This document shows, piece after piece, positions 1-64,000 of a stretch of 64,000 bases of DNA; position 1 is the stretch's first letter, and each line of letters starts with the position of its first letter. The translations under genes were made by a program, and so were the position numbers. The notes under the pieces are model-generated. The model did no database searches. It saw only the letters and a program-made list of their open reading frames with translations, and was not told the origin of the DNA. Origin of the DNA: Candidatus Saccharimonadota bacterium (GTDB lineage Bacteria; Patescibacteriota; Saccharimonadia; Saccharimonadales; Saccharimonadaceae). The stretch lies in contig JAFYAV010000001.1 in the NCBI GenBank assembly GCA_017540545.1, positions 124,001-188,000 of the forward strand. Reading direction: 5' to 3'.

Positions 1-1094
1 TAGCCCATTTTGTCGACCGTCGCAAGCTCATAGTCGATGCGCTCGAGAATTTCTTTCGATAATACTGGCCGTATCTCTTCCACTGACTTCGTTTGTGCCT
101 CTTCTTTTGACATATAGCCAAAACGCTCTGCCAATCCCCGAAACACCAATTTATCCAAATACTCTTTTTCCGTCTCGCCTGTTTCAATCGGAAACTTAGG
201 AATCAAAATTCTACCAAGTTCAATCTTCACATTACATCTGTCGGCAATTCTTTTTGTATTCCGTACTGCCTCTGGACAAGTTTTGCCCCATCGCGAAATA
301 ATTTCATCCGGCGGAATTACGTTTAGCTGAAAATCTTTCAGCGTCATTCTATTTTCGTCCGTAATTCTACTACCAGTACCCACGCACAACAGCACCTCAT
401 GCGCATCTTGGTCTTCGTGCTTCAAATAGTGTCCATCACAGGTTACCACTAACGGCAGCCCTGTCTCTTTTGCAATCTCCATTAATTTGTTATTAATCTT
501 CGTCTGCTCAGACCAATGCGTTGGCGAATCTGGATGCCCATGATCCTGCATCTCCAAATAGAATCTGTCTTTAAAAACTTCCGAATACCACTTTACTAGC
601 TCCATTGTGCGCTTTTCATCATCCGCCCGAATCGCCATCGAAATCTCCGACCCCGCACACCCCGAACAGCATATAATTCCTTCGTTGTACTCTTCCATCA
701 CTCGGTGGTCAATGCGTGGCTTATAATACTTACCGTCAATTTCCGCAATCGTCATCAATCGGCAAAGGTTTTCAAAACCCTTCTCGTTCATTGCGAGCAA
801 TGTAATATGAAAACGCTCTTTATCATAAGCTGGATCGCGATCTTCCAAACGTCGCGCCGCCACATAAGCTTCTAGCCCCAGAATCGGTTTTATGCCCGCA
901 TCTGACGCCGTCTTATAGAGGTCAATCAAACCCGACATCGTGCCGTGATCCGTCACCGCCACCGCCTCCATTCCCTGAGACTTCACAAAATCAATCAGCT
1001 CATCAACCTTCGTCAGGCCGTCCAACAGCGAATAATGCGTGTGGTTGTGCAAATGCACAAAATCACTTGGTTTTAGTTGTTCCTCCGTTGCCAT
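1..1094 (-). CDS. dnaE: DNA polymerase III subunit alpha, N-terminal part (cut by window edge)
   Basis: Replicative DNA polymerase catalytic subunit. The 364 visible codons begin MATEEQLKPSDFVHLHNHTH, followed by the PHP-domain metal motifs (HLHNHTHYSLLDG and AVTDHGTMSG) typical of bacterial DnaE. The gene runs off position 1, so the polymerase core is not visible. The ATG at 1094 lies 6 nt after a minus-strand TAGAAT (1101-1106) with no Shine-Dalgarno sequence, so the mRNA is probably leaderless. The His/Asp PHP motifs look intact, which would allow metal binding. Identification is firm; nothing can be said about the C-terminal domains. Confidence 0.95.
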   Translation of the reverse strand, partial: MATEEQLKPSDFVHLHNHTHYSLLDGLTKVDELIDFVKSQGMEAVAVTDHGTMSGLIDLYKTASDAGIKPILGLEAYVAARRLEDRDPAYDKERFHITLLAMNEKGFENLCRLMTIAEIDGKYYKPRIDHRVMEEYNEGIICCSGCAGSEISMAIRADDEKRTMELVKWYSEVFKDRFYLEMQDHGHPDSPTHWSEQTKINNKLMEIAKETGLPLVVTCDGHYLKHEDQDAHEVLLCVGTGSRITDENRMTLKDFQLNVIPPDEIISRWGKTCPEAVRNTKRIADRCNVKIELGRILIPKFPIETGETEKEYLDKLVFRGLAERFGYMSKEEAQTKSVEEIRPVLSKEILERIDYELATVDKMG

Positions 1095-1100
1095 ATCCCC

Positions 1101-1106
1101 ATTCTA
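1101..1106 (-). promoter_or_regulatory. -10 box of dnaE (leaderless)
   Basis: TAGAAT on the minus strand ends 6 nt before the dnaE ATG. No clear -35 or ribosome binding site is visible. Confidence 0.55.
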
Positions 1107-1191
1107 CCATGAAACCACTTTTCGCTAGATGGTACTATCAAAATATTATCTCTATACCGTCCACTTTTCTCTCGCCGCTTAACATCTCATA

Positions 1192-1407
1192 CTACAACGA
1201 GCGTAACTGTTCCGTCGTCTCTCGAATTTCATCTTTATACGGAGATTCAGCCTCTTCAGATGCTTCCGTGACCTTCCCTACAACATCAATTGCCTTCTCG
1301 CCAAACTGCTCAGCAACATCTTCATTTACGCCTTCGTTCGATTCAATCTTATCCTCGCCTCCCCACCCTTCAACGGTTCCAACTTCAACCTCCTTTTTCG
1401 GACCCAT
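1192..1407 (-). CDS. small acidic protein of unknown function
   Basis: A 71-codon acidic, Glu-rich reading frame beginning MGPKKEVEVGTVEGWGGEDK. A strong GGAGGT lies 6 nt upstream of the ATG at 1407; an earlier ATG at 1413 touches the GGAGGT and is less likely. There is no membrane segment, Cys or recognisable motif. It lies between dnaE and a GNAT gene in the same direction. The ribosome binding site and biased composition support a real gene, but no function can be assigned. Confidence 0.55.
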   Translation of the reverse strand: MGPKKEVEVGTVEGWGGEDKIESNEGVNEDVAEQFGEKAIDVVGKVTEASEEAESPYKDEIRETTEQLRSL

Positions 1408-1435
1408 TATCATACCTCCATTTTAAAAATGAGTT

Positions 1436-2242
1436 TCACCCTGCTATACGCTCAGATATACTCGCGGCTCGCTCGCCAATTCGATGAGATCTCGACTTCG
1501 GTTGCTTATCTTCTTCGGCGTTTGCATCCTTCTCTCTTCGGAATCCGACCCAATAATATGTCCCACTACTATCCGAATACGAATCTTCATAATCGTAAAC
1601 TACTTTAAAGCCGTGTTTTTCGACTAACCGCCCCCCTAGTCCACCCCTCATTTCTCCTTTTTTATTTTTTTTGCCAACCAACAACGCAAACGATGTGCTC
1701 TCTCTGGCCTCCATCTCGACTAAGTCAATCTCGCTCTTCTCAACGCGACCCAAAAAACTTTCCAGCGCACCAATAGCCGTTCTTCCACCCTGTCGCCCCT
1801 CCTCTACTATGCCAAAATCTTCAATATAAATTGCTTCATCATCAGGCTTATCTTCCTCTTTGAAATGCTTGACCTCCTCTACGCCCGCTAAGCAGTAGCC
1901 GACCGGAACTTTCTTGCCGTCAGCGTCAATTTCTATCAAGAAACTATACGGGCTTCTTTCCGGATCTGTCGCTATCGCTTCCAGGCTCCGCCTATCAAGC
2001 CTTGGATTCGGGTATAATCTCCTTTCCACATCCATAACCGCCGACGCATTATCCTCATTAATTTCAGAGAATATTACATCGCCAAAGATTCTTTCCGCCT
2101 TTTCTCTAGTTTCCTCGCTAGTTTCTTCGCCAGTTTCTTCGCTCTGCCTATTCGATGTTTCACTCTCCGCCATTTGCCACATTTCCGCATTGGGATTTGG
2201 CTCATCATTATTTCCTCTTAGCTTATCGAATAGCCTTCTCAT
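1436..2242 (-). CDS. GNAT-family N-acetyltransferase
   Basis: Predicted acyl-CoA-dependent acetyltransferase of unknown substrate, 268 codons. The first ~55 residues are Glu/Ser/Thr-rich and probably disordered. Residues ~55-235 fit a GNAT fold, with a central strand (PVGYCLAGVEE), a motif-A-like stretch (YIEDFGIVEEGRQGGRTAIGAL) and a Ser-rich motif-B region (EARESTSFALL). The basic tail is also likely disordered. The ATG overlaps the TGA of the upstream methyltransferase gene (ATGA, 2239-2242), so the two are translationally coupled. The GNAT call comes from the strand-helix pattern only, and the P-loop RxxGxG/A is loose. Confidence 0.6.
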   Translation of the reverse strand: MRRLFDKLRGNNDEPNPNAEMWQMAESETSNRQSEETGEETSEETREKAERIFGDVIFSEINEDNASAVMDVERRLYPNPRLDRRSLEAIATDPERSPYSFLIEIDADGKKVPVGYCLAGVEEVKHFKEEDKPDDEAIYIEDFGIVEEGRQGGRTAIGALESFLGRVEKSEIDLVEMEARESTSFALLVGKKNKKGEMRGGLGGRLVEKHGFKVVYDYEDSYSDSSGTYYWVGFRREKDANAEEDKQPKSRSHRIGERAASISERIAG

Positions 2243-2814
2243 CTTCTTGCTCTCTCCTTCAACTCTGCCCCCTTTAAATAATAAAATCTCTCAACATTCC
2301 CATATCGCCCCGCCAACTCATTATCGCGCTTACCCTTCACGACAAAGCCGTTCCTCTTCAACCAATATTCAAAATCTGCAATAATCGCTCGTCTAATCCG
2401 GTTATTTTTCACCACACCATCATCTAGCTGACCAAACCTTGCCTCAAACTGCGGTTTCAACATCACTAGATACTCAGTATGCTCATCTGCCAGCTCCTTC
2501 GCCGCATATCTCAAAACTTTTCGCAAGCTCACAAAACTTACATCTGCCAAGATTATATCCGGCGGCATGCAGTGAAAATCAAAAATATCCATCTTCTCAT
2601 ATAGCTCCACACGCTCATCGAAGCGTAACGGTGCCTTCATCTGATTCGTCCCCTTCTCTACCGCAATCACATGCGTCGCACCTTTTTTTAGCGCAAACTC
2701 CGTAAAGCCACCCGTCGAAGACCCTATGTCCAACACGGTCTTCTCACGAAAATCCACCCCCAACGCCTTCACGGCGTCAGCAATCTTATATCCCGCTCTT
2801 CCGACCGCACTCAT
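2239..2814 (-). CDS. TlyA-like FtsJ-fold RNA methyltransferase lacking the S4 domain
   Basis: Rossmann-fold methyltransferase of the TlyA/hemolysin-A type (family members 2'-O-methylate rRNA). The SAM motif VLDIGSSTGGFTEFAL is near residues 27-42, the acidic motif-IV region ILADVSFVSL follows at ~87, and the catalytic-type LKPQFE with the C-terminal strand region comes after. Typical TlyA proteins are ~240-270 residues with an N-terminal S4 RNA-binding domain. This one is 191 residues and begins right at the methyltransferase domain. A TATAAT on the minus strand (2822-2827) ends 7 nt before the ATG, inside the 3' end of the lipid-kinase gene. The stop overlaps the next gene's start. Confidence 0.85.
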   Translation of the reverse strand: MSAVGRAGYKIADAVKALGVDFREKTVLDIGSSTGGFTEFALKKGATHVIAVEKGTNQMKAPLRFDERVELYEKMDIFDFHCMPPDIILADVSFVSLRKVLRYAAKELADEHTEYLVMLKPQFEARFGQLDDGVVKNNRIRRAIIADFEYWLKRNGFVVKGKRDNELAGRYGNVERFYYLKGAELKERARR

Positions 2815-3732
2815 TCACTTTATTATAGCAAGAAGCGGCTTCTTAGACTTCTCAATCTCCACCATCGACACATCTTCAATCATCTTGTACTCCCCCTCCG
2901 CCTGAAACATCATCTTCGCCGGCCTTTTGAATACTAACTTGTCGTAATCGCTTTCCGTCCCCGGAATGCGCTTAAAAATACTCCGTATCATCATCGCCAT
3001 TAAGCGCCAAAACTTCGTCATCTCTCCAGTCGCACTTAGAAAATGCTCTTTTTCTAAGCAATAATTACCACCCTTCATTATTCTCGCCACCGTCTTGCTA
3101 TTTATGGCCAAATAATCCGAAGCACCGCCGCTCAATACATATTCCTCCGACGAATTCCCCAAGCTAAACTCTGGCATAAAGCGTCGCTTCCGATGCTTCT
3201 TCAGCCACCAACCAGTCAATACCCAAATGCTATAAAAAATACTCTTTTTCCCTTTTCGTAAAGTTTTCCGAGTCTTCGGATGGTCAAAAACTGCACACGC
3301 TTCCGCGAACATGCCAATCGTAAAATAGCACACCCCGTAACGCCAATGTTTCCCGTTAATCCTACAATCTAACGGCCACACCTCGCGCGCCTCACTATTT
3401 AATATTTCATCCAGACTTGGCCTCCCAAAAGTTCGTGCCATATCATTAAAATTCCCATACCCCAGCACCCCCAATCTAACACCGTCGCACCCAGAAACCA
3501 TAATCCCATTAGCCGCAATATTTGCCGTGCCATCGCCCCCCGCCGCAATCACCAAATCGCCATTTTCCAACACTTTTGCCAACCTCTTCGCATTATCATC
3601 TACATCCGTATCGGCGACTTCATATTTACCAATCATCCACCCCTTCAAGCCTCGCAGCCTATCCACCACATCTTTCTTTACCTGCACATAATGCGAGCTG
3701 CGCGGATTGTAAACCAATATTAATCGTTTCAT
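2815..3732 (-). CDS. diacylglycerol/sphingosine kinase-family lipid kinase
   Basis: ATP-dependent lipid kinase of the DagK/YegS catalytic family, 305 codons. It begins MKRLILVYNPRSSH and carries the nucleotide-binding signature VIAAGGDGTANIAANG near residue 75, then LGVLGYGNFNDMART. The substrate is probably a membrane lipid such as diacylglycerol or undecaprenol, but the sequence does not decide this. The ATG overlaps the stop of the preceding anchored-protein gene (ATGA) and the gene ends one base before the TlyA-like start, so it sits in a tight operon. No signal peptide is visible. Confidence 0.85.
   Translation of the reverse strand: MKRLILVYNPRSSHYVQVKKDVVDRLRGLKGWMIGKYEVADTDVDDNAKRLAKVLENGDLVIAAGGDGTANIAANGIMVSGCDGVRLGVLGYGNFNDMARTFGRPSLDEILNSEAREVWPLDCRINGKHWRYGVCYFTIGMFAEACAVFDHPKTRKTLRKGKKSIFYSIWVLTGWWLKKHRKRRFMPEFSLGNSSEEYVLSGGASDYLAINSKTVARIMKGGNYCLEKEHFLSATGEMTKFWRLMAMMIRSIFKRIPGTESDYDKLVFKRPAKMMFQAEGEYKMIEDVSMVEIEKSKKPLLAIIK
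2822..2827 (-). promoter_or_regulatory. -10 box inside the lipid-kinase 3' end
   Basis: Perfect TATAAT on the minus strand, 7 nt before the TlyA-like ATG. It also encodes the Ala-Ile-Ile of the upstream gene's C terminus, so an internal leaderless promoter is possible, but chance cannot be excluded. Confidence 0.45.
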
Positions 3733-4427
3733 TCTTGCTCTTGTAATAGTTTATTTAATTCATCAACTCTGTCGAAAAAGGCCAATGCTGCTTCTTTCTT
3801 CTTGCCTATCACATTTTCTAATTTAATCCCCGTATACTTTCTCTTTAAGTTATCGCCCTCCTCGAGCAAAATCTTATAATTCTTTTCGAATTCTTTATCA
3901 TTTGCGCTCAACTTTTTCACTTTCGCACGATAGTTCCCAACGTCTTTTGCAATATTTGCCAAATAATCATAATCTGATTTTTCTAGCGCCGCTAAATCAT
4001 CTTCGCTAAGTTCGCCATCGTACATTACCGACATATCTTTTTCACACAAATACAATGTATGCAAATCAATATAAGCCAACGCTATTCCATCCACAGCCTT
4101 TTTTATATCCTCACTTTGATCAGCGTTAATATCGTTAATGCTCTGTAGAATCCTCTGTATTTGCCCATCTTCAGGCACCACTTTCTCAAAATCTTCCACT
4201 ATCTTCTTCTCTTCATCGTTCAACTTGGCAGATTTCACCTCTAGACTTAGAAACCTCTCCGTTTCCTCTCGACCTTCAGCTAGTTGCGACAACTCTGACT
4301 GAACCTCTGAGTAATCTTTTTTATTATGACTAATAGACAATCCTACAAAAACAAGTCCCGCCACCACCAGAACCGCCACTATACTCAACGCCCACATTGG
4401 CACTTTTTGCTTCTTTTTCTTTACCAT
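3729..4427 (-). CDS. membrane-anchored coiled-coil protein, unknown function
   Basis: Starts MVKKKKQKVPMWALS with one membrane segment (residues ~10-32, WALSIVAVLVVAGLVFVGL), then ~200 Glu/Lys/Leu-rich residues predicted as helical or coiled coil, presumably outside the cell. The ATG at 4427 overlaps the TAA of the upstream protease gene (ATGGTAA); a GTG at 4439 would also be in frame but is less likely. No family recognised. The overlap with the zincin-like gene suggests joint expression. Confidence 0.75.
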   Translation of the reverse strand: MVKKKKQKVPMWALSIVAVLVVAGLVFVGLSISHNKKDYSEVQSELSQLAEGREETERFLSLEVKSAKLNDEEKKIVEDFEKVVPEDGQIQRILQSINDINADQSEDIKKAVDGIALAYIDLHTLYLCEKDMSVMYDGELSEDDLAALEKSDYDYLANIAKDVGNYRAKVKKLSANDKEFEKNYKILLEEGDNLKRKYTGIKLENVIGKKKEAALAFFDRVDELNKLLQEQE

Positions 4428-4999
4428 CGCGACACCCACAATTCACTATCTAACGGCCAAGAATTCCCCGTACACCCCCTCAGCCCTGTCGATTGCTGCA
4501 ACATCACTGGCGCCACTCCTCCCGCGCCACACGCCGTCGTGTGGTCGTGCCCCAGAAAATGCCCCACTTCATGATTGATTACCATTTCCCGATAACTCTG
4601 CAAACTTAAGCCGGCATTATTGTAGCTATCCGTCGCTTTACGCCAACGCTCATCGTTGATCAACACATATGGATATACCGTACAACTTAGCTCCGCCGAA
4701 CACCCTGCGTATTTATCAATCTCTGCACCCGAAGCCAACACTACGTGTAGTCTGCCACCGCTTGCCACCTTATCAAATTTAACCCCCGCCCTGATCCATC
4801 CTCGACTATCGGTCAGTGTATTTTTTACAACGCTATCAAACTCTGAAAAATCAGCCTCGATTTTTCCGCGCGAACTCACATCAAAGCTAACATGTTTCTT
4901 TGCCACCGAAGAACTATGCTCCTCAGCAACTCTATCCAAGATTATCTTTTGATTCGCCACCTCATGGGCGACCATCAATGTAATCAAACCTTCGATCAT
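4421..4999 (-). CDS. zincin-type metalloprotease, DUF3152-like
   Basis: 192 codons. The zinc-binding signature HEVGHFLGHDH (extended HExxHxxGHxH, residues ~142-152) is followed by a Met-turn-like APVML and a Cys pair that may form a disulfide, features of the DUF3152 / archaemetzincin-like clan. The Cys content suggests an extracytoplasmic protein, yet no classical signal peptide is visible (MIEGLITLMVAHEVANQ). The start follows GGGGGAG directly. It lies upstream of, and overlaps, an anchored protein gene, perhaps its partner. The catalytic Glu and zinc His residues are all present, so it is probably active. Confidence 0.8.
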   Translation of the reverse strand: MIEGLITLMVAHEVANQKIILDRVAEEHSSSVAKKHVSFDVSSRGKIEADFSEFDSVVKNTLTDSRGWIRAGVKFDKVASGGRLHVVLASGAEIDKYAGCSAELSCTVYPYVLINDERWRKATDSYNNAGLSLQSYREMVINHEVGHFLGHDHTTACGAGGVAPVMLQQSTGLRGCTGNSWPLDSELWVSRW

Positions 5000-5019
5000 A
5001 CTCCCCCATTGTACTAAAA

Positions 5020-5790
5020 TTATTTATCTTCGTCTTCTGCGGTTTCGCACGGAATCACATTCTTAATGGCTTCTTTCTCCTCATCCGTTGAATCCGCGCA
5101 TGGATCGGTTTTTTCTGCATCAAAGCCGCCAAACTTCCACTTACCATCGGCGATTTTTTCATATAACACCGCACGCTTCGTGCCGCTTGCTCGATGAATA
5201 CCCAAGCTCACAATCTTATAAATGCCGTTCCGCTGTACGAAATTAATATTCGAATCCGCCAAATCCAACGCATAATTCGCGCCAAACTTTTCCGTTAAGA
5301 GCGCGTCAATCTCAGAAAGATCCCCTCCATTTAACGTCTCCGTCGCCTCAATCTGTGAAACCGCATCAAATGAAGTCGCAACACCTAGTTTCGTATAAAG
5401 TCCAGTTAATTCACCCTTCTTGCTGTCAAGCTCGCGCTTCGTGCTCGCCATCTCTTTGTCAAGATTCACCACAATAATTAGTGAGACTACTAGCCCGATC
5501 AAAAGACCGGTCGCTAATACGGCCAAACAAATTGCCCCACGCTGCCAAGTGTAGTCAACTACCTTACGCCCACTCACGACGCCATTTGCATTCACGACGT
5601 CCACAACATTCATCGGAATAGCACTAGCTTCCTGCTGCTGATCCTGTTGTTGCTGCTGTATTGCCTTGTCGTCATAATTCTCGTAAGCAATATTCGGCCC
5701 ATTTAATCCGTCATAATTCTGAGTATTCGAAGCTAGAGCCTGTTGCGGGCTTCCTGCATCTTGCTGAGTTCCATTTTGTTGCGGATTCAT
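5020..5790 (-). CDS. single-pass membrane protein with Gln-rich cytoplasmic tail
   Basis: Starts MNPQQNGTQQDAG at 5790 after a GAGGAGA ribosome binding site; an in-frame GTG at 5802 is unlikely. Residues ~1-75 are Gln/Asn-rich including a Q-run, followed by one membrane helix (ICLAVLATGLLIGLVVSLIIVV) and an extracytoplasmic region of ~150 residues with a short coiled coil and two Cys near the C terminus. The pattern (disordered Q-rich tail, one helix, small outside domain) resembles other anchored proteins in this window. An extended -10 (TGTTATTAT) lies ~32 nt upstream. Function unknown. Confidence 0.75.
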   Translation of the reverse strand: MNPQQNGTQQDAGSPQQALASNTQNYDGLNGPNIAYENYDDKAIQQQQQDQQQEASAIPMNVVDVVNANGVVSGRKVVDYTWQRGAICLAVLATGLLIGLVVSLIIVVNLDKEMASTKRELDSKKGELTGLYTKLGVATSFDAVSQIEATETLNGGDLSEIDALLTEKFGANYALDLADSNINFVQRNGIYKIVSLGIHRASGTKRAVLYEKIADGKWKFGGFDAEKTDPCADSTDEEKEAIKNVIPCETAEDEDK

Positions 5791-5821
5791 TCTTCTCCTC
5801 ACCAGAAATTCTTATGTTTAC

Positions 5822-5832
5822 ATAATAACACA
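5822..5832 (-). promoter_or_regulatory. extended -10 promoter of the Q-rich membrane protein
   Basis: Minus-strand TGTTATTAT, a TGN-TATTAT extended -10. The same TGTTATNAT core occurs ~30 nt upstream of three other genes in the window (16134, 49362, 51600). Confidence 0.5.
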
Positions 5833-5898
5833 GTCATTTCAAATCACCAATGCCCACTTCGGCTAGACAATGCAAAATCGAAACAGTACCATAAACTC

Positions 5899-6633
5899 AT
5901 GAGCACAAAAATCAACATTTTCGATTTCGATGGCACTCTAACCAACGATACCTGGCCGAAATTCTGGGTCTGGGTTAAAAAGTTCGGCTACGACGGCTCA
6001 AGGCGTAATGATGAGCTAGAAGCTGCCCTTGCGGAGTATCGCAAAACTCATAATGGCGACCATCTTGAGACTTTCTTCGGCTTTTTCAACGATTTATTAA
6101 CAACCCACGGTGCAAGCATATCTCACGAAGAACTCATGGAGGGAGAACAATATATTATATATAATCCAGGCATTGAAGATTTCCTTGCCACTACAGCTTC
6201 GACGAACTATATCGTCTCCGGCGGCTTAACAGATTTCCTTAAAGGTCTACATGTCGCCAAATACTTCAAGGGCATCTATGGAACCCCCTCGGAGTATGAC
6301 GAAAACGGCCTGATTACCCATATTGGTAAAGTTATGACCAACGCCGACAAGATCATTGCCATTCAAGACATCCTAAACAGTAACGGTCGCGACAATTACA
6401 ATTGCGAAAACGTAACCTATATTGGCGACGGTTACAGCGATGCCGAATCTATGCGCTTCGTTCATGAACATGGCGGCAAAGCAATCTTCGTTCACCAACC
6501 AGATAATAACGACAAATTCGCCGAAGAGCACAACCTCAAAATCTTTCAGATGCTTCTCAAAGACGGCGTAGTTGACTATGGCTTCGTTGCCGACTACTCC
6601 ATCGGCACCGACCTCTTCAATGCTCTCAATTAA
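5899..6633 (+). CDS. HAD-superfamily hydrolase
   Basis: Predicted phosphatase, 244 codons from the ATG at 5899 (MSTKINIFDFDGTLTNDTWP). Motif I is DFDGTL, motif II is the Ser in YIVSGG, the Lys lies around ADKIIAI, and motif III is YIGDGYSDAES, so all four HAD motifs are present. Substrate unknown; a long cap region (~residues 25-85) lies between motifs I and II. A possible -10 (TACCAT, 5887-5892) sits 6 nt before the ATG, without a Shine-Dalgarno sequence. The frame is open upstream to 5743, but the HAD fold starts at 5899. Confidence 0.85.
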   Translation: MSTKINIFDFDGTLTNDTWPKFWVWVKKFGYDGSRRNDELEAALAEYRKTHNGDHLETFFGFFNDLLTTHGASISHEELMEGEQYIIYNPGIEDFLATTASTNYIVSGGLTDFLKGLHVAKYFKGIYGTPSEYDENGLITHIGKVMTNADKIIAIQDILNSNGRDNYNCENVTYIGDGYSDAESMRFVHEHGGKAIFVHQPDNNDKFAEEHNLKIFQMLLKDGVVDYGFVADYSIGTDLFNALN

Positions 6634-6675
6634 CTTTCTATTGCACCAAAAACGCACACAACCTAGCCGGTGGCC

Positions 6676-6697
6676 TTATGTCACAATAACGACATAA
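6676..6697. repeat. short inverted repeat between convergent genes
   Basis: TTATGTC and GACATAA separated by 8 nt, between the convergent HAD gene and the 1,444-codon gene. There is no clean T-run on either strand, so a terminator role is uncertain. Confidence 0.35.
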
Positions 6698-6723
6698 AAA
6701 TTACTAAACGAAAGTGCAACCAG

Positions 6724-9700
6724 TTAGTTGAAAATCACTTCTACCCCGGATACCATTCTCATTCCGCTCGTTCTTGCATCTCCCCCAATTTCTATGTAAT
6801 GGTCACCATAGCCAGATTCAGGGATATTAACTTCTCTGGTACTGCTTCTTACCGTAACCCCCTCTATGCTCGCCAAATGCGTTAATAAGTTTCCCGAATC
6901 AATCGGCACACTACAACTTGACGCCCCATTCGTGGTAACAAAAATCGAGATTGGTACTTCTGGATATTTATCTTTCAATGCTCGCGCTTTTTTCGCCAAA
7001 ACCCCGACATGCCCCAGCAATATGTCGCTGTTTTTCGTTCCATAAATCTGATCCATCACAAAGCTCATTCGCAAATCATCGCCCTGTCCAGTCGGTACAA
7101 AATATACAATTTCATCAGAAATGCTCCCCTTCTCCTTCACGCCATTCTGTGAATATACATAAAACTTGTAGCTCTCCCCGAATGTCAAATCCGTATCGTT
7201 GTTTATGCCCTTCGTCTTACAACTCAGACAAGCGCGCATATTTTCAATAATCATATTCATATTTATCGAACAGGTCGATATGATCACCGAATTATCCATT
7301 TCTCCACCACTGATGATTCTTCTTATCTCCTGCATCTTTTCCACCACGGCACGATTACTGCCTTCGCCTTCATTGGGCACACGAATACTTTCAAAGCTTT
7401 TTGCTATTACGCTATAAATACCATCGAGCTCCGCCATTCTTTGCTCTATCCCATCAAGATACTCTTTAACTACACCAAATTTTCGCATCTGCTCGACAGG
7501 ATCCCCGCTAAAAGCGCCTTTCTTTTTTCCTTTTGAAACTATACTATCCAGGAATTCCAGATCGGCATTTAGCGCCAACACGCCAGATTCTGGCCTAAAC
7601 TGCTCACCGAGCTCACCGAATATTGCCGCCACCTCGCCCTGTGGTACTAGCATATCTTGCAATTCGGCCACCTTTTTAGTGACATCACTTTCTCGAATCA
7701 AAGATAGAGTTTTCGCTACCGGACCAAGCTCCTTAAATCCTTGTTGCAAATACTTCTGAATGTTTTCCGGCGTTACCTCCAACTTTGCATCCACCAAGAG
7801 CTTAATGAGTTCATCCGCTAAGGCCGTTTCCGTCTCATTAAACGCCAGCTCTCTGCCTTTCGCCTCCTTTTGCCATAATGCTGTCGCAACTTTGCCAATC
7901 ATTTTCGGCGAATATTGACTAATAATTGCCACCTTAGCCTTATCCATAGCATCGTCATATAAATCTGGATCAGCCAGCTCTTCGATATTGCCCTTCAGAT
8001 TCTGCAACCTCACGTCAATTGTCGAAACGCTGCCTACGCGAATCTCCGATGTTTCTTCTTGCAACGCGCCCTCAAATTCCCTAAGTCTTTCTTCGCTAAC
8101 GATTTTAGTATTTTCCATCGTAAGCGGATTCGCCTCACCGCTATGCAATATTTGATCAGCCACTGTTCTAGCCGCCTCCGGCGTTAGGTAATCAGACGGA
8201 TCACATTTCTCACCCCTCCTAAAAGCATCCCACATCGTCGAGCCATCTTCGCGCTTAGATAGCTGCAAAGCAAGATAGTAACCGATTAGATTTTTCTTTT
8301 GAACACTTGGGTTTGCAATATTGCTTAAATATAACACCATATCCTCTACCGAGCGCATACCCTCTTTGTCTAATTCTTTCGGTATTGCCTCCGGTATAAT
8401 TCCGAATTTCTCCGTAAATAGACCTGAAATCTCGCCAAACAAGTTCTCCTTCACTGCTGCAAGACCTTTCTCGCGCCTTTCCCTAAAAGCCTTTTCTCCC
8501 TCGTCGTCTCCACGACTCATAAAAGTAAACGGTATCAATAGTTTATGTAAATCATTACATAATTGATCCATGTCGACATCGCGATACGAAATATCCTGGT
8601 AGCCAACGCCAATACCATTGCTATGATCGTCATAGCTTTTTAGTAGCGCCAATTTAGCCCGGAAGAGCGGGAATATTTCCTGGGCAAACATCTTAAAATC
8701 GCGCGAATCGTCAAGGCGGTCAAATACTCCTATAAATTCCTTATATAGTCGCGGATCTGCGCTTAAAATCTCTGCTCCAGTCGCATAGAAATTCGCTTTA
8801 TCAACATTATCCCAATCTTTAATTTTCCCCTCAACCCTACCAACGCCTTCTTTTAGTCCTTCGTCTTCCGCTTCACCCAACGCGCCACAATAATCCAGAA
8901 ATGCCTCTATCTGGGTTAGTGGTCCAGCGCCGTTATTCTTATGCATATAATCCGCAAGTATCACTAGGCTCTTCGGAAATGAAGTTTCATTATTAGATTT
9001 AAGATGGCCTTCATAAATCTGTCGCAATTGGCGCATCGCTTCATCTTTGTTCGCCAAGTTCGATTCAGAAAAAGCTTCCTTTATTCTTAAATCAGCCTCG
9101 CTCGCCTCATTCCAATCTTGCGCATCCATATATATAAATCTAGTCAGCGCCGATAAAATGTTGTCTTTCGTAACCTCGCCCGTCTCACCTAACGCCGCAT
9201 TCGTCGTGCCAAGCAAAATCTTCTTAGTAGGCTTATCGAAACCGGCCTCCAATAACGTTTTTTCGTCCATCGTACTTAGATAAGCAAATTCCTTTTGACG
9301 AACACACTCTTGCCAAAAGCTCGGCTTCACGCCCTCCTCGCCAAAATAGCTTGCAATATTTTCAGACTTAAACTGTAGCCAACTGAAATTATATTCATTC
9401 AAATGAAGCCTCTTATATTCGTCTATAAACCCTCGCACGGGACCATGGACATTGCCTCGATCCAAATTTCTTCCACCAAACTCAGCTAGTCTCCTAAAAT
9501 CACAGCTTTCTAGGTAATTCTCACACAATCTTCTAGTTTCATCGTCATCCAATACCTCCACATATTCATCTACATAAGCGCAGCGCTCATAAAAACGCTC
9601 ATTCACTTCACCATTCTCATCATAAAACTCGTCATCAGCAAAACCATACCCGAATAAGCCTAAGCGGTCTTTCTCCGTAAAAGACCCGTCAATTACTTTT

Positions 9701-11055
9701 TGGATTGTCTTATCATTCTTGCATTGCGGATATTTATCAAACAGCCCTTGCTCAAACAACTCTTCCAACGCCCCTCTTCTCGCAGCTAACACGCTTACCG
9801 CCATTGATCTTCGCTCATCGTTTCCACTTGCGTTATCCGCCTCGCAACACTTGCCGATAGCTCGGACTAACTCTTCTCTAAAAACTGCCGAATCTAATAA
9901 GCCTTTTGCGCTCATTTTTCCATATAGACGCGGCTTAGGCCCAGTAGCGGTATAGACGCGTTTGTTTCCAAGAATGTCCGCCAATAATCTCATCGCATGC
10001 TTATCGTCAAAATCGAAATCCTCTAATGAGGCGTCTTCTCCATCCATTACGATAGCATCGAAGACCTCAAAAACGTTTTCTCTCCTCTCTTTACAAACAC
10101 TCATCCAATAATTAGTATCTTCATCATCCGAATGTAAAGAAAAATCCGACTCAATAGCACAAGTTAACAAAACATCTTCCATGGACCGACCCGGCGATCT
10201 ATTGCTGTTCGCTAATTCTTTTCGAGTAACCTCAAACATTAACGACGCATCGGCTGAATCGATAACCTCCTCGCTCATCAAATAGTCAAAAAGCTGCCTT
10301 CCGGCTTTACGATCCTTAGCGGCTTGTTCTTCATAACTCGTCCACTCGGTTCGTTTTTCCCAGTTTCTCCAACTTCGCGCGTTGTACGAATCCGCCATTG
10401 AAAGCAAGACGTTTCCGCCCATCTCTCGAAAAACCTCAATATCCGCCCTTTGTTCCGGACCAATTTTTTCGCCACTTTCCATAGCATCAAAAACATTATT
10501 TCCCAAGGCAAAATCCATTTTGTGATCTTCAATGAATAGCTCCCCGAAACGCTCCTTCCCATCATCCGTGGCAGACATTTCCTCATATATTCTTCCCAAA
10601 AGACCAGTCGGAAACCGTCGAAATGACGTACCGTTTTCAGTAAAACAATCGAGATACTGTTCATTATTAAGGATAATTTCTATCGGCATACCGCCATCCA
10701 AAAAACTAATCATTTCATCGCGGCGTACAACGCCTATTGGAACCAACACGGACAAAGCTTCACTCCAAGCCTTTTCGTTATTCACCTCATTTAAGTAAAC
10801 CTTAATAGCTTCTTCGACTTTTTGTCGCTGCTCATCATTCAGCTCATCAATATTATCTTGATGACCGTCAAAGACAGATATCATCGTCGAAAGGTTTTCA
10901 AGAGATATTTTCTTCTCGTCTACAGCCCTAGAAGCAATCTCCATGGCTCTCATCAAACTGGCACCTATTTCTCCAGCTCTCGCCTCATCGAGCGTCTCTT
11001 GTTGCTCATCTAATTCTTCGGATACTGCCCCTTCGCTATATTGAATCTTTTCCAT
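6724..11055 (-). CDS. giant protein of unknown function (~1,443 aa)
   Basis: Largest uninterrupted gene in the window. It begins MEKIQYSEGAVSEELDE (the ATG at 11055 follows GAGAGGT at a few nt; ATG 11058 is also possible). The protein is acidic, mostly helical in character and has no signal peptide or clear membrane helix, suggesting a large cytoplasmic protein. A Cys-pair motif (MRACLSCKTKG) lies near residue 1240, followed by a more ordered C-terminal ~200 residues ending in IGGDARTSGMRMVSGVEVIFN-like strands. I recognise no domain. A minus-strand TATAAT at 11078-11083 is a likely -10. No neighbour explains its role. Confidence 0.8.
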   Translation of the reverse strand: MEKIQYSEGAVSEELDEQQETLDEARAGEIGASLMRAMEIASRAVDEKKISLENLSTMISVFDGHQDNIDELNDEQRQKVEEAIKVYLNEVNNEKAWSEALSVLVPIGVVRRDEMISFLDGGMPIEIILNNEQYLDCFTENGTSFRRFPTGLLGRIYEEMSATDDGKERFGELFIEDHKMDFALGNNVFDAMESGEKIGPEQRADIEVFREMGGNVLLSMADSYNARSWRNWEKRTEWTSYEEQAAKDRKAGRQLFDYLMSEEVIDSADASLMFEVTRKELANSNRSPGRSMEDVLLTCAIESDFSLHSDDEDTNYWMSVCKERRENVFEVFDAIVMDGEDASLEDFDFDDKHAMRLLADILGNKRVYTATGPKPRLYGKMSAKGLLDSAVFREELVRAIGKCCEADNASGNDERRSMAVSVLAARRGALEELFEQGLFDKYPQCKNDKTIQKVIDGSFTEKDRLGLFGYGFADDEFYDENGEVNERFYERCAYVDEYVEVLDDDETRRLCENYLESCDFRRLAEFGGRNLDRGNVHGPVRGFIDEYKRLHLNEYNFSWLQFKSENIASYFGEEGVKPSFWQECVRQKEFAYLSTMDEKTLLEAGFDKPTKKILLGTTNAALGETGEVTKDNILSALTRFIYMDAQDWNEASEADLRIKEAFSESNLANKDEAMRQLRQIYEGHLKSNNETSFPKSLVILADYMHKNNGAGPLTQIEAFLDYCGALGEAEDEGLKEGVGRVEGKIKDWDNVDKANFYATGAEILSADPRLYKEFIGVFDRLDDSRDFKMFAQEIFPLFRAKLALLKSYDDHSNGIGVGYQDISYRDVDMDQLCNDLHKLLIPFTFMSRGDDEGEKAFRERREKGLAAVKENLFGEISGLFTEKFGIIPEAIPKELDKEGMRSVEDMVLYLSNIANPSVQKKNLIGYYLALQLSKREDGSTMWDAFRRGEKCDPSDYLTPEAARTVADQILHSGEANPLTMENTKIVSEERLREFEGALQEETSEIRVGSVSTIDVRLQNLKGNIEELADPDLYDDAMDKAKVAIISQYSPKMIGKVATALWQKEAKGRELAFNETETALADELIKLLVDAKLEVTPENIQKYLQQGFKELGPVAKTLSLIRESDVTKKVAELQDMLVPQGEVAAIFGELGEQFRPESGVLALNADLEFLDSIVSKGKKKGAFSGDPVEQMRKFGVVKEYLDGIEQRMAELDGIYSVIAKSFESIRVPNEGEGSNRAVVEKMQEIRRIISGGEMDNSVIISTCSINMNMIIENMRACLSCKTKGINNDTDLTFGESYKFYVYSQNGVKEKGSISDEIVYFVPTGQGDDLRMSFVMDQIYGTKNSDILLGHVGVLAKKARALKDKYPEVPISIFVTTNGASSCSVPIDSGNLLTHLASIEGVTVRSSTREVNIPESGYGDHYIEIGGDARTSGMRMVSGVEVIFN

Positions 11056-11100
11056 CATACCTCTCTTGTCTGTTTAAATTATACAAAAAAGACTAAACAT

Positions 11101-11124
11101 AACAAAAAGCAACCCTTCGGGTTG
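11101..11124 (-). terminator. terminator after tRNA-Ser(GGA)
   Basis: CAACCC-GAA-GGGTTG hairpin followed on the minus strand by CTTTTTGTT, just downstream of the tRNA 3' end. Confidence 0.8.
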
Positions 11125-11135
11125 TTTCTTGGACT

Positions 11136-11225
11136 TGGCGGAGAGAACAGGATTCGAACCTGCGAAGGCCTTGCGACCTTACACGCTTTCCAAGCGTGCT
11201 CCTTCAACCACTCGGACACCTCTCC
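11136..11225 (-). tRNA. tRNA-Ser(GGA)
   Basis: 90-nt type II tRNA on the minus strand, 5' GGAGAGG with matching 3' acceptor strand, G73 and encoded CCA. The anticodon loop CTTGGAAAG gives GGA (reads UCC/UCU). It has the long variable arm typical of Ser and a TTCGAAT T-loop. Confidence 0.95.
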
Positions 11226-11333
11226 AGTTCCACCTATTCTACCACAAAAACACCCCTTCGACTAGTGTCGCGCTCCTCAAATAAAAACCTTATATTTTTA
11301 ACACTATCAATTTTCTTATTGCCCAAAAATAGA

Positions 11334-11339
11334 TATAAT
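11334..11339 (+). promoter_or_regulatory. -10 box upstream of the ABC exporter
   Basis: TATAAT 32 nt before the ATP-binding protein ATG. The -35 region is weak, and no strong ribosome binding site precedes the start. Confidence 0.5.
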
Positions 11340-11371
11340 ATTTGTAGTCAAAAAATTAACACATAACTGCG

Positions 11372-12304
11372 ATGCCTAAAGAAAAGAACGAAATCATTAT
11401 CGAACTCAAAGCCGTTACGAAGCGCTACGGTTTTGGCGACGCTGAATCTTTCGCGCTTCACAACTTCGACCTCACCGTCAAGCGCGGTGAATTCATCATG
11501 ATTATGGGGCCATCTGGCTGTGGTAAAACTACTCTACTAAACATCATTGGCCTGCTCGATCGCCCCACTTCCGGCCAATATCTCCTTAACGACAAAAGCG
11601 TCGACCACATTTCGTCCCGCAAGAAAGCACAGTTCCGCGCCAATGAAATCGGTTTTATCTTCCAGAACTTCAATCTTATCCCAAACTTATCCGTCATCGA
11701 GAACGTCTCACTTCCGCTCATTTATTCTGGCCATCACAAAACTCGCCGTCTCAAAAAAGCCGACGAAATTCTTGAACGTTTCCATCTACGCGAGCGCGAA
11801 TATTACATGCCCTACCAACTTTCCGGCGGCCAACAACAGCGTGTAGCCATCGCTCGCAGCCTTATTTCAAAACCATCCATCATTCTTGCCGATGAGCCTA
11901 CCGGCAACCTCGATAGTCGCAGCAGCCATATTATCATGGAAGAACTCCGCGATATTCATGCTCAAGGCAACACCATTATCATGGTCACCCATAACCCCTC
12001 TCTCACAACCTACGCCACCCGCGTTATCAACATGCTCGACGGCGAAATTGACACCGACATCAAAACCGTCGACGACAGCGAACTTCCTCGTCCAGGCAGC
12101 CCAGAACGCATCTCTGTCCGCATCCTCAGCAAAAAACGTCCCGTCGAGCTCGAAGTCGATTCCAAAACCAAAGTCGTTGTCTCTGGCGAACATGTCACAA
12201 TCGGCGACAGCAACAGTATAGACGCCGTTACTAAGCCAAAACCAAAAAAGAAACTCGCCAAAAAGCCACGCAAAAAAATTAAACCAGAAAAGAAGGAGCC
12301 TTAA
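11372..12304 (+). CDS. MacB/LolD-type ABC transporter ATP-binding protein
   Basis: ATPase of a MacB-type exporter. Walker [10 protein letters not shown] (residues 46-54), Q-loop [12 protein letters not shown], signature [15 protein letters not shown], Walker [13 protein letters not shown] and switch His in MVTHNP are all intact. Unusually, ~80 residues follow the ATPase core and end in a Lys/Pro-rich tail ([21 protein letters not shown]), probably disordered and membrane- or nucleic-acid-facing. The permease gene starts 2 nt after the stop, so the two form one unit. No periplasmic adaptor (MacA-like) is present here. Confidence 0.93.
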
Positions 12305-12306
12305 TT

Positions 12307-13536
12307 ATGGCACTGCTACTAAATACTCATCTTCATCTCGCCATCGATAGCCTTCGTCGTAATCGTGGGCGCACTTTCCTTTCTGCTCTCGGTATTGCCA
12401 TCGGCGTAGCTTCAATCGTCCTCATACTCTCCCTCACCGGCGGCATCAATCAGCTCATTAATGCCAACTCCGACCGCAACAACGCCGACCTCATCCTCGT
12501 TCGCCCTCTTGCTGGCAAGAATGCCACCGAAAGTATTATTGATGAGTTTACTTCAAATAATCAATTCACTAAATCTAGTTTAACCTTGGAAGATGTTAAA
12601 ACTATTAGCAAAATTGAGAAGGTCTCCTCTACTGCCCCCATCGCTGCTTCCACCAACGCTATCAAAATCGGTAATCGCACCGTTCAGTCAGTAGACATCG
12701 TTGCTACCAATGCGGATTTCGCAAACATCGTCTCCCTTCGCCTAAAGAATGGGCAATTTCTTGAGTCGAGCCTCCGCAAAAATGTCGCCGTTCTCGGCTA
12801 TGACATCGCCATGCAACAATTCGGTGGCACCGAATCACTCGCCAAAACCTTCAACTACAATGGTCAAAATTTCCTCGTCGTCGGCGTTCTCGACAAAATC
12901 GACGACCCCGTAAACTACAATGGCGTCAATCTCGACGATTCCGTCATTATCGACATCGATTTCGCCAGTACGTTCGAATCGTCCATTCAAATTCAACAAA
13001 TCGACGTCCGCGCCGAAACTACCGACTCCGTCACGGCAATTACCGAATCTATCCACAAAGAACTATCAAAAACCAAAAATGGCGATCAGAATTTTTCCGT
13101 CATCACTAGCGCCGAAGATATGCACCCCGCCGGTTCCCTCCTCTCCATCGTCTCCGGCATGCTCACTCTTGTTGCTTCTATCTCACTTATTGTTGGTGGC
13201 ATCGGTGTCATGAACATTATGCTCGTCTCCGTCTCAGAACGCACTCGCGAGATTGGCATCCGAAAATCCGTTGGCGCATCTTCCGGCAACATTCTCCTTC
13301 AATTCCTATTCGAGTCCATCATCCTCAGTATTTCGGGTGGCATCCTCGGTTTTATTCTTGGCTACATCGGTGCTTTCATCATTTCCCTCATGACACCATT
13401 CGCCCCACATATTTCCTGGCAAATCATCATCATTACTAGCGCCGTCTCCCTCACCGTCGGCATACTCTTCGGCATTTACCCTGCCATTAAAGCTGCCAAC
13501 AAAGACCCTATTACCTCACTAAAGTATTACCGATAA
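12307..13536 (+). CDS. MacB-type ABC transporter permease
   Basis: 409-codon FtsX/MacB-fold permease. The N-terminal membrane helix follows LRRNRGRTFLSALGIAIGVASI, then a large extracytoplasmic region (residues ~50-270, MacB periplasmic-core-like), then three membrane helices with the family signature GGIGVMNIMLVSVSERTREIGIRKSVGAS near residue 298. It ends in the usual AIKAANKDPITSLKYYR. Probably works with the preceding ATPase as a dimer to expel peptides, lipids or antibiotics; substrate unknown. A bidirectional terminator follows. Confidence 0.92.
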   Translation: MALLLNTHLHLAIDSLRRNRGRTFLSALGIAIGVASIVLILSLTGGINQLINANSDRNNADLILVRPLAGKNATESIIDEFTSNNQFTKSSLTLEDVKTISKIEKVSSTAPIAASTNAIKIGNRTVQSVDIVATNADFANIVSLRLKNGQFLESSLRKNVAVLGYDIAMQQFGGTESLAKTFNYNGQNFLVVGVLDKIDDPVNYNGVNLDDSVIIDIDFASTFESSIQIQQIDVRAETTDSVTAITESIHKELSKTKNGDQNFSVITSAEDMHPAGSLLSIVSGMLTLVASISLIVGGIGVMNIMLVSVSERTREIGIRKSVGASSGNILLQFLFESIILSISGGILGFILGYIGAFIISLMTPFAPHISWQIIIITSAVSLTVGILFGIYPAIKAANKDPITSLKYYR

Positions 13537-13550
13537 TTATCGGGCCCACA

Positions 13551-13578
13551 AAAATATCCCCATTCGGGGATATTTTTT
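13551..13578. terminator. bidirectional terminator
   Basis: AAAATATCCCC-ATTC-GGGGATATTTT with T-runs on both sides, between the convergent permease gene and the 730-codon gene. Confidence 0.9.
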
Positions 13579-15769
13579 AAGCTGCTTCCGCTCCTGCTGG
13601 TTTGACCGCAGCAGCACTTGCCGGCTTCTTCTTCGGTCCTTCATCTAACCCCCCGATTAACCCATGCTTAACTAGGACGCTCATCGCACGACTTTCATTT
13701 CTATCGGTATAAATCCATCTACCATTATGCTTCTCTAATATATTCCTCTGCTTTTCCGTTGACATACGGTTCCATGTCTTAACGGCTTCATTGAGTTTCT
13801 GCGCCTCTTCCTTCGATAGTGTTCCGCGTTTGGCGTTATAGGCATTCTTCATAAATGTCGCCACCTCCGATCCACTCATGTTGGCGAAATTCTCCTTCGT
13901 CAACATCCCACTATTACTACTACCCTCACTTTGCTCTTCATTTTCTGCCCGACTATCATCTGCGGCTTGCTTGTCACCACCGTCCAAGGCTTCCCCAGCC
14001 GTAGCTGCCGGCACAACACGAGTCTTGCCAGATTCGCCATTATTCAATTGTTTCTTGATGCTCCTTACGGCATCCTTGTTCCGCTCAGATTTTGTTTCGA
14101 ACGCTCCCCTATGTATAACCTGGAAGCCACGCATGACGTCATCCATAGATTTTCCGTGCATCGCTCGCTTTGCCGCCTCCTCGACAACCTCCTCATAGTT
14201 ATCCATCACTAATGCAATCTTCTCGCCGCCACGAATAGAGCCCATCGCCGTTTTGAACCGAGCAAGAACTCTTTCTCTCGCTTTCCGTTTCATATCGCTA
14301 TTAACCTTAGAATTCTCAACCATGACTATATCGTTTGCATACTTTCGTACCGCGTCATATACATCAACTGCATGCTGCGCTTCTAGGCTAGCAAGATTAA
14401 CAACTTTACCTTCACTATTCCGAACAATGTATTTGCCGTTTTTCCCTATTGATACTTCCAATACATCAGTACGCTGATCGCTATCTTTCCCCAACTCTTT
14501 TCTGCGCGCTCGCACGGTTGCCAAATCATATTGAGCATTAATAAAACGCTCAATATCGCCATAACTACCCGCCCAAGTCGCCTCTCCTACAATTCCATTA
14601 AGCTCATCTAGTCTCTTCGATTCATCATCGGTCAACTCGCCTGTTTCTTTTTTATATTGCAGGGCATTTCTTTCGCCAATCAACTTTCTCGTCTGGCCAA
14701 GATTTGCAGATGTTCCAAGATCATCCCAAACAGCATCAGGCTGTTGTTTTTCCGCACCCTCACGCATCATCTCCTGCGAAACATTATCTGCCTCACTAAA
14801 CAGCGTTTCACCGCTTATTCCCATAGCTATCAGTGGGCGTATTTCTGTTTTTCCATCTCTATACTTATCGTAATCTTTATTAACAGCCAAAATCTGCGAG
14901 AGATCCATGCGTCGAAGTTGCTTCATGTCTCCCCCCGTACTCTGGTACCACTTCACAAATCTAGTAGCCCCATGCGAAAGCAATCCCATCCTGACATATC
15001 TAGTATACCTATTGCTAATCACGCTCATTTCCTCATACGACTTCCCCTTCAATGAGCACGGATTAATCTTTTCTACGCGCTGTAACCAATCTACGAAACG
15101 CACTTCGCCCTCAGAAAACAGCTTGTCTCTCAATTCCGCCGCCTTCTCTTCTTCACTCTTTTCAGCTTTGTTCTCTTCTGGCTTCTCGCCGCCATTTCCA
15201 TCACCCCCCTCCGCTTGCTTATCATCAGGCTTCTCGCCTTCCACACTCACAGGAGCATCGGCTGGCTTCTCGCCATCCCCACCCGCAGGAGCTTCAGCCG
15301 GTTTCTCTCCATCTCCACTTGCAGGAGCTCCCGCTGGTTTCTCCCCGTCTCCGCTCGCAGGAGCTTCGGCTGGCTTCTCCCCGTCTCCACTCGCAGGAGC
15401 TTCTGCTGGTTTCTCACCATCCCCACCTGCAGGAGCTTCGGCTGGCTTCTCGCCACCATTCCCATCACCCCCCTCCGCTGGCTTGTCGATGGGCTTATCA
15501 GCACTAGATCCAGAACCATTCGCATTCTCATATATCTTAAGGAAATTCTTCATCAAAATTTCTGCTTGCTTAGGATCGAGACCCGCAAGATTCTCGGCCA
15601 TTAACCCAGTAAACTCAACTCTTTTACTAGACTCGAGCTGCGTAGACAATTTCATGGCCATGAGTAACACCGCCTCGCCAATTTTCTGCGCTTCTTCTGG
15701 CGGCAATTCTCTATTATTCCCCTCTTGTTCCGCTCCACCCATAGGGGGGACTTCGCTACGACCTATCAT
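13577..15769 (-). CDS. large protein of unknown function with Pro/Ala/Glu tandem repeats
   Basis: 730 codons. A short helical N-terminal region (~80 residues) is followed by a low-complexity segment (~residues 90-200) built of an 11-residue unit of the type GDGEKPAEAPA. A long helical, charged region (~residues 205-730) ends in a Lys/Ala-rich tail. There is no signal peptide, membrane helix or recognised catalytic motif. The start is directly adjacent to the stop of the 110-codon upstream gene, so both are likely co-transcribed. The repeat is encoded by near-identical 33-bp units and may vary in number between strains. Function unknown. Confidence 0.8.
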   Translation of the reverse strand: MIGRSEVPPMGGAEQEGNNRELPPEEAQKIGEAVLLMAMKLSTQLESSKRVEFTGLMAENLAGLDPKQAEILMKNFLKIYENANGSGSSADKPIDKPAEGGDGNGGEKPAEAPAGGDGEKPAEAPASGDGEKPAEAPASGDGEKPAGAPASGDGEKPAEAPAGGDGEKPADAPVSVEGEKPDDKQAEGGDGNGGEKPEENKAEKSEEEKAAELRDKLFSEGEVRFVDWLQRVEKINPCSLKGKSYEEMSVISNRYTRYVRMGLLSHGATRFVKWYQSTGGDMKQLRRMDLSQILAVNKDYDKYRDGKTEIRPLIAMGISGETLFSEADNVSQEMMREGAEKQQPDAVWDDLGTSANLGQTRKLIGERNALQYKKETGELTDDESKRLDELNGIVGEATWAGSYGDIERFINAQYDLATVRARRKELGKDSDQRTDVLEVSIGKNGKYIVRNSEGKVVNLASLEAQHAVDVYDAVRKYANDIVMVENSKVNSDMKRKARERVLARFKTAMGSIRGGEKIALVMDNYEEVVEEAAKRAMHGKSMDDVMRGFQVIHRGAFETKSERNKDAVRSIKKQLNNGESGKTRVVPAATAGEALDGGDKQAADDSRAENEEQSEGSSNSGMLTKENFANMSGSEVATFMKNAYNAKRGTLSKEEAQKLNEAVKTWNRMSTEKQRNILEKHNGRWIYTDRNESRAMSVLVKHGLIGGLDEGPKKKPASAAAVKPAGAEAA
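15235..15465. repeat. 33-bp tandem repeat encoding GDGEKPAEAPA
   Basis: About six consecutive near-identical 33-bp units within the 730-codon gene, each encoding GDGEKPA(E/G/D)AP(A/V)-type repeats. Two flanking GGDGNGGEKP units border the array. Confidence 0.9.
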
Positions 15770-16102
15770 CTAAAAACCCTCCTCGTCATCACCCGGCACA
15801 AGCATATCGCCGAGATATAAATCTCTAAAAATCATCATCGTATCAAAGGAAATTTTCTCTAAATCAAGCCCGGCATCTTTCATATAATTCGCCACATCCT
15901 CACGTTTAATGGAGCCGTTCTCTAAACCACTAGCCAACTCAACTGCCTTATCTTCTGGCAAGGCATTTATCGCCGCCTCATCGATTTTATCTAAAAGCGT
16001 TTCCGTCATATTACCAATCACTCGCTCTCGTGCCTCCTCGTCAAGATCGGCAATGCCCTTCTGCTCCAAGAGACTATCGATAAACTCGCGAACCTTCTCC
16101 AT
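15770..16102 (-). CDS. small acidic helical protein, DUF5663-like
   Basis: 110 codons, beginning MEKVREFIDSLLEQKGIADL. It is all-helical and acidic with no membrane segment. The layout (EERVIGNMTETLLDKIDEAAINALPEDKAVELAS, then a second helical pair) recalls DUF5663 proteins of CPR bacteria; this family call is from memory of pattern and is tentative. It is the first gene of a two-gene unit, with the next start adjacent to its stop. GAGAGGT precedes the ATG, and an extended -10 (TGTTATGAT) lies ~32 nt upstream. Confidence 0.65.
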   Translation of the reverse strand: MEKVREFIDSLLEQKGIADLDEEARERVIGNMTETLLDKIDEAAINALPEDKAVELASGLENGSIKREDVANYMKDAGLDLEKISFDTMMIFRDLYLGDMLVPGDDEEGF

Positions 16103-16133
16103 TATTCAACCTCTCTTATCTATATTTATATTA

Positions 16134-16145
16134 ATCATAACATAA
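16134..16145 (-). promoter_or_regulatory. extended -10 promoter (TTATGTTATGAT)
   Basis: Minus-strand TTATGTTATGAT, a TGN extended -10, 32 nt before the small helical protein gene. The same 12-mer pattern TTATGTTATNAT occurs at 49362 and 51600. Confidence 0.5.
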
Positions 16146-16186
16146 TCACTTTCAAAGCACCAAAATGCAAAACACCAAAATTGTGG

Positions 16187-16192
16187 TATAAT
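16187..16192 (+). promoter_or_regulatory. -10 box of tsaD (leaderless)
   Basis: TGG-TATAAT extended -10 ending 8 nt before the tsaD ATG; there is no room for a ribosome binding site. Confidence 0.7.
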
Positions 16193-16200
16193 AATAAATA

Positions 16201-17238
16201 ATGAAAATCTTGGGAATCGAAAGTTCGTGCGACGAAACTGCTGCCGCCGTGGTCGAAAACGGCAACAAAATCCTTTCAAATGTCGTAGTGTCACAGATCG
16301 ACATTCATGCCGCCTACGGCGGCGTTATTCCAGAAGTCGCCGCTCGTAGTCACATCGAAGCCATTCAGCCCGTCATCAACAAAGCCCTAGCCGATGCCAA
16401 TCTTGCAATCGAAGACATTGACGCTATTGCCGTTACTCACACCCCCGGCTTAGTCGGTTCACTGCTCATTGGAACACTCGCCGCCCGTACTATCGCTATT
16501 ATTAATAACATCCCTTTCTATCCTACCCATCACCTCAAATCGCATATTTACGCTAACTGGCTCAGTGGCTTCGAACCAAGTTTTCCACTGCTTTCTGCCG
16601 TTATCTCCGGCGGACACACTCAAATTATCTATATGGACCGTCATGATAATTTCGAAATAATCGGCACTACCCGCGACGACGCCATCGGCGAATGCTTCGA
16701 CAAAGTTGCCAAAATTCTTGGCCTCCCCTACCCTGGCGGCCCCGCCATCTCCAAAGCAGCCGAATCTGGCAATCCACAAAAATACAAACTTCCTATTCCC
16801 AAAGTCGGCGAACTCGATTTCTCCTTCAGTGGCCTCAAGACCGCCGTCTTGCGTGCCATCCAAAAGGAGCTTGACCTACCCATCACCACTCCTTCATATG
16901 AGCTCCAAAATCATCTCACCGAACAACAAATCTCCGATTTCGCCGCCAGTTTTCAGGCTACGGCCATTAAAATCCTTATCCAAAAACTCAAAAAAGCCAG
17001 CGTCGCCTACCCCGCCAAATCCATCCTACTTGCCGGCGGCGTCTCCGCCAATCACCCCCTCTGCGCCGAACTTCAAAAAACCTTTAGCAAGACTCATCAA
17101 GTATTCTTCCCCGAGCCAAGACTTAGCACCGACAACGGCGCCATGGTCGCCTCCGCCGCCTACTATTCTATCCAATCCGGCGAAAAACCCACTGACCCAT
17201 ACGAGCTGGACATTTCACCTCGCTCCACGATTCACTAA
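16201..17238 (+). CDS. tsaD: tRNA N6-adenosine threonylcarbamoyltransferase
   Basis: Transfers the threonylcarbamoyl group to A37 of ANN-decoding tRNAs. It begins MKILGIESSCDETAAAVV, the classic TsaD/Gcp start. The metal-binding His pair is present in THHLKSHIYANW, followed by SGGHTQ and the ASKHA nucleotide motifs (GECFDKVAK, PGGPAISKAA, LAGGVSANHPL) and the C-terminal Asp in STDNGAM. Its 345 residues match the family. The ATG lies 8 nt after a perfect extended -10, so the mRNA is probably leaderless. Partner genes (tsaB, tsaE) are not in the window. Confidence 0.97.
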   Translation: MKILGIESSCDETAAAVVENGNKILSNVVVSQIDIHAAYGGVIPEVAARSHIEAIQPVINKALADANLAIEDIDAIAVTHTPGLVGSLLIGTLAARTIAIINNIPFYPTHHLKSHIYANWLSGFEPSFPLLSAVISGGHTQIIYMDRHDNFEIIGTTRDDAIGECFDKVAKILGLPYPGGPAISKAAESGNPQKYKLPIPKVGELDFSFSGLKTAVLRAIQKELDLPITTPSYELQNHLTEQQISDFAASFQATAIKILIQKLKKASVAYPAKSILLAGGVSANHPLCAELQKTFSKTHQVFFPEPRLSTDNGAMVASAAYYSIQSGEKPTDPYELDISPRSTIH

Positions 17239-17276
17239 TTTGTCCCCTACCCTTAAAAAACTTGCTCAAAGTACGC

Positions 17277-17282
17277 TATAAT
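17277..17282 (+). promoter_or_regulatory. -10 box of the aminotransferase-like gene (leaderless)
   Basis: TATAAT ending 7 nt before the ATG at 17290; -35 not evident. Confidence 0.6.
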
Positions 17283-17289
17283 ATCCCCA

Positions 17290-18486
17290 ATGGATTTAAG
17301 CCAATCAAATCTCGCTATTCGCAAATTACTTGCCGAATATTCGCATACCGATCACGACGATTGGTTTTTGACTTTTAAAGCTCGCTTTGGCATGGCCGTC
17401 GCCATGCAATGCATTTACGACATCTACGGCCACGGCGAAGTTATCACCCAACCATATACCTGTATTACTGCCATCAATCCCATTCTCGCCAGCAATCTCA
17501 AACCAGTCTACACCGATGTCGATCCAAATACTCTCAGCCTAACTAATCCCGAAAAACTCTACAGCAGCAAAACTGTCGCCGTCGTTATGCAACACACCAT
17601 GGGCATCATTGGCGACGATTCGGCCGATATTGCCGCCTTCGCCAAAAAACATCGCCTCATTTTATTCGAAGATTCCGCCCACTGTCTCACTCGCATGGCT
17701 ACCGACAAATCCGGCAAAGTGCTTGCAGACATCTCCGTTCACTCTTTTGGCGTGGAAAAAATACTTCAAAGCACTAAATTCGGCGGCGCCATCTATATCA
17801 ACCCTGCGCTTAAGCACAAAAATGCTCAACTTTACGAAAAAATCACGAGTAGCCTCCTCAATCTGCCCCAACCGCCACTCGGGCTCAAGCTTCGCTCGCG
17901 CACTTATCGTTTCCAAAACGGCATTCTTCAACGCATGCCCAACTCCATCTATCACGACCTTCGCAATCTCGCCTATAAGGCCCACATTTTTGAACTCGCC
18001 GTCGCGCCATACGAACAATCTGGCGAACAATCTCGCCCTTACGCTACAACCAAATACGTCAACAAAATCATTCTTCAACACCTCCCTGCCCTACCTGCTA
18101 ACTACAAACGACGTCTCAAAAACACTCGCACCTACAACAAAGAGCTAGCCAATAATGGCAACTTCACCATTCTTGCTCCAATCGAACAACCACTCTTGGC
18201 ATACCCAATTCTCTTCCCTACTACTGCCGCCGCCACAGAAGTCTACGATGTGTTAACTAGTTCAAAATTCCATATCCGCCGTTGGTATTCTCCACTGCTC
18301 TACCCAGGCCCCACTTCCAACCGCCGTTATTCATACAACCCCAAAATGGCACCAACCGCCGAGGATATTCATTCTCGAGTACTTTGCCTTCCAACCGACC
18401 TCTCGCCCGAAAGGATGAAAACCATACTTTCCATTATTAAGCCTGTCAAAAATCCTGTAGAGAAAATCATAAAATCTCAAAAGTAA
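17290..18486 (+). CDS. DegT/DnrJ/EryC1/StrS-like PLP-dependent enzyme
   Basis: 398-codon protein with the fold-type I aminotransferase pattern of the DegT family (enzymes that aminate or otherwise modify nucleotide sugars). The PLP-binding acid lies in LILFEDSAHCL, and the candidate Schiff-base Lys is in SVHSFGVEKILQSTKFGG (~residue 157). The flanking sequence diverges from the usual SF-x2-K-x2-TTGEGG, so the substrate and even the reaction are uncertain. Upstream parts (RFGMAVAMQCIYDIYG, VITQPYTCITAINPI) match the cofactor-ring region. Leaderless start. A hairpin terminator follows. No sugar-nucleotide genes are adjacent. Confidence 0.75.
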   Translation: MDLSQSNLAIRKLLAEYSHTDHDDWFLTFKARFGMAVAMQCIYDIYGHGEVITQPYTCITAINPILASNLKPVYTDVDPNTLSLTNPEKLYSSKTVAVVMQHTMGIIGDDSADIAAFAKKHRLILFEDSAHCLTRMATDKSGKVLADISVHSFGVEKILQSTKFGGAIYINPALKHKNAQLYEKITSSLLNLPQPPLGLKLRSRTYRFQNGILQRMPNSIYHDLRNLAYKAHIFELAVAPYEQSGEQSRPYATTKYVNKIILQHLPALPANYKRRLKNTRTYNKELANNGNFTILAPIEQPLLAYPILFPTTAAATEVYDVLTSSKFHIRRWYSPLLYPGPTSNRRYSYNPKMAPTAEDIHSRVLCLPTDLSPERMKTILSIIKPVKNPVEKIIKSQK

Positions 18487-18511
18487 TAATTATTTAGCAA
18501 ACAACATCTAA

Positions 18512-18536
18512 TTCGCCGCAGGCGAAAATTTTTTTC
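18512..18536 (+). terminator. terminator of the aminotransferase-like gene
   Basis: TTCGCC-GCA-GGCGAA followed by AATTTTTTT on the plus strand. A second small hairpin (TGCGC-GCA-GCGCA) with an A-run follows at ~18548-18560. Confidence 0.8.
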
Positions 18537-18585
18537 GAAAATATATTATGCGCGCAGCGCAAAAAAAATTTTTAAAAAATACCCC

Positions 18586-18798
18586 CTATTCATGCTTCGC
18601 GTCAAACTCTTTCAAATCAAACAATGGACGCTTGCCCTCGTCCATAATTTTTTGCGCTTTTTTTAGCAACTTTTCCAAACCTATCTCGCTATTCGCGGAT
18701 CCTACATGCACCGTCTTCACCACTTCCCCGCCGTTTTTCCAGCAAACCTGCACTCCAGTCGCACCGCTCCCAGTTTTAAATTTCCGTATAAATGCCAT
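18586..18798 (-). pseudogene. N-terminal fragment of an IS4/IS1634-type transposase
   Basis: 70-codon fragment from the ATG at 18798, MAFIRKFKTGSGATGVQVCW, followed by a VKTVHVGSANSEIGLEKLLKKAQKIM segment. This is the usual N terminus of IS1634-type DDE transposases (MFIRK-type start, then a VGSAHT-like motif). It ends with TAG at 18586, and only ~100 nt separate it from the neighbouring gene, so the catalytic DDE core is absent. The frame is open upstream to 18843 but without transposase-like sequence. Either a decayed insertion-sequence remnant or a domesticated fragment; no terminal inverted repeats were found. Confidence 0.65.
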
Positions 18799-18871
18799 GA
18801 CCACATTATCCACTTTTCCCACAAAATGTGCAAAGCTAAACAATTGCCCTTATCCTTATATTAGAATCCTG

Positions 18872-18900
18872 TTGACTTAGCATCCTCCGCCATCTATAAT
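18872..18900 (+). promoter_or_regulatory. sigma-70-type promoter upstream of a non-coding transcript
   Basis: TTGACT-N17-TATAAT, start point expected near 18907. It points into ~220 nt without a gene before valS. Confidence 0.75.
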
Positions 18901-18906
18901 CATAAG

Positions 18907-19038
18907 TACCAACGAGTTTTCGTTTGGGACGCAGTACGTAAGGTGTAGACGCATAGCAAAAAACATTTATTGGTATTTGTCAATATTTCACGTGAAATAT
19001 TTGCACGGTTTTTGTGTATTTTCATGTGAAAATTTTTT
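18907..19038 (+). ncRNA. candidate small RNA or valS leader
   Basis: Starting from the consensus promoter at 18872-18900, this ~130-nt stretch has no reading frame but several hairpins: AACGA-GTTT-TCGTT at ~18911, a perfect 20-bp palindrome AATATTTCACGTGAAATATT (18982-19001), and ATTTTC-ATGT-GAAAAT followed by T6 (19018-19038) resembling an AT-rich terminator. valS has its own -10 further downstream, so this transcript may be separate. No T-box elements (AGGGTGG-type) are visible. Function unknown. Confidence 0.5.
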
Positions 19039-19116
19039 GGTTTTCAGGCGCAAGAAGAGCAGGGGATTTAAGTGCTATTGACAAAATCTATAAGAGGTGA
19101 ATCACGAAATTTATGC

Positions 19117-19122
19117 TATAAT
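19117..19122 (+). promoter_or_regulatory. -10 box of valS (leaderless)
   Basis: TGC-TATAAT extended -10 ending 7 nt before the valS ATG. Confidence 0.7.
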
Positions 19123-19129
19123 ATATCTT

Positions 19130-21688
19130 ATGAAAATTAGCAAAGCCTATGAACCGAACGAATACGAGCCAGACGTATACGCTCTCTGGGAAAAATCCGG
19201 AGCATTTAAACCCACATCAAACAAAAAAGCAAACTACTACACGATTGTTATGCCGCCACCAAATGCGAATGGTAATCTGCACATTGGGCACGGTCTCACT
19301 ATCGCCATAGAGGATATCCTCACAAGATATCATCGTATTAAGGGAGATAATACTTGGTATATCCCCGGAGCAGACCATGCCGGATTCGAAACGTGGGTAG
19401 TATACGAACGCTTCCTTGAATCAAAAGGGAAGTCTCGCTTTGATTACACCCGAGACGAGCTCTACTCTCAAGTCTGGGACTTCGTCCACGAACAGCGCGG
19501 CAACATGGAGCTCCAGCTCCGCGCCCTCGGCGCATCATGTGACTGGGACAGCTTAACTTTTACTCTTGACCCTAAGGTTGTCAAAACGGTCTACGGCACA
19601 TTCCAAAAACTATGGAATGATGGCCTCATCTACAGAGGTAAAAAACTCGTTAATTACTGCACCAAACATCAAACGGCTTTTGCAGATATCGAAGTAACTC
19701 ACAAAGAAGAAACAGGGAAGCTCTGGCAGATTGCTTACCCACTGACCAAACCGGTCGGCGATATTAAAGAGCTCATCGTCGCCACTACACGTCCGGAAAC
19801 TTTGCTTGGAGATACCGCCGTCGCGGTCAACCCAGACGACAAACGTTATCAGTCCGTCATAGGCAAAAAAGTTAAGCTACCTCTTACAGATCGCGAAATC
19901 CCCGTCATCGCCGACGAGCACGCCGACATGACCTTCGGCACGGGTGTTGTAAAAATTACACCAGCACACGACCAGAACGATTACGAAGTCGGCCAACGCC
20001 ACAATCTAGATATGATCACCGTCATTGGTTTTGACGGCAAAATGTCTAAAGAAGCCGGCGCCAACTACGAAGGCCTCACCACTGCCGATGCTCGCAAAAA
20101 AGTCCTCAAAAACCTTGAGGAGCAAGGTCTCCTCAGAGGAGAAGAAAAGATCAAACACTCAGTCGGCCACTGTTATAAGTGCGACACCGTAATCGAGCCT
20201 CTCCTCAAAGAACAATGGTTCGTTGATGTCAAACCGCTAGCTAAACGCGCTATCGAAGTTCTTCGGGCAGGGAAGATCAAGTTCCATCCCGCCAGCAAAA
20301 AACAAGTTCTCATCAATTATCTCGAGCAACTAAAAGATTGGAACATTTCTCGCCAAATCCCCTGGGGTATCCCTATCCCTGCATTCCAAAACATCGACGA
20401 CCCAACAGATTGGATTTATGACGACAGGGTAGAGCTAACCGAAATTCAAAAGGATGGTCACACCTATGTACGCGACGAAGATACTTTTGACACTTGGTTC
20501 AGTTCTGGTCAATGGCCATATATCACCACCAGCGATCGCAAAGCACATTTCCCAACCTCTGTCATGGAAACTGGTGCTGACCTACTATTTCAATGGGTCG
20601 GCCGCATGATTATGCTTAGCCTCTACGTCACTAACGACATACCATTCAAAGACGTCTATATGCACGGCATGGTGTTAGACGAAAAAGGCCAAAAGATGTC
20701 TAAGTCTAAAGGTAATGTCATCAACCCAATCGAAATCGTCAGCCAATACGGCTCTGACGCCTTACGTCTTGGGCTTATTGCTAGCCGTTCTGCCGGCGTC
20801 AATCAGGCCTTCAGTACCAGCAAAGTCATTGCTAGCCGTAACCTCTGCAACAAACTCTGGAATATTTCACGCCTTATTCAAAACCTCGTCGACGAGAATC
20901 CTAAGGGCGACAAGCAACTCACCATCGACAACTATAGCGAAGATTGGATTTGCCATCACCTCAACAAAGCCAACAAAGAGCTCCAAAAGCTCCTCGATCA
21001 CTACCGCTTCGCTGAAGCAGGCGATCTTCTCTATGACCTCATTTGGAATAAGTACGCCGATTGGTTCCTCGAAAGCGAGAAACTCTGGAAAGATACCACA
21101 CTCCTCAAGTCGACCCTCGAGCAAATACTCATCATGCTCCATCCTTTTGCGCCATTTGTCACCGAAACCATCTGGCAAACTCTCAGTTGGACCGAAGGCA
21201 TGCTCATCAATCAAAAATGGCCAGAACCCTACAAGGTTGACGCAAAGCGTGTCAAAAAGTTCGAAGAGCTTAAAGATATCATCACCAACATTCGCAGCCA
21301 CTTCCAAAGCCTGCCTGGTGCCGTCGCATACCCTATCGCCTTCGATAATGATCCGCTCATGTATGCCAACCAATTGCTAATTCAACATCTCACTAAGGCG
21401 CCGTGCGTGCCGCAGCTACCAACCGACGAACTCAGCGGCCTTCGTCTGGCCATCCCAGGGCACAACATTTATCTCCAAATCCCAGAAGATATCCTCGACA
21501 AGCACAAGCACAATCTCGAAGAGCGCATCCTCAAGCTCGGCCAAGAAATCAACACCCTCAACGCCCGCCTTGACAACCCTCGTTACGTCGAAAAAGCCCC
21601 CAAAGAGCTAGTCGATGAAACTCGCGAACAACTCGCCACAAAGCAAACTATGCTCGAAAAGATGAAAGCTGAGCTCAAGCTCATCTAG
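19130..21688 (+). CDS. valS: valyl-tRNA synthetase
   Basis: Class I aminoacyl-tRNA synthetase charging tRNA-Val, 852 residues from MKISKAYEPNEYEPDVY. HIGH motif is NGNLHIGHGLT (~residue 49), the CP1 editing domain includes TTRPETLLGDTAVAVNPDD, and the KMSKS motif is KGQKMSKSKGNV (~residue 525). The C-terminal coiled-coil arm typical of ValRS (LEERILKLGQEINTLNARL onward) is present. A frame-open GTG at 19097 exists, but the ATG at 19130 fits the family start and lies 7 nt after an extended -10. A strong terminator follows. Confidence 0.97.
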   Translation: MKISKAYEPNEYEPDVYALWEKSGAFKPTSNKKANYYTIVMPPPNANGNLHIGHGLTIAIEDILTRYHRIKGDNTWYIPGADHAGFETWVVYERFLESKGKSRFDYTRDELYSQVWDFVHEQRGNMELQLRALGASCDWDSLTFTLDPKVVKTVYGTFQKLWNDGLIYRGKKLVNYCTKHQTAFADIEVTHKEETGKLWQIAYPLTKPVGDIKELIVATTRPETLLGDTAVAVNPDDKRYQSVIGKKVKLPLTDREIPVIADEHADMTFGTGVVKITPAHDQNDYEVGQRHNLDMITVIGFDGKMSKEAGANYEGLTTADARKKVLKNLEEQGLLRGEEKIKHSVGHCYKCDTVIEPLLKEQWFVDVKPLAKRAIEVLRAGKIKFHPASKKQVLINYLEQLKDWNISRQIPWGIPIPAFQNIDDPTDWIYDDRVELTEIQKDGHTYVRDEDTFDTWFSSGQWPYITTSDRKAHFPTSVMETGADLLFQWVGRMIMLSLYVTNDIPFKDVYMHGMVLDEKGQKMSKSKGNVINPIEIVSQYGSDALRLGLIASRSAGVNQAFSTSKVIASRNLCNKLWNISRLIQNLVDENPKGDKQLTIDNYSEDWICHHLNKANKELQKLLDHYRFAEAGDLLYDLIWNKYADWFLESEKLWKDTTLLKSTLEQILIMLHPFAPFVTETIWQTLSWTEGMLINQKWPEPYKVDAKRVKKFEELKDIITNIRSHFQSLPGAVAYPIAFDNDPLMYANQLLIQHLTKAPCVPQLPTDELSGLRLAIPGHNIYLQIPEDILDKHKHNLEERILKLGQEINTLNARLDNPRYVEKAPKELVDETREQLATKQTMLEKMKAELKLI

Positions 21689-21705
21689 CAACGACAAGAG
21701 CATTC

Positions 21706-21729
21706 AGCCACCTTAAAGGGTGGCTTTTT
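21706..21729 (+). terminator. valS terminator
   Basis: AGCCACC-TTAAAG-GGTGGCT followed by a T-run. Confidence 0.9.
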
Positions 21730-21763
21730 GCTATCAAACATATCGCCACATATACGTTTATGC

Positions 21764-21792
21764 TTGACAAAATAAGCACAATATGATACAAT
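21764..21792 (+). promoter_or_regulatory. promoter of the 74-codon gene
   Basis: TTGACA-N17-TACAAT; the ATATGATACAAT around the -10 is repeated at 27967-27978. Confidence 0.85.
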
Positions 21793-21836
21793 CTAATCAC
21801 GGTAGTCCGTAATCTACATTGAAAGGGGGCGAGAGT

Positions 21837-22061
21837 ATGGCAACCGTATTGTACTTTAAGAAGGCCGCAATGGAAATCAGCTACGACCCTCAAATGGTCA
21901 GCCCGAATTCCTTCACAAAAGTTTTCTTAGCCGCCCAAATGACTGGTGCCTTCACGGCAACCATCAAGGAGCCTGGTGAAATTACAATCACCGGGTTTAG
22001 CGGCAATAAGAAAGCGTTTGACCTGCTCAATCAGGTCAAAATCATTGCCGGCCACAACTAG
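21837..22061 (+). CDS. small protein of unknown function (74 aa)
   Basis: Begins MATVLYFKKAAMEISYDPQM at the ATG at 21837, preceded by a G-run ribosome binding site (GAAAGGGGGCGAGAGT). It is soluble, with beta-like strands (FTATIKEPGEITITGFSG) and a C-terminal helix; no Cys and no membrane segment. It has its own consensus promoter (21764) and terminator (22062), so it is monocistronic. It opens an array of similarly organised short genes up to ~30 kb. No family recognised. Confidence 0.75.
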   Translation: MATVLYFKKAAMEISYDPQMVSPNSFTKVFLAAQMTGAFTATIKEPGEITITGFSGNKKAFDLLNQVKIIAGHN

Positions 22062-22091
22062 AAGCGGGACACTTCCACGTCCCGCTTTTTC
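22062..22091 (+). terminator. terminator of the 74-codon gene
   Basis: AAGCGGGAC and GTCCCGCTT around an 8-nt loop, then T5, directly after the stop codon. Confidence 0.93.
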
Positions 22092-22098
22092 CTATCTC

Positions 22099-22127
22099 TT
22101 GACTTTTCAAAGCGTTTATGCTATACA
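22099..22127 (+). promoter_or_regulatory. promoter of the 402-codon gene
   Basis: TTGACT-N17-TATACA, only a few nt after the preceding terminator. Confidence 0.8.
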
Positions 22128-22161
22128 AATATCAAAGCCATTAAAAAGAAACACGAAAAAA

Positions 22162-23370
22162 ATGTTACATAGGGCAGAATCCATCCCGACACACACTAAA
22201 AACGAGGAGCTCGACAATACTCAAAAAGTCGAGAATATGCAAAAAGCACAACTCCTCAGCGACGTCATCGAAGAATACCTCCGGCCATCTCTTAACGATT
22301 TTGCCGACTCGCCCGAACACCAAGATGTTATCGACAAAGATGAACAATATGTCCATAATCTCGAAAAGAAATTCGACTCTCACGAGCTTACTCTCGACAA
22401 CTACGCATCCACCATCATAGAAGCCTTGACTCAATTCAGCATTAATCAAATTGGGCTCCTGAATGATGACGAGAATGGCAGCTATAGCGCAGAATCAATA
22501 TGGCCAACCAAATTCGACGACTATGCAAATGGCGTCGACGTGGTATCGTATCTACACAGCACTAACTTTGACTTCCCAATCGCCTTTGATGTCACCACCA
22601 AAAAAGATGACTCGCTTATTCGTGACAAAATCTTAGTCAGCTCTAACGACCAAACACTAGGCTATGCGACAGGACTCACCGATATCCGTTACTGTCTAGA
22701 TGCCAACGGTAACGCTTCTTGGCAAAAGCGCGTGCCAAGATACTGCGTTGGCGTCGATAGGCGCACTATCGACAACGCTCTTGCCGGTCTCACTATCGGC
22801 GAAGACCAATCGGCGGAACTTGATACCGAAACGATGGCCCTGATTTCTTTCAAAACCCTCTACGAAGCGAAGGCTCAAAACAAGCTCTTCCTCACGCCAT
22901 TCCTCGACGAGTACCAAAATGGATACACCCTTTCAGAGGAAGACCAAAAAACCCTGGATCAATTAGGTACTCTTGACGGCATTTTCGATGCAGAGCTCCA
23001 GCGTCTCGTCCATGAGCTACCAGAAGACATTATCCGCACGCTAGGACCCGAAGGTGACGGATATTCCCCCCAGCAAGTCGCGGACCTATTCGCTAATGAA
23101 CGAGGTCCATTTGGAGACAGAGTATTTGCGTCAATTATTAGAAACACGCAAAAACTCCAAGAAGAACTCGACGAATCTCAATTCAAGTTCGCGCATCTTA
23201 AAGAAATGTCTCTAAAAAGCATCCACAAAAAGCTCACCCTCACAAAAGGAGCTGCCAATGCAGATAAAGCCTACGACAAAGCCTCAAATGCCTATTATAT
23301 AGACAACCAAACGGAAACTACAAAGCAGAAACAGGAGAAAGATGACCACGCACGCCGACGTGTTGCTTAA
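22162..23370 (+). CDS. protein of unknown function (402 aa)
   Basis: Starts MLHRAESIPTHTKNEELDNT at 22162, ~28 nt after the expected transcription start; no strong ribosome binding site. It is soluble, acidic, with a helical N-terminal third, a mixed middle region (residues ~120-230, DVVSYLHSTNFDFPIAFDVTTKK) and a helical, Lys-rich C terminus. The middle segment, with FPIAFDVTT and a following GYATGLTDIRY, resembles a substrate- or nuclease-like fold only vaguely, so I make no functional call. It sits in the accessory array; the next promoter follows ~30 nt downstream. Confidence 0.75.
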   Translation: MLHRAESIPTHTKNEELDNTQKVENMQKAQLLSDVIEEYLRPSLNDFADSPEHQDVIDKDEQYVHNLEKKFDSHELTLDNYASTIIEALTQFSINQIGLLNDDENGSYSAESIWPTKFDDYANGVDVVSYLHSTNFDFPIAFDVTTKKDDSLIRDKILVSSNDQTLGYATGLTDIRYCLDANGNASWQKRVPRYCVGVDRRTIDNALAGLTIGEDQSAELDTETMALISFKTLYEAKAQNKLFLTPFLDEYQNGYTLSEEDQKTLDQLGTLDGIFDAELQRLVHELPEDIIRTLGPEGDGYSPQQVADLFANERGPFGDRVFASIIRNTQKLQEELDESQFKFAHLKEMSLKSIHKKLTLTKGAANADKAYDKASNAYYIDNQTETTKQKQEKDDHARRRVA

Positions 23371-23402
23371 AACGCTTGCACCCCATTTTGCCAACATACC
23401 TC

Positions 23403-23431
23403 TTGACAAGCAGCGCAAATCATGGTAATAT
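23403..23431 (+). promoter_or_regulatory. promoter of the 143-codon gene
   Basis: TTGACA-N17-TAATAT preceded by TGG (extended -10). Confidence 0.85.
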
Positions 23432-23491
23432 CCATTACGCGACGTCAGCGTTGCTATGTACGAAGAGTCTTTCAGAAGGGGGGTGAGAAAA

Positions 23492-23923
23492 ATGGCTCAA
23501 GTAATTCGTTTTGATCCTAAGAACCGCCAGAGGAGGAGTTCCAGGACCAAAAACAAAACCGTACTGGGATTTCCCAGGTCGTCTGCCTACGGAGAGGAGG
23601 ACATGGCTACTCTGCAAAGCAGAGCATATCAGTGGGCAAAAAGCGAGCAGGAAGAATTTTGCCCTGAAGCTCGCAAAATAAACCTGCACAAGCTTTCTGA
23701 AGCTCCTGATACCTACGGCCGTCATCTGTCCTTTTTCACAAATGGCAGCCACGTTTTGGCCAGATACTACTGGCCCTTCGAAGGGAAAGTGCTGTATTAC
23801 GATATACAGAACTTCCCTCAAATCGAAGCAGAAACGCCAGAAATTGCAAAGCGGCTTCTGCTCAACGGAGTGTACGCCTATACGCGGGAGAATTCCAAAA
23901 AATCAGTCTCGGCTAGATTGTAG
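23492..23923 (+). CDS. small basic protein of unknown function (143 aa)
   Basis: Begins MAQVIRFDPKNRQRRSSRTK at the ATG at 23492, preceded by a six-G ribosome binding site (AGAAGGGGGGTGAGAAAA). The first ~25 residues are Arg/Lys-rich and could bind nucleic acid or be disordered. The remainder is a mixed alpha/beta domain with aromatic strands (ARYYWPFEGKVLYYDI). Its own promoter lies upstream, and the stop codon lies inside the terminator stem. No known family recognised. Confidence 0.75.
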   Translation: MAQVIRFDPKNRQRRSSRTKNKTVLGFPRSSAYGEEDMATLQSRAYQWAKSEQEEFCPEARKINLHKLSEAPDTYGRHLSFFTNGSHVLARYYWPFEGKVLYYDIQNFPQIEAETPEIAKRLLLNGVYAYTRENSKKSVSARL

Positions 23924-23935
23924 CCGAGACTTTTT
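23906..23935 (+). terminator. terminator overlapping the stop codon
   Basis: GTCTCGGCTA-GATTG-TAGCCGAGAC then T5. The TAG stop of the 143-codon gene opens the 3' arm. Confidence 0.95.
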
Positions 23936-23940
23936 ACATC

Positions 23941-23969
23941 TTGACAAAACATAAGTTTTTTGATATATT
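23941..23969 (+). promoter_or_regulatory. promoter of the 86-codon gene
   Basis: TTGACA-N17-TATATT starting 6 nt after the previous T-run. Confidence 0.85.
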
Positions 23970-24023
23970 GGTAACAACGGGTATCGTAAAAACAAACACT
24001 CAAAAAAGGAACATATAACACAT

Positions 24024-24284
24024 ATGAACAACCCCGAGCAATCAACTAACGACACCAACACTAACGAAGCCTGGCAAATGGAACCAGATCAGCAGCCAGA
24101 AAAGGTTACCGATATGGATGCCGACCAAATTGACGAAGAACCGCCAGTAGAAGCCGCATCGGTTAAGAAAGACGAGCGCACCACACGAACATACCCGATG
24201 CCAGACGGAACCTACTTCACGGGCACGCCCGAAGAATTCCATGAAGCTATGAAAGACTATCGCGATCAAATCGGCGCAGCCTAA
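24024..24284 (+). CDS. small acidic protein of unknown function (86 aa)
   Basis: Starts MNNPEQSTNDTNTNEAWQ. The N-terminal ~45 residues are polar/acidic and probably disordered. A short folded tail (TRTYPMPDGTYFTGTPEEFHEAMKDY) contains aromatic strands and a helix. AAGGA lies ~14 nt upstream, a loose fit. Own promoter (23941) and a bidirectional terminator shared with the convergent HIT gene. Function unknown. Confidence 0.7.
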   Translation: MNNPEQSTNDTNTNEAWQMEPDQQPEKVTDMDADQIDEEPPVEAASVKKDERTTRTYPMPDGTYFTGTPEEFHEAMKDYRDQIGAA

Positions 24285-24302
24285 CGACAAAAAACCATGA
24301 AA

Positions 24303-24333
24303 AAAATGCCTCTCGTACTAAGAGAGGCATTTT
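24303..24333. terminator. bidirectional terminator
   Basis: 12-bp stem AAAATGCCTCTC / GAGAGGCATTTT with T-runs on both strands, between the convergent 86-codon and HIT genes. Confidence 0.93.
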
Positions 24334-24339
24334 TATCGC

Positions 24340-24717
24340 CTAAAACGCCAACTTCTTTCGAATCTCCTCAAACTCTTCGTCGCTTAACTTAATAGACTTA
24401 TCGTCTTCCCAAGCCTCATCGTAGGGAATCAAATGAATATGCGCATGGTCTGGCAGATCCACCCCAACCACCTTCATAATAGTTCGCCTTCCTGTCACTT
24501 CATCCATATGCTTAGCAATTAACTTTGCGCTTGCCCATATTGCTACCCAATCCTCATCGGATAAATCATAAAGCTTACCAACTTCAGTTTTCGGCACCAC
24601 CAAAGTATGCCCCTTTGCTTCAGGATTAATGTCCAGAAAAGCAAAGGTTTTTTCATCCTCATGAATCTTATAACAGGGAAGTTCGCCGCTAATAATCTTC
24701 GAAAACACACTTGCCAT
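24340..24717 (-). CDS. HIT-family nucleotide hydrolase/transferase
   Basis: Histidine triad protein (Hint-like), 125 codons, beginning MASVFSKIISGELPCYKIHE. It carries the triad HAHIHLIP (~residues 91-98, catalytic middle His), plus FLDINPEAKGHTLVVPK. Family members hydrolyse nucleoside phosphoramidates or AMP-lysine-type substrates; the exact substrate cannot be read from the sequence. AGGAG lies a few nt before the ATG. It is downstream of the ASCH gene in the same direction. Confidence 0.93.
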   Translation of the reverse strand: MASVFSKIISGELPCYKIHEDEKTFAFLDINPEAKGHTLVVPKTEVGKLYDLSDEDWVAIWASAKLIAKHMDEVTGRRTIMKVVGVDLPDHAHIHLIPYDEAWEDDKSIKLSDEEFEEIRKKLAF

Positions 24718-24748
24718 TTAATACTCCTTTTCTTTCATTATATCGCCA

Positions 24749-25051
24749 TCACTCGTCGAGCAATGAAATAATTTGCGCACCGTTTTCTTCGAGAGCCTTC
24801 TTCACATCTGATCGTTTTAGCCAATCGAAATCCATCGTCTTCGCCACATATCCGACCTTTTTACGAATCACTCTCCCTGTCGGATGACGATTCACAGTGT
24901 CATCAAAACCGTTATCGTAATCATATTCTTCAAGCACCAATACGTCACCAGGGTTACACTCAAAATCGTTTACCCTGTATTCGAAAGTTTTCTGCCCAGA
25001 CGAAATCAGCTCAAAATATTCACGATTTATTTTCTTGTGTATCTCCGCCAT
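24749..25051 (-). CDS. ASCH/DUF3850-like RNA-binding-fold protein
   Basis: 100 codons from the ATG at 25051 (MAEIHKKINREYFELISSGQ). The segment EYFELISSGQKTFEYRVNDF, then DVLVLEEYD and a VGYVAKTM strand, fits the ASCH/PUA-like fold (DUF3850-type), which often binds RNA or nucleotides. A longer frame up to 25174 lacks family similarity. A possible -10 (TAGAAT, 25060-25065) sits 8 nt before the ATG. It lies upstream of the HIT gene and may be co-transcribed with it. Function of this subgroup is unclear. Confidence 0.75.
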   Translation of the reverse strand: MAEIHKKINREYFELISSGQKTFEYRVNDFECNPGDVLVLEEYDYDNGFDDTVNRHPTGRVIRKKVGYVAKTMDFDWLKRSDVKKALEENGAQIISLLDE

Positions 25052-25070
25052 ATCTTTACATTCTATCACA

Positions 25071-25098
25071 TTGACAAAATAGACAAATATAGCATAAT
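25071..25098 (+). promoter_or_regulatory. promoter upstream of a non-coding stretch
   Basis: TTGACA-N16-CATAAT on the plus strand, divergent from the ASCH gene, reading into ~100 nt with no convincing gene. Confidence 0.55.
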
Positions 25099-25104
25099 CA
25101 CACC

Positions 25105-25199
25105 AGTTGCCGCACATTAACCTGCTCAATCGACAGGGGAGTGGAACAATCATCAACAACAACCCGGCCAACACCTACTACTAAAGGTGGCCGGATTTT
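25105..25199 (+). ncRNA. candidate small RNA
   Basis: About 95 nt between the promoter at 25071 and a hairpin at 25164-25194. A GTG reading frame of 26 codons at 25141 exists, but its GGGGA abuts the GTG, so it is probably not translated. The stretch also contains GGGGA- and AACAACAAC-type unstructured segments. A short untranslated RNA or leader is the simplest reading; function unknown. Confidence 0.4.
25164..25199 (+). terminator. terminator-like hairpin
   Basis: CCGGCC...ACCT / AGGTGGCCGG stem followed by ATTTTA. Confidence 0.55.
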
Positions 25200-25222
25200 A
25201 CATTCCCAGAGCCAGAAATAAA

Positions 25223-25301
25223 ATCGCCTAGGTTGGTAGTTTCTTCGAGCGACGCGCGATTTACGATCGAGCGAACGAGAAAAACTGCCAAGATAGGCGA
25301 T
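25223..25301 (-). repeat. large hairpin element A downstream of tRNA-Ser(CGA)
   Basis: 79-bp imperfect inverted repeat. Outer arms ATCGCCTA / TAGGCGAT, then TTGGTAGTTTCTTC-type / GAGAAAAACTGCCAA arms, and an inner stem CGAT-TTACG-ATCG. On the minus strand it begins 6 nt after the tRNA CCA and ends in TTTTATTT, so it may also act as a terminator. It shares arms and core with the elements at 31323 and 31246. Confidence 0.75.
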
Positions 25302-25307
25302 TTATTC

Positions 25308-25395
25308 TGGCGGAAGCGAGAGGATTCGAACCTCCGAGACATTTCTGCCCACACGATTTCGAGTCGTGCGCCTTCAACCACTCGGCCACGCTTCC
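25308..25395 (-). tRNA. tRNA-Ser(CGA)
   Basis: 88-nt type II tRNA on the minus strand, 5' GGAAGCG paired with CGCTTCC, G73 and encoded CCA. Anticodon loop ACTCGAAAT gives CGA (reads UCG). Long variable arm present. Peptides read over it on either strand are not genes. Confidence 0.95.
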
Positions 25396-25491
25396 ACCTC
25401 CCATTCTATCACACTTTCTCGCCTCTCGAGAGCCGCTCTGACGCGTTTTTCGCTTCGAGGCCACCTCCACATTCACGTCGCCCCAAAACCC

Positions 25492-26415
25492 CTACTTCAA
25501 GAAACCATTAATGATTTGCGCTTCCGCCTGCCTGCGCGATAGGCCTAAAGTCATTAACTTCGTCAGTTGCTCATTCGCAATTTTGCCAATCGCCGCCTCA
25601 TGTATCAGCTCCGCATCAACGTTTAATGCCTCTAGTGCCGGCTCGGCATTCACGCGCGCCTTGTCCATAATAATCGCATCACATTCCGAATGTCCGCGAC
25701 ATTTTGCTGCTCCAATAATATGCGAACGAAAATTCTGAGCAGAGAAGTCCTGCGCCACCGCTCTCGAAACAATATCCGCCGACGAATCCTGACCATTCAG
25801 CCTTGCTACAATTTCACTCTCAGCGCTCTGTTTTCCATGCGTAAACAATCGCTCTTTCACAACTAGATGCGCATTCTTTGCCAAATCCGCCTCCGTCATG
25901 CGCCTCGTCGAATCCACGCCCTTAATCTGCTCAAGCAACATTTCCGCATAACTATTCTCGCCCAAATCAACCTTAGTCGTTGGATTCAAAATCTTTCCCG
26001 CACCTGGCCCAATCCCACAATGCTTCTCGATGTAATAAACTTTTGAATTCTTACCCACATGAAAAACGTGAATTCCATCATGAATCGAATCATCCGTTCC
26101 ACAATTATAAATTCCACACCCCGCAACAATTGTTACTTCGCAATTATCACCAACGTAAAAATCATTATATACAGCTTCTTTCAACCCGCTTGCGCTAATA
26201 ATTACCGGAATGTGAACAATTTCTTGATGCGTATTGTCTGCAATGTAGATATCGATGCCACTTTTTTCAGTTTTCGGCACGATATTTATTTTTTCTGAGC
26301 TCTGCCTCCCAATCGACTTACCATTCACGCGAAAGTTATATGCTCCCTCGGGAATACCCGTTACGCCCGACACCTCTCGCATCAAATCGCGCTCAATTTT
26401 ATCGAGATCCATCAT
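25492..26415 (-). CDS. SufB/SufD-family Fe-S cluster scaffold protein
   Basis: 307-codon SufBD beta-helix protein. Characteristic stretches are ISASGLKEAVYNDFYVGDNC, GIHVFHVGKNSKVYYIEKHCG, HIIGAAKCRGHSECDAIIMD and ALNVDAELIHEAAIGKIANEQLTKLMTLGLSRRQAE (family C-terminal signature). Only one SufBD-type protein is present, so with SufC it probably forms the homodimeric scaffold of a minimal two-gene system (as in SufBC/SMS-type systems). No cysteine desulfurase or SufU is adjacent. The ATG overlaps the sufC TGA (ATGA), so translation is coupled. Confidence 0.92.
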   Translation of the reverse strand: MMDLDKIERDLMREVSGVTGIPEGAYNFRVNGKSIGRQSSEKINIVPKTEKSGIDIYIADNTHQEIVHIPVIISASGLKEAVYNDFYVGDNCEVTIVAGCGIYNCGTDDSIHDGIHVFHVGKNSKVYYIEKHCGIGPGAGKILNPTTKVDLGENSYAEMLLEQIKGVDSTRRMTEADLAKNAHLVVKERLFTHGKQSAESEIVARLNGQDSSADIVSRAVAQDFSAQNFRSHIIGAAKCRGHSECDAIIMDKARVNAEPALEALNVDAELIHEAAIGKIANEQLTKLMTLGLSRRQAEAQIINGFLK

Positions 26416-27104
26416 TTCAGCCCACCCCCAATTCGCGCCATCATCTGTTCCGGCGTGCCATGCGCGCTAATCTCGCCGTTCTCCAGCAAAATAATCCTAT
26501 CTGCTATTTTCATAATTCGCTCTTGGTGCGAAATAATCACAATTGCTCGTTTCGGATTCTTTTTTCGCATATCTTTGAACATCTTCACCAGATTGTCGAA
26601 ACTCCAAATATCTATCCCGGCCTCCGGCTCATCGAAAATGCTTAAAACCGCATCGCGCGCTAACACTGAGGCAATCTCAATTCGTTTCAGCTCGCCACCC
26701 GACAGGGAAGCGTTAACTTCTCGGTCAAGATATAATGCCGGTTCCAAGCCAACTTTTTTCAAATAGCCATCCACCTCTTTCATTTCATTGTCAAGAAACG
26801 CTTCACTACCGCTCGCCGCAATCTTCAACAAATCTCGTACCGTCAGCCCTTTAAAACGCACTGGCTGCTGAAAAGAGAAGGCCAGCCCCATCCGCGCCCG
26901 CTCTGTGCAATCCTTTTTAACAATATCTTCATCTTTAAAAATAATTTCCCCAGCATCACTCTTCTCGACACCTGCAATAATTTTCGCCAACGTCGATTTT
27001 CCACTGCCATTTGGCCCCGTAATGACTACCAGCTCCCCAGGGCGCACATCAAAAGAAATGCCCTTCAAAATCCCCTTAAATGACACTCCCTTCACCTGTA
27101 ACAT
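26412..27104 (-). CDS. sufC: Fe-S cluster assembly ATPase SufC
   Basis: ABC-type ATPase partner of SufBD. Walker A GPNGSGKSTLAKII (~residues 30-43), Q-loop FSFQQPVRFKGL, signature SLSGGELKRIEIASVLARD and Walker B LSIFDEPEAGIDIW are present; the GGE-KR signature is typical of SufC. 230 residues match the family. Leaderless: minus-strand TATAAT (27111-27116) ends 6 nt before the ATG. It drives assembly of Fe-S clusters needed by enzymes such as the radical SAM protein nearby. Confidence 0.95.
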   Translation of the reverse strand: MLQVKGVSFKGILKGISFDVRPGELVVITGPNGSGKSTLAKIIAGVEKSDAGEIIFKDEDIVKKDCTERARMGLAFSFQQPVRFKGLTVRDLLKIAASGSEAFLDNEMKEVDGYLKKVGLEPALYLDREVNASLSGGELKRIEIASVLARDAVLSIFDEPEAGIDIWSFDNLVKMFKDMRKKNPKRAIVIISHQERIMKIADRIILLENGEISAHGTPEQMMARIGGGLK

Positions 27105-27110
27105 GGCTAG

Positions 27111-27116
27111 ATTATA
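27111..27116 (-). promoter_or_regulatory. -10 box of sufC (leaderless)
   Basis: TATAAT on the minus strand, 6 nt from the ATG. A plus-strand TATAAT at 27163-27168 lacks a good -35. Confidence 0.65.
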
Positions 27117-27202
27117 ACATGAAGCCCTTCAGACTATCCCTATGGTCGACTCGCCCAACAGATATAATCGCGCGTAAGTTCAAATCTCCAAGATTGCCGC
27201 CC

Positions 27203-27231
27203 TTGACTAACGCTCAAAAATATCGTATTTT
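27203..27231 (+). promoter_or_regulatory. promoter of the 182-codon gene
   Basis: TTGACT-N17-TATTTT. Confidence 0.75.
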
Positions 27232-27321
27232 TTGACTCAGTACGTTAACATTTTTCTCAAGAGGTCAACCTCAAAGATCCTTTCCACGCTCGCACCCGAA
27301 AAGAACACAAGGAGGTGTTTT

Positions 27322-27870
27322 ATGTTAAAAATGAATGAGCAATTTACGCCACATAAACAAAAAGGCGGCATTCAGCTACGGTGTTACGACAGACATTTCG
27401 TCGGCGTTCCAATCACCGACAACAACTATAACGAAATAAGTTTCAATCACCTGGTAATCGCTGACGGGCCCCAAATCCATCTTGAGTACTCAATGATCCG
27501 TTCAAAACGACGTTTCAGAAAGTACTTTAATCCTTATGCTTGTTTCTACAAAAGCGAGGACGACGCGTATAAGCTGCTGGTCGATGGGTGCGGCAGGGGG
27601 TTTATGCGTATCGACGTGAAAGATATAAACTATTTCTCGCCCGTCGTAACGGAGTGCCCATCATTAATTGAAGGAACCATACATCGCAAGCCCGAGATAC
27701 TCGATGTACTGCCACGCCTATTCACTAAACTATGGCCGTCGTCAACAGGATACCAAATCTTCATCAACGCAATCTGTTGTAAAGATGAGGATATTGAGGC
27801 ATTGGCTCGCTTCGTAATTGAAGCAGCTAAACGGTCCGGCTATATTGTCAGACCCGGGGATTGCCTCTAA
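27322..27870 (+). CDS. protein of unknown function (182 aa)
   Basis: Starts MLKMNEQFTPHKQKGGIQLR at 27322 after a textbook AAGGAGGTG ribosome binding site. It is soluble, mixed alpha/beta, rich in Tyr, Phe and Arg, with Cys residues scattered through the chain; no signal peptide. It is part of the accessory array with its own promoter and strong terminator. An upstream in-frame extension to 27232 is unlikely because of the ribosome binding site position. I recognise no family. Confidence 0.75.
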   Translation: MLKMNEQFTPHKQKGGIQLRCYDRHFVGVPITDNNYNEISFNHLVIADGPQIHLEYSMIRSKRRFRKYFNPYACFYKSEDDAYKLLVDGCGRGFMRIDVKDINYFSPVVTECPSLIEGTIHRKPEILDVLPRLFTKLWPSSTGYQIFINAICCKDEDIEALARFVIEAAKRSGYIVRPGDCL

Positions 27871-27885
27871 TACGACCGTACATAC

Positions 27886-27917
27886 GCTCCGCGCATTAAA
27901 TGCGCGGAGCTCTTTTT
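27886..27917 (+). terminator. terminator of the 182-codon gene
   Basis: 11-bp stem GCTCCGCGCAT / ATGCGCGGAGC with a TAA loop, then T-run. Confidence 0.95.
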
Positions 27918-27949
27918 ATTCATCGATGTCCCGAGCCAATACGTGATTA

Positions 27950-27978
27950 TTGACATATCATGAAATATATGATACAAT
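27950..27978 (+). promoter_or_regulatory. promoter of the small membrane protein gene
   Basis: TTGACA-N17-TACAAT. The -10 surroundings ATATGATACAAT equal those of the promoter at 21764. Confidence 0.88.
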
Positions 27979-28041
27979 ATGAAAATAGCTGCTCGTAGTA
28001 AAGTTCATATCCTACCGAAGAATATGAAGAAAGGGGGTATC

Positions 28042-28476
28042 ATGAAACAGTTACGTTATTTGCCTTACGTTCTTTTCCATCTCACGACAAGATGGATAGC
28101 TCTCTATGCGTTAATCGTAAAAGCACTCGCGTTGCTAGCAAGGCAGCCCATCAAGGATTTCCTCAGATGGACAGCTCGCATTGCCGGCGTAACCGTCGCT
28201 TCAAGAAGTATCCTGATCATCCTGGCGATTTGCTTTGTTCTGAAAGCATGGTACCTGACCGCAACGCGACCATGCGACTGGCATCCCGCCCAAAGTATGT
28301 ACCTCGTCACGGCCATCGCAGCCACTTCTACCGCTGCGATATTAGCTCCAATGCTCAAAACGAGCAATGGCGAAGCCGCCATGCTCATACTCGTCCTCAT
28401 CAACATAGCCATCGCGCTCTATTGCATCATCAGGATGAACCTATACGAGGGCAGTGGCTGCTTTGGTCATTTTTAA
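28042..28476 (+). CDS. small multi-pass membrane protein, unknown function
   Basis: 144 codons from the ATG at 28042 (MKQLRYLPYVLFHLTTRW), preceded by a G-run ribosome binding site AAAGGGGGTATC. Three or four membrane helices: residues ~5-30, ~50-68 (VASRSILIILAICFVLKAWYL), ~88-105 and ~112-132. Short polar loops include Cys-Asp-Trp-His after helix 2 and a Cys-Phe-Gly-His C terminus. Own promoter and terminator. No recognised transporter signature; could be a small transporter, toxin-like or scaffold protein. Confidence 0.7.
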   Translation: MKQLRYLPYVLFHLTTRWIALYALIVKALALLARQPIKDFLRWTARIAGVTVASRSILIILAICFVLKAWYLTATRPCDWHPAQSMYLVTAIAATSTAAILAPMLKTSNGEAAMLILVLINIAIALYCIIRMNLYEGSGCFGHF

Positions 28477-28485
28477 TCAACGCTC

Positions 28486-28545
28486 AACTCCGGAAAAAAA
28501 AGGAACCCCCGCTTATGCAGGAGTCCCTCTCCGGAGTTTTTTCTT
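28486..28545 (+). terminator. terminator of the small membrane protein gene
   Basis: AACTCCGGA and TCCGGAGTT arms enclosing an inner GGA...TCC hairpin, then T6-C-T3. Confidence 0.85.
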
Positions 28546-28555
28546 TCCTAGTTCA

Positions 28556-28963
28556 TTAAAATGTTTCTTTGGCTAAAACTTCGCCATCTGAATTATAGAT
28601 CGTCGCTTCGGCGTTCGCCAGATAAAATACTTTGAAATCCGGCGAATCGAGCGTGTAACCCGCCTCTTCCGCCCAATCAAACTCGGCAATAATCGCTTTT
28701 TTCGCTTCAATATTATCGCTGTCATCAATCATTTCACAATTAATTCGAATCCACTCCTTCTCGCCGTCATATGCCACAATGCAGACATGGTTATCCTTCG
28801 CTAATTGTTTCGCCACATTTTTTCGCGCATTCGTCAAAGCATAAATTTTCCCATCAAACAGCACCGGATCGCCAAATGGCCGACAGCTCGGCCTCCCCTC
28901 ATTAATCGTCGCTACATAGTTCACCTGTGTTCGTTTTTTCAAAAAATCAAATGTCTTTTCCAT
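28556..28963 (-). CDS. pyridoxamine 5'-phosphate oxidase-like split-barrel flavoprotein
   Basis: 135 codons, beginning MEKTFDFLKKRTQVNYVATI. The beta-barrel pattern GRPSCRPFGDPVLFDGKIYALTNARKNVAKQL is typical of the PNPOx-like FMN-binding family (general stress protein 26 type). The ligand is probably FMN or F420; the substrate is unknown. It is the only gene of the region with this family call. The nearby radical SAM gene is separated by a terminator (28995-29019), so they are independent transcripts. Confidence 0.85.
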   Translation of the reverse strand: MEKTFDFLKKRTQVNYVATINEGRPSCRPFGDPVLFDGKIYALTNARKNVAKQLAKDNHVCIVAYDGEKEWIRINCEMIDDSDNIEAKKAIIAEFDWAEEAGYTLDSPDFKVFYLANAEATIYNSDGEVLAKETF

Positions 28964-28994
28964 ACAACTCCTTTGCTGCCATCATTTTAGCATG

Positions 28995-29019
28995 AAAAAA
29001 CCACGCTCTCCGAGCGTGG
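28995..29019 (-). terminator. terminator of the radical SAM gene
   Basis: Minus-strand CCACGCTC-GGA-GAGCGTGG followed by TTTTTT. Confidence 0.93.
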
Positions 29020-29028
29020 CTCATTAGC

Positions 29029-30168
29029 TTACAGCGCAAGGTAATCACGCCCAGTGCAGACAACGCCGCCATCGACCGCATAGGGATCACCGTCTTCGCC
29101 GCCCACTGCAATGACGCAACCGCCTCCGCACCTGTCGAGATACTCGCAACGAAGACACCTATCCTCAAGATGACGATGCTCACGGAACGCTCTCAACGTC
29201 GGATTATCCAACATAAATCGCGTGAACTTCTCCCGGGTGTCGATTTCCAGGAAGCTCCCGATCGTACGCTCACTCAGCGCACATCTCTGGATTCCTCCGT
29301 CCTGAACTACGGAGAGCACCCCGTTCGGCTGCCCCCACTGGCAGCCACCCTCGTGGAGCATATCGTGATACTCTTCGGGTATAGAGCACCAGGGGAATAC
29401 GTCAATCGTATCGAGCTTCGTTTCGAAGCCCAGACGCTCCCTGATGTCCTTCAGTGTCCTGAGCGCGCCCGGTAACAGATCTCTACGGACCTTCCACCGC
29501 TCATAATCATTCTTGGCGAGCCCAGTCGGCGCGATACGCTGAATTGCGAAATAATCGCGCTCAGGGTCCATCTGCAGTTCCTCGATTGCCCCAATCATCA
29601 TCTCTTCGAGATGACGCATCGTGTATGGAACAAAATTCATCAGGATGGAAACGGCTTTATCTGTCGTGCCGCGAGCGGACATGAATTTTTTCAACTGCCA
29701 CATGCCGTTCCTGTATGCGCCAATGTTGCCGTTTACACTATCGTGACGATCACCAATACCGTGCAGGGTGAACGCCAGCTCATCGACGAAAGGCGTAACC
29801 CATTCAATCGGGATAACCCTTCCGTCCATCTTATACACATGCGTATTCGACAGAACCGCAACGTTCATGCCGAGCCCTTTTGCGAGCTTAATCAGCTCCA
29901 TAAGATTATCGTGTTCGCACGGATCCCCTCCCACGAAGACGAAATCTTTCGGCCTCGCCGTTTTACGGATATTGCGGATAGCCTGCATCAAAGTTGCCTT
30001 ATCGCCAAAGACCGGCAGCTCCTTAAAAACAGGATTACTCTTTTTGACCATATCGACATAGCAGTACGGACATTTGCCCGAACACGCCTTCAGACCAGTC
30101 TTCGGATCGACGCCACCACAAATGTGAAAATCAACTTCATTAACCGTTATAGAACTTATAGAACGCAT
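29029..30168 (-). CDS. radical SAM protein with SPASM-type C-terminal cluster domain
   Basis: 379 codons. The N-terminal radical SAM cluster motif is CSGKCPYC (C29-x3-C33-x2-C36), followed by FVFVGGDPCEHDN (GGE-like motif) and a TIM-barrel pattern. The C-terminal Cys set CALSE and CLRCEYLDRCGGGC is of the SPASM/twitch type found in peptide-modifying and sulfatase-maturing enzymes. GGGAGG precedes the ATG, and a perfect TTGACT-N17-TATAAT promoter lies upstream. Members often modify a small peptide or protein, but no obvious precursor peptide is adjacent. Fe-S supply could come from the SufC/SufBD pair. Confidence 0.92.
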   Translation of the reverse strand: MRSISSITVNEVDFHICGGVDPKTGLKACSGKCPYCYVDMVKKSNPVFKELPVFGDKATLMQAIRNIRKTARPKDFVFVGGDPCEHDNLMELIKLAKGLGMNVAVLSNTHVYKMDGRVIPIEWVTPFVDELAFTLHGIGDRHDSVNGNIGAYRNGMWQLKKFMSARGTTDKAVSILMNFVPYTMRHLEEMMIGAIEELQMDPERDYFAIQRIAPTGLAKNDYERWKVRRDLLPGALRTLKDIRERLGFETKLDTIDVFPWCSIPEEYHDMLHEGGCQWGQPNGVLSVVQDGGIQRCALSERTIGSFLEIDTREKFTRFMLDNPTLRAFREHRHLEDRCLRCEYLDRCGGGCVIAVGGEDGDPYAVDGGVVCTGRDYLAL

Positions 30169-30216
30169 AAGAACCTCCCTTTTTTAAGCGACAATTGCAA
30201 ATAGCTAATCACATTT

Positions 30217-30245
30217 ATTATACAACACTTTACTAGAATAGTCAA
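30217..30245 (-). promoter_or_regulatory. promoter of the radical SAM gene
   Basis: Minus-strand TTGACT-N17-TATAAT between the folT-like terminator and the radical SAM start. Confidence 0.9.
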
Positions 30246-30256
30246 ATATAACCATT

Positions 30257-30287
30257 TAAAAAGCCGCCTAATCATCACCTAGGCGGC
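30257..30287 (-). terminator. terminator of the ECF S-component gene
   Basis: GCCGCCTA...TAGGCGGC then T-run on the minus strand; the stem includes the last codons of the gene. Confidence 0.9.
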
Positions 30288-30808
30288 CTAAAGAGTCCAG
30301 CTCTCCTCAATCCTTTGAGAATCACTATGGCCAATACGCACTCAATCGCACCAATGAGCGCATATTCAACGATTCGCCCAATAAGCGTCGGTATCAGCGG
30401 GTAGCCAAAAGTTAGAACTAACCCAACGGTTTTCACGATCATTGAGCCAACTACATGACCAGATGTCACTGCAAGACTTACTCTCAGCGACTCTTCAAAT
30501 TGAGCGACCTTTCGATATGTCAGGCCAGCCATGCCGCCAACACACCCCGCACCTACAGTCACCAGTGGAATCGGCACGTAGCCAACGAGCGCGCACGACA
30601 GCAAATCCGCCGCAACGCCAGCCATCGCGCCACATGCAGGTCCAAACATAATCCCCGCAAGCACAATCGGCAAATTGCCGATACTAATCCTGAATGGACC
30701 AATCGTCAAGCTCAGCACCCGACCATTTCCGAAGAGTATAGCTAAGGCAACGCATATTGCCATCATTGCAAGACTCTCCGTCTTTACATTAAAATTCTTA
30801 TCTTTCAC
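30275..30808 (-). CDS. folate-type ECF transporter S component (FolT-like)
   Basis: Substrate-binding membrane subunit of an energy-coupling-factor transporter, 177 codons starting at a GTG with a G-run ribosome binding site 9 nt upstream. It has five or six membrane helices, and the family-typical run ISIGNLPIVLAGIMFGP then MAGVAADLLSCALVGYVPIPLVTVGAG suggests a folate-like substrate. The EcfA/EcfT energising genes are not adjacent, so it must share a module encoded elsewhere. A possible promoter is TTGCAT-N18-TTTAAT (30843-30872, minus). No folate riboswitch could be recognised upstream. Confidence 0.85.
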   Translation of the reverse strand: MKDKNFNVKTESLAMMAICVALAILFGNGRVLSLTIGPFRISIGNLPIVLAGIMFGPACGAMAGVAADLLSCALVGYVPIPLVTVGAGCVGGMAGLTYRKVAQFEESLRVSLAVTSGHVVGSMIVKTVGLVLTFGYPLIPTLIGRIVEYALIGAIECVLAIVILKGLRRAGLFRPPR

Positions 30809-31023
30809 CTCTCATAACCCCCCTTTCAAAAGATATGCCAAAATTAAACCACAATCTTGCCCATCAATGCAAGAGTTCGTAACAGGGAAGGGCACACCGC
30901 CAAAGACAATTGGCAAAACACAGAAATTCTATTGAAATACACAAGCATTCATTGTGAACTAATCTAATAGGCATTACTATAGTTCTCTGCGCAGAATTAT
31001 TTTTCATCATCCTTGTAGCAACA

Positions 31024-31050
31024 TGCGTAGGAAGGGAATTGGCCTACGCA
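31024..31050. repeat. 8-bp inverted repeat (hairpin)
   Basis: TGCGTAGG and CCTACGCA around an 11-nt loop, in the ~600-nt stretch without protein genes between the folT-like gene and tRNA-Arg. The first part (30809-31080) holds no other gene that I can support. Confidence 0.5.
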
Positions 31051-31093
31051 AAAGAATAAAATGCAGATAACCGCCCCTCGACAAAAAATCAAG

Positions 31094-31349
31094 AAAAATA
31101 TATCGTAGCAAAAAGCCGTAGGTTGGTAATTTCTCCGAGTGAAGCGCGCCTATTGGGCGAGCAAGAAGAGAAATAATTTGAAATCAAAAAACCGTAGATT
31201 GGTAGTTTCTTCTTCTGAGCTACAAAAATATATCGTAGCAAAAAAGCCGTAGGTTGGTAATTTCTCCGAGTGAAGCGCGCCTATTGGGCGAGCAAGAAGA
31301 GAAATAATTTGAAATCAAAAAACCGTAGATTGGTAGTTTCTTCTTCTGA
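31094..31349. repeat. tandem duplication (~130-bp period)
   Basis: Copy 1 (31094-31218) and copy 2 (31224-31349) are nearly identical over ~125 bp, differing by one extra A and by the junction. Each copy holds a hairpin-element half (core CGCC-TATTG-GGCG) plus the left arm of the next element. It ends next to the intact element B. Confidence 0.9.
31246..31316 (-). repeat. hairpin element C (partial/degenerate)
   Basis: Contains the same core as elements A and B (GAAGCGCGCC-TATTG-GGCGAGC) and the left arm GCCGTAGGTTGGTAATTTCTC, but the right outer arm is degenerate. Its left end AAAAAGCCGTA (31241-31251) is a perfect complement of TACGGCTTTTT at 31391-31401, the far end of element B, so the pair could fold as one large structure. 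A second copy lies at ~31115-31180. Confidence 0.65.
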
Positions 31350-31395
31350 AGCGCGGTTATTGACCGAGCGAAGAAGAAAAACTGCCAAAATACGG
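31323..31395 (-). repeat. large hairpin element B downstream of tRNA-Arg(GCG)
   Basis: 73-bp imperfect inverted repeat: CCGTA / TACGG ends, TTGGTAGTTTCTTCTTC / GAAGAAGAAAAACTGCCAA arms and inner stem CGGT-TATTG-ACCG. On the minus strand it starts 17 nt after the tRNA CCA and ends in T6. Same design as element A at 25223. Confidence 0.75.
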
Positions 31396-31412
31396 CTTTT
31401 TGGTTCAAATTA

Positions 31413-31489
31413 TGGTATGCCCGATACGATTCGAACGTACGACCTTCAGCTCCGCAAGCTGACGCTCTATCCAACTGAGCTACGGGCAC
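31413..31489 (-). tRNA. tRNA-Arg(GCG)
   Basis: 77-nt tRNA on the minus strand: acceptor GTGCCCG with CGGGCAT (terminal G-U pair), A73 and encoded CCA, D-arm TAGCTCAGTTGGATAGAGC, anticodon loop TTGCGGA giving GCG (reads CGC/CGU), T-loop TTCGAAT. Most bacteria use ICG (ACG) here; see findings. Confidence 0.93.
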
Positions 31490-31609
31490 ATATGTGGATA
31501 GTGCCCATCAAAGATAAGCTACTATTCCACCGTTCAAAGATTAAAAGACCATCGTGCAGCGCAGAGCCACATGATGCATCACATTATAGCACATTTCTAC
31601 CAGAGATGA

Positions 31610-31615
31610 TATACT
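31610..31615 (+). promoter_or_regulatory. -10 box of the Mur-ligase-like gene (leaderless)
   Basis: TATACT ending 6 nt before the ATG at 31622. Confidence 0.55.
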
Positions 31616-31621
31616 ATTTTT

Positions 31622-32344
31622 ATGGCAGAGCAAAAGAAGAAATCCGGACTTAAACCAAAACTTCAAAAAGCCAAGGCAAGATTCCTTGCCACTTATTACA
31701 GCAACCCTGGCAACGACCTCAAAGTTATCGCCGTTACTGGCGCTAACGGCCGCGATACTACTGCGCATTTCATCTACGAAATCGTCAAGTCTCGCGACGC
31801 AAAAACTGGCCTCATCCTAGACCCCAAAACCAGCACTGAGCTTTATAAGCAAATCTACAAAATTTGGAAAACCGGCGCCGATCACGTCGTCATTTCGGTC
31901 GATGGTACCGCGCTCGCAAACCATATCTTCTACGGTCTCCCAATTTATGCTGCCGTTCTTACGGAAGACGGCATTGGCGCACCAGACACTAGCGACCGCG
32001 ACGCTCAATCTATCTTGTTTAACACGCAACCATATTTCAGCATTCTCTGTCGCGACGACAACATTAAGTACGATTTCTACTCCAAATACCCAACCAAAAC
32101 TGCCACTTTCACTTATGGTCACGACCGCGACTGCGATCTTCGTATCAATCGCCAAAAACTTTATAAAATGGGCACCGAAACCAACGTAACCTATAGTGGC
32201 CGCAGTTTCGACATGGCAACCTATGTTGCCAACGAAGCCGCCGTCAACTATATGGCCGCAGCAGCACTTGCCGGCTTCGCCATCGGCGCCGACATCGACA
32301 GTATCGTCGATGGCATCGCAAACTACGAACCCAAAATTAACTAG
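31622..32344 (+). CDS. truncated, degenerate Mur-ligase-like protein
   Basis: 240 codons. Residues ~33-55 resemble the Mur ligase P-loop strand (VIAVTGANGRDTTAHFIYEI), but the Lys-Thr of the usual GTNGKTTT (as in the MurE at 35969) is replaced by Arg-Asp. The middle (residues 55-240) keeps the strand pattern of the Mur central domain, including AAVNYMAAAALAGFAIGADIDSIVDGI at the end, where full-length enzymes continue into a C-terminal domain that is missing here. It is probably not an ATP-dependent ligase. The downstream gene starts 9 nt after the stop with GAGGAA. Leaderless start. Confidence 0.7.
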   Translation: MAEQKKKSGLKPKLQKAKARFLATYYSNPGNDLKVIAVTGANGRDTTAHFIYEIVKSRDAKTGLILDPKTSTELYKQIYKIWKTGADHVVISVDGTALANHIFYGLPIYAAVLTEDGIGAPDTSDRDAQSILFNTQPYFSILCRDDNIKYDFYSKYPTKTATFTYGHDRDCDLRINRQKLYKMGTETNVTYSGRSFDMATYVANEAAVNYMAAAALAGFAIGADIDSIVDGIANYEPKIN

Positions 32345-32352
32345 AGGAACTC

Positions 32353-33204
32353 ATGATTAACCAAAAACTATTAGTTTCTGGTGCCGACTATTTTGCAGAC
32401 ACCTACGAAATCAACCCGTATTACACTTCGAGTGGCATTAGCGTCCAAAAAGCCATGGCTGAGCACGCCGAAGTTCTCAAGTGCTTCAAGCAGGCCGGCA
32501 TAGAACTTGTAAAAGTCGACCCGCCAAAAGGTTGCCAAGACGGCGTATATACCGCCAACTGGGCACTAGTCAAAGATGGCGTCGCCATTATGTCGCGTCT
32601 TCCCAAAGCCCGCCAAGCTGAAGAAGCCTACGCCAAAAAATGCCTAGAAGAGCAGGGGATTAAAACCGTTGAAGTACCGGGGAAATATCTTTTTTCCGGC
32701 CAAGGCGATTCGCTACGTTGTGGCAACTATCTTTTCGGTGGCAGCGGCTATCGCTCCGACCCAGAAGCCCAAGCTTTCGCCGCCAAAACTCTTGGCCTCA
32801 AACTAATTCAGCTCCACGCCAAACCTCAGCTCAACGATGACGGCACCGAACATATCAATCCCTTCACTAATCGCGTCGATAGTTTTTGGTATGATCTCGA
32901 CCTCGCCGTCTCCGTCATCGATGAGCATACTATCGCATACTGTCCAGACGCCCTCGACGAAGCATCTAACCAAAAACTTGAAGCTATTACCGACCTCGAC
33001 AAAATAATCGTAGATTTCGACGAGTGCACTGAAGGATTCGCCAACAATCTCGTCAGTACCGGCAAGTACATCATCATGTCTAATGATGCCCCCAAATTCC
33101 AGGCCGAACTCGAAAAACGCGGCCTTATCTGCCTCACGCCAGACGTCACCGAACTCAGAAAGGGCGGCGGCTATATTCGTTGCGTTAGCCTCTGGCTTAG
33201 TTAA
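32353..33204 (+). CDS. amidinotransferase/DDAH-fold protein
   Basis: 283-codon member of the pentein superfamily (amidinotransferases, dimethylarginine hydrolase, arginine deiminase-like). Family landmarks are VYTANWAL, FSGQGDSLRCGNYLFGGSGYRS, YDLDLAVSVID and the C-terminal GGGYIRCVSLWL with the presumed nucleophile Cys. In most members the central motif reads F-x-H-L-D-T; here it reads FWYDLDLAV, so the catalytic His appears replaced. The role is therefore uncertain: altered specificity or loss of catalysis. Probably co-transcribed with the upstream Mur-like gene; the 3' end overlaps the convergent gene by 8 bp. Confidence 0.8.
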   Translation: MINQKLLVSGADYFADTYEINPYYTSSGISVQKAMAEHAEVLKCFKQAGIELVKVDPPKGCQDGVYTANWALVKDGVAIMSRLPKARQAEEAYAKKCLEEQGIKTVEVPGKYLFSGQGDSLRCGNYLFGGSGYRSDPEAQAFAAKTLGLKLIQLHAKPQLNDDGTEHINPFTNRVDSFWYDLDLAVSVIDEHTIAYCPDALDEASNQKLEAITDLDKIIVDFDECTEGFANNLVSTGKYIIMSNDAPKFQAELEKRGLICLTPDVTELRKGGGYIRCVSLWLS

Positions 33205-35905
33205 AATGCTTTAGATCTTCCGCCTGCGAAATAGACATCCTAATCACTTCGCCCGATTCGCCATAATAGCTGTTCGACCTAGTCGTGCAGCTATATTTAC
33301 TGCACTCTAGCTCGAGATAACGCTTTTCGCCAGGATAATTACTATCATATACACCAACGTAATAATGATTCGAACCCTTTGCGTCCTGTATTAGGTTAAT
33401 TGCGTTCATTGCATGCAATCCACCAGAAAAGTACGCAAGAATCACTGGCGCTTCATGTCTGCGCATTCTTGACGCCATCAAGCTCATGAAATCATTCGAA
33501 TTCGTCATCGTCTTTACGTTCGTCTTCGCCACGGCGCTACCAACACCAATCGCACTCCCCGAACTATACATTTTTACTGTCGTCTGACGAATTTGCCCCG
33601 CATAAATCGCATTCATTAAGCTTCGGTCAATATCGTCCATTACAGTACTATTTTGCATTTTCACCTCATTGAGACGCGCCTTCTCAACCGCGTTATATGA
33701 AAACCCGTACTTCTTAATCTGATCATCTGCAGCAACTTTGGTTTTCTTTTTATAAAAATCGTACATGCCAGTCTTATTAATCTCCGTTCGCACATTATCG
33801 CTATAAGTCAGTGCTCCGTCCTTCATTACATATTTGTCGACAGGCTCTTGCTCTCCGAAATAATTTGCTCCAAACTGTGACATATATTTCAATGCACCCG
33901 TACGCAATTTGTAATCATACAAATTCTGATAATCCTTGAAGTATGACCAATTCAAGTTATAGCTATACGAAGTTAAGCCAGCCGCCGTTATTGCATCATG
34001 ACGTAGCGGCATTCTTCTCGAATAATATAACTGTGCAAACGTTGCCATCCCGTAACAATGCCCATCCACCAATAGATTCGAACTGTAATTTCTAAACGAA
34101 AAACCGTCGCGCGTCACCATAAAACCACTATCGGCCATCACGTAACCATCCATCTTACCGTCACCATCTACGTCTGCCAACTCGTCGTTCAATAAAACTT
34201 CCAAATTATTAAACACTTCATCTAGCCCCGTCACGTCTGAGCTCGAGAAAAGTTTGCAGCCCGTCTTTTCTGCAAGAATCTTCAAATCATTACTATACGC
34301 ACCCTCCCCAAAGCCCAACGCGCATACGCGCACATTTTGGCTAATCATTTCGCTAGCTATTATTTCCGCATTACCAGAAAGGTGATTTGCGTCTACGCCA
34401 TCAGTCAGGAGCACCAAAGTCTTCATGCTCGCCCCGTGCGAAAATTCCTTTGCGCCATCTCTAACTGCCCGGGCAATATTAGTCCCGTCCACTTTCACAC
34501 TTCGGCGTTCATTCATTCCTTCCAATGCTTTTTTCAAATCATCAATACTCGTTCCAACTTTAGCTGATGCTACAAAATCTCCACTAAACTCGCCCACGCC
34601 CACTTTCGCGCCCTTTTTATCTAGCCTTTCCGCCAGCTCTCTCGTTAACTGGAAGCGCCGCCCGTCCGGATCATTCGCATCAAGCTTCCCATTAAAATCT
34701 TTACCATCGTTCATCTTCTTATACTGCTCATTCGTGAACATGCTCCAAGAGTTGTCCAGCACAAACAGAATTTCCGAATCTTTATTCTCGAGATTCTTCG
34801 CTTTCTTGGAGCCAAGAATATAATACGAACTCAAATCGTCTATCTTGGCGCTCACCTTTCGCTGAGCCGCATCTATCTTTGTTGCAGTCGCCACATATTT
34901 TCCGCTACCCAAATCGTAGCGATAGAGAACAAGCTCATTCGCATTAATCCTTGCACTAGCCAGTTCGCTATCCAAATAGGCAATCGTCACCACAATCTCC
35001 GTTGTTTTACCGGCCGTATAAAAACTATACAACTTCGGAATTAATCCAGCCTTTTTGCTTAATGCCGCACCATTTGTAATATCTATCGTCGTATTTGCAA
35101 TGTCGCCTGTACCGCTCAACTTAAGGCGCACATTTCCACTACTGTACGTATAGCTCATCGTTCGCTCGCCATCTTTCTTTCCATCACCCTTCGAATCCGC
35201 CTTCAGTGGGCTAAAACCTAGTTTAATCTCGCTCGCATCATTTAAGCCATCACCATCCGTATCAGCCTTCAGTGGATTGGTTTTTGACGTAACGACTTCG
35301 TAACCATCCGCTAAACCATCGCCATCCGTGTCCGTTAGATCAATTTTCGTCCCCAACGAGCGCTCACGCTCGTTTACTAAACCGTCGCCATCGCTATCCG
35401 CGTCTCGGCGAGCTTTCGTCCTATATATGTCCTCCAATGCCAACGTTTCACCCTCGACGTCTTTCGTTACGACCATAAACGTTTTCTCAATCGTCCTCAA
35501 TTGATACTTCGCCCTTAAAGTGCACGCGCCAGCCCCCTCCGACAAATCCCACTTCACACCATCGTCACTCCGCTCCGGCTGTTTTATCTTATCGTTATTG
35601 CTACAGACACCCTCGTAACTCACGCCATCCAACACCCCCGCATTCGCGACTACACCTAATTTCACCGTCGTAGGCATTACGTAGTCTAAGCCAATATCGC
35701 CATAGTCCGTATCCCAATTGATATCGCCGCCTTTCAGCAAAAAGACCAGCACGCCAATCGCCACCACTGCCAAAACACCAATTACGCCCAAAATTATCAG
35801 CGCCACTGGTTTACGACTTTTTCTCGGCACATTCGGCACACTCGACACATCCGGCGCACTTGATGTATAGACCATATTATTTTGCTGCCCAACCTCTGGA
35901 TTCAT
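33197..35905 (-). CDS. anchored surface protein: TSP3 repeats, VWA domain, Cys-peptidase-like C terminus
   Basis: 902 codons. The N terminus is polar, followed by one membrane helix (~residues 31-56, VALIILGVIGVLAVVAIGVLVFLL). Calcium-binding type 3 repeats of DxDxDG type (e.g. DADSDGDGLVNE, DTDGDGLADG) cover residues ~165-245. A VWA domain has the MIDAS start VLDNSWSM (~residue 382) and a VLLTDGVD strand. A C-terminal domain has GHCYGMATFAQ (~615), a His in SGGLHAMNAI (~830) and an Asp/Asn in GVYDSNYPGE, a layout suggesting a papain-like cysteine peptidase. The upstream TGA-TATAAT (35926) is an extended -10. Likely a host-facing adhesin/protease; the peptidase role is inferred. Confidence 0.85.
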   Translation of the reverse strand: MNPEVGQQNNMVYTSSAPDVSSVPNVPRKSRKPVALIILGVIGVLAVVAIGVLVFLLKGGDINWDTDYGDIGLDYVMPTTVKLGVVANAGVLDGVSYEGVCSNNDKIKQPERSDDGVKWDLSEGAGACTLRAKYQLRTIEKTFMVVTKDVEGETLALEDIYRTKARRDADSDGDGLVNERERSLGTKIDLTDTDGDGLADGYEVVTSKTNPLKADTDGDGLNDASEIKLGFSPLKADSKGDGKKDGERTMSYTYSSGNVRLKLSGTGDIANTTIDITNGAALSKKAGLIPKLYSFYTAGKTTEIVVTIAYLDSELASARINANELVLYRYDLGSGKYVATATKIDAAQRKVSAKIDDLSSYYILGSKKAKNLENKDSEILFVLDNSWSMFTNEQYKKMNDGKDFNGKLDANDPDGRRFQLTRELAERLDKKGAKVGVGEFSGDFVASAKVGTSIDDLKKALEGMNERRSVKVDGTNIARAVRDGAKEFSHGASMKTLVLLTDGVDANHLSGNAEIIASEMISQNVRVCALGFGEGAYSNDLKILAEKTGCKLFSSSDVTGLDEVFNNLEVLLNDELADVDGDGKMDGYVMADSGFMVTRDGFSFRNYSSNLLVDGHCYGMATFAQLYYSRRMPLRHDAITAAGLTSYSYNLNWSYFKDYQNLYDYKLRTGALKYMSQFGANYFGEQEPVDKYVMKDGALTYSDNVRTEINKTGMYDFYKKKTKVAADDQIKKYGFSYNAVEKARLNEVKMQNSTVMDDIDRSLMNAIYAGQIRQTTVKMYSSGSAIGVGSAVAKTNVKTMTNSNDFMSLMASRMRRHEAPVILAYFSGGLHAMNAINLIQDAKGSNHYYVGVYDSNYPGEKRYLELECSKYSCTTRSNSYYGESGEVIRMSISQAEDLKHFN

Positions 35906-35925
35906 ACCACCTCTTGTTATTCAAA

Positions 35926-35931
35926 TTATAT
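35926..35931 (-). promoter_or_regulatory. extended -10 of the VWA protein gene
   Basis: TGA-TATAAT on the minus strand, ~21 nt before the ATG; AAGAGGTGGT is the likely ribosome binding site. Confidence 0.55.
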
Positions 35932-35968
35932 CAAACTGAGCGCAAAAATATCCGCCGCCAAAAGGAAA

Positions 35969-37231
35969 TTACTTCTTTTTTATAGCCTTCAGAGCTTTGA
36001 CAACTTCATCCAGCTCATAGTAAGGGTGAACTCCGTCTGCACGTTCGATTGTTTTTTCATTACCTTTACCCAAGAAGAGCACAGTGTCACCTTTTTTCGC
36101 CATCTTGCACGCCTCTAAAATCGCCGTCGGTCGATCTAGAATCTTAAATAAATTCTTCTCATCCTTCTTGCCTTGCTCGCGCGCGCCCTCTGCAATCTGC
36201 TCTAGAATTTCTTCTCCTGGAGTATCGCGATCATCTTCCTCCGTCAGCACCACAACATCCGCATATTTGCCAGCAAGTTCGCCCATCGGCTTGCGTTTCG
36301 ATGGATCGCGTCGCCCACCCGCCGAACCAAACACCACAATCAACCGCCCCTCGGTCGCTTTCTGCATATCAGGAAGTAGTTTCTCAAAGGCGTCTGGCGT
36401 ATGTGCGTAATCTACAATCGCCGTAAAAATTTGCCCTTCGTCCACTTTAACCATTCGCCCCTCAACCTCCGTCAGGGCAAAAATCCCTTTCTGGATTTCC
36501 TCATCCGATAGCCCCAAACGTTTTCCGACCGCCACGCAGGCCAGGGAATTATATACATTAAAATTGCCCGCAATTTGCGTACTAATCTTTAAATTATTCT
36601 CCGACGGGATAACATACTCAACGCCGTCCGGCTTCAGCTGTATTTTCTCGGCTTTCATCTTGCCGCTATTTACACCATACGTAACATAGTCCGTCACATC
36701 CTCCTCAAATAGCTCCGCACTCGGATCGTCAGCATTCACTACGCCATATTTGGCCTGCTTAAATAATTTTCGCTTTGCATCTCGATATTTTTCAAAAGTC
36801 CTATGGTAATCCAAATGCTCATGCGTCACATTCGTCATCACGGCAACTTCAATAGGAATCCCTAAGCTACGATGCTGAGCTAGAGCATGGCTCGTAAGCT
36901 CAAGCACCAAATATTCCGCTCCTGCCTCTACGATTTTCTTAATCCTCTTATTTAGCAGCCTAGAATCTACGGTCGTCATATGCTCCATCTGCTCATGGAT
37001 TTCACCTACACCCCAACCGACCGTCGTCATTACACCAGCTTTGCGTCCAGCTTCATTTAGCATCTTCCAAATCATAAAAGAAGTTGTTGTTTTTCCGTTC
37101 GTACCGGTCACACCAATCACTTTCAGCTTACGCCCCGGAAAACCATTTGCCACTCCCCAAAAAGCCGCTTTTCCTACATGATAGGGAATTACAATTTTAT
37201 CGTACAATGGAATCTTTTCTTTTATGCTCAT
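35969..37231 (-). CDS. murE: UDP-N-acetylmuramoyl-tripeptide synthetase (MurE-like)
   Basis: Mur ligase adding the third stem-peptide residue to UDP-MurNAc-dipeptide. P-loop VTGTNGKTTTSFMI (~residue 40), LELTSHALAQ, TNVTHEHLDYHRTFEKYRDAK and the C-terminal DYAHTPDAFEKLLP and VFGSAGGRRD motifs are all intact. The N-terminal substrate domain is short: the P-loop comes ~50 residues earlier than in typical MurE. The amino-acid specificity motif (usually DNPR for DAP) reads EEDDRDTPGEEI here, so specificity is unclear. Leaderless: minus-strand TATGAT (37238-37243) precedes ATG 37231. Confidence 0.9.
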   Translation of the reverse strand: MSIKEKIPLYDKIVIPYHVGKAAFWGVANGFPGRKLKVIGVTGTNGKTTTSFMIWKMLNEAGRKAGVMTTVGWGVGEIHEQMEHMTTVDSRLLNKRIKKIVEAGAEYLVLELTSHALAQHRSLGIPIEVAVMTNVTHEHLDYHRTFEKYRDAKRKLFKQAKYGVVNADDPSAELFEEDVTDYVTYGVNSGKMKAEKIQLKPDGVEYVIPSENNLKISTQIAGNFNVYNSLACVAVGKRLGLSDEEIQKGIFALTEVEGRMVKVDEGQIFTAIVDYAHTPDAFEKLLPDMQKATEGRLIVVFGSAGGRRDPSKRKPMGELAGKYADVVVLTEEDDRDTPGEEILEQIAEGAREQGKKDEKNLFKILDRPTAILEACKMAKKGDTVLFLGKGNEKTIERADGVHPYYELDEVVKALKAIKKK

Positions 37232-37237
37232 ATCTAC

Positions 37238-37243
37238 ATCATA
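37238..37243 (-). promoter_or_regulatory. -10 box of murE (leaderless)
   Basis: TATGAT on the minus strand, 6 nt before the ATG. Confidence 0.5.
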
Positions 37244-37284
37244 CCACCACACCCCCTACGGCTGCGCAGAAAGCATCAAATCAT

Positions 37285-37331
37285 AAAAGCCCCCGGCTCC
37301 GCTACAAGATGTAGCTTCGCCGAGGTTTTTT
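37285..37331. terminator. terminator downstream of the serpin gene
   Basis: Hairpin with GCTAC / GTAGC core and flanking CGGC / GCCG arms; T-run on both strands. It follows the minus-strand serpin gene. Confidence 0.7.
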
Positions 37332-37360
37332 GACGGAGTTTGAGGTAATAATCCTAATAC

Positions 37361-39118
37361 TTACTTCTTATTTTCCGTCGGCTCATATACTTTGCCGACA
37401 AACCATATCTCGCCAGTCTCTTTATCACGGATAAGATACATAAACGGTTTATCGAAAGTCAAATCAACTTTTTCTACTGGTACATCCCAGAGATATTCGA
37501 AGTGAGGGCCACCACTGCCAATACCACCACCGAGCACCGTAGTTGCACTGGCCTTTATCCCTTCATTCGAAAAATCAATCGTCGTATTATGTTTGGCAAT
37601 CTTGATATATGAGTTATAGGCTTCTCCGTTCGCCTTCGTCAGTTTTGTTACGCCAGACAAGTCCGCATTTTCTTCGCTAAACACATCTTCAATGCCGAGC
37701 GCCTTCAAATCATCCTTCAAATTTAACGAGCCATCATATTTAAACAACGGAATAGTTGCATCGATCCGTGTAATTACGCCTTCTTTAAAGTTTTCATTCT
37801 TCAGTTCCTTTAGGCCGTCAATATACTTCGCCGTCTTTGTTGCCGTCAAACTCTTTACAAACTCGCTCAAGCTATCTTCTTTCGGCATTATCCCCACGTA
37901 TTGCAACGTATTGCCATCATACTTCTTCAAATCCTTAGCGAATACTTTTACATCATCATCATAGTATACGTAATAATCGGTCGACGAATCGCCTTTTCCA
38001 TAATTCGCCTTCAGCTCTTCCATATATTGATCGACTTTCTTAGCTATCTTTGCCGTATCCGTATCTTTGATATCCTCATATTGCCCCTCATCGCTCTTCA
38101 GCCACTTCTTATATTCTTCGGTGACTTTAGCTCGAATCTTATCTTCGCCAACTTCTTTAATAATGTCGTAATTATTAAAGTTTGCGCCAATCTTAACAGA
38201 CTTAACGTTGCTAGAACCATTAAACTTTAGCGATTCGTATTTTTCTCTAATCCTATCAATACTTTGATTGAAATTCTCATGCTCGTAGCTTGAACTCCAA
38301 GAATCAAGGCCCTTACATGGTATCTTAATCCCGTCCTGGCATTGCAGGGCATAATTCCAATTCTGATCAATTGCCAAAGCGTTGACTAATGCAAAATCCA
38401 ACCCCTTCAAGTCTTCATCTTTCATCGTCTTGTCAATCAGACCTAACGTCTGCTTGTTAATCCAGGAATTCATCGCACTAGCACTCTTAAAACTATCGTA
38501 AATGACATCTGCATTATAATTTGTTTTCAGGCCATCAATATAGCTATCGATAATCTTATCTTTAGTTGCTTCACGGATAAACATCGCGTTAGCCAAAGAT
38601 GTATTTTTGCTATTGATATATTTCTTTACCTTATATCCACCAATTACGTTCTCGATCTGTTTTTTCGATTCGCCTTTGGCGCCATCCTTCAGCATCGCTA
38701 ATGCATACTTTACCGAAAGCGGACTATAGACATTATTTTCCTCGTTATTTTCGAGCTTCAAAAAGCTTAAATCAAAATCACTTAACTTGTTGTCCTTCAG
38801 GGCAAGGTCACTGTCGCTAACGACGGACTCCTGTTTTTGCTTACCATCCGCCCTCTGGCCATCATCTTTTTTATCTCCCGACCCCTGCAATAACACAATC
38901 GCCGCAACACATCCAGCCACCAATACTAGTACTAAGACCGTCGCCAATATAAGTATAGAGCCGCGACCTTTTTTACTTTTATCTGCGTTAACAGCAGTCG
39001 TATTTTCCGCAGGGCCCTCCACTGCAGACGCCTCGCTAGCGCCACCTTCTGCCGGCGCATCGGTTTGCTGCTCAACCGTCTCGACCGCTTGCTCGGACTG
39101 CTGATCCCGTTCTTCCAT
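37361..39118 (-). CDS. membrane-anchored serpin-family protease inhibitor
   Basis: 585 codons from the ATG at 39118 (MEERDQQSEQAVETVEQQTD), where GAGGT fits as ribosome binding site; an ATG at 39130 is in frame. An acidic Ala/Glu-rich tail is followed by a membrane helix (~residues 53-78), then a serpin domain: NVYSPLSVKYALAMLKDGAKGES (helix B/breach), AKHNTTIDFSNEGIKASATTV (hinge before the reactive loop) and DKPFMYLIRDKETGEIWFVGKV (C-terminal signature). The reactive loop is intact in length. It probably inhibits a host or environmental protease at the cell surface. A TATAAT lies upstream on the minus strand. Confidence 0.9.
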   Translation of the reverse strand: MEERDQQSEQAVETVEQQTDAPAEGGASEASAVEGPAENTTAVNADKSKKGRGSILILATVLVLVLVAGCVAAIVLLQGSGDKKDDGQRADGKQKQESVVSDSDLALKDNKLSDFDLSFLKLENNEENNVYSPLSVKYALAMLKDGAKGESKKQIENVIGGYKVKKYINSKNTSLANAMFIREATKDKIIDSYIDGLKTNYNADVIYDSFKSASAMNSWINKQTLGLIDKTMKDEDLKGLDFALVNALAIDQNWNYALQCQDGIKIPCKGLDSWSSSYEHENFNQSIDRIREKYESLKFNGSSNVKSVKIGANFNNYDIIKEVGEDKIRAKVTEEYKKWLKSDEGQYEDIKDTDTAKIAKKVDQYMEELKANYGKGDSSTDYYVYYDDDVKVFAKDLKKYDGNTLQYVGIMPKEDSLSEFVKSLTATKTAKYIDGLKELKNENFKEGVITRIDATIPLFKYDGSLNLKDDLKALGIEDVFSEENADLSGVTKLTKANGEAYNSYIKIAKHNTTIDFSNEGIKASATTVLGGGIGSGGPHFEYLWDVPVEKVDLTFDKPFMYLIRDKETGEIWFVGKVYEPTENKK

Positions 39119-39202
39119 TTTTGACCTCATTTATTTGCTATTATTATACCGCAAAAAATTTAAGCTTATTTACTGGAATATTCGACCACTAACCACTAGT
39201 AC

Positions 39203-39229
39203 TTAGCACTCGATGCTTGACAGTGCTAA
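39203..39229 (+). promoter_or_regulatory. CIRCE operator (HrcA-type)
   Basis: TTAGCACTC-N9-CAGTGCTAA, matching the CIRCE consensus except the first base of the right arm. Located before groES. Confidence 0.92.
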
Positions 39230-39245
39230 TTCACCGCGCTAAACT
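39217..39245 (+). promoter_or_regulatory. groES promoter overlapping CIRCE
   Basis: TTGACA (inside the CIRCE spacer and right arm)-N17-TAAACT. HrcA bound to CIRCE would block it. Confidence 0.8.
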
Positions 39246-39276
39246 AGATTTATACAAAAACATTAGGAGGAAATTC

Positions 39277-39531
39277 ATGGCTATTAAACCTCTTGCTGAC
39301 CGCGTCGTCGCTAAAAAGGACGCCGCCGTTGAGCAAACCGCTTCTGGTATCCTTCTCGGCGAAGCAAAAGAGAAGCAGAACACTGCAGTTGTAGAATCCG
39401 TTGGCCCAGACGTCAAAAACGTCATAAAAGGCGACCGCATTCTTTATCGCGATTATTCCGCATCCGAAATTAAGCTTGACGGAACCGATTACCTAATTAT
39501 CAAAGAAGAAGATATCCTAGCAACACTGTAA
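39277..39531 (+). CDS. groES: co-chaperonin GroES
   Basis: Heptameric lid of the GroEL chaperonin; 84 codons from the ATG at 39277 (MAIKPLADRVVAKKD). Contains the mobile-loop region TASGILLGEAKEKQ and the family tail TDYLIIKEEDILATL. AGGAGG lies 6 nt upstream. Shorter than usual (~95 residues), the loss being in loops. Directly upstream of groEL in one operon under CIRCE control. Confidence 0.95.
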   Translation: MAIKPLADRVVAKKDAAVEQTASGILLGEAKEKQNTAVVESVGPDVKNVIKGDRILYRDYSASEIKLDGTDYLIIKEEDILATL

Positions 39532-39543
39532 AAGGAGTAATAT

Positions 39544-41166
39544 ATGGCAAAGAAAGTATTTTATGACGCCGAAGCCCGCGAAAAAATCCTCGGCGGCGCT
39601 AAGGCTCTCTACGACGCCGTCAAGGTCACCTTTGGTCCTAAAGGGCGTAATGTAATTATCGAAAAAAGCTACGGCGCACCCACTATCACTCATGATGGCG
39701 TAACTGTCGCTGAGGCTGTCGAGCTGCCAAAAGAAGACGACGCGACTCTTGGTTATGAAATGGGCGCCAAACTCATCAAAACCGCCGCGCAAAAACTTAA
39801 CAAAGTCGCCGGCGACGGTACTACTACGGTTACCGTCCTAACTTACAACATTATCGCCGAAGCCAACAAGCTGATTGCGGCCGGTCACAACCCAATGGAT
39901 CTCCGTAAGGGTATCGAAGCTGCTGGCGCTGAAATAATTAAAGGTATCAACAAAACCGCCGAAAAAATCGACGGCGACAGCCAAAAGATTGCCGAAGTTG
40001 CCACTATTTCTGCTGGCGACGCCGAAATAGGCAAACTTATCGCTGACGTCATCGAAAAAATCGGCAAAGATGGCGTTGTCACGGTAGAGCAGGGACAAGG
40101 CCTCGAGATGCAATCTGAAATCACCGAAGGTTTCACCTATGACAAAGGTTTTGCATCCGCCTTCTTTGTTACCGACGCCAACCGCCAAGAAGCCGTCTTC
40201 GACAAGCCAGAAATCCTCATTACTGACAAAAAGATTTCCGCCGTTAACGATATCGTGCCATTCCTCGAGAAAATGGCACAAACTGGTCGCAAGGATCTCG
40301 TCATTATCGCCGAAGAAGTTGAAGGCGAAGCGCTCAGCGTTCTCGTTCTCAACAAACTCAAGGGCGTCTTTAATACTCTCGTCCTCAAAGCTCCAGCTTT
40401 TGGCGATCGTCGCAAAGAAATCATGGAAGATATCGCCACCCTTACCGGCGCAACCGTCGTTTCTGCCGACAAGGGCATGAGTCTCGAAAACTCCGGCCTC
40501 GAAGTTCTCGGCTCGGCACACAAGATCATTGCCACCAAGGACGAAACTACCATCATCAAGGGTGCAGGGAAGCAATCCGATGTCAAAGCTCGTATTGCTC
40601 AGATTGAAGCGCAGGCCGAAGCATCCAATTCAGATTACGAAACAGGCGAATTTAACAAACGTGCTGCCGCTCTCAAGGGTCGCGTTGCCGTTATTAAGGT
40701 TGGCGGTGCTACCGAAACCGAAATCGACGAAAAGAAATATCGCGTCGATGATGCCGTAGCTGCTACTAAAGCTGCCCTCGACGAAGGTATTGTCCCAGGC
40801 GGCGGCGTCACGCTCGTGAACCTCAGCAAAAATCTTAAGGACGACAATGCCGGCGCATCAATCTTGAAGAACGCCCTTAAGGCTCCATTCATCCACATCA
40901 CGGAAAATGCCGGCCTAAATAGCCAGGCGCTCCTCGCTGAAGTCGAAGCCGCTAAAGATGGGCAGGGCATTAATGTTATGACTCCAGAAAAAGGCCTCAT
41001 TGATCTCAAGAAGGCCGGCGTCATTGACCCAGCTCGCGTCACCCGAGAAGCTATCCAGAATGCCGTCAGCATTGCTGCCACAACTATTACCATGGGCGCT
41101 CTCGTTGTTGAACTCCCAGAGAAGAACGACGCTACTTCCGGTGCTAGCATGGGCGGAATGTATTAA
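39544..41166 (+). CDS. groEL: chaperonin GroEL
   Basis: 60-kDa chaperonin folding client proteins in the cytoplasm, 540 codons. Starts MAKKVFYDAEAREKILGGAK; ATP-binding GDGTTTVTVLTYNII (~residue 86) and the GIVPGGGV motif (~418) are intact, as is the C-terminal GGMY tail. AAAGGAG lies just before the ATG, 12 nt after groES. Co-expressed with groES under the CIRCE promoter. A bidirectional terminator follows at 41202. Confidence 0.97.
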   Translation: MAKKVFYDAEAREKILGGAKALYDAVKVTFGPKGRNVIIEKSYGAPTITHDGVTVAEAVELPKEDDATLGYEMGAKLIKTAAQKLNKVAGDGTTTVTVLTYNIIAEANKLIAAGHNPMDLRKGIEAAGAEIIKGINKTAEKIDGDSQKIAEVATISAGDAEIGKLIADVIEKIGKDGVVTVEQGQGLEMQSEITEGFTYDKGFASAFFVTDANRQEAVFDKPEILITDKKISAVNDIVPFLEKMAQTGRKDLVIIAEEVEGEALSVLVLNKLKGVFNTLVLKAPAFGDRRKEIMEDIATLTGATVVSADKGMSLENSGLEVLGSAHKIIATKDETTIIKGAGKQSDVKARIAQIEAQAEASNSDYETGEFNKRAAALKGRVAVIKVGGATETEIDEKKYRVDDAVAATKAALDEGIVPGGGVTLVNLSKNLKDDNAGASILKNALKAPFIHITENAGLNSQALLAEVEAAKDGQGINVMTPEKGLIDLKKAGVIDPARVTREAIQNAVSIAATTITMGALVVELPEKNDATSGASMGGMY

Positions 41167-41201
41167 AACACACCTCCAAAAAACAAAACCTCACACACGA
41201 G

Positions 41202-41230
41202 AATACCCCCAAAAAACTAGGGGGTATTTT
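41202..41230. terminator. bidirectional terminator
   Basis: AATACCCCC / GGGGGTATT hairpin between convergent groEL and the large surface protein gene, with T-run on the plus strand. Confidence 0.85.
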
Positions 41231-41231
41231 C

Positions 41232-44200
41232 TTACTTCCGCTTATTGAGCACAAATAGCGCACCGCCACCGATCAGGGTAACTGCCGCCAAGGACACAAC
41301 AACTACTCGCACCGTCTCGCTCACGCTACCCATCGGGTCATTTTCGACACCATTCTCGCCGCCACTATTGTCAGGGTTACCATTCCCGTCACCGTTGCCT
41401 CCAGATTTCCCACCGGAATTGCCCGAACCACCATTTCCGCCAGAACCGCCAGAGTTTCCGTTGCCTCCAGATTTCTCACCGGAATTGCCCGAACCACCAT
41501 TTCCGCCAGAACCGCCAGAGTTTCCGTTGCCTCCAGATTTCTCACCGGAATTGCCCGAACCACCACCACTGCCGCTCCCAGACGGCTTCGATGAAGACTT
41601 TTTCACCGTTATTGTTGCCATTGCCGAGTTGCCGGCGTCTTTGGTCTTAACTGTAATTGTCGCCGTACCGGCAGATACGCCCTTTACGACACCAGATGCG
41701 CTTACGGTTGCAACATTGCTGTCGCTACTCATCCAAGTTACGGCCTTGTTCGTTGCGTTCGACGGTGAAACCGTAGCAGTTAAGGCCACTGTATTGCCAA
41801 CATTAATTGTCGCACTCGCCGTATTTAGCTTTACGCTCGCAGTGGGAATCACGTCAATATCATCATCCGCCGCTTCATCTTCAGTGCCACCGTTGTCCTT
41901 AATTATTTCATTGCTAAATACCGTCACGCTTACGGTTGCTTTCTTTCCACCATCATTCGTTGTCGCCGTAATCGTTGCCGTGCCGACGCCCTTCGCTGTT
42001 ATTGTCCCCGTGCTAGTAACTGTCGCTACACTCGTATTGTTGCTCGTCCAAGTTACAGCCTTATTCGTTGCGTTCGACGGCAAAACCGTAGCACTAATCT
42101 TACTCGTTTCACCCACCTCTAATGTCGCGCTATTCTTACTCAACGTTATCGATTGCACTCTAATTGGCGAGACCGTCACGCTTACGGTTGCTTTCTTTCC
42201 ACCATCATTCGTTGTCGCCGTAATCGTTGCCGTGCCGACCCCTTCCGCCACTATCGTCCCCTCGCCAGTAACCGTCGCCACACTCGTATTGTTGCTCGTC
42301 CAAGTTACGGCCTTGTTCGTTACGTTCGACGGCCTCACTGTCGCCGTAATCTTTTCTGTCGCCCCAATCAACAAACTTACGCTAGTCTTCGATACTTCAA
42401 TGCCAGTCACACTGACCGTAGGCTTTACGACAGTCACGGTCGCCGAAGCACTCTTTCCGCCATCATTCGTTGTCGCCGTAATCGTTGCCGTGCCGACGCC
42501 CTTCGCTGTTATTGTCCCCGTGCTAGTAACTGTCGCTACACTCGTGTTGCTGCTCTTCCAAGTCACGGCCTTGTTCGATGCTGCTTTCGGCGAAACGATA
42601 GCCTCTAACTTTTCAGTCTTGCCAGTATTAATTGTGGTGCTCGTTTTCGATAGCTTTACGCTAGTCACGGCCGTCGTCACCGTAACCGTTGCCGTCGTTG
42701 TTTTTCCTGTATCATTAGTCTTTACTGTGATTGTCGCTTTTCCATTACCCACTCCTTTTACAACGCCACTCGCGCTAACCGTTGCTACATTAGTATTGCT
42801 GCTCTTCCAAGTTACAGCCTTATTCGTCGTACTTGAAGGTGCAACCGTCGCCGTCAGAGAAGTTGTCTTTCCGGTCAACACCGATAAGCTCGTCTTATTC
42901 AACTTTACACTAGTAGATTTAACGATGATATTTGCCGTTAAATTCGTCGTATCCAGAATTTTAATATATCCACTACTATCCGCCCCCGCTGCTGTCCTAA
43001 CGGCACTAATGTTTGGTCCAATTTTTACGCTAATTTTGATTGAATTCTTATTCTTATAATTAAGGTTCTTTATCGCATTCGTAATCTTCGTGTTCACGAT
43101 ATCAGAATAGAACGAAAATATTGTCGTTTGTCTTGGATATTCATAATACTTTGTGCCATTTATCTCAACTCTAATCGCGTCAATAACATAATTCGTAAAC
43201 AATGTACCTTTTAGTCTCTTATTATTCGCAAAATAATCATACAGAGTCTGATTCAAGTTATTATAAGACTTATCTAAAACCAACCTAGCAACTGGTTTTT
43301 CGATTTTGTTTTTCGCAATATTATTCGTTATAGTTTTATATCTAAAAGCATAATAATTGGAATTAAGCAGGGAAGTAAACGAATACTTCAAATTAACCTT
43401 GAAAATCGACAACAGCCCTTTATTCTTATTGTAGAGATCATCTACCGACTTCAAATCCGTCAACTGAGGATTCAAGGTATATTTCCAGCCCGTCTTAGAA
43501 GCCGCAATATGCGTTGCGTCTCTCTGGTATACTTTCTGATGACGAGTGCCAACCTCCGTCGTAATGACATAACTCTTATCTGGATTTATCCCACCATGCG
43601 CATTACAAAAACCATTCTTGTATTTATCCGTCGAAACACCATCCTTTTTGCACACGACATGGCTATATCCAGACACCATCCTCACGTGACCATACTTATC
43701 GATAATATCACCAGGCAACGCCAATGCATATCCGTTATAAATCTTCTGATTGCCGTAAGTGGTCTTGATATACGTCGAATAATTCAACTTGAATACATTA
43801 CTGGTCATATGCTGGTTATTCTTCAATGAACCTTTTTTGCGCAGGTACTTTTCCACCTTATCGGCAGAAACACTCAATCCACCCAACATGGATACCTGTC
43901 CATTACTGAAGTACCTACTCGAGTCCGCCATCGGACTTAATGTCGCCACATCTCTGCCGACGGCCAAATAAATCGACGAACTACAATCGAGGCCTAGGTA
44001 ATAACCATCACCCTTCGAACCGAACGAATTAGGAATAAATTGGAGGCTACCATTTTGCAATTCGGTTTTTCTCGTCCCTATCTTGTCGTTCGTTTTCTGC
44101 GCTTCATTTATATACAATGTTTTGTTTGGAATTGCACTTCCAGCATTAAACTTCTTGCCGTGATTACTTGTAACTGTAGCCTGGAAAGTGTCTGCTAGCT

Positions 44201-45407
44201 TATAAGAAAAATATGCCGTGTTTTTCTTCTTTGCCGTCGCGACATTATTCACCGTACCATGATGCGTAAATTGTCCAATCGTCGAATTAACTGTATTCAC
44301 ATATGGAATGCCGTAATAGTTCTGTTTGCTACTGGGCTTTATTATAATCGGCTCCGTTACGAAGTGGTGATAGAAATGCAAAGTCGTTCCACCAGACATA
44401 TTCCACTTTACCGTGGCATTCTCAAGCATATTATTCACTACATTGTGTCTAATCGCATCCTCCGCTCCATTCGCACTCACATAACTATTTCCACCCCCAT
44501 ACGAGCTGTACCCATAGAGCGACAGACTAAACAGCCTAAAAAGCCCTTTTGCGATCGTGTGGTTATAATACGGATATATCTCTATCCCTTTAATAGACTC
44601 GCTCGCCGGTATCCCCCCTACTAGATTCTTCGAAATCAGCTTATATGTAGTGATCATCTTATTACTGCCATCGGAAGACTGTTCTTTATAATAGTTATCA
44701 TATTCCGCATCCGCCATCGCATATGGACCATACGTACTTTTATTTGTATGGACAAAAAAAGCAATCGAATTATGCGCTGCAATATCGGCATCGATTGTCC
44801 TATACGTCGTAACGTCAGCAGCGGCTACTGAATTCCCATACACCACAAAAAGCCGCAAGTCCCCATATGTATTACTCTTAACTCCTTTACCACTAACATC
44901 CAGATATAGGAACGTCTTCTCGCCCGGTTTCAACGAATTCAAAGAGTCTCCTGTACCCGTCTTCGGCCGATTCGAAACAAAAAAATATGCTCGGCTCCCG
45001 TAGCTATTAGCATTCTTGACCAAAACATCATCTGCATATATTTTGCTCGACCGCGCCGCCCTCCCATAACGCACATATGCCTCACCTTTTTTAATCTGGC
45101 TCTCTCTTTTAGTATATGCCGACGTATTGTTACATGTATCAGTAGGCGAATTAAAATAATATCTTTTGCTATCATAATAACCCCTGATACCAATCCTCAG
45201 ATCTTTATTGGTTTTCACGGCATCGCAAATACCATCTGCGTTATAGCCGACGATTTTAGTATTAGAACTTGCCGCCAGTACGCCAGTATTGCTACTCATA
45301 TTATTATCAAAAAGGCCGACATTATCTTTAGAAATCACCGCAATCTCAGCCCCAAGCGCAACTGCAATCAAAATCAATAATAAAACAGCCTTCTTTATCG
45401 CCTCCAT
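41232..45407 (-). CDS. large surface protein: NlpC/P60-like region, five Ig-like (Big2) domains, Gly/Asn/Ser repeat stalk
   Basis: 1,391 codons. An N-terminal signal helix (MEAIKKAVLLLILIAVALG) is followed by a long Tyr/Asn-rich region (residues ~40-830). Within it, LDCSSSIYLAV (~474) and PGDIIDKYGHVRMVSGYS (~574) match the Cys and His motifs of NlpC/P60 peptidases. Five bacterial Ig-like (Big2) domains then repeat a TxxVTWxSSNxxVATV pattern. A Gly/Asn/Ser-rich repeat (NSGEKSGGNGNSGGSG units) and a C-terminal membrane helix with basic tail (VLNKRK) complete an anchored cell-surface adhesin. GGAGGG precedes the ATG. Host attachment and wall binding are the likely roles. Confidence 0.88.
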   Translation of the reverse strand: MEAIKKAVLLLILIAVALGAEIAVISKDNVGLFDNNMSSNTGVLAASSNTKIVGYNADGICDAVKTNKDLRIGIRGYYDSKRYYFNSPTDTCNNTSAYTKRESQIKKGEAYVRYGRAARSSKIYADDVLVKNANSYGSRAYFFVSNRPKTGTGDSLNSLKPGEKTFLYLDVSGKGVKSNTYGDLRLFVVYGNSVAAADVTTYRTIDADIAAHNSIAFFVHTNKSTYGPYAMADAEYDNYYKEQSSDGSNKMITTYKLISKNLVGGIPASESIKGIEIYPYYNHTIAKGLFRLFSLSLYGYSSYGGGNSYVSANGAEDAIRHNVVNNMLENATVKWNMSGGTTLHFYHHFVTEPIIIKPSSKQNYYGIPYVNTVNSTIGQFTHHGTVNNVATAKKKNTAYFSYKLADTFQATVTSNHGKKFNAGSAIPNKTLYINEAQKTNDKIGTRKTELQNGSLQFIPNSFGSKGDGYYLGLDCSSSIYLAVGRDVATLSPMADSSRYFSNGQVSMLGGLSVSADKVEKYLRKKGSLKNNQHMTSNVFKLNYSTYIKTTYGNQKIYNGYALALPGDIIDKYGHVRMVSGYSHVVCKKDGVSTDKYKNGFCNAHGGINPDKSYVITTEVGTRHQKVYQRDATHIAASKTGWKYTLNPQLTDLKSVDDLYNKNKGLLSIFKVNLKYSFTSLLNSNYYAFRYKTITNNIAKNKIEKPVARLVLDKSYNNLNQTLYDYFANNKRLKGTLFTNYVIDAIRVEINGTKYYEYPRQTTIFSFYSDIVNTKITNAIKNLNYKNKNSIKISVKIGPNISAVRTAAGADSSGYIKILDTTNLTANIIVKSTSVKLNKTSLSVLTGKTTSLTATVAPSSTTNKAVTWKSSNTNVATVSASGVVKGVGNGKATITVKTNDTGKTTTATVTVTTAVTSVKLSKTSTTINTGKTEKLEAIVSPKAASNKAVTWKSSNTSVATVTSTGTITAKGVGTATITATTNDGGKSASATVTVVKPTVSVTGIEVSKTSVSLLIGATEKITATVRPSNVTNKAVTWTSNNTSVATVTGEGTIVAEGVGTATITATTNDGGKKATVSVTVSPIRVQSITLSKNSATLEVGETSKISATVLPSNATNKAVTWTSNNTSVATVTSTGTITAKGVGTATITATTNDGGKKATVSVTVFSNEIIKDNGGTEDEAADDDIDVIPTASVKLNTASATINVGNTVALTATVSPSNATNKAVTWMSSDSNVATVSASGVVKGVSAGTATITVKTKDAGNSAMATITVKKSSSKPSGSGSGGGSGNSGEKSGGNGNSGGSGGNGGSGNSGEKSGGNGNSGGSGGNGGSGNSGGKSGGNGDGNGNPDNSGGENGVENDPMGSVSETVRVVVVSLAAVTLIGGGALFVLNKRK
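41385..41575. repeat. Gly/Asn/Ser-encoding repeats in the stalk
   Basis: Near-identical 66-bp units (two full plus part) encoding NSGEKSGGNGNSGGSGGNGG, adjacent to the C-terminal anchor of the Big2 protein. Confidence 0.85.
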
Positions 45408-45427
45408 TATCCCTCCTTTTGCCTATT

Positions 45428-45433
45428 ATTATA
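45428..45433 (-). promoter_or_regulatory. -10 box of the large surface protein gene
   Basis: TATAAT on the minus strand ~21 nt before the ATG, within TGATTATGTTAATATAAT. The 15-mer AAAGTGATTATGTTA is shared with the promoter region at 16134. Confidence 0.5.
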
Positions 45434-45471
45434 TTAACATAATCACTTTAGTCTCGCGGTATATAGCCCAT

Positions 45472-45501
45472 AAAAAACTCCCCTTCGTAGAGAAGGGGAG
45501 T
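45472..45501 (-). terminator. terminator after the Ala-rich protein gene
   Basis: ACTCCCCTTC / GAAGGGGAGT hairpin with T-run on the minus strand. Confidence 0.85.
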
Positions 45502-45523
45502 CGCAAGCATTTTTAGATTAGAT

Positions 45524-45994
45524 TTATTGTTCTTCTTCCTCTTCGGCGCCAACGACCATTTGTATGCCAAGCTTATCAATGCATTCAACAATGAATACTA
45601 GAGCCTCCCCCTTCGTTTTCTCATCAGTAATCTTGCTAGCGGCATTATACGCCGGCTCAATACAGGCTTTATCTTCTGTAAGTTCCAAGATGTCCTTATA
45701 AATCATGAACTTTTTTTCTGCCGGTATGTCAACTTTCTCTAATAGCGGGCGTAAATCGCTTAACGCCGCCGATTTAACCTTATCCAAATCTGGGTCTCCA
45801 TATTGTGCTTTCATTGACTCAATCGGCGCAACTGGCACCGCCGCTGCGGCAACTGCCGCTGCAGGTTCCGCCGCTGCAGTAGCAGCTTCAACCTGAGCCG
45901 TTACGTCTGCAGCCCCAGTCGCTGCGCCACCACTCGTAATACTATTAATTGCTTGTTGCAACTCATCCGGAGCTGCGGTGCTTGCTTGTTCCAT
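45524..45994 (-). CDS. Ala-rich protein of unknown function
   Basis: 156 codons, starting MEQASTAAPDELQQAINS. The N-terminal half is Ala/Pro/Val low-complexity, probably disordered; residues ~65-145 are helical with two Cys; the tail is poly-Glu. No signal peptide. A purine-rich ribosome binding site (AAAAAAGGTGGG) precedes the ATG. Terminator downstream. No family recognised. Confidence 0.7.
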   Translation of the reverse strand: MEQASTAAPDELQQAINSITSGGAATGAADVTAQVEAATAAAEPAAAVAAAAVPVAPIESMKAQYGDPDLDKVKSAALSDLRPLLEKVDIPAEKKFMIYKDILELTEDKACIEPAYNAASKITDEKTKGEALVFIVECIDKLGIQMVVGAEEEEEQ

Positions 45995-46050
45995 TTAGCC
46001 CACCTTTTTTAATCTAATCTTAATCTTAATAATACATTAACATGCTTATG

Positions 46051-46515
46051 TTAAATTCTCAAGAATTTAACAAGCCTATCTAACAAATCTAACTTCACGG
46101 GCTCCATCGGCAAATGCGCCCCAAACACATCTACAATCTGTTCGCCCTCCGCTTCCGGAAAGTAAACCATCACACGCGCGCCAAAACGCTTCTTTGGCAT
46201 TAAGACAATCGAGTAGTGGTTGCTCTCATTTAAAACACCGAAAGACTTAAAATCGTCAAACACATATAGGTTATTTCCTTCAGACAAGCCTTTGTCGGTA
46301 AGAGAGTAGTGCAATAATCTCGGGCTACGCATCGTGTACGTCAAAAGCGCAACTACTGCCACTATGATTAGTAGTAAAAATGTCCATTGTTGCAAAACAA
46401 TTGCAATCAAACATAGAACAGCAGTAACGGCAACTAAGCCAACATACCACTTAGCGTTCTTCTTGTACTCGATATATTCACGAGCTTCCCAGTTCACTAA
46501 AGTCTTATTCGCCAT
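46051..46515 (-). CDS. two-helix membrane protein, unknown function
   Basis: 154 codons from the ATG at 46515 (MANKTLVNWEAREYIEYKKN), with two adjacent membrane helices (~residues 25-65) and a ~90-residue mixed domain after. A minus-strand TATAAT (46522-46527) ends 6 nt before the ATG, so it is probably leaderless; an upstream in-frame ATG at 46548 would place coding sequence across the promoter. The layout resembles small membrane-associated PH-like proteins, but I make no functional call. Confidence 0.7.
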   Translation of the reverse strand: MANKTLVNWEAREYIEYKKNAKWYVGLVAVTAVLCLIAIVLQQWTFLLLIIVAVVALLTYTMRSPRLLHYSLTDKGLSEGNNLYVFDDFKSFGVLNESNHYSIVLMPKKRFGARVMVYFPEAEGEQIVDVFGAHLPMEPVKLDLLDRLVKFLRI

Positions 46516-46521
46516 ATTGAA

Positions 46522-46527
46522 ATTATA
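46522..46527 (-). promoter_or_regulatory. -10 box of the two-helix membrane protein gene (leaderless)
   Basis: TATAAT on the minus strand, 6 nt before the ATG. Confidence 0.65.
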
Positions 46528-46554
46528 CCATAAGAAAAAAACCGTCATTGCAAC

Positions 46555-46577
46555 AAAAAACGCTCAATTTCTTGAGC
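46555..46577 (-). terminator. terminator of tRNA-Ser(GCT)
   Basis: GCTCAA-GAAA-TTGAGC then GTTTTTT on the minus strand, just after the tRNA CCA. Confidence 0.9.
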
Positions 46578-46583
46578 ATTTTT

Positions 46584-46676
46584 TGGCGGAGGGTGAGAGA
46601 TTCGAACTCTCGCACCAGCTTTCGCCAGTCTAACGATTTAGCAAACCGTCCCCTTCAGCCACTTGGGTAACCCTCC
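46584..46676 (-). tRNA. tRNA-Ser(GCT)
   Basis: 93-nt type II tRNA on the minus strand, 5' GGAGGGT with ACCCTCC, G73, encoded CCA. Anticodon loop TTTGCTAAA gives GCT (reads AGC/AGU). Long variable arm and TTCGAAT T-loop. Confidence 0.95.
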
Positions 46677-46741
46677 AATATCCTATATCCTAACACATCA
46701 TCACCATTTTTGCACTATTTGCCATTTCTCATATATTAATG

Positions 46742-46747
46742 TATAAT
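46742..46747 (+). promoter_or_regulatory. -10 box of the first pilin gene
   Basis: TATAAT ~38 nt before the ATG at 46786. Confidence 0.5.
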
Positions 46748-46785
46748 TTATCCATCTTTAATGGGTAAATTAGAGCATATAAAAT

Positions 46786-47184
46786 ATGAAAAAAGCATTA
46801 GAAAAAACAGGGCAAATTCTTACTGGCGCCGCCACTATGGCGACTCTCATGGCCGGTAGGGCTATGGCCGCTATGAATTACGACAATCCCGCTCTGGCAG
46901 GCGCCGAAGCTGCTCGCGCCAACGGCATGCCAGCAGATTTGGTCGGGACTAGCGGTGTCTTTACGAAAATCACCAACACCGTGCTTTTCGCCGTAGGCAT
47001 CATCTCCGTCATCATGCTCATCGTTGGCGGTCTTCGCTATATTATCTCTGGCGGCGATAGCAAAAAAGTTACTGACGCCAAAAATACCATCATGTACGCC
47101 ATCATTGGCCTCATTATCGCCATCCTTTCTTATGCCATCGTCAACTTCGTCATCAGCGCCGTTGGCGGTTCCGTTACTGTCTAA
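46786..47184 (+). CDS. VirB2/TrbC-like pilin (paralogue 1)
   Basis: 132 codons with a signal-like N terminus (MKKALEKTGQILTGAATMAT..MAGRAMA) and two membrane helices separated by a short basic loop, SGGDSKKVTDAKNTIMYAIIGL. This helix-loop-helix with K-x2-AK-TI-x-YAIIGL is shared by six minus-strand genes downstream and resembles VirB2/TrbC pilins of type IV secretion systems, which polymerise into the pilus. It is the only plus-strand copy. Its 3' end is 1 nt from the convergent comF end, with no terminator between. Role in pilus assembly inferred. Confidence 0.75.
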   Translation: MKKALEKTGQILTGAATMATLMAGRAMAAMNYDNPALAGAEAARANGMPADLVGTSGVFTKITNTVLFAVGIISVIMLIVGGLRYIISGGDSKKVTDAKNTIMYAIIGLIIAILSYAIVNFVISAVGGSVTV

Positions 47185-47185
47185 T

Positions 47186-47854
47186 TTACCCACTTCTAGC
47201 AATCAAAACCACTGATATTTTCTCCGCTCCAGCTTTTTGAAGTTCAGCACACGCGGCTAGCATACTGCTGCCCGTCGTTCAGGCATCGTCCAACAACACA
47301 TATTCCGTTTTCTTATCAACTGCAGCAGCTAGCGCATAAGCACTCGCCGCTTGCCTTTGCCGCATTTCTGCATTCGCACCCACCTGAACGGTATTATTCC
47401 GACGCCTCAATAGTCGTTCGCACCTGCCACCACACCTCCACATTATTCTCCGCGCCAATAAGGTCGTATGGTCGAATCCCCGTGACCGTATATGTTTTTC
47501 TATGGTTGGCAAAGGTATTAGTACTTTTCCGCTTGCGAATGCCCCAAACATTTTGAAGAACAAATCCGCAAACACCGTCGCACAACTTCGCATAGATTGA
47601 TACTTATATAAGCTTACTAGCTCCTTCAACAAACCATCTCTTTCTCCCAAATAATATTGCCTGCGAAAGGGCAATCCACATCCGCAACATATCCCACAAT
47701 TTAGCATTTTGCCGCAACGCAAGCATCTTCAATTATTACCCGCCATGATGTATTTCTTACAACATTCACACAATAATCCACCTACTTTTCCACATGATAT
47801 ACAGGATTGAGGGCAAAACATTTCACCAATCGCGCCGATTATTGTATTTTTCAC
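47186..47854 (-). pseudogene. comF: ComF-family amidophosphoribosyltransferase-like protein with two in-frame UGA codons
   Basis: DNA-uptake/PRTase-fold protein (ComFC type). GTG start at 47854 with GGAGG 7 nt upstream. The frame runs to TAA 47186-47188 without shifts: N-terminal zinc-finger Cys pairs (CISCGKVGGLLCECC; RCLRCGKMLNCGICCGCG), ALPFRR/GERDG-like region, IPLPTIEKHIRSRGFDHTTLLARRI and the PRPP loop DDA-x-TTGSS. TGA codons interrupt it at 47729-47731 (after MAGNN) and 47279-47281 (in the PRPP loop, DDA[UGA]TTGSS). Both are one transition from TGG. Either an early pseudogene, or a gene read through at UGA. The visible 147-residue piece is only the middle. Confidence 0.75.
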
Positions 47855-47873
47855 AACAAAACCTCCGTTTTTC

Positions 47874-47902
47874 TTGATTTTAGAGATAAAGCCCCATATA
47901 AT
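47874..47902 (+). promoter_or_regulatory. promoter of hsp20
   Basis: TTGATT-N17-TATAAT, divergent from the comF start. Confidence 0.8.
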
Positions 47903-47943
47903 AAAGCTTAAGAGTGTAAATTAGTGGAGGAATATAAAAAACT

Positions 47944-48462
47944 ATGGCTCGTAAACAAGACGACATGAGCTTAGACGATGAGCTTACAGCAGCCTTTCTA
48001 GAAGGCGACAACTCTGGACTAGTTGCAGAAGAGGAACCGGTGGAAACTCCAGTCAACACTCCAGCAGAAGAAACTACTATCGTTGAAGAAGAATACGTAG
48101 ACGATGGTGACGGTTGGGACGACAGCGCCGACGATATCCCTGGCCAATTGGCTGTTGATGTCTACGAAACAGCCGACAAGCTCGTCATCAAGGCGCGCAC
48201 CGCTGGCATCGAACGCAAAGATCTCGACGTTTCTATTTCTGACAATATCTTAACCATCTCTGGCGTCCTCAACGGCGGGGAAGACGACAAGGCCATCCAA
48301 TGGCACATCCAAGAATGCTATTGGGGCGAGTTTAGCCGCACCATCGCATTGCCGATTCAGGTCAAAGAAGATGGCGTCGAGGCCGTACTCAAAGATGGCG
48401 TTCTTACTATCTCCTTCGAGAAAGAAAAGACCGAAGCGCCAAAGCGCATTCAAATCAACTAA
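47944..48462 (+). CDS. Hsp20/alpha-crystallin small heat-shock protein
   Basis: 172 codons. A disordered acidic N-terminal region (~60 residues) is followed by the alpha-crystallin domain (residues ~70-165): LAVDVYETADKLVIKARTAG, ISDNILTISGVL, GEFSRTIALP, and the conserved strand ...AVLKDGVLTISFEKE. ATP-independent chaperone holding unfolded proteins. GGAGGA lies ~13 nt before the ATG. Own promoter; no CIRCE element seen. The bidirectional terminator at 48473 ends it. Confidence 0.92.
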   Translation: MARKQDDMSLDDELTAAFLEGDNSGLVAEEEPVETPVNTPAEETTIVEEEYVDDGDGWDDSADDIPGQLAVDVYETADKLVIKARTAGIERKDLDVSISDNILTISGVLNGGEDDKAIQWHIQECYWGEFSRTIALPIQVKEDGVEAVLKDGVLTISFEKEKTEAPKRIQIN

Positions 48463-48472
48463 AGATTACCGC

Positions 48473-48504
48473 AAAAAGTCGCCCACAACTCGGGCGACTT
48501 TTTT
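48473..48504. terminator. bidirectional terminator
   Basis: AAAAAGTCGCCC / GGGCGACTTTTT hairpin between hsp20 and the convergent pilin gene. Confidence 0.93.
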
Positions 48505-48518
48505 GTTTGCGTCAAACA

Positions 48519-48842
48519 TCAGCTCCCACTCAAACCGGCCAAAACAAAATCCACAATCGCAAAGGCCGAAAGACAAATGATTAGCCCCACAATACCATAC
48601 AATATGGTATTTTTACCTTTTTGCACTCTCTCCGGCGACCCCTGCGACGTCATATAATAAAACCCGCCAATAATCACCATTATCACCGCTATTACACCTA
48701 CAACGCCAAGAGTTGTGTTTAGAAGATTCTTCACCACCACAGTCAAATCTGGTCCGTCTGGAATTGTTATTATCTGCGAAACGCCTTCATGCGCAGCATC
48801 TGCATTTATCATTTGGCCAAATATGCGCAACAACCCATCCAT
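48519..48842 (-). CDS. VirB2/TrbC-like pilin (paralogue 2)
   Basis: 107 codons from MDGLLRIFGQMINADAAH at 48842; two membrane helices with the loop SQGSPERVQKGKNTILYGIVGL. It lacks an obvious signal peptide, starting directly with an extracytoplasmic-like segment. A minus-strand TATTAT (48850-48855) ends 7 nt before the ATG, so it is probably leaderless. It follows a terminator after paralogue 3, so it is separately transcribed. Confidence 0.7.
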   Translation of the reverse strand: MDGLLRIFGQMINADAAHEGVSQIITIPDGPDLTVVVKNLLNTTLGVVGVIAVIMVIIGGFYYMTSQGSPERVQKGKNTILYGIVGLIICLSAFAIVDFVLAGLSGS

Positions 48843-48863
48843 ACTATGAATAATACCATAATC

Positions 48864-48893
48864 AAAATACCCCCGCATCTGCGAGGGTATTTT
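48864..48893 (-). terminator. terminator between pilin genes
   Basis: AAAATACCC / GGGTATTTT hairpin after paralogue 3 on the minus strand. Confidence 0.8.
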
Positions 48894-48908
48894 CTGAATA
48901 AAAGAATC

Positions 48909-49334
48909 TTATTGCCCCATCAATCCATTCAAGACGAAGCCGACAATCGCAAACGCCAATAGCACAACTACAAGGCCAATCACACCATATAGAATCGTGC
49001 TCTTTGCTTTCTGAACCTTAGCGGCATCGCCCTGAGACACTATATAGTTAATGCCACCGACAATAATAAATGCCACGGCCACAACGCCAACAATACCAAA
49101 AATAATGTTAAAAATAAGCGACAACATCTTGTTCAAATCGGTCTCTGCGCCAGGATTTACATTGTTTACGCCGTTCCTTGCATTCGCCGTTGCACCAGAA
49201 CCGCCCGAACCGGAGTCGCCACCACCAGCTGTACCGCCATCGGCAAAAACACGCACACTATTCGTCGCCACCGTCAAAGCGGCAATCGTAAGAATGGCCC
49301 CAGCTTCTTTTACGACATCCTTAACACTACTCAT
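48909..49334 (-). CDS. VirB2/TrbC-like pilin (paralogue 3)
   Basis: 141 codons: N-terminal hydrophobic signal (MSSVKDVVKEAGAILTIAAL..), Gly/Ser-rich mature start, then two helices with loop SQGDAAKVQKAKSTILYGVIGL. AAGGAG precedes the ATG. An extended -10 (TTATGTTATTAT) lies ~28 nt upstream. Likely pilus subunit; pilus role inferred from homology. Confidence 0.72.
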   Translation of the reverse strand: MSSVKDVVKEAGAILTIAALTVATNSVRVFADGGTAGGGDSGSGGSGATANARNGVNNVNPGAETDLNKMLSLIFNIIFGIVGVVAVAFIIVGGINYIVSQGDAAKVQKAKSTILYGVIGLVVVLLAFAIVGFVLNGLMGQ

Positions 49335-49361
49335 TATTGTTTATTCTCCTTATCTAACCAA

Positions 49362-49373
49362 ATAATAACATAA
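49362..49373 (-). promoter_or_regulatory. extended -10 promoter (TTATGTTATTAT)
   Basis: Minus-strand TTATGTTATTAT 28 nt before paralogue 3; the same pattern is at 16134 and 51600. Confidence 0.5.
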
Positions 49374-49381
49374 AAACTACA

Positions 49382-49413
49382 AAAAAGCACCCCCTCGGAA
49401 GGGAGTGCTTTTT
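49382..49413. terminator. terminator after paralogue 4
   Basis: AAAAAGCAC / GTGCTTTTT outer stem with CCCT / AGGG inner part, T-runs on both sides. Confidence 0.85.
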
Positions 49414-49432
49414 AAGAATCAATTTCGTTTAA

Positions 49433-49930
49433 TTAGCTCTGTAAGGCACTGAGCACGAAGCTGACAATTGCAAACGCTAGAATGGCAATTACAAGACCAA
49501 TGATGCCATAGAGAATCGTATCCTTGCCTTTCTTAACCTTAGCAGCGTCACCCTGCGAAGTGGCATAATTCACACCACCGATGATGATCATGATAACTGC
49601 TACCATGCCTACTGCAAAAATTACCGTAGTAATGATAGTCCTAATCATATCGTTAAGGTCGCTATCGTTACAGGTATCAGGGTTAGCCGCAAGCGTACCC
49701 GCCTGAGCGCAGTCATGGGAGGTCTTAGCATAAATACTGTGGTATTCATCATTAACCTTTATGCGCTGACAATATATGTAACCGTCGCCAGGATTATCGA
49801 TAGCTAGGTTAGGGTACTTGTTTCCTTCTCCAACACAAGAATCAAGCGCACTCGCAAAGGACCCACCCAACATAACCGTTGCGAAGGCCACCAACACAAA
49901 CGCTCTCGCTAATTTGCCAACTTTTTTCAT
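49433..49930 (-). CDS. VirB2/TrbC-like pilin (paralogue 4)
   Basis: 165 codons with a cleavable signal (MKKVGKLARAFVLVAFATVMLGGSFASA), a longer Cys-containing mature N-terminal region (~75 residues, five Cys, possible disulfides), and the two-helix pilin unit with loop SQGDAAKVKKGKDTILYGIIGL. The Cys-rich segment is absent from most of the other paralogues. A ribosome binding site AAGGAG lies upstream. Confidence 0.72.
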   Translation of the reverse strand: MKKVGKLARAFVLVAFATVMLGGSFASALDSCVGEGNKYPNLAIDNPGDGYIYCQRIKVNDEYHSIYAKTSHDCAQAGTLAANPDTCNDSDLNDMIRTIITTVIFAVGMVAVIMIIIGGVNYATSQGDAAKVKKGKDTILYGIIGLVIAILAFAIVSFVLSALQS

Positions 49931-50006
49931 TAACTTTCTCCTTACTTATTTAAACGAAAAAACTTTAGTTTAATTCTATCATATTACAACATTATTTGTA
50001 TATAAA

Positions 50007-50306
50007 TTATAGTCCCTTCATTACAAAGCTTACTATTGCGAACGCCGACAAAGAAACGACTAAACCAATAATTCCATAAAAAATTGTACTTTTCGCCTTC
50101 TGAATCTTTCCAGCATCGCCTTGTGAAATAATATAGAAAATACCGCCAACTACTATCATCATAACTGCTACAATTCCAACGACCGCAAACACCGTTGAAA
50201 GGATATTCTTCACGGATGCTTCCAGGGCGATATCTCCACCTTCAACTTGTCTGACTTGCCCGCCAATGTCAACATTTGCCAATATGGTTTTAATTCTATC
50301 CATCAT
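50007..50306 (-). CDS. VirB2/TrbC-like pilin (paralogue 5)
   Basis: 99 codons from the ATG at 50306 (MMDRIKTILANVDIGGQVRQ; second ATG equally plausible); GAGGAG precedes it. Two helices with the loop SQGDAGKIQKAKSTIFYGIIGL. The shortest paralogue, without a signal peptide. A GTG at 50321 in frame is unlikely. Confidence 0.7.
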   Translation of the reverse strand: MMDRIKTILANVDIGGQVRQVEGGDIALEASVKNILSTVFAVVGIVAVMMIVVGGIFYIISQGDAGKIQKAKSTIFYGIIGLVVSLSAFAIVSFVMKGL

Positions 50307-50342
50307 TATTACTCCTCTCACTTATCCTCACCAAGTTATGTT

Positions 50343-51095
50343 CTACGCGCCTCCGTTAATCGCACCGACCACCAAGTTCACAATTGCTGCCGCCAACAAT
50401 GTGATAATCAAACCAATTGCCGCGTTCATAATTGTATTTTTCGCAATTGTAGTCTTTTGTGGCTCGCCCGTACTTGTAACATACGCAATGCCGCCCATCA
50501 CCATAATAACCGCACATACAATACCCGCCCACAAAAACGCCGTATTAAACAATGATGCCGCAAAGGTTTTGTCATTTGCTGCTGCACCAGATGTGACATC
50601 AACGATAGCGCCCGAAATTAGGGAAGCGGTCATACAAAGAGCAATACCAATTAAGGCATTCGTAATGGTCTTTTTTCCACTAGCTACCTTGCCAGCGTCA
50701 CCTCTCGATAACATGTATTGATAGCCGCCCCAAACTACGAAGCCAACACAGACATAGCCCGCCACCTGCAAAACCATCGTAACGAGATTCAATACAATTA
50801 GCCAAATCATCGAGCGAATCTCACTCTCATTCTCAGGCTGTTTACCCTCACAGACCGCTTTTACATTGTCATACCATGCCCTGAGCCCCATAAAATGGCT
50901 GCTACTACAGTTCACTGTCGACGTAGCACTTGAATCTTTACTGCCACCATCCTTGCTATCAGTTCCTCCACTCTTCTTTTCGGTCGCTATCGTTACTGAC
51001 GGTTTGCTGGCGTAGGCATCTACGTCAACAAGCATTCCGCACGAAACGGCCGCCAAAGCAATCGCAAAACCCAATACTACAAATTTTCTCTTCAT
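50343..51095 (-). CDS. tandem double VirB2/TrbC-like pilin
   Basis: 250 codons. Signal peptide (MKRKFVVLGFAIALAAVSCGM), a Ser/Thr-rich polar segment, then two successive pilin units: unit 1 near GGYQYMLSRGDAGKVASGKK and unit 2 near GGIAYVTSTGEPQKTTIAKN, each followed by the I-GL-hydrophobic helix. Four membrane helices in total, as if two pilins had fused in tandem. Lies between paralogues 5 and 6 in the same direction. Confidence 0.75.
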   Translation of the reverse strand: MKRKFVVLGFAIALAAVSCGMLVDVDAYASKPSVTIATEKKSGGTDSKDGGSKDSSATSTVNCSSSHFMGLRAWYDNVKAVCEGKQPENESEIRSMIWLIVLNLVTMVLQVAGYVCVGFVVWGGYQYMLSRGDAGKVASGKKTITNALIGIALCMTASLISGAIVDVTSGAAANDKTFAASLFNTAFLWAGIVCAVIMVMGGIAYVTSTGEPQKTTIAKNTIMNAAIGLIITLLAAAIVNLVVGAINGGA

Positions 51096-51097
51096 TT

Positions 51098-51571
51098 TTA
51101 TATCCTCTCTATATTAATCACTCCAGCATCTTGCGCAAAATTGGCTGCCTCCTCGTCTGGTACAAGTAGTAAAATTACTCCCGCACCTATTGCCCATATT
51201 ACAACACCAATCACTATCTCTAATATGCGAGTCTTGGCTTTTGTAACTTGCGCCTGATTGCCTTGAGCCGTCATAATCATATACGCGCACACAATCAGAC
51301 CAATCGTCGTTAATACCCCAATCCCTACAGATAAAACACTAATTGCAAACCTCAAAAGATCTTTTATTGTCTTTTCACCATCACTTCTAGCCGGTTCGCA
51401 AAAACCCTCCAAGATAGTCGCACACTCTTGCTCATTCGCCGGCTCCACCTCGGCATTAGCCGGCGCCCCCTCGGCCCAAACTTGCCCACTCCCAACCAGT
51501 ATTGCCGCCGCCCCCACAACCATCGCCGCTTTTTTCAACAGCCGCTTAACCTGCATATATCTTTCTTTCAT
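51098..51571 (-). CDS. VirB2/TrbC-like pilin (paralogue 7)
   Basis: 157 codons with a signal-like N terminus (KKAAMVVGAAAILVGSGQVWA) and two helices with the loop TAQGNQAQVTKAKTRILEIVIGVVI, a diverged version of the pilin unit; an acidic mature start and a Cys pair precede the helices. The start could be the ATG at 51571 or 51556. Ends 2 nt before the double-pilin gene, so the two are probably one operon. Confidence 0.7.
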   Translation of the reverse strand: MKERYMQVKRLLKKAAMVVGAAAILVGSGQVWAEGAPANAEVEPANEQECATILEGFCEPARSDGEKTIKDLLRFAISVLSVGIGVLTTIGLIVCAYMIMTAQGNQAQVTKAKTRILEIVIGVVIWAIGAGVILLLVPDEEAANFAQDAGVINIERI

Positions 51572-51599
51572 CTAATATCGCGTGTCTATCTATAGCGAC

Positions 51600-51611
51600 A
51601 TTATAACATAA
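51600..51611 (-). promoter_or_regulatory. extended -10 promoter (TTATGTTATAAT)
   Basis: Minus-strand TTATGTTATAAT 29 nt before paralogue 7. It is divergent from the virB6-like promoter at 51676 and shares its pattern with 16134 and 49362. Confidence 0.6.
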
Positions 51612-51675
51612 GCAGTCGCTTTTTCTAGGAGAGCAGGGTATAATTGATTTTTCAGCAGAATAACCCTTATAGCAC

Positions 51676-51704
51676 TTGACGAAAAAGCTTATGTGTGATA
51701 TAAT
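51676..51704 (+). promoter_or_regulatory. promoter of the virB6-like gene
   Basis: TTGACG-N17-TATAAT, ending 9 nt before the ATG, so the mRNA is nearly leaderless. Confidence 0.85.
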
Positions 51705-51713
51705 AAGATAGCT

Positions 51714-54632
51714 ATGGGAAGGTGGCTCAAAAATACAATCCTATCTGTTCTGGCAACCATTATCAGCGTTAATGCTGTAGCCAGTCCGGTTTTTGCTACC
51801 ACTACGAATCCCACCGAAACTACTCCAAACACTTCCACTACTGCTCCAACCACCGACGGTACCACTACTCCAAATACCACCACTCCACCTACTAACAACA
51901 CTACTACTCCAAGTACCACCACCCCCTCTACTAACAACGCTACTACTCCAAGTACCGGCAACACAACTAATGAAGAAGAGACTGCAGACGAAAACGAGTC
52001 TACGGATGAGACAAAAAGCCCAACCTGCTATGACCAGGTTGGCGGTATTGGCTGGCTCGTCTGTCCAGGCTCCGTTTTCTTTGCCAATGTCATTGACGGC
52101 TCCTACAATATCCTAGAGAATCTCCTTCGCGTTAATCCGCTGCCTAGTGACCCCAAGTCACCCGTTCATGTCGTCTGGGACTATATCAGAGGTATCACTA
52201 ACCTCGTCTTCGTCATCTTCTTCCTTGTTATTATTTTCTCGCAGCTAACTGGCTTTGGCATAACCAACTACGGTATCAAACGCATGCTACCTCGGCTTAT
52301 CGTCGCCGCAATTTTGATCAACCTTAGCTACACTATCTGTACGTTAGCGGTCGATCTTAGCAATATTCTCGGCATCGCCCTGCGCAGTGTCTTCGCAAAT
52401 ATTGAAACAGCCGCTATTACAAACGGCACCATCAATGAACAAATCGCTAGCATATCTTTCGCTGGCATTGTCGCCACTATCCTTGGCGTGGGGACAATCG
52501 GTACCGCCGCCACCCTCGCCTTTGCCGGAGGCATTGCTGGTCTTATCTGGCTTTTGATACCTATCATTTTCGCTGGCGCCATTGCTATTATTTCTGCCGT
52601 CATTACCATGGCCGCTCGTCAAGCGCTTATCTTCCTCCTCGTCATGATTTCGCCACTCGCATTCGTCTGTTATCTGCTACCAAATACCGAAAGATGGTTC
52701 CGTCTCTGGTATCAGATGTTCTTCCGCATGATATTCTTCTATCCGCTATTCAGCATCCTCTATGGCGCATCGCAACTAGCAGGCTTCGTCACCATCACGT
52801 CCGCCACTAGCTGGATTGGCGTTGTTCTCGGTATTGCAATTCAAGTTTTACCTCTATTCTTCGCCATACCACTCATGCGCATGTCTGGCACTGTCTTAGG
52901 AGGCATCGATGGCCTCGTTCGTCGTGCAACCGATCCGGCCACTGGCCTATTCCGCCGTTATGCCGCAGAAAACCAAGCACTTGCTCGCGCCCGCCAGCTC
53001 AATAGCACAAACAACATTCCGCATAATCGTCTAGCTCGTTGGCTCGAACAACGCCGCACCAACCGCGAATTCGACCTCCAACATACGCTCGCCAACAACA
53101 AGGACACCTACATGACTCGAGCCGCCACCGGTATGATTCATGGCCGTGGCCACGACCGTCGTCTCGATAGACGCGGCATCCGTTACTACAATATGATAGA
53201 GCAGAAATTCCGCAATACGATCGAGCGCACCCAGTTCGAGACTGACATGGACGAAGGCTTTAGCACGAGCGCAGCACTCGGCCCAGTTGGCAAAGCTCGA
53301 ATCACTAGAATCAATGAAGCATTTGGCAGAGATGTCGTCGATGACGCTATCACCAAAGCTCGCCAACGCAGCGTTACCCGTCAGAACACCGCCGACCGCG
53401 CCGACAAAATCCGCGCCGCCCTCAGCGACGAAAACGAACGCGTCAATAGCGATATCTACAGACAAGTCACTGACGCCTTCCGTCGCGACAGAAACTCCAA
53501 CGACGCCGACGAGAAACTCAAAGTCAAACGCGCCGTCAACGACGTTCTCGCCGAAGCTATTTCCCAAAAGAGCCGCGTCGACTCCGAAATGGAAGCCAAT
53601 TATCTTGCACTCTACGATGCCTCCCCATCCGGTAGCTATAACATGAGGCAGCTCATCGACGCCATTACTGACACCAAAGATTACAACTCCGCTAAAGCCG
53701 CACTTCTCACAATGGCCAAGCGTGGTGACCATGGCGATATTATCGAGACTCTTACCAAATATTCCGATAAAATCGCAGACGACTACACTATGCAGAAGAA
53801 TCTCTCCGACGCCTGTCTTGCCCTCAAGAATGATAACCTCTATGTCTGGGCTTGGGCTAAAGCCAACATGATTCGTCGTAGCATGAGCGAACGCAACGAT
53901 CCCAATAACACAGCGGACAATGTTGCCCCATACATTGATTTCAAGACCTTCCTCCAGGGCAAATATATGGCTGGCGATGGAACTAGCGCTCAGGCCAAAG
54001 ACAATATTCAAAAGGCCACTCTACAACAGATCTTCGATGACCTCAGCAGCTGGGCACCTGTAGCCTCCCAAGACCGCACCGTATATAAACAAATCTTCAA
54101 GATGATTGAGGACGGTACTATTCCTATACCAGTCGACGCGAACGGCAATGAAACCATCCTCCCGCTTCTCATACCAGAAAAGCACTTCCGTACTGCTGCC
54201 GTCTCTGGCCTCATGGACGGCGAACAGCTCGCCATGCACGACCGACAGCTCCTCGGCGGATTTAGCCTTGCGAAATTTGGAAGCGACCCTCTACATCCAA
54301 CCTTTGGTAATCAAAGCGAATTCTTCAGAGACCACCAGGCTGCCATTCATGCCAGAATTATTAGTTATCTCAACAACATGGTACAAAGCCAGCTGGCTAC
54401 ATCTAAGAGTTCAACTATTAAGGGCATCAACGCCGCCTTACTCGAAATGAATCCAGCTAACGCCGAAGTCAAAATAGTCATGGGGAAGGAAATGTTGGTT
54501 AGCAGGGAGCTACTTAATCTCCCGTCCGTCCAAGCCATGGTTAATGGTCTCAATAAACCAAATGCCACCCACCAACGCACTGCTATGAATAAAGAAGTCC
54601 GCGAAATGCTTGGCGTTAATACTGATTGGTAG
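51714..54632 (+). CDS. VirB6/TrbL-like T4SS membrane protein
   Basis: 972 codons. Signal peptide, Thr/Pro/Asn-rich stalk (~residues 25-105), then 6-8 membrane helices (residues ~155-400) with the VirB6/TrbL-like stretch (AARQALIFLLVMISPLAFVCYLLPNTERWFRLWYQMFFRM), followed by a large helical cytoplasmic region (~400-970) with Arg-rich and Asp-rich stretches. VirB6/TrbL forms the inner-membrane channel of type IV secretion systems. It heads the plus-strand T4SS operon, with PrgI-like, VirB4-like and other genes downstream. Near-leaderless start. Confidence 0.85.
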   Translation: MGRWLKNTILSVLATIISVNAVASPVFATTTNPTETTPNTSTTAPTTDGTTTPNTTTPPTNNTTTPSTTTPSTNNATTPSTGNTTNEEETADENESTDETKSPTCYDQVGGIGWLVCPGSVFFANVIDGSYNILENLLRVNPLPSDPKSPVHVVWDYIRGITNLVFVIFFLVIIFSQLTGFGITNYGIKRMLPRLIVAAILINLSYTICTLAVDLSNILGIALRSVFANIETAAITNGTINEQIASISFAGIVATILGVGTIGTAATLAFAGGIAGLIWLLIPIIFAGAIAIISAVITMAARQALIFLLVMISPLAFVCYLLPNTERWFRLWYQMFFRMIFFYPLFSILYGASQLAGFVTITSATSWIGVVLGIAIQVLPLFFAIPLMRMSGTVLGGIDGLVRRATDPATGLFRRYAAENQALARARQLNSTNNIPHNRLARWLEQRRTNREFDLQHTLANNKDTYMTRAATGMIHGRGHDRRLDRRGIRYYNMIEQKFRNTIERTQFETDMDEGFSTSAALGPVGKARITRINEAFGRDVVDDAITKARQRSVTRQNTADRADKIRAALSDENERVNSDIYRQVTDAFRRDRNSNDADEKLKVKRAVNDVLAEAISQKSRVDSEMEANYLALYDASPSGSYNMRQLIDAITDTKDYNSAKAALLTMAKRGDHGDIIETLTKYSDKIADDYTMQKNLSDACLALKNDNLYVWAWAKANMIRRSMSERNDPNNTADNVAPYIDFKTFLQGKYMAGDGTSAQAKDNIQKATLQQIFDDLSSWAPVASQDRTVYKQIFKMIEDGTIPIPVDANGNETILPLLIPEKHFRTAAVSGLMDGEQLAMHDRQLLGGFSLAKFGSDPLHPTFGNQSEFFRDHQAAIHARIISYLNNMVQSQLATSKSSTIKGINAALLEMNPANAEVKIVMGKEMLVSRELLNLPSVQAMVNGLNKPNATHQRTAMNKEVREMLGVNTDW

Positions 54633-54672
54633 ATGATAGCACTCATGCCAGAACAAACATTAACGATTATGC

Positions 54673-54678
54673 TAAAAT
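54673..54678 (+). promoter_or_regulatory. -10 box of the PrgI-like gene
   Basis: TAAAAT ending 6 nt before the ATG at 54685. Confidence 0.4.
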
Positions 54679-54684
54679 ATAGGT

Positions 54685-55656
54685 ATGGCTCAGTATAAGG
54701 TCCCACAAGATGTTGAGGCCGACGATAAACTCCTCGGGCCGTTTACTTTCCGCCAATTCGTCTACCTTATGATTATAGGTGGCTTGATTGGACTTGGTGT
54801 TTTACTCTGGGGAGTTTTTCCACCTCTAATTATCGTATTGGTTCCACCAATACTACTTCTTGGTGCCCTCGCATTGCCGCTCAAAAAAGACCAGCCAATG
54901 GAAACTTATCTTTCTGCAGTCGTATCATTCTACCTTAAGCCCCATATCCGCATCTGGGAACCTGGCGAACCAGAATCGACCATTGTCATTACGGCTCCAA
55001 AGCAGAAAGAAGAGAAGCGCACTAAAAATCTCGACCAAGAAGAGGCCATGCACCGTCTTTCCTTCCTTGCCGACATTATCGACACCGAAGGTTATGCCAT
55101 CAAAGGTGTCACCCCTAGCTCTGGCGTCAAAGCAGAAATCTACGCCGAAGCAAGCAATACTCTCGACATGTTCGACGATCCTACATCTAGTAACAATTCC
55201 ATTTCGCAGACCCTCCAAGATAACGCCTCCGTTCGCTACGATAATGCAGTAAACCACATGTACGCAGAAGCTAATAACTCTCAAACACCACAGCAATCTA
55301 CGACTGCTCAATCTTCCACTCAACCGCAAGCCTCATCATCAACCCAACCAATTACAACTCAACCTTTCAACCCCCAACCGCCCGCACTCCCAGATAATCC
55401 AATCGCCAATACTAACCCGCTTAGCGATGCAGCCATCAGAACTAACGACACCATCGTCAAGCCTGACTCCATAGCTGCCGAAATCGAAGCCGCAAAAGCC
55501 GAATCAGCCTCAACAGATAGTCAACCAGCCCCTGCGCCCGACCCAAATCTACTCAATCTCGCCAATAATAATGACTTTTCTATCGAAACCATCGCCAAAC
55601 AAGCTAAGCGTATCAAAGATCAACAAGAGGATGAAGTGTATATTTCATTACATTAA
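54685..55656 (+). CDS. PrgI-family T4SS membrane protein
   Basis: 323 codons. The N terminus matches the PrgI/VirB3-like domain: YKVPQDVEADDKLLGPFTFRQFVYLMIIGG, then two membrane helices (residues ~25-45, ~50-65), followed by a Pro/Gln/Ser-rich, mostly disordered tail (residues ~190-300). PrgI-family proteins sit beside VirB4 ATPases in Gram-positive-type T4SS loci, as here. The disordered tail is unusual in length and may reach across the cell wall or bind partners. A GTG-started TraC-like gene follows after ~10 nt. Confidence 0.82.
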   Translation: MAQYKVPQDVEADDKLLGPFTFRQFVYLMIIGGLIGLGVLLWGVFPPLIIVLVPPILLLGALALPLKKDQPMETYLSAVVSFYLKPHIRIWEPGEPESTIVITAPKQKEEKRTKNLDQEEAMHRLSFLADIIDTEGYAIKGVTPSSGVKAEIYAEASNTLDMFDDPTSSNNSISQTLQDNASVRYDNAVNHMYAEANNSQTPQQSTTAQSSTQPQASSSTQPITTQPFNPQPPALPDNPIANTNPLSDAAIRTNDTIVKPDSIAAEIEAAKAESASTDSQPAPAPDPNLLNLANNNDFSIETIAKQAKRIKDQQEDEVYISLH

Positions 55657-55665
55657 GGAGTTAAC

Positions 55666-56625
55666 GTGCAACCAAATCAATCACCGATAATACCAAATCA
55701 ACCCACCCAGACGCCCGATGGTGCTATATTGTCTCAGCAACCCACTCAGACGCCCGATGGCGCTATATTGTCTCAGCAACCCACCCAGACGCCCGATGGC
55801 GCTATATTGTCTCAGCAACCCACCGCGCAACAACCCGCTACACCACAAGCCGCCAACGCGGCTCAGCTCAACGCAATAGCATCACAACAACCGACCCAAT
55901 CCGCATCTCAAAAAGAGAATCCAACCTCCACTCAAGCCACCCTCATCATCTCTGAGCTGCGCGACTCCATGGTTATCATGAAAGACGGCTCTTTCCGTGC
56001 CGTAGTTGCGTGTAAATCTATCAACTTCGACCTTATGTCCGAAACCGAGCGCGAAGCTGTCGAATACTCCTACCAAAACTTTTTGAACTCCTTAAATTTC
56101 ACTATCCAAATCCTCATTCGCTCTCAGCGTGTCGATATTGGTCCATATCTCGACCGTCTTTCCGAACTGCGCCGGAATAACGACAACATGCTTCTTGGCA
56201 TCCTCATGGACGACTATATCGATTTCATCGACGAACTATCCAAAGAGGCCAACATTATGGATAAATCCTTCTTCATCGTCGTCCCTTATTACATCTCGTC
56301 CGAGGCCGAAAAAGCCGTCACTCAAACAAAGAACTTTTTCAAGTCACTTAGTCGCGCCAAAGGCCCCACCGTCACCCGCATCGATCGTGCCACTTACGAC
56401 AAAGCCGTCACCGAAATAAACAACCGCGTCGAAGCTGTTATTTCGGGTCTTTTCCAAATTGGCATCCACTCCGTGCGCCTCAGCACAAAGGAACTAGGCC
56501 AACTCTACTACAACTTCAATAACCCAGATACGGCCGTTCGTGAACCACTCGGAGACTTTAATAAACTCGCGCACCTCTACGTTAAAAAAGGCGAGGGAAC
56601 CGCGCCAAGTAAAGGAGAGCAATAA
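55666..56625 (+). CDS. TraC/VirB4 N-terminal-domain protein (separate gene)
   Basis: 319 codons from the GTG at 55666 (AAGGAG upstream). The N-terminal ~60 residues carry three QPTQTPDGAILSQ repeats and are disordered. Residues ~80-315 match the N-terminal domain of TraC/VirB4-type proteins (e.g. IISELRDSMVIMKDGSFRAVV, FTIQILIRSQRVDIGPYL, GLFQIGIHSVRL), but there is no ATPase domain. The ATPase is the next gene, so the usual single protein is split in two. AAAGGAG precedes the next start, 2 nt after this stop. Confidence 0.8.
   Translation: MQPNQSPIIPNQPTQTPDGAILSQQPTQTPDGAILSQQPTQTPDGAILSQQPTAQQPATPQAANAAQLNAIASQQPTQSASQKENPTSTQATLIISELRDSMVIMKDGSFRAVVACKSINFDLMSETEREAVEYSYQNFLNSLNFTIQILIRSQRVDIGPYLDRLSELRRNNDNMLLGILMDDYIDFIDELSKEANIMDKSFFIVVPYYISSEAEKAVTQTKNFFKSLSRAKGPTVTRIDRATYDKAVTEINNRVEAVISGLFQIGIHSVRLSTKELGQLYYNFNNPDTAVREPLGDFNKLAHLYVKKGEGTAPSKGEQ
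55699..55815. repeat. three 39-bp tandem repeats
   Basis: Three near-identical 39-bp units encoding QPTQTPDGAILSQ in the N-terminal region of the TraC-like protein. Confidence 0.9.
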
Positions 56626-56627
56626 TT

Positions 56628-58427
56628 ATGGCAAAAGCTAAGCAACTCAGCGCTGCAGATATCGCCGCTCAGGCACAACTCCAAGAAGAAGTCGAAATCC
56701 AAAAAGCTTTCGAAACGGGTATTACCACCCTTCGCGATCTTATCTCGCCATCCAGCATCGAAATCCACTCCGATTACTTCCGCCTCGGCACCAAATATGG
56801 CCGCACTATCTATGTCTACGGCTATCCACGCATGCTATACACTGGCTGGCTCAGTTCTATCATCAATATCGATGAAGTTATCGACGTTTCCATGTATATT
56901 TATCCCGTCGACACTAGTGTCGTTATGAAGAACCTCACCAAAAAGGTTACTCAGCTCGAAGCTAGCATGAATATTAACAACGAAAAAGGTCGCGTTCGCG
57001 ATCCAGAGCTCGAAGCTGCCATCTCCGATGCTGAAGATCTTCGCGATCAGCTCCAAGTCGGCGCCGAAAAATTCTTCCGATACGGTCTTTATGTAACTAT
57101 TTATGCTGATTCTCTCGACGAACTTCAATTCATCCAGCATAAAATCGAAAATATCTTCGGCCAACAAATGGTCTTCAGTAAAGTCGCTAGCTCTCAGCAA
57201 GAGCAGGGTATGAATAGCACTATGCCACAATGCTCCGACCAACTTCAAATTCGTCGCAACATGAATACAGGCGCCATTTCGACTAGCTTTCCATTCACTT
57301 CGGCCGACCTCACCCAAGAAAAAGGCATTCTTTACGGCGTCAATATGCACAACAATGGTCTCGTCATCTTCGACCGCTTCACGCTAGAGAACGCCAACAT
57401 GGTTGTATTTGCTAAATCTGGTGCAGGTAAATCGTTCACTGTCAAACTCGAAGCACTTCGCTCCATGATGGTTGGCACCGAAATCCTCATCATTGATCCA
57501 GAAAATGAGTATCAAAAACTTTGCGACGCTGTTGGTGGCGCCTATATCCGGCTTAGCCTCAACTCCGATGTCCGCATTAATCCCTTTGACTTACCAAAGG
57601 TTATCGATTCCGAAGACGCCAACGACGCCCTTCGCGCCAACCTCATCACGCTCCATGGTCTTTTCCGCCTCATGCTCGGCAACGGCAATGGCCTCTCCGC
57701 CAACGAAGAAGCCGACCTCGATCAGGCTCTCATAGATACCTACGCACGTGCTGGCATCACTAATGATCCACTCACACACACCGCCACTCCGCCAACTATC
57801 ATGAACCTCTTCGATACCTTACTGCACATGGGCGGCTCTGGCCCTAGCCTCGCGCAACGCCTCCGTAAATACACTACCGGTAGCTTTGCTGGTATTTTCT
57901 CGCAGCAATCAAATATTGATATTAATAACCAAATGGCTGTCTTCAATATCCGCGATCTTGAAGACGAACTACGTCCAGTCGCTATGTACATTGTTCTTTC
58001 GCATATTTGGAATATCGTTCGCGCCCAACAAAAGCGTCGTCTCCTCCTCGTCGACGAGGCCTGGCAGCTCATGAAATATGAAGATTCCGCCAACTTCCTC
58101 TTCAGTCTCGCTAAGCGTGCTCGTAAATACTATCTTGGCCTCACTACGATCACGCAGGATGTTGAAGACTTTATGTCGTCAAAGATGGGCCGCGCTATCG
58201 TCGCCAACTCATCCATGCAGCTCCTTCTTAAGCAATCCGCCTCTGCCGTCGATGTTCTTTCCGATGTCTTCAAACTCACCGCCGAAGAACGCAAACGTCT
58301 CGCTAACTTCCCAGTCGGTCAGGGTCTCTTCTTCGCCGGCCAGAATCACGTCCACATCCAAATTGTCGCTTCCGACACCGAAGAAGATCTTATCACTACC
58401 AACCCAACTGAAACTGCCAAAAAATAG
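56628..58427 (+). CDS. VirB4/TraC-like T4SS ATPase
   Basis: 599 codons. A TraC/VirB4-type N-terminal region (~residues 20-250), Walker A AKSGAGKSF (~residues 262-270), Walker B with DEAWQLM (~470) and the arginine-finger-type region near VLSDVFKLTAEERKRL. Powers substrate transfer or pilus assembly in T4SS. AAAGGAG upstream of the ATG at 56628. The motif set is complete, so activity is likely. It follows the separate TraC N-domain gene, possibly its former own N-terminal half. Confidence 0.9.
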   Translation: MAKAKQLSAADIAAQAQLQEEVEIQKAFETGITTLRDLISPSSIEIHSDYFRLGTKYGRTIYVYGYPRMLYTGWLSSIINIDEVIDVSMYIYPVDTSVVMKNLTKKVTQLEASMNINNEKGRVRDPELEAAISDAEDLRDQLQVGAEKFFRYGLYVTIYADSLDELQFIQHKIENIFGQQMVFSKVASSQQEQGMNSTMPQCSDQLQIRRNMNTGAISTSFPFTSADLTQEKGILYGVNMHNNGLVIFDRFTLENANMVVFAKSGAGKSFTVKLEALRSMMVGTEILIIDPENEYQKLCDAVGGAYIRLSLNSDVRINPFDLPKVIDSEDANDALRANLITLHGLFRLMLGNGNGLSANEEADLDQALIDTYARAGITNDPLTHTATPPTIMNLFDTLLHMGGSGPSLAQRLRKYTTGSFAGIFSQQSNIDINNQMAVFNIRDLEDELRPVAMYIVLSHIWNIVRAQQKRRLLLVDEAWQLMKYEDSANFLFSLAKRARKYYLGLTTITQDVEDFMSSKMGRAIVANSSMQLLLKQSASAVDVLSDVFKLTAEERKRLANFPVGQGLFFAGQNHVHIQIVASDTEEDLITTNPTETAKK

Positions 58428-58475
58428 TTTCTACCTCCATTTACTGTTCGACATCTTCCACAAAATATTGTAGAA

Positions 58476-58481
58476 TATAAT
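58476..58481 (+). promoter_or_regulatory. -10 box of the 921-codon gene (leaderless)
   Basis: TATAAT ending 5 nt before the ATG at 58487. Confidence 0.55.
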
Positions 58482-58486
58482 TATCT

Positions 58487-61252
58487 ATGGTCTCCACACC
58501 AGAACAAGAGTCGTCATCATACTTAAGTGAAAACGATCCCCATAAGAGGTGGCTCGAACGGGCTCGCAAAGAAGCAGCCGGTATACTTTCTAATGCGGAA
58601 CAAAAAGTTGCACAACCCCCGACCACCTCTAATCTGGAAGATCAACGCCAAGCCGAAAAAAGTCCTCGCACCTTTCGCAACAACACTACACAAAAACGCA
58701 CTGGAAGAAGTGGCAACACCTGGTCAAACAAGGTCACATCAAAAAAATCATCATCTCAAGACAGAAAAGATAGTAATCTAAGCAATAAAATAAACAGAAA
58801 GAAACGCGCTCTCAAAAAAGCCGGTCCACTCGGCGCAATCGCCGCTGTTCTTTTTAGTGCCGCCGCCTTCTTCTTTGTCGCCCAATCCATGCTTCCAGCA
58901 CATCTCTCCGCCCTTTATACCCAAGCTACCGACCTCCAATATACCGCCTACAACCTTCGCAACGTCCAACTCACATCTTTTATACTTAATGGCAATAATC
59001 AGAACTCTTTTACCGATAAATACACCAATCTCACATCTTACATGCAAGGTCGTCTCGAGAAGAATGGTATCAAAGTCGGGCATCTAAACTCCGATGGCGT
59101 TTTCGAAGCGGGACAGGCTGAAAACACTGTCCTACAATATGACGGCAAAATTATCAACGCCGACTCCTTCCAGGATGAAATCGCCTCTAACCCCAACTTC
59201 CGCGAAAGTTATTATAATGCTAAACTCAATCGCGTTAGCAATTTCTACGACGAGTCCGCTGACGATTTCTTTGGAAACTCACTAGGCACAACTACTCGCA
59301 ATATCTTCCAAGAAGGGAATTATGACGCAGCTGCCGACCCAGAGGAGAGAACAACGGCCTTTCAAGATATAATCAACGAGCACACTACTGGCGGAAGCGG
59401 CACAATCAACACAGCCCACAGCGAGATAGACCAAGAAACCGGCGAATCAACCACCAAAACTAACGGCGAAGCCATTAGCACCAACTCTCTTGACGGCGTC
59501 GACTCCACAGCCAAAGCGCGCTCTTTAGTTAATCATCTCGCCGGCAAAGTTTCGTCCGTAGGGGTACCAATATGCGCCGCTCTTAGACTTGCTAATATCG
59601 CTAATATTGCCATATCCTCCCTCCAAATTGCCCAATCAATCGCCTACTTTCTTAGTTTTATGGAACCAATCAATCAAATGATGTACGGAAAAACTGGCAC
59701 TTCTAGCGTTAACGAGGTACTCAACAATCTCACGCAACCGGCTACCAGTACAGTAGACTACGTTGACGAAAATGGACAATCCATCACTAAGACAGTCACC
59801 GGTTCAGCTATCGAGGCTGCCGGCTCAAAGCTCATCCTCGGTAAAACCATATCACCAGAATCCGACTATCAGCCATATTCACTCGACGGCCTCACGAGTG
59901 CTATAACACGTATCGCAATTGGAACGGGCGCCACCACCGCCGTATGCTCTGGCATTACAGCCGCTTCCGCTGTCATATCACTTACAAAATATGCTATCCC
60001 TGGTGGAAATATCGCTTTCTTTGCACTTGGCGCCGTCGCCAAAACTATAGGACGTATCGCCTTTGTTGGTGTCGTTGCGACTATCATTAATGCTATCATC
60101 CCCCGCCTAGCCAAAATGTTCACACCTAACGTTTTTGAAACCTACACCGGTATCGCCGCTGGCGAGCTATTTACACAAGGCGCCGCTGCCGCCAACTTCT
60201 CCCTCGCAACCAAGGGAAGCGCCTTGATGCCCGCAACCGAAGAACAGGTCAAAACCCAAAACCGCTACACCGCAATTGCTCTCGCCCAAGAGGCTGAAGT
60301 TGACCGCCTTCATCGAAGCCCCTTTGACGCCTCTAGCCCCAATACATTTTTGGGCTCAATTATGTCGAAATTCTCCTATCTCTCATATTCTAACCCACTT
60401 ATCCATGGCACCGCCGGTATAGCGAATGTTGTCGGTAGCTCCATCCGCTCACTAATTCCCGCCGCTGCCGCTGCGGACCAAGATTTATCCTACACTAGCC
60501 AAAATCACCCATGCGCAAAGCTTAAAAATGCCGTCTGCGACGTTTATGACCACCCAATCGTAGGATTTAATTACGAAACTATCAACACCAAACCCGATGA
60601 CCCAGAATACGTCGCTTCTATCTCGCCAAATCTTAACGAAGACGGCAGTATCAAAGACGGCTCAGAACTTGCAAAATTCATTACTGTTTGCACAGGGCGC
60701 GAATCTGAATGGGGTGTTCCAGACGCTAGCATTCGTAGCGCGCTCCGTAGCAATAATAATATTATCCTAAACGAACTACCAATCGTCGGCGAAGTAACAG
60801 ATTTAATTGGTTCTGCTGAAGATGTAATTAACTCCTACGAAGGATGGGATACCGGGGAAGCGTGCTCAAAGCCCGAAAACAAATATTATCAACTCTACGT
60901 CCTAGACATGCGCATTCTCCGCAGTATGGATGACCCAAAGACCGGCGCAACCAACCCCGTTCACGCCTACAGACAAAAATACCGCGAAGCCCACCCGCTA
61001 GATAATAGTTTCGAAGGAACCCTCTCGCGTATTTCTGGCCTCAGCAAGGACGATATCGCATTTCTCTTAGAATATATCGACTATTCTACCGAAATCGCAA
61101 ATTACAACCCGTCCGAACGTCTCAAGTTTGGTCCACATAGCGAACCTCAAACTGTCGCACTTAACGTTACCGAGTCTAAAACCCCCACCATCAATCTTCT
61201 GTCCTCAATATTTGAACCGATCTTCATTGATCGCAGGAATTACACCCTATGA
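58487..61252 (+). CDS. large multi-pass membrane protein of the T4SS locus
   Basis: 921 codons. A Ser/Lys/Arg-rich cytoplasmic N terminus, then a membrane helix (AKKAGPLGAIAAVLF-type, residues ~105-130), a long extracytoplasmic region with Asn-rich strands (residues ~130-370), several more helices (residues ~370-560), and a second outside domain with Cys residues (~residues 680-790). No family recognised; position and structure suggest a T4SS-associated surface component. Its TGA stop overlaps the ATG of the wall-hydrolase gene, so expression is coupled. Confidence 0.7.
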   Translation: MVSTPEQESSSYLSENDPHKRWLERARKEAAGILSNAEQKVAQPPTTSNLEDQRQAEKSPRTFRNNTTQKRTGRSGNTWSNKVTSKKSSSQDRKDSNLSNKINRKKRALKKAGPLGAIAAVLFSAAAFFFVAQSMLPAHLSALYTQATDLQYTAYNLRNVQLTSFILNGNNQNSFTDKYTNLTSYMQGRLEKNGIKVGHLNSDGVFEAGQAENTVLQYDGKIINADSFQDEIASNPNFRESYYNAKLNRVSNFYDESADDFFGNSLGTTTRNIFQEGNYDAAADPEERTTAFQDIINEHTTGGSGTINTAHSEIDQETGESTTKTNGEAISTNSLDGVDSTAKARSLVNHLAGKVSSVGVPICAALRLANIANIAISSLQIAQSIAYFLSFMEPINQMMYGKTGTSSVNEVLNNLTQPATSTVDYVDENGQSITKTVTGSAIEAAGSKLILGKTISPESDYQPYSLDGLTSAITRIAIGTGATTAVCSGITAASAVISLTKYAIPGGNIAFFALGAVAKTIGRIAFVGVVATIINAIIPRLAKMFTPNVFETYTGIAAGELFTQGAAAANFSLATKGSALMPATEEQVKTQNRYTAIALAQEAEVDRLHRSPFDASSPNTFLGSIMSKFSYLSYSNPLIHGTAGIANVVGSSIRSLIPAAAAADQDLSYTSQNHPCAKLKNAVCDVYDHPIVGFNYETINTKPDDPEYVASISPNLNEDGSIKDGSELAKFITVCTGRESEWGVPDASIRSALRSNNNIILNELPIVGEVTDLIGSAEDVINSYEGWDTGEACSKPENKYYQLYVLDMRILRSMDDPKTGATNPVHAYRQKYREAHPLDNSFEGTLSRISGLSKDDIAFLLEYIDYSTEIANYNPSERLKFGPHSEPQTVALNVTESKTPTINLLSSIFEPIFIDRRNYTL

Positions 61253-63030
61253 AAAAACTCAAGAAAATACTTAAAACTCTATCTATTATCATTGTTGCAC
61301 TAACTATCGCGACCCCCACTTATGCCGCCATTCCCAGCGAGGATATCCTAGACATGTTCAATAAAAATGGCATTTATTATTACAATCCCGCTGGCAATGA
61401 AGATGACTGCAATACAATCTCAACTACTCTTGCCGGTAAAGATACGGCTGAAAAAATCTGGAACTTCTTTATCGAACAAGGCTTCACCGACGCTCAGACT
61501 GCCGGCATTCTCGGCAACGCCAAAGCGGAATCTGGCCCTGGCGCCACTCGCGCCAGCAACTCATCGTATTGGGGGTTATTTCAGTGGGGCGGGGGACGCA
61601 AGGATCGTCTCTTCAAAAAACTAAACGAAGCAGGCTTTAGTAAATACACTTCTCAAGAATACTGGGGCACTGACGCCGAAAATAAAATGCCTCCAGAAGA
61701 TTACGATGGCATTCTCCGTATTGAACTTGAATTTACTATGAGTGAGAAGGATCTCGATTGGCAAGAAGAACTCAAAAAAGCCAACTCTCCAGAAATGGCC
61801 GCCGAAATCTTCCTCGTACTCTTTGAGCGCGCCGTAGGCGGTAATTCCGAAATCATTTACTACGCACCTTATGCTGGTCGCCTTTATCAGGCTACTAGTA
61901 AGCGTCGCGACTTTGCCAAAGAATACTTTAATCTTTACTCCGGCAAAGGTACTAAAAGCGTCAACGGTGCCACCGGTCGACTTGAAAATGGCAAGAATGT
62001 CTCCATCATCGGCGACTCAATTACTGTTGGCTCCCACAATGCACTTATGCAAAAGTTTCCAGACATTACCGAAGCTGACATTAACGCACGTTCCGGCCGC
62101 GGCTGGGATGAGGGTGTTAGTATTGCTCGCGGCATGAATCTTAAAGACATTGTCGTTTTTGCACTCGGCACCAATTCGCCCAACCTCACTGAAGAACAAA
62201 TAACTACCGCTATTAATGTTATTGGCACTAACAAAACCATCGTTTTCGTCACTAACTATAATGACGCCAATAAAGATTTACATACCACCAATAATAATTT
62301 CTTCAAGAACCTCGCTAAAAACAACTCAAACATCATTATCGCCGACTGGGCTCAGACCGTTTCTCAAAATCCCAGCACCTACCTAAAGGAAGATCAGCTT
62401 CATCCTAATGATGCCGGCAAAAACCTATTCGCCGAAATAATCTGGAAAGCTATCAATTCAAACACTAATGAAAATGGTTGTAGTGTCAGCGGCGAGTTTC
62501 AATCTCTCGTCACTAGCTACGCCTGGCCAGACTACCATTCCGCCCCGTGGCACGACCGAATGCCAGCATACGCTGATGCAGTTAATCAATCAATTAGTGA
62601 AGGTCGCTATGTTGGTGGTTCTGTTGCCGGCGTCCCAGGCATCGACTGTGGCGGCTTTGTAACTATCCTCGTCCAAAATTCAGGCATCGCACCTGACTAT
62701 AATGACAGTAAGGGCAATACCAGCACGCAGGAAGCCTGGGTTAGATCCCATGGCTGGCAATTAATTAACGACTCTGTCTCTTCGTATGTCGACACAAGCC
62801 TTCTCCAACCAGGCGACGTTGCATTTTCTAGCGGACATACCTTTATCTATGTTGGCGAAATCCCCGGCTTTAACAGTGTCATCGCATCAGCATCTTACTC
62901 CTACCACGGCGCCGGTCGCGCACCTATGGCCGGAGCAGAGGATCTCACCTTCGGCAATGGCGCAATTGTACGTTGGTATCGTAGTACGGGTTTTAGCGCC
63001 TCCGAGACGCCATCATTTAATAATCATTAA
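61249..63030 (+). CDS. three-domain cell-wall hydrolase: phage-tail-type lysozyme + SGNH + CHAP/NlpC
   Basis: 593 codons. Signal peptide (MKKLKKILKTLSIIIVALTIATPTYA), then a phage-tail-lysozyme-type domain (residues ~55-225, KIWNFFIEQGFTDAQTAGILGNAKAESG with the likely catalytic Glu). An SGNH/GDSL-type domain follows (~245-400, GDSITVGS block I, ALGTNS block III, DQLHPNDAG block V). A C-terminal CHAP/NlpC-P60 domain (~430-590) has PGIDCGGFVTILV (Cys) and QPGDVAFSSGHTFIYVG (His). In Gram-positive T4SS, the VirB1-type hydrolases that open the wall often combine lysozyme and CHAP. Coupled with the upstream gene by ATGA. Confidence 0.9.
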   Translation: MKKLKKILKTLSIIIVALTIATPTYAAIPSEDILDMFNKNGIYYYNPAGNEDDCNTISTTLAGKDTAEKIWNFFIEQGFTDAQTAGILGNAKAESGPGATRASNSSYWGLFQWGGGRKDRLFKKLNEAGFSKYTSQEYWGTDAENKMPPEDYDGILRIELEFTMSEKDLDWQEELKKANSPEMAAEIFLVLFERAVGGNSEIIYYAPYAGRLYQATSKRRDFAKEYFNLYSGKGTKSVNGATGRLENGKNVSIIGDSITVGSHNALMQKFPDITEADINARSGRGWDEGVSIARGMNLKDIVVFALGTNSPNLTEEQITTAINVIGTNKTIVFVTNYNDANKDLHTTNNNFFKNLAKNNSNIIIADWAQTVSQNPSTYLKEDQLHPNDAGKNLFAEIIWKAINSNTNENGCSVSGEFQSLVTSYAWPDYHSAPWHDRMPAYADAVNQSISEGRYVGGSVAGVPGIDCGGFVTILVQNSGIAPDYNDSKGNTSTQEAWVRSHGWQLINDSVSSYVDTSLLQPGDVAFSSGHTFIYVGEIPGFNSVIASASYSYHGAGRAPMAGAEDLTFGNGAIVRWYRSTGFSASETPSFNNH

Positions 63031-63041
63031 AGGAAAGCGAC

Positions 63042-63956
63042 ATGCATTTAATTAAGAATCTCAACAAAAAACAACGCATCATTTTCTTTATCCTTTCCGC
63101 AATCATTCTTGTTGGAATTATCTATTTTATCGTCGTATCCATTAGTCGCATTGGTAAGATCCCCATCACCGTCCAATACGCTCCATTTGAGGCAAATATC
63201 ACTCTTAACGGCACGAAAATTAACAATCATACAACAGTTTGGCTCGAGCCCGGCAAATATCTGGCTAAAATTGAATTCGACCATTTTAAAACCATTGAAC
63301 GTGAGGTTGAAATTACCGACAAATATCGCTATATTGTCGGCATCATGGAGGCAACCGATAGCAATGGGGAAGAATACGCCAACTCTCATCGACAAGAATT
63401 TATCGAAACCGAAGGAGTTATCGGACAAGCGCTGAACCAGGAAGGGAAGGAGATTAAGGAACGATATCCTATCCTTAATTATCTCCCCATCAATAATCGC
63501 CTTTATTCCATTAGCTATATCTATAACAATAATACTGCGCCTACTATCGCAATTAAGGCAGCCCCAGAATACCTCGATGCTGCCGTACAGAAAATCAAAA
63601 ACCTAGAAGATGTCGACCCCACCATTTATCAAATCGATTTTACCGCCACCAACCCATATACGACTTATACAGAATCACCTAAAGCTAGTCCCGAAGAAAC
63701 TATTAAAGCCAGCTTCACTCTTTCGGACACCTATAAGCTTTCCGAAGGTGAATATATCGCAGGCGAATATTATGTTGCAACGCTGTATAAATACGATTAC
63801 GATAAAGACCTCATCTGCGCCCACTATCGTGTTCTATTAAAGAAAACTAACGACAAGTGGCATATTTTAGCCACCCCACAACCTCTTCTTACTAGAAAAA
63901 ATACCCCAAAGGCACCTAAAGATATTCTTTATTACGCCAATGCATTTGAGCCTTAA
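63042..63956 (+). CDS. anchored PEGA-domain-like protein
   Basis: 304 codons. N-terminal membrane anchor (residues ~10-32), a PEGA-like strand module (PITVQYAPFEANITLNGTKI, VWLEPGKYLAKIEFDHFK) and a ~150-residue C-terminal domain of mixed strands ending near the stop. PEGA-like modules often sit in surface or secretion-associated proteins. AAAGGAA precedes the ATG. Nothing can be seen in the remaining ~44 nt. Confidence 0.75.
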   Translation: MHLIKNLNKKQRIIFFILSAIILVGIIYFIVVSISRIGKIPITVQYAPFEANITLNGTKINNHTTVWLEPGKYLAKIEFDHFKTIEREVEITDKYRYIVGIMEATDSNGEEYANSHRQEFIETEGVIGQALNQEGKEIKERYPILNYLPINNRLYSISYIYNNNTAPTIAIKAAPEYLDAAVQKIKNLEDVDPTIYQIDFTATNPYTTYTESPKASPEETIKASFTLSDTYKLSEGEYIAGEYYVATLYKYDYDKDLICAHYRVLLKKTNDKWHILATPQPLLTRKNTPKAPKDILYYANAFEP

Positions 63957-64000
63957 TTAAAGCTCCTTATCAACTCTCATCTCGCTCGGTACTGTCGTAC

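Follow-up and report, generated by a model that had tools for sequence, protein, structure and literature searches.

Conserved in-frame UGA codons in DNA-uptake genes of a genus of Saccharibacteria suggest a translational gate on competence

Late competence regulons are known from streptococci (ComX) and from Bacillus (ComK). On the level of translation, programmed recoding is exemplified by the UGA-C frameshift autoregulation of prfB and by the readthrough of phage Q-beta; in the programmed-readthrough cases known to us, one gene is concerned, and its site is fixed and set in a local context. In Absconditabacteria and Gracilibacteria, UGA has been reassigned to glycine. Reassignment of UGA to tryptophan has also been described (cases in PMC13092985), and Mycoplasma uses such a code (code 4). 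The bldA/TTA system of Streptomyces ties the translation of a small gene set containing a rare codon to a decoding capacity that depends on physiology (PMC11836424). In E. coli, UGA is misread mainly as Trp, on average at 0.5–6% in minimal medium, and cold or nutrient stress raises readthrough strongly at certain sites (PMC11126739). The context matters as well, UGA followed by C being a weak terminator (PMC5289835).

Here, we describe a genus of tiny epibiotic bacteria in which the competence (DNA-uptake) regulon is probably gated translationally by the readthrough of UGA as Trp, which we regard as the best explanation of the findings below. Similar to the TTA codon of the bldA system, the gate codon is limited to a small gene set, and its decoding capacity would depend on the physiological state. 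In contrast to this sense codon with its own dedicated tRNA, however, UGA is a stop codon subject to competition by RF2, no dedicated tRNA was found, and the affected genes form a competence-type regulon that shares an upstream motif. As in programmed UGA readthrough of the prfB and Q-beta kind, the in-frame UGA would restrict synthesis of the full protein (PMC5289835), but many genes of one regulon are concerned, as many as five UGAs occur in a gene, and their positions are mobile. UGA would be read as Trp as in code 4, and as an amino acid as in Absconditabacteria and Gracilibacteria; unlike these reassigned codes, the genus keeps RF2, ends 5–14% of its genes with UGA, shows UGA-Trp in one gene set only and has a tRNA-Trp with a CCA anticodon and a 5-bp anticodon stem. 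The genes behind the one promoter element (comEC, comF, dprA, radA and topA types) are those of ComX and ComK regulons, whereas we know of no competence element that matches the one found here, CTYRYGCTT about 33 nt ahead of often apparently leaderless starts. The chemistry of UGA readthrough is thus known, and it is the regulon scale and the mobile sites that differ. A literature search, with bioRxiv outside its reach, returned no published description of a UGA-gated DNA-uptake gene set.

The starting point was the comF locus in a stretch of 64,000 nucleotides (the window) from a Candidatus Saccharimonadota bacterium (Table 1). The original prediction described a comF frame that is open from GTG to TAA apart from exactly two TGA codons, free of frameshifts and preceded by an intact GGAGG ribosome binding site, all of which was confirmed on the minus strand. 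Its full ComF content was likewise borne out, since the read-through product matches TIGR00201 (E 4e-18, 66 bits, residues 29–220; below the curated cut-off of the model, 233.55) and the DDxxTTGSS and CxxC motifs are present in the alignment, which together identify it as a ComF protein. The start, GTGAAAAATAC, is strongly conserved among the genus members aligned. The comF gene of the nearest species also contains two internal TGAs and neither TAA nor TAG, therefore the double TGA is not a matter of chance. Small proteins of the T4SS_pilin type (PF18895) flank comF on both sides, one at 46786–47184 (+), convergent with comF, and one at 48519–48878 (-), beyond hsp20.

Table 1. Coordinates of the comF locus in the window and of further UGA-bearing genes in the genome of the window (G000)
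Feature	Position	Strand	Remarks
comF read-through ORF	47186..47854	-	GTG start, TAA stop (47188-47186); 222 aa with UGA as Trp
Internal UGA no. 1	47731-47729	-	codon 42, after MAGNN; N-terminal linker separating two zinc knuckles
Internal UGA no. 2	47281-47279	-	codon 192, PRPP loop DDA[UGA]TTGSS
comF Shine-Dalgarno GGAGG	47866-47862	-	7 nt upstream of GTG 47854
Upstream motif at comF, CTCTTAAGCTTT	47903..47914	-	49 nt upstream of the comF start
hsp20	47944..48462	+	divergent from comF, common intergenic region; context only
Secreted cutinase-family protein	G000:C2:127383-128879 (L061:7383-8879)	-	PF01083, E 3e-19; two internal UGAs, Trp in relative; competence-type motif; in 39/45 genus members
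Pilin-like protein and class B sortase 267 nt downstream	G000:C1 ~33484-35608 (L032)	-	one internal UGA each

The read-through ComF protein was used as a query against 61 genomes, and comF was found in 31 members of the genus of the window. Internal UGA codons, one to three per gene, are present in 29 of these and absent from two (G002 and G013), and the internal stops are UGA and essentially never UAA or UAG. Intact reading frames recur across independent assemblies with the UGAs in place, so that sequencing error at the TGAs is refuted. In an alignment of 30 genus comF genes, every locus taken on the coding strand, UGA occupies 13 columns and at least one UGA is kept in 28 of the 30 species. 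Among approximately 103 comF genes drawn evenly from other genera of the family, an internal TGA was seen in one weak partial match (G191); with the other genera entered as 0/103, the difference from the genus is marked (Fisher 2e-27). On a comF tree computed without the UGA columns, presence or absence of UGA changed once, while the position of the first UGA changed at least nine times. All per-species counts given here were taken by hand from search tables and may deviate by one or two, some genes being split or partial in fragmented assemblies.

The reading frames behind these codons are maintained. For comF, dN/dS is 0.07–0.21 in close as well as distant pairs, and for comEC, where most codons follow the first UGA, it is 0.13–0.30. 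The tested genes, comF and comEC, are thus otherwise intact and under purifying selection. An in-frame stop conserved in relatives with conserved coding sequence behind it supports programmed UGA readthrough or suppression, which the original prediction had named as one of two alternatives, and readthrough in this genus is likely. It is firmly established that these mid-gene UGA stops are conserved; evolution keeps and repositions them instead of letting the genes decay.

Tryptophan is the best-fitting residue at 36 UGA columns holding 89 UGA codons in the comF, comEC and dprA alignments (enriched 18-fold per column, 27-fold weighted). In the PRPP loop of ComF (DDVxTTGSS, column 195), Trp (UGG) is found in 23 species and UGA in five, and further conserved Trp columns alternate in the same way (W:UGA; comEC 462, 23:4; comEC 430, 16:2; comM 184, 2:6; dprA 70, 5:3). 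In many UGA columns, Trp is not found in any relative. The proposal that Trp was the original residue at both comF sites of the window therefore stands for the PRPP loop, but not for codon 42: UGA is found at column 41/42 in 13 species, UGG in none, and the other residues are R, N, G and E.

The first UGA of comF mostly lies at codons 41–57, in the linker between the zinc knuckles, with a full range from codon 41 to codon 130. Columns 36–62 hold 23 UGA and one UGG, compared to 15 and 42 in the remainder of comF (Fisher 3e-9, a nominal value, since the species share ancestry). If UGA were a mere synonym of UGG, Trp would be expected at these linker columns, where it is almost never present; UGA itself therefore seems to be under selection in the linker.

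The trait appears to extend beyond comF to a whole regulon, a scope outside the view of the original prediction. Three genomes were scanned completely for UGA codons flanked on either side by conserved protein sequence, namely G000 (795 kb, 74% complete), G034 (997 kb, 99%) and G030 (689 kb, 98%), with approximately 450–490 conserved genes each; antisense and shadow frames were masked and gene-boundary cases removed by eye. In G000, the interrupted genes are comF, comEC, comM (YifB), a secreted cutinase-like gene, a secreted LTD-domain protein and a pilin-like protein together with a class B sortase. In G030, they are comF, comEC, dprA, the cutinase-like gene, the LTD protein and a UvrD-like helicase, whereas G034 has comF only. 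The cutinase-like UGA is found in the same column in G000 and G030, and G034 has Trp there. The presence of this esterase in a DNA-uptake regulon suggests that the envelope of a host or neighbouring cell is its target.

A search of 45 genus genomes showed UGA in comEC in 23 of them (one to five per gene), in dprA in 20 of 41, in comM in 16 of 37 and in the cutinase-like gene in 18 of 39, with UAA or UAG in only few of the matches to these four genes. The comEC UGAs are scattered along the protein and the sequence downstream of them is conserved. Since each of comEC, comM and dprA lacks UGA in roughly half of the species or more, and G034 carries it in comF only, no single gene besides comF needs UGA. 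As controls, the Ile/Val/Leu-tRNA synthetases (PF00133) and the type IV pilus ATPases PilB/PilT (PF00437) of the same 45 genomes showed no internal UGA among approximately 150 matches listed for each, and dprA showed no UGA outside the genus in 149 genomes of the order. Corresponding scans with TAG and TAA yielded, among the matches listed, cases that resembled gene-boundary artefacts as judged by eye. The three whole-genome scans and the two control families hence limit UGA to one functional gene set.

A shared upstream motif, CTYRYGCTT, precedes the comEC, comM, dprA, cutinase-like, LTD, helicase, radA and topA genes in G000, G030 and G034 and ends 30–37 nt, usually 33 nt, before the start codon. 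A -10-like box (TATAAT/TAAACT) is frequent 6–9 nt ahead of the ATG, a distance which suggests leaderless transcripts. Motif and box together probably represent a competence promoter producing leaderless mRNAs. In G000 and G030, the motif precedes the internal-UGA genes, the sortase only as a follower of the pilin gene, whose copy lies approximately 112 nt before its start; because the sortase gene is located 267 nt downstream of the pilin gene and has no copy of its own, its place in the regulon depends on an assumed operon. In G030, the motif is found at five of five UGA genes besides comF and at 10 of 449 conserved ORFs (p ~2e-9, a descriptive value and not an independent test, since UGA genes of several species had led to the motif in the first place). 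The comF copy, CTCTTAAGCTTT, overlaps the hsp20 promoter on the opposite strand and is for this reason weaker evidence than the copies of the other genes; comF additionally has a Shine-Dalgarno sequence.

With respect to decoding, the sole Trp tRNA found in the three genomes is a tRNA-Trp(CCA), whose anticodon stem has the ordinary 5 bp. A suppressor tRNA-Trp(UCA), proposed as something to look for, was found neither in the window nor in the remainder of its assembly (74% complete); at the default threshold of ARAGORN no tRNA(UCA) was detected in G000, G034 or G030, and a Trp(UCA)-like anticodon-arm pattern is absent from all 45 genus genomes. Relaxed ARAGORN settings gave many low-quality calls, several tca/SeC among them, which were taken as noise. 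The tRNA-Trp is 99% identical in the sister genus G100, whose comF and dprA lack UGA, so that the tRNA gene itself does not account for the trait. A Hirsh-type or 4-bp-stem tRNA-Trp was rejected, as none was seen and as this 99% identical tRNA occurs in a genus without the trait.

G034 and G030 encode an RF2 with its SPF motif, and UGA terminates 66 of 463 (G000), 23 of 490 (G034) and 49 of 449 (G030) conserved genes. An RF2 lesion was considered and set aside on the presence of the factor in the relatives searched. The genome as a whole is thus not recoded, in agreement with the original prediction, and a genome-wide UGA=Trp code (table 4) was rejected on these grounds and on the lack of a tRNA-Trp(UCA) or a 4-bp-stem tRNA-Trp(CCA). 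The base following an internal UGA is more often A or C than U relative to real UGA stops (C versus T, Fisher 4e-5; the comEC share of the count may contain a few pre-start codons), a bias which is predicted to correspond to weaker termination contexts. This bias at position +4 is the only cis feature seen; the UGA sites in the comF alignment have no common local sequence, and the first of them changed its position at least nine times. Tandem back-up stops after normal UGA stops showed no clear enrichment.

How these codons would act can be outlined as follows. Trp would be inserted at UGA by the near-cognate tRNA-Trp(CCA), and full-length protein would result only when this tRNA beats RF2. 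By default, most ribosomes would terminate, in comF after approximately 41 codons. In a special physiological state, such as starvation, low RF2 activity or a changed level or modification of tRNA-Trp, UGA would be read efficiently, and once tRNA-Trp(CCA) outcompetes RF2, full-length ComF, ComEC, DprA and ComM would be made. Shared promoter and UGA reading would then form a gate of both transcription and translation that switches DNA uptake on. Since selection would act on the presence of a UGA anywhere in the mRNA, mostly near its beginning, the position of the codon would be free to move. Up to five UGAs per comEC would leave almost no protein at ordinary leak rates, hence a state of efficient decoding would have to exist, and a state-dependent change of RF2 or tRNA-Trp in level, modification or editing would be required. 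The regulatory role of UGA is inferred. We further hold it for fairly probable, if somewhat more guardedly, that the regulon is controlled collectively by its stop codons: selection would keep UGAs, at shifting positions, in the DNA-uptake genes and their co-regulated partners, and the state of RF2 versus tRNA-Trp would be a built-in sensor switching on horizontal gene transfer. Against the gate count the demand that several UGAs in one comEC place on decoding, the near-identical tRNA-Trp of G100, the many UGA columns without Trp, the overlap of the comF motif copy with the hsp20 promoter, the lack of clearly enriched back-up stops, the comEC, comM and dprA genes free of UGA, and the exceptions to the trait, namely the two species without UGA in comF and G034, where only comF has it.

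The main rival is a constant, leaky decoding of UGA as Trp that is tolerated in rarely transcribed competence genes of low demand and has no regulatory role. Compatible with it are the replacement of UGG by UGA where Trp is truly conserved (comF column 195, comEC 462, dprA 70, comM 184), the status of UGA as a minority stop codon (5–14%) and the finding that another saccharibacterium can grow without its competence genes (PMC10633639). The whole-genome scans, however, found internal UGA in no other conserved genes, seldom-used ones included, the comF UGA is kept in 28 of 30 aligned species despite at least nine changes of position, and drift among synonymous codons would not predict the linker ratio of 23 UGA to one UGG. 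The linker statistics and the limited gene set argue against constitutive leakiness, to which we assign a low but not trivial probability. We likewise consider it rather unlikely that a dedicated, so far unrecognised factor reads UGA in the competent state only, either a divergent suppressor tRNA or a C34-to-U editing or modification of tRNA-Trp. Such a decoder must be trans-acting, since the UGA sites share no local sequence. The five UGAs within single comEC genes, which need efficient decoding, speak for it, and C-to-U editing of tRNA-Trp is cited for kinetoplastid mitochondria (in PMC13092985), whereas the tRNA searches of G000, G034 and G030 (default threshold) and of the anticodon arms in 45 genomes stand against it. 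A dedicated factor would also be compatible with the UGA gate, for which it is a possible mechanism.

That the truncated product is functional as a short zinc-knuckle peptide, or that downstream re-initiation yields two separate chains, could be read from the first comF UGA lying mostly between the two zinc knuckles (codons 41–57). This is very improbable considering that the first UGA may come as early as codon 41 or as late as codon 130, that a second UGA lies inside the active-site loop in five species, that the comEC UGAs are spread over the protein and that the sequence after the UGA is conserved. Recent decay of comF, the other alternative of the original prediction, and with it a genus-wide loss of competence genes, would account for premature stops in several of them. 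This reading is refuted and retains next to no probability: the stops are essentially UGA alone and enriched at Trp sites, no frameshifts were noted in the aligned comF genes, dN/dS is 0.07–0.30, and the same trait recurs in dozens of species, with internal UGAs in 29 of 31 comF genes of the genus. The least credible reading is selenocysteine at UGA, where the argument would be that UGA recoding is a general phenomenon, with nothing specific to this genus; it was rejected because Trp, not Cys, is found at the conserved sites and no tRNA-Sec was detected (ARAGORN default threshold).

If the UGA gate is true, termination fidelity, usually seen as noise, would be a regulatory input to a whole developmental program, natural transformation. 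The same codon would encode an amino acid within one regulon and terminate translation in the rest of the genome, a natural intermediate toward stop-codon reassignment. The competence genes of this genus are likely annotated as pseudogenes. The gate predicts peptides with Trp at UGA, readthrough that is induced in parallel to competence, and a regulator acting at the CTYRYGCTT promoter; transformation-based genetics exists for an epibiotic lineage of the same kind (PMC10633639).

Three minor observations may be added. In many other genera of the family, a different conserved element, TTGACA...TGTCAA, is found close to the dprA start (L208–L225), and competence control has apparently been rewired in the genus with UGA. 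Approximately 80–90 nt upstream of the tRNA-Trp gene of G000 (G000:C1, 452784, minus), the sequence TTATTATGCTTATA resembles the competence motif; it was seen in G000 only and is absent in G034 and G030. The release factors of E. coli have SGAGGQ and SGPGGQ around the catalytic GGQ, and GGHGGQ is found at this place in RF1 and RF2 of G034 and G030 and in RF1 of G000, possibly a peculiarity of termination in this lineage.
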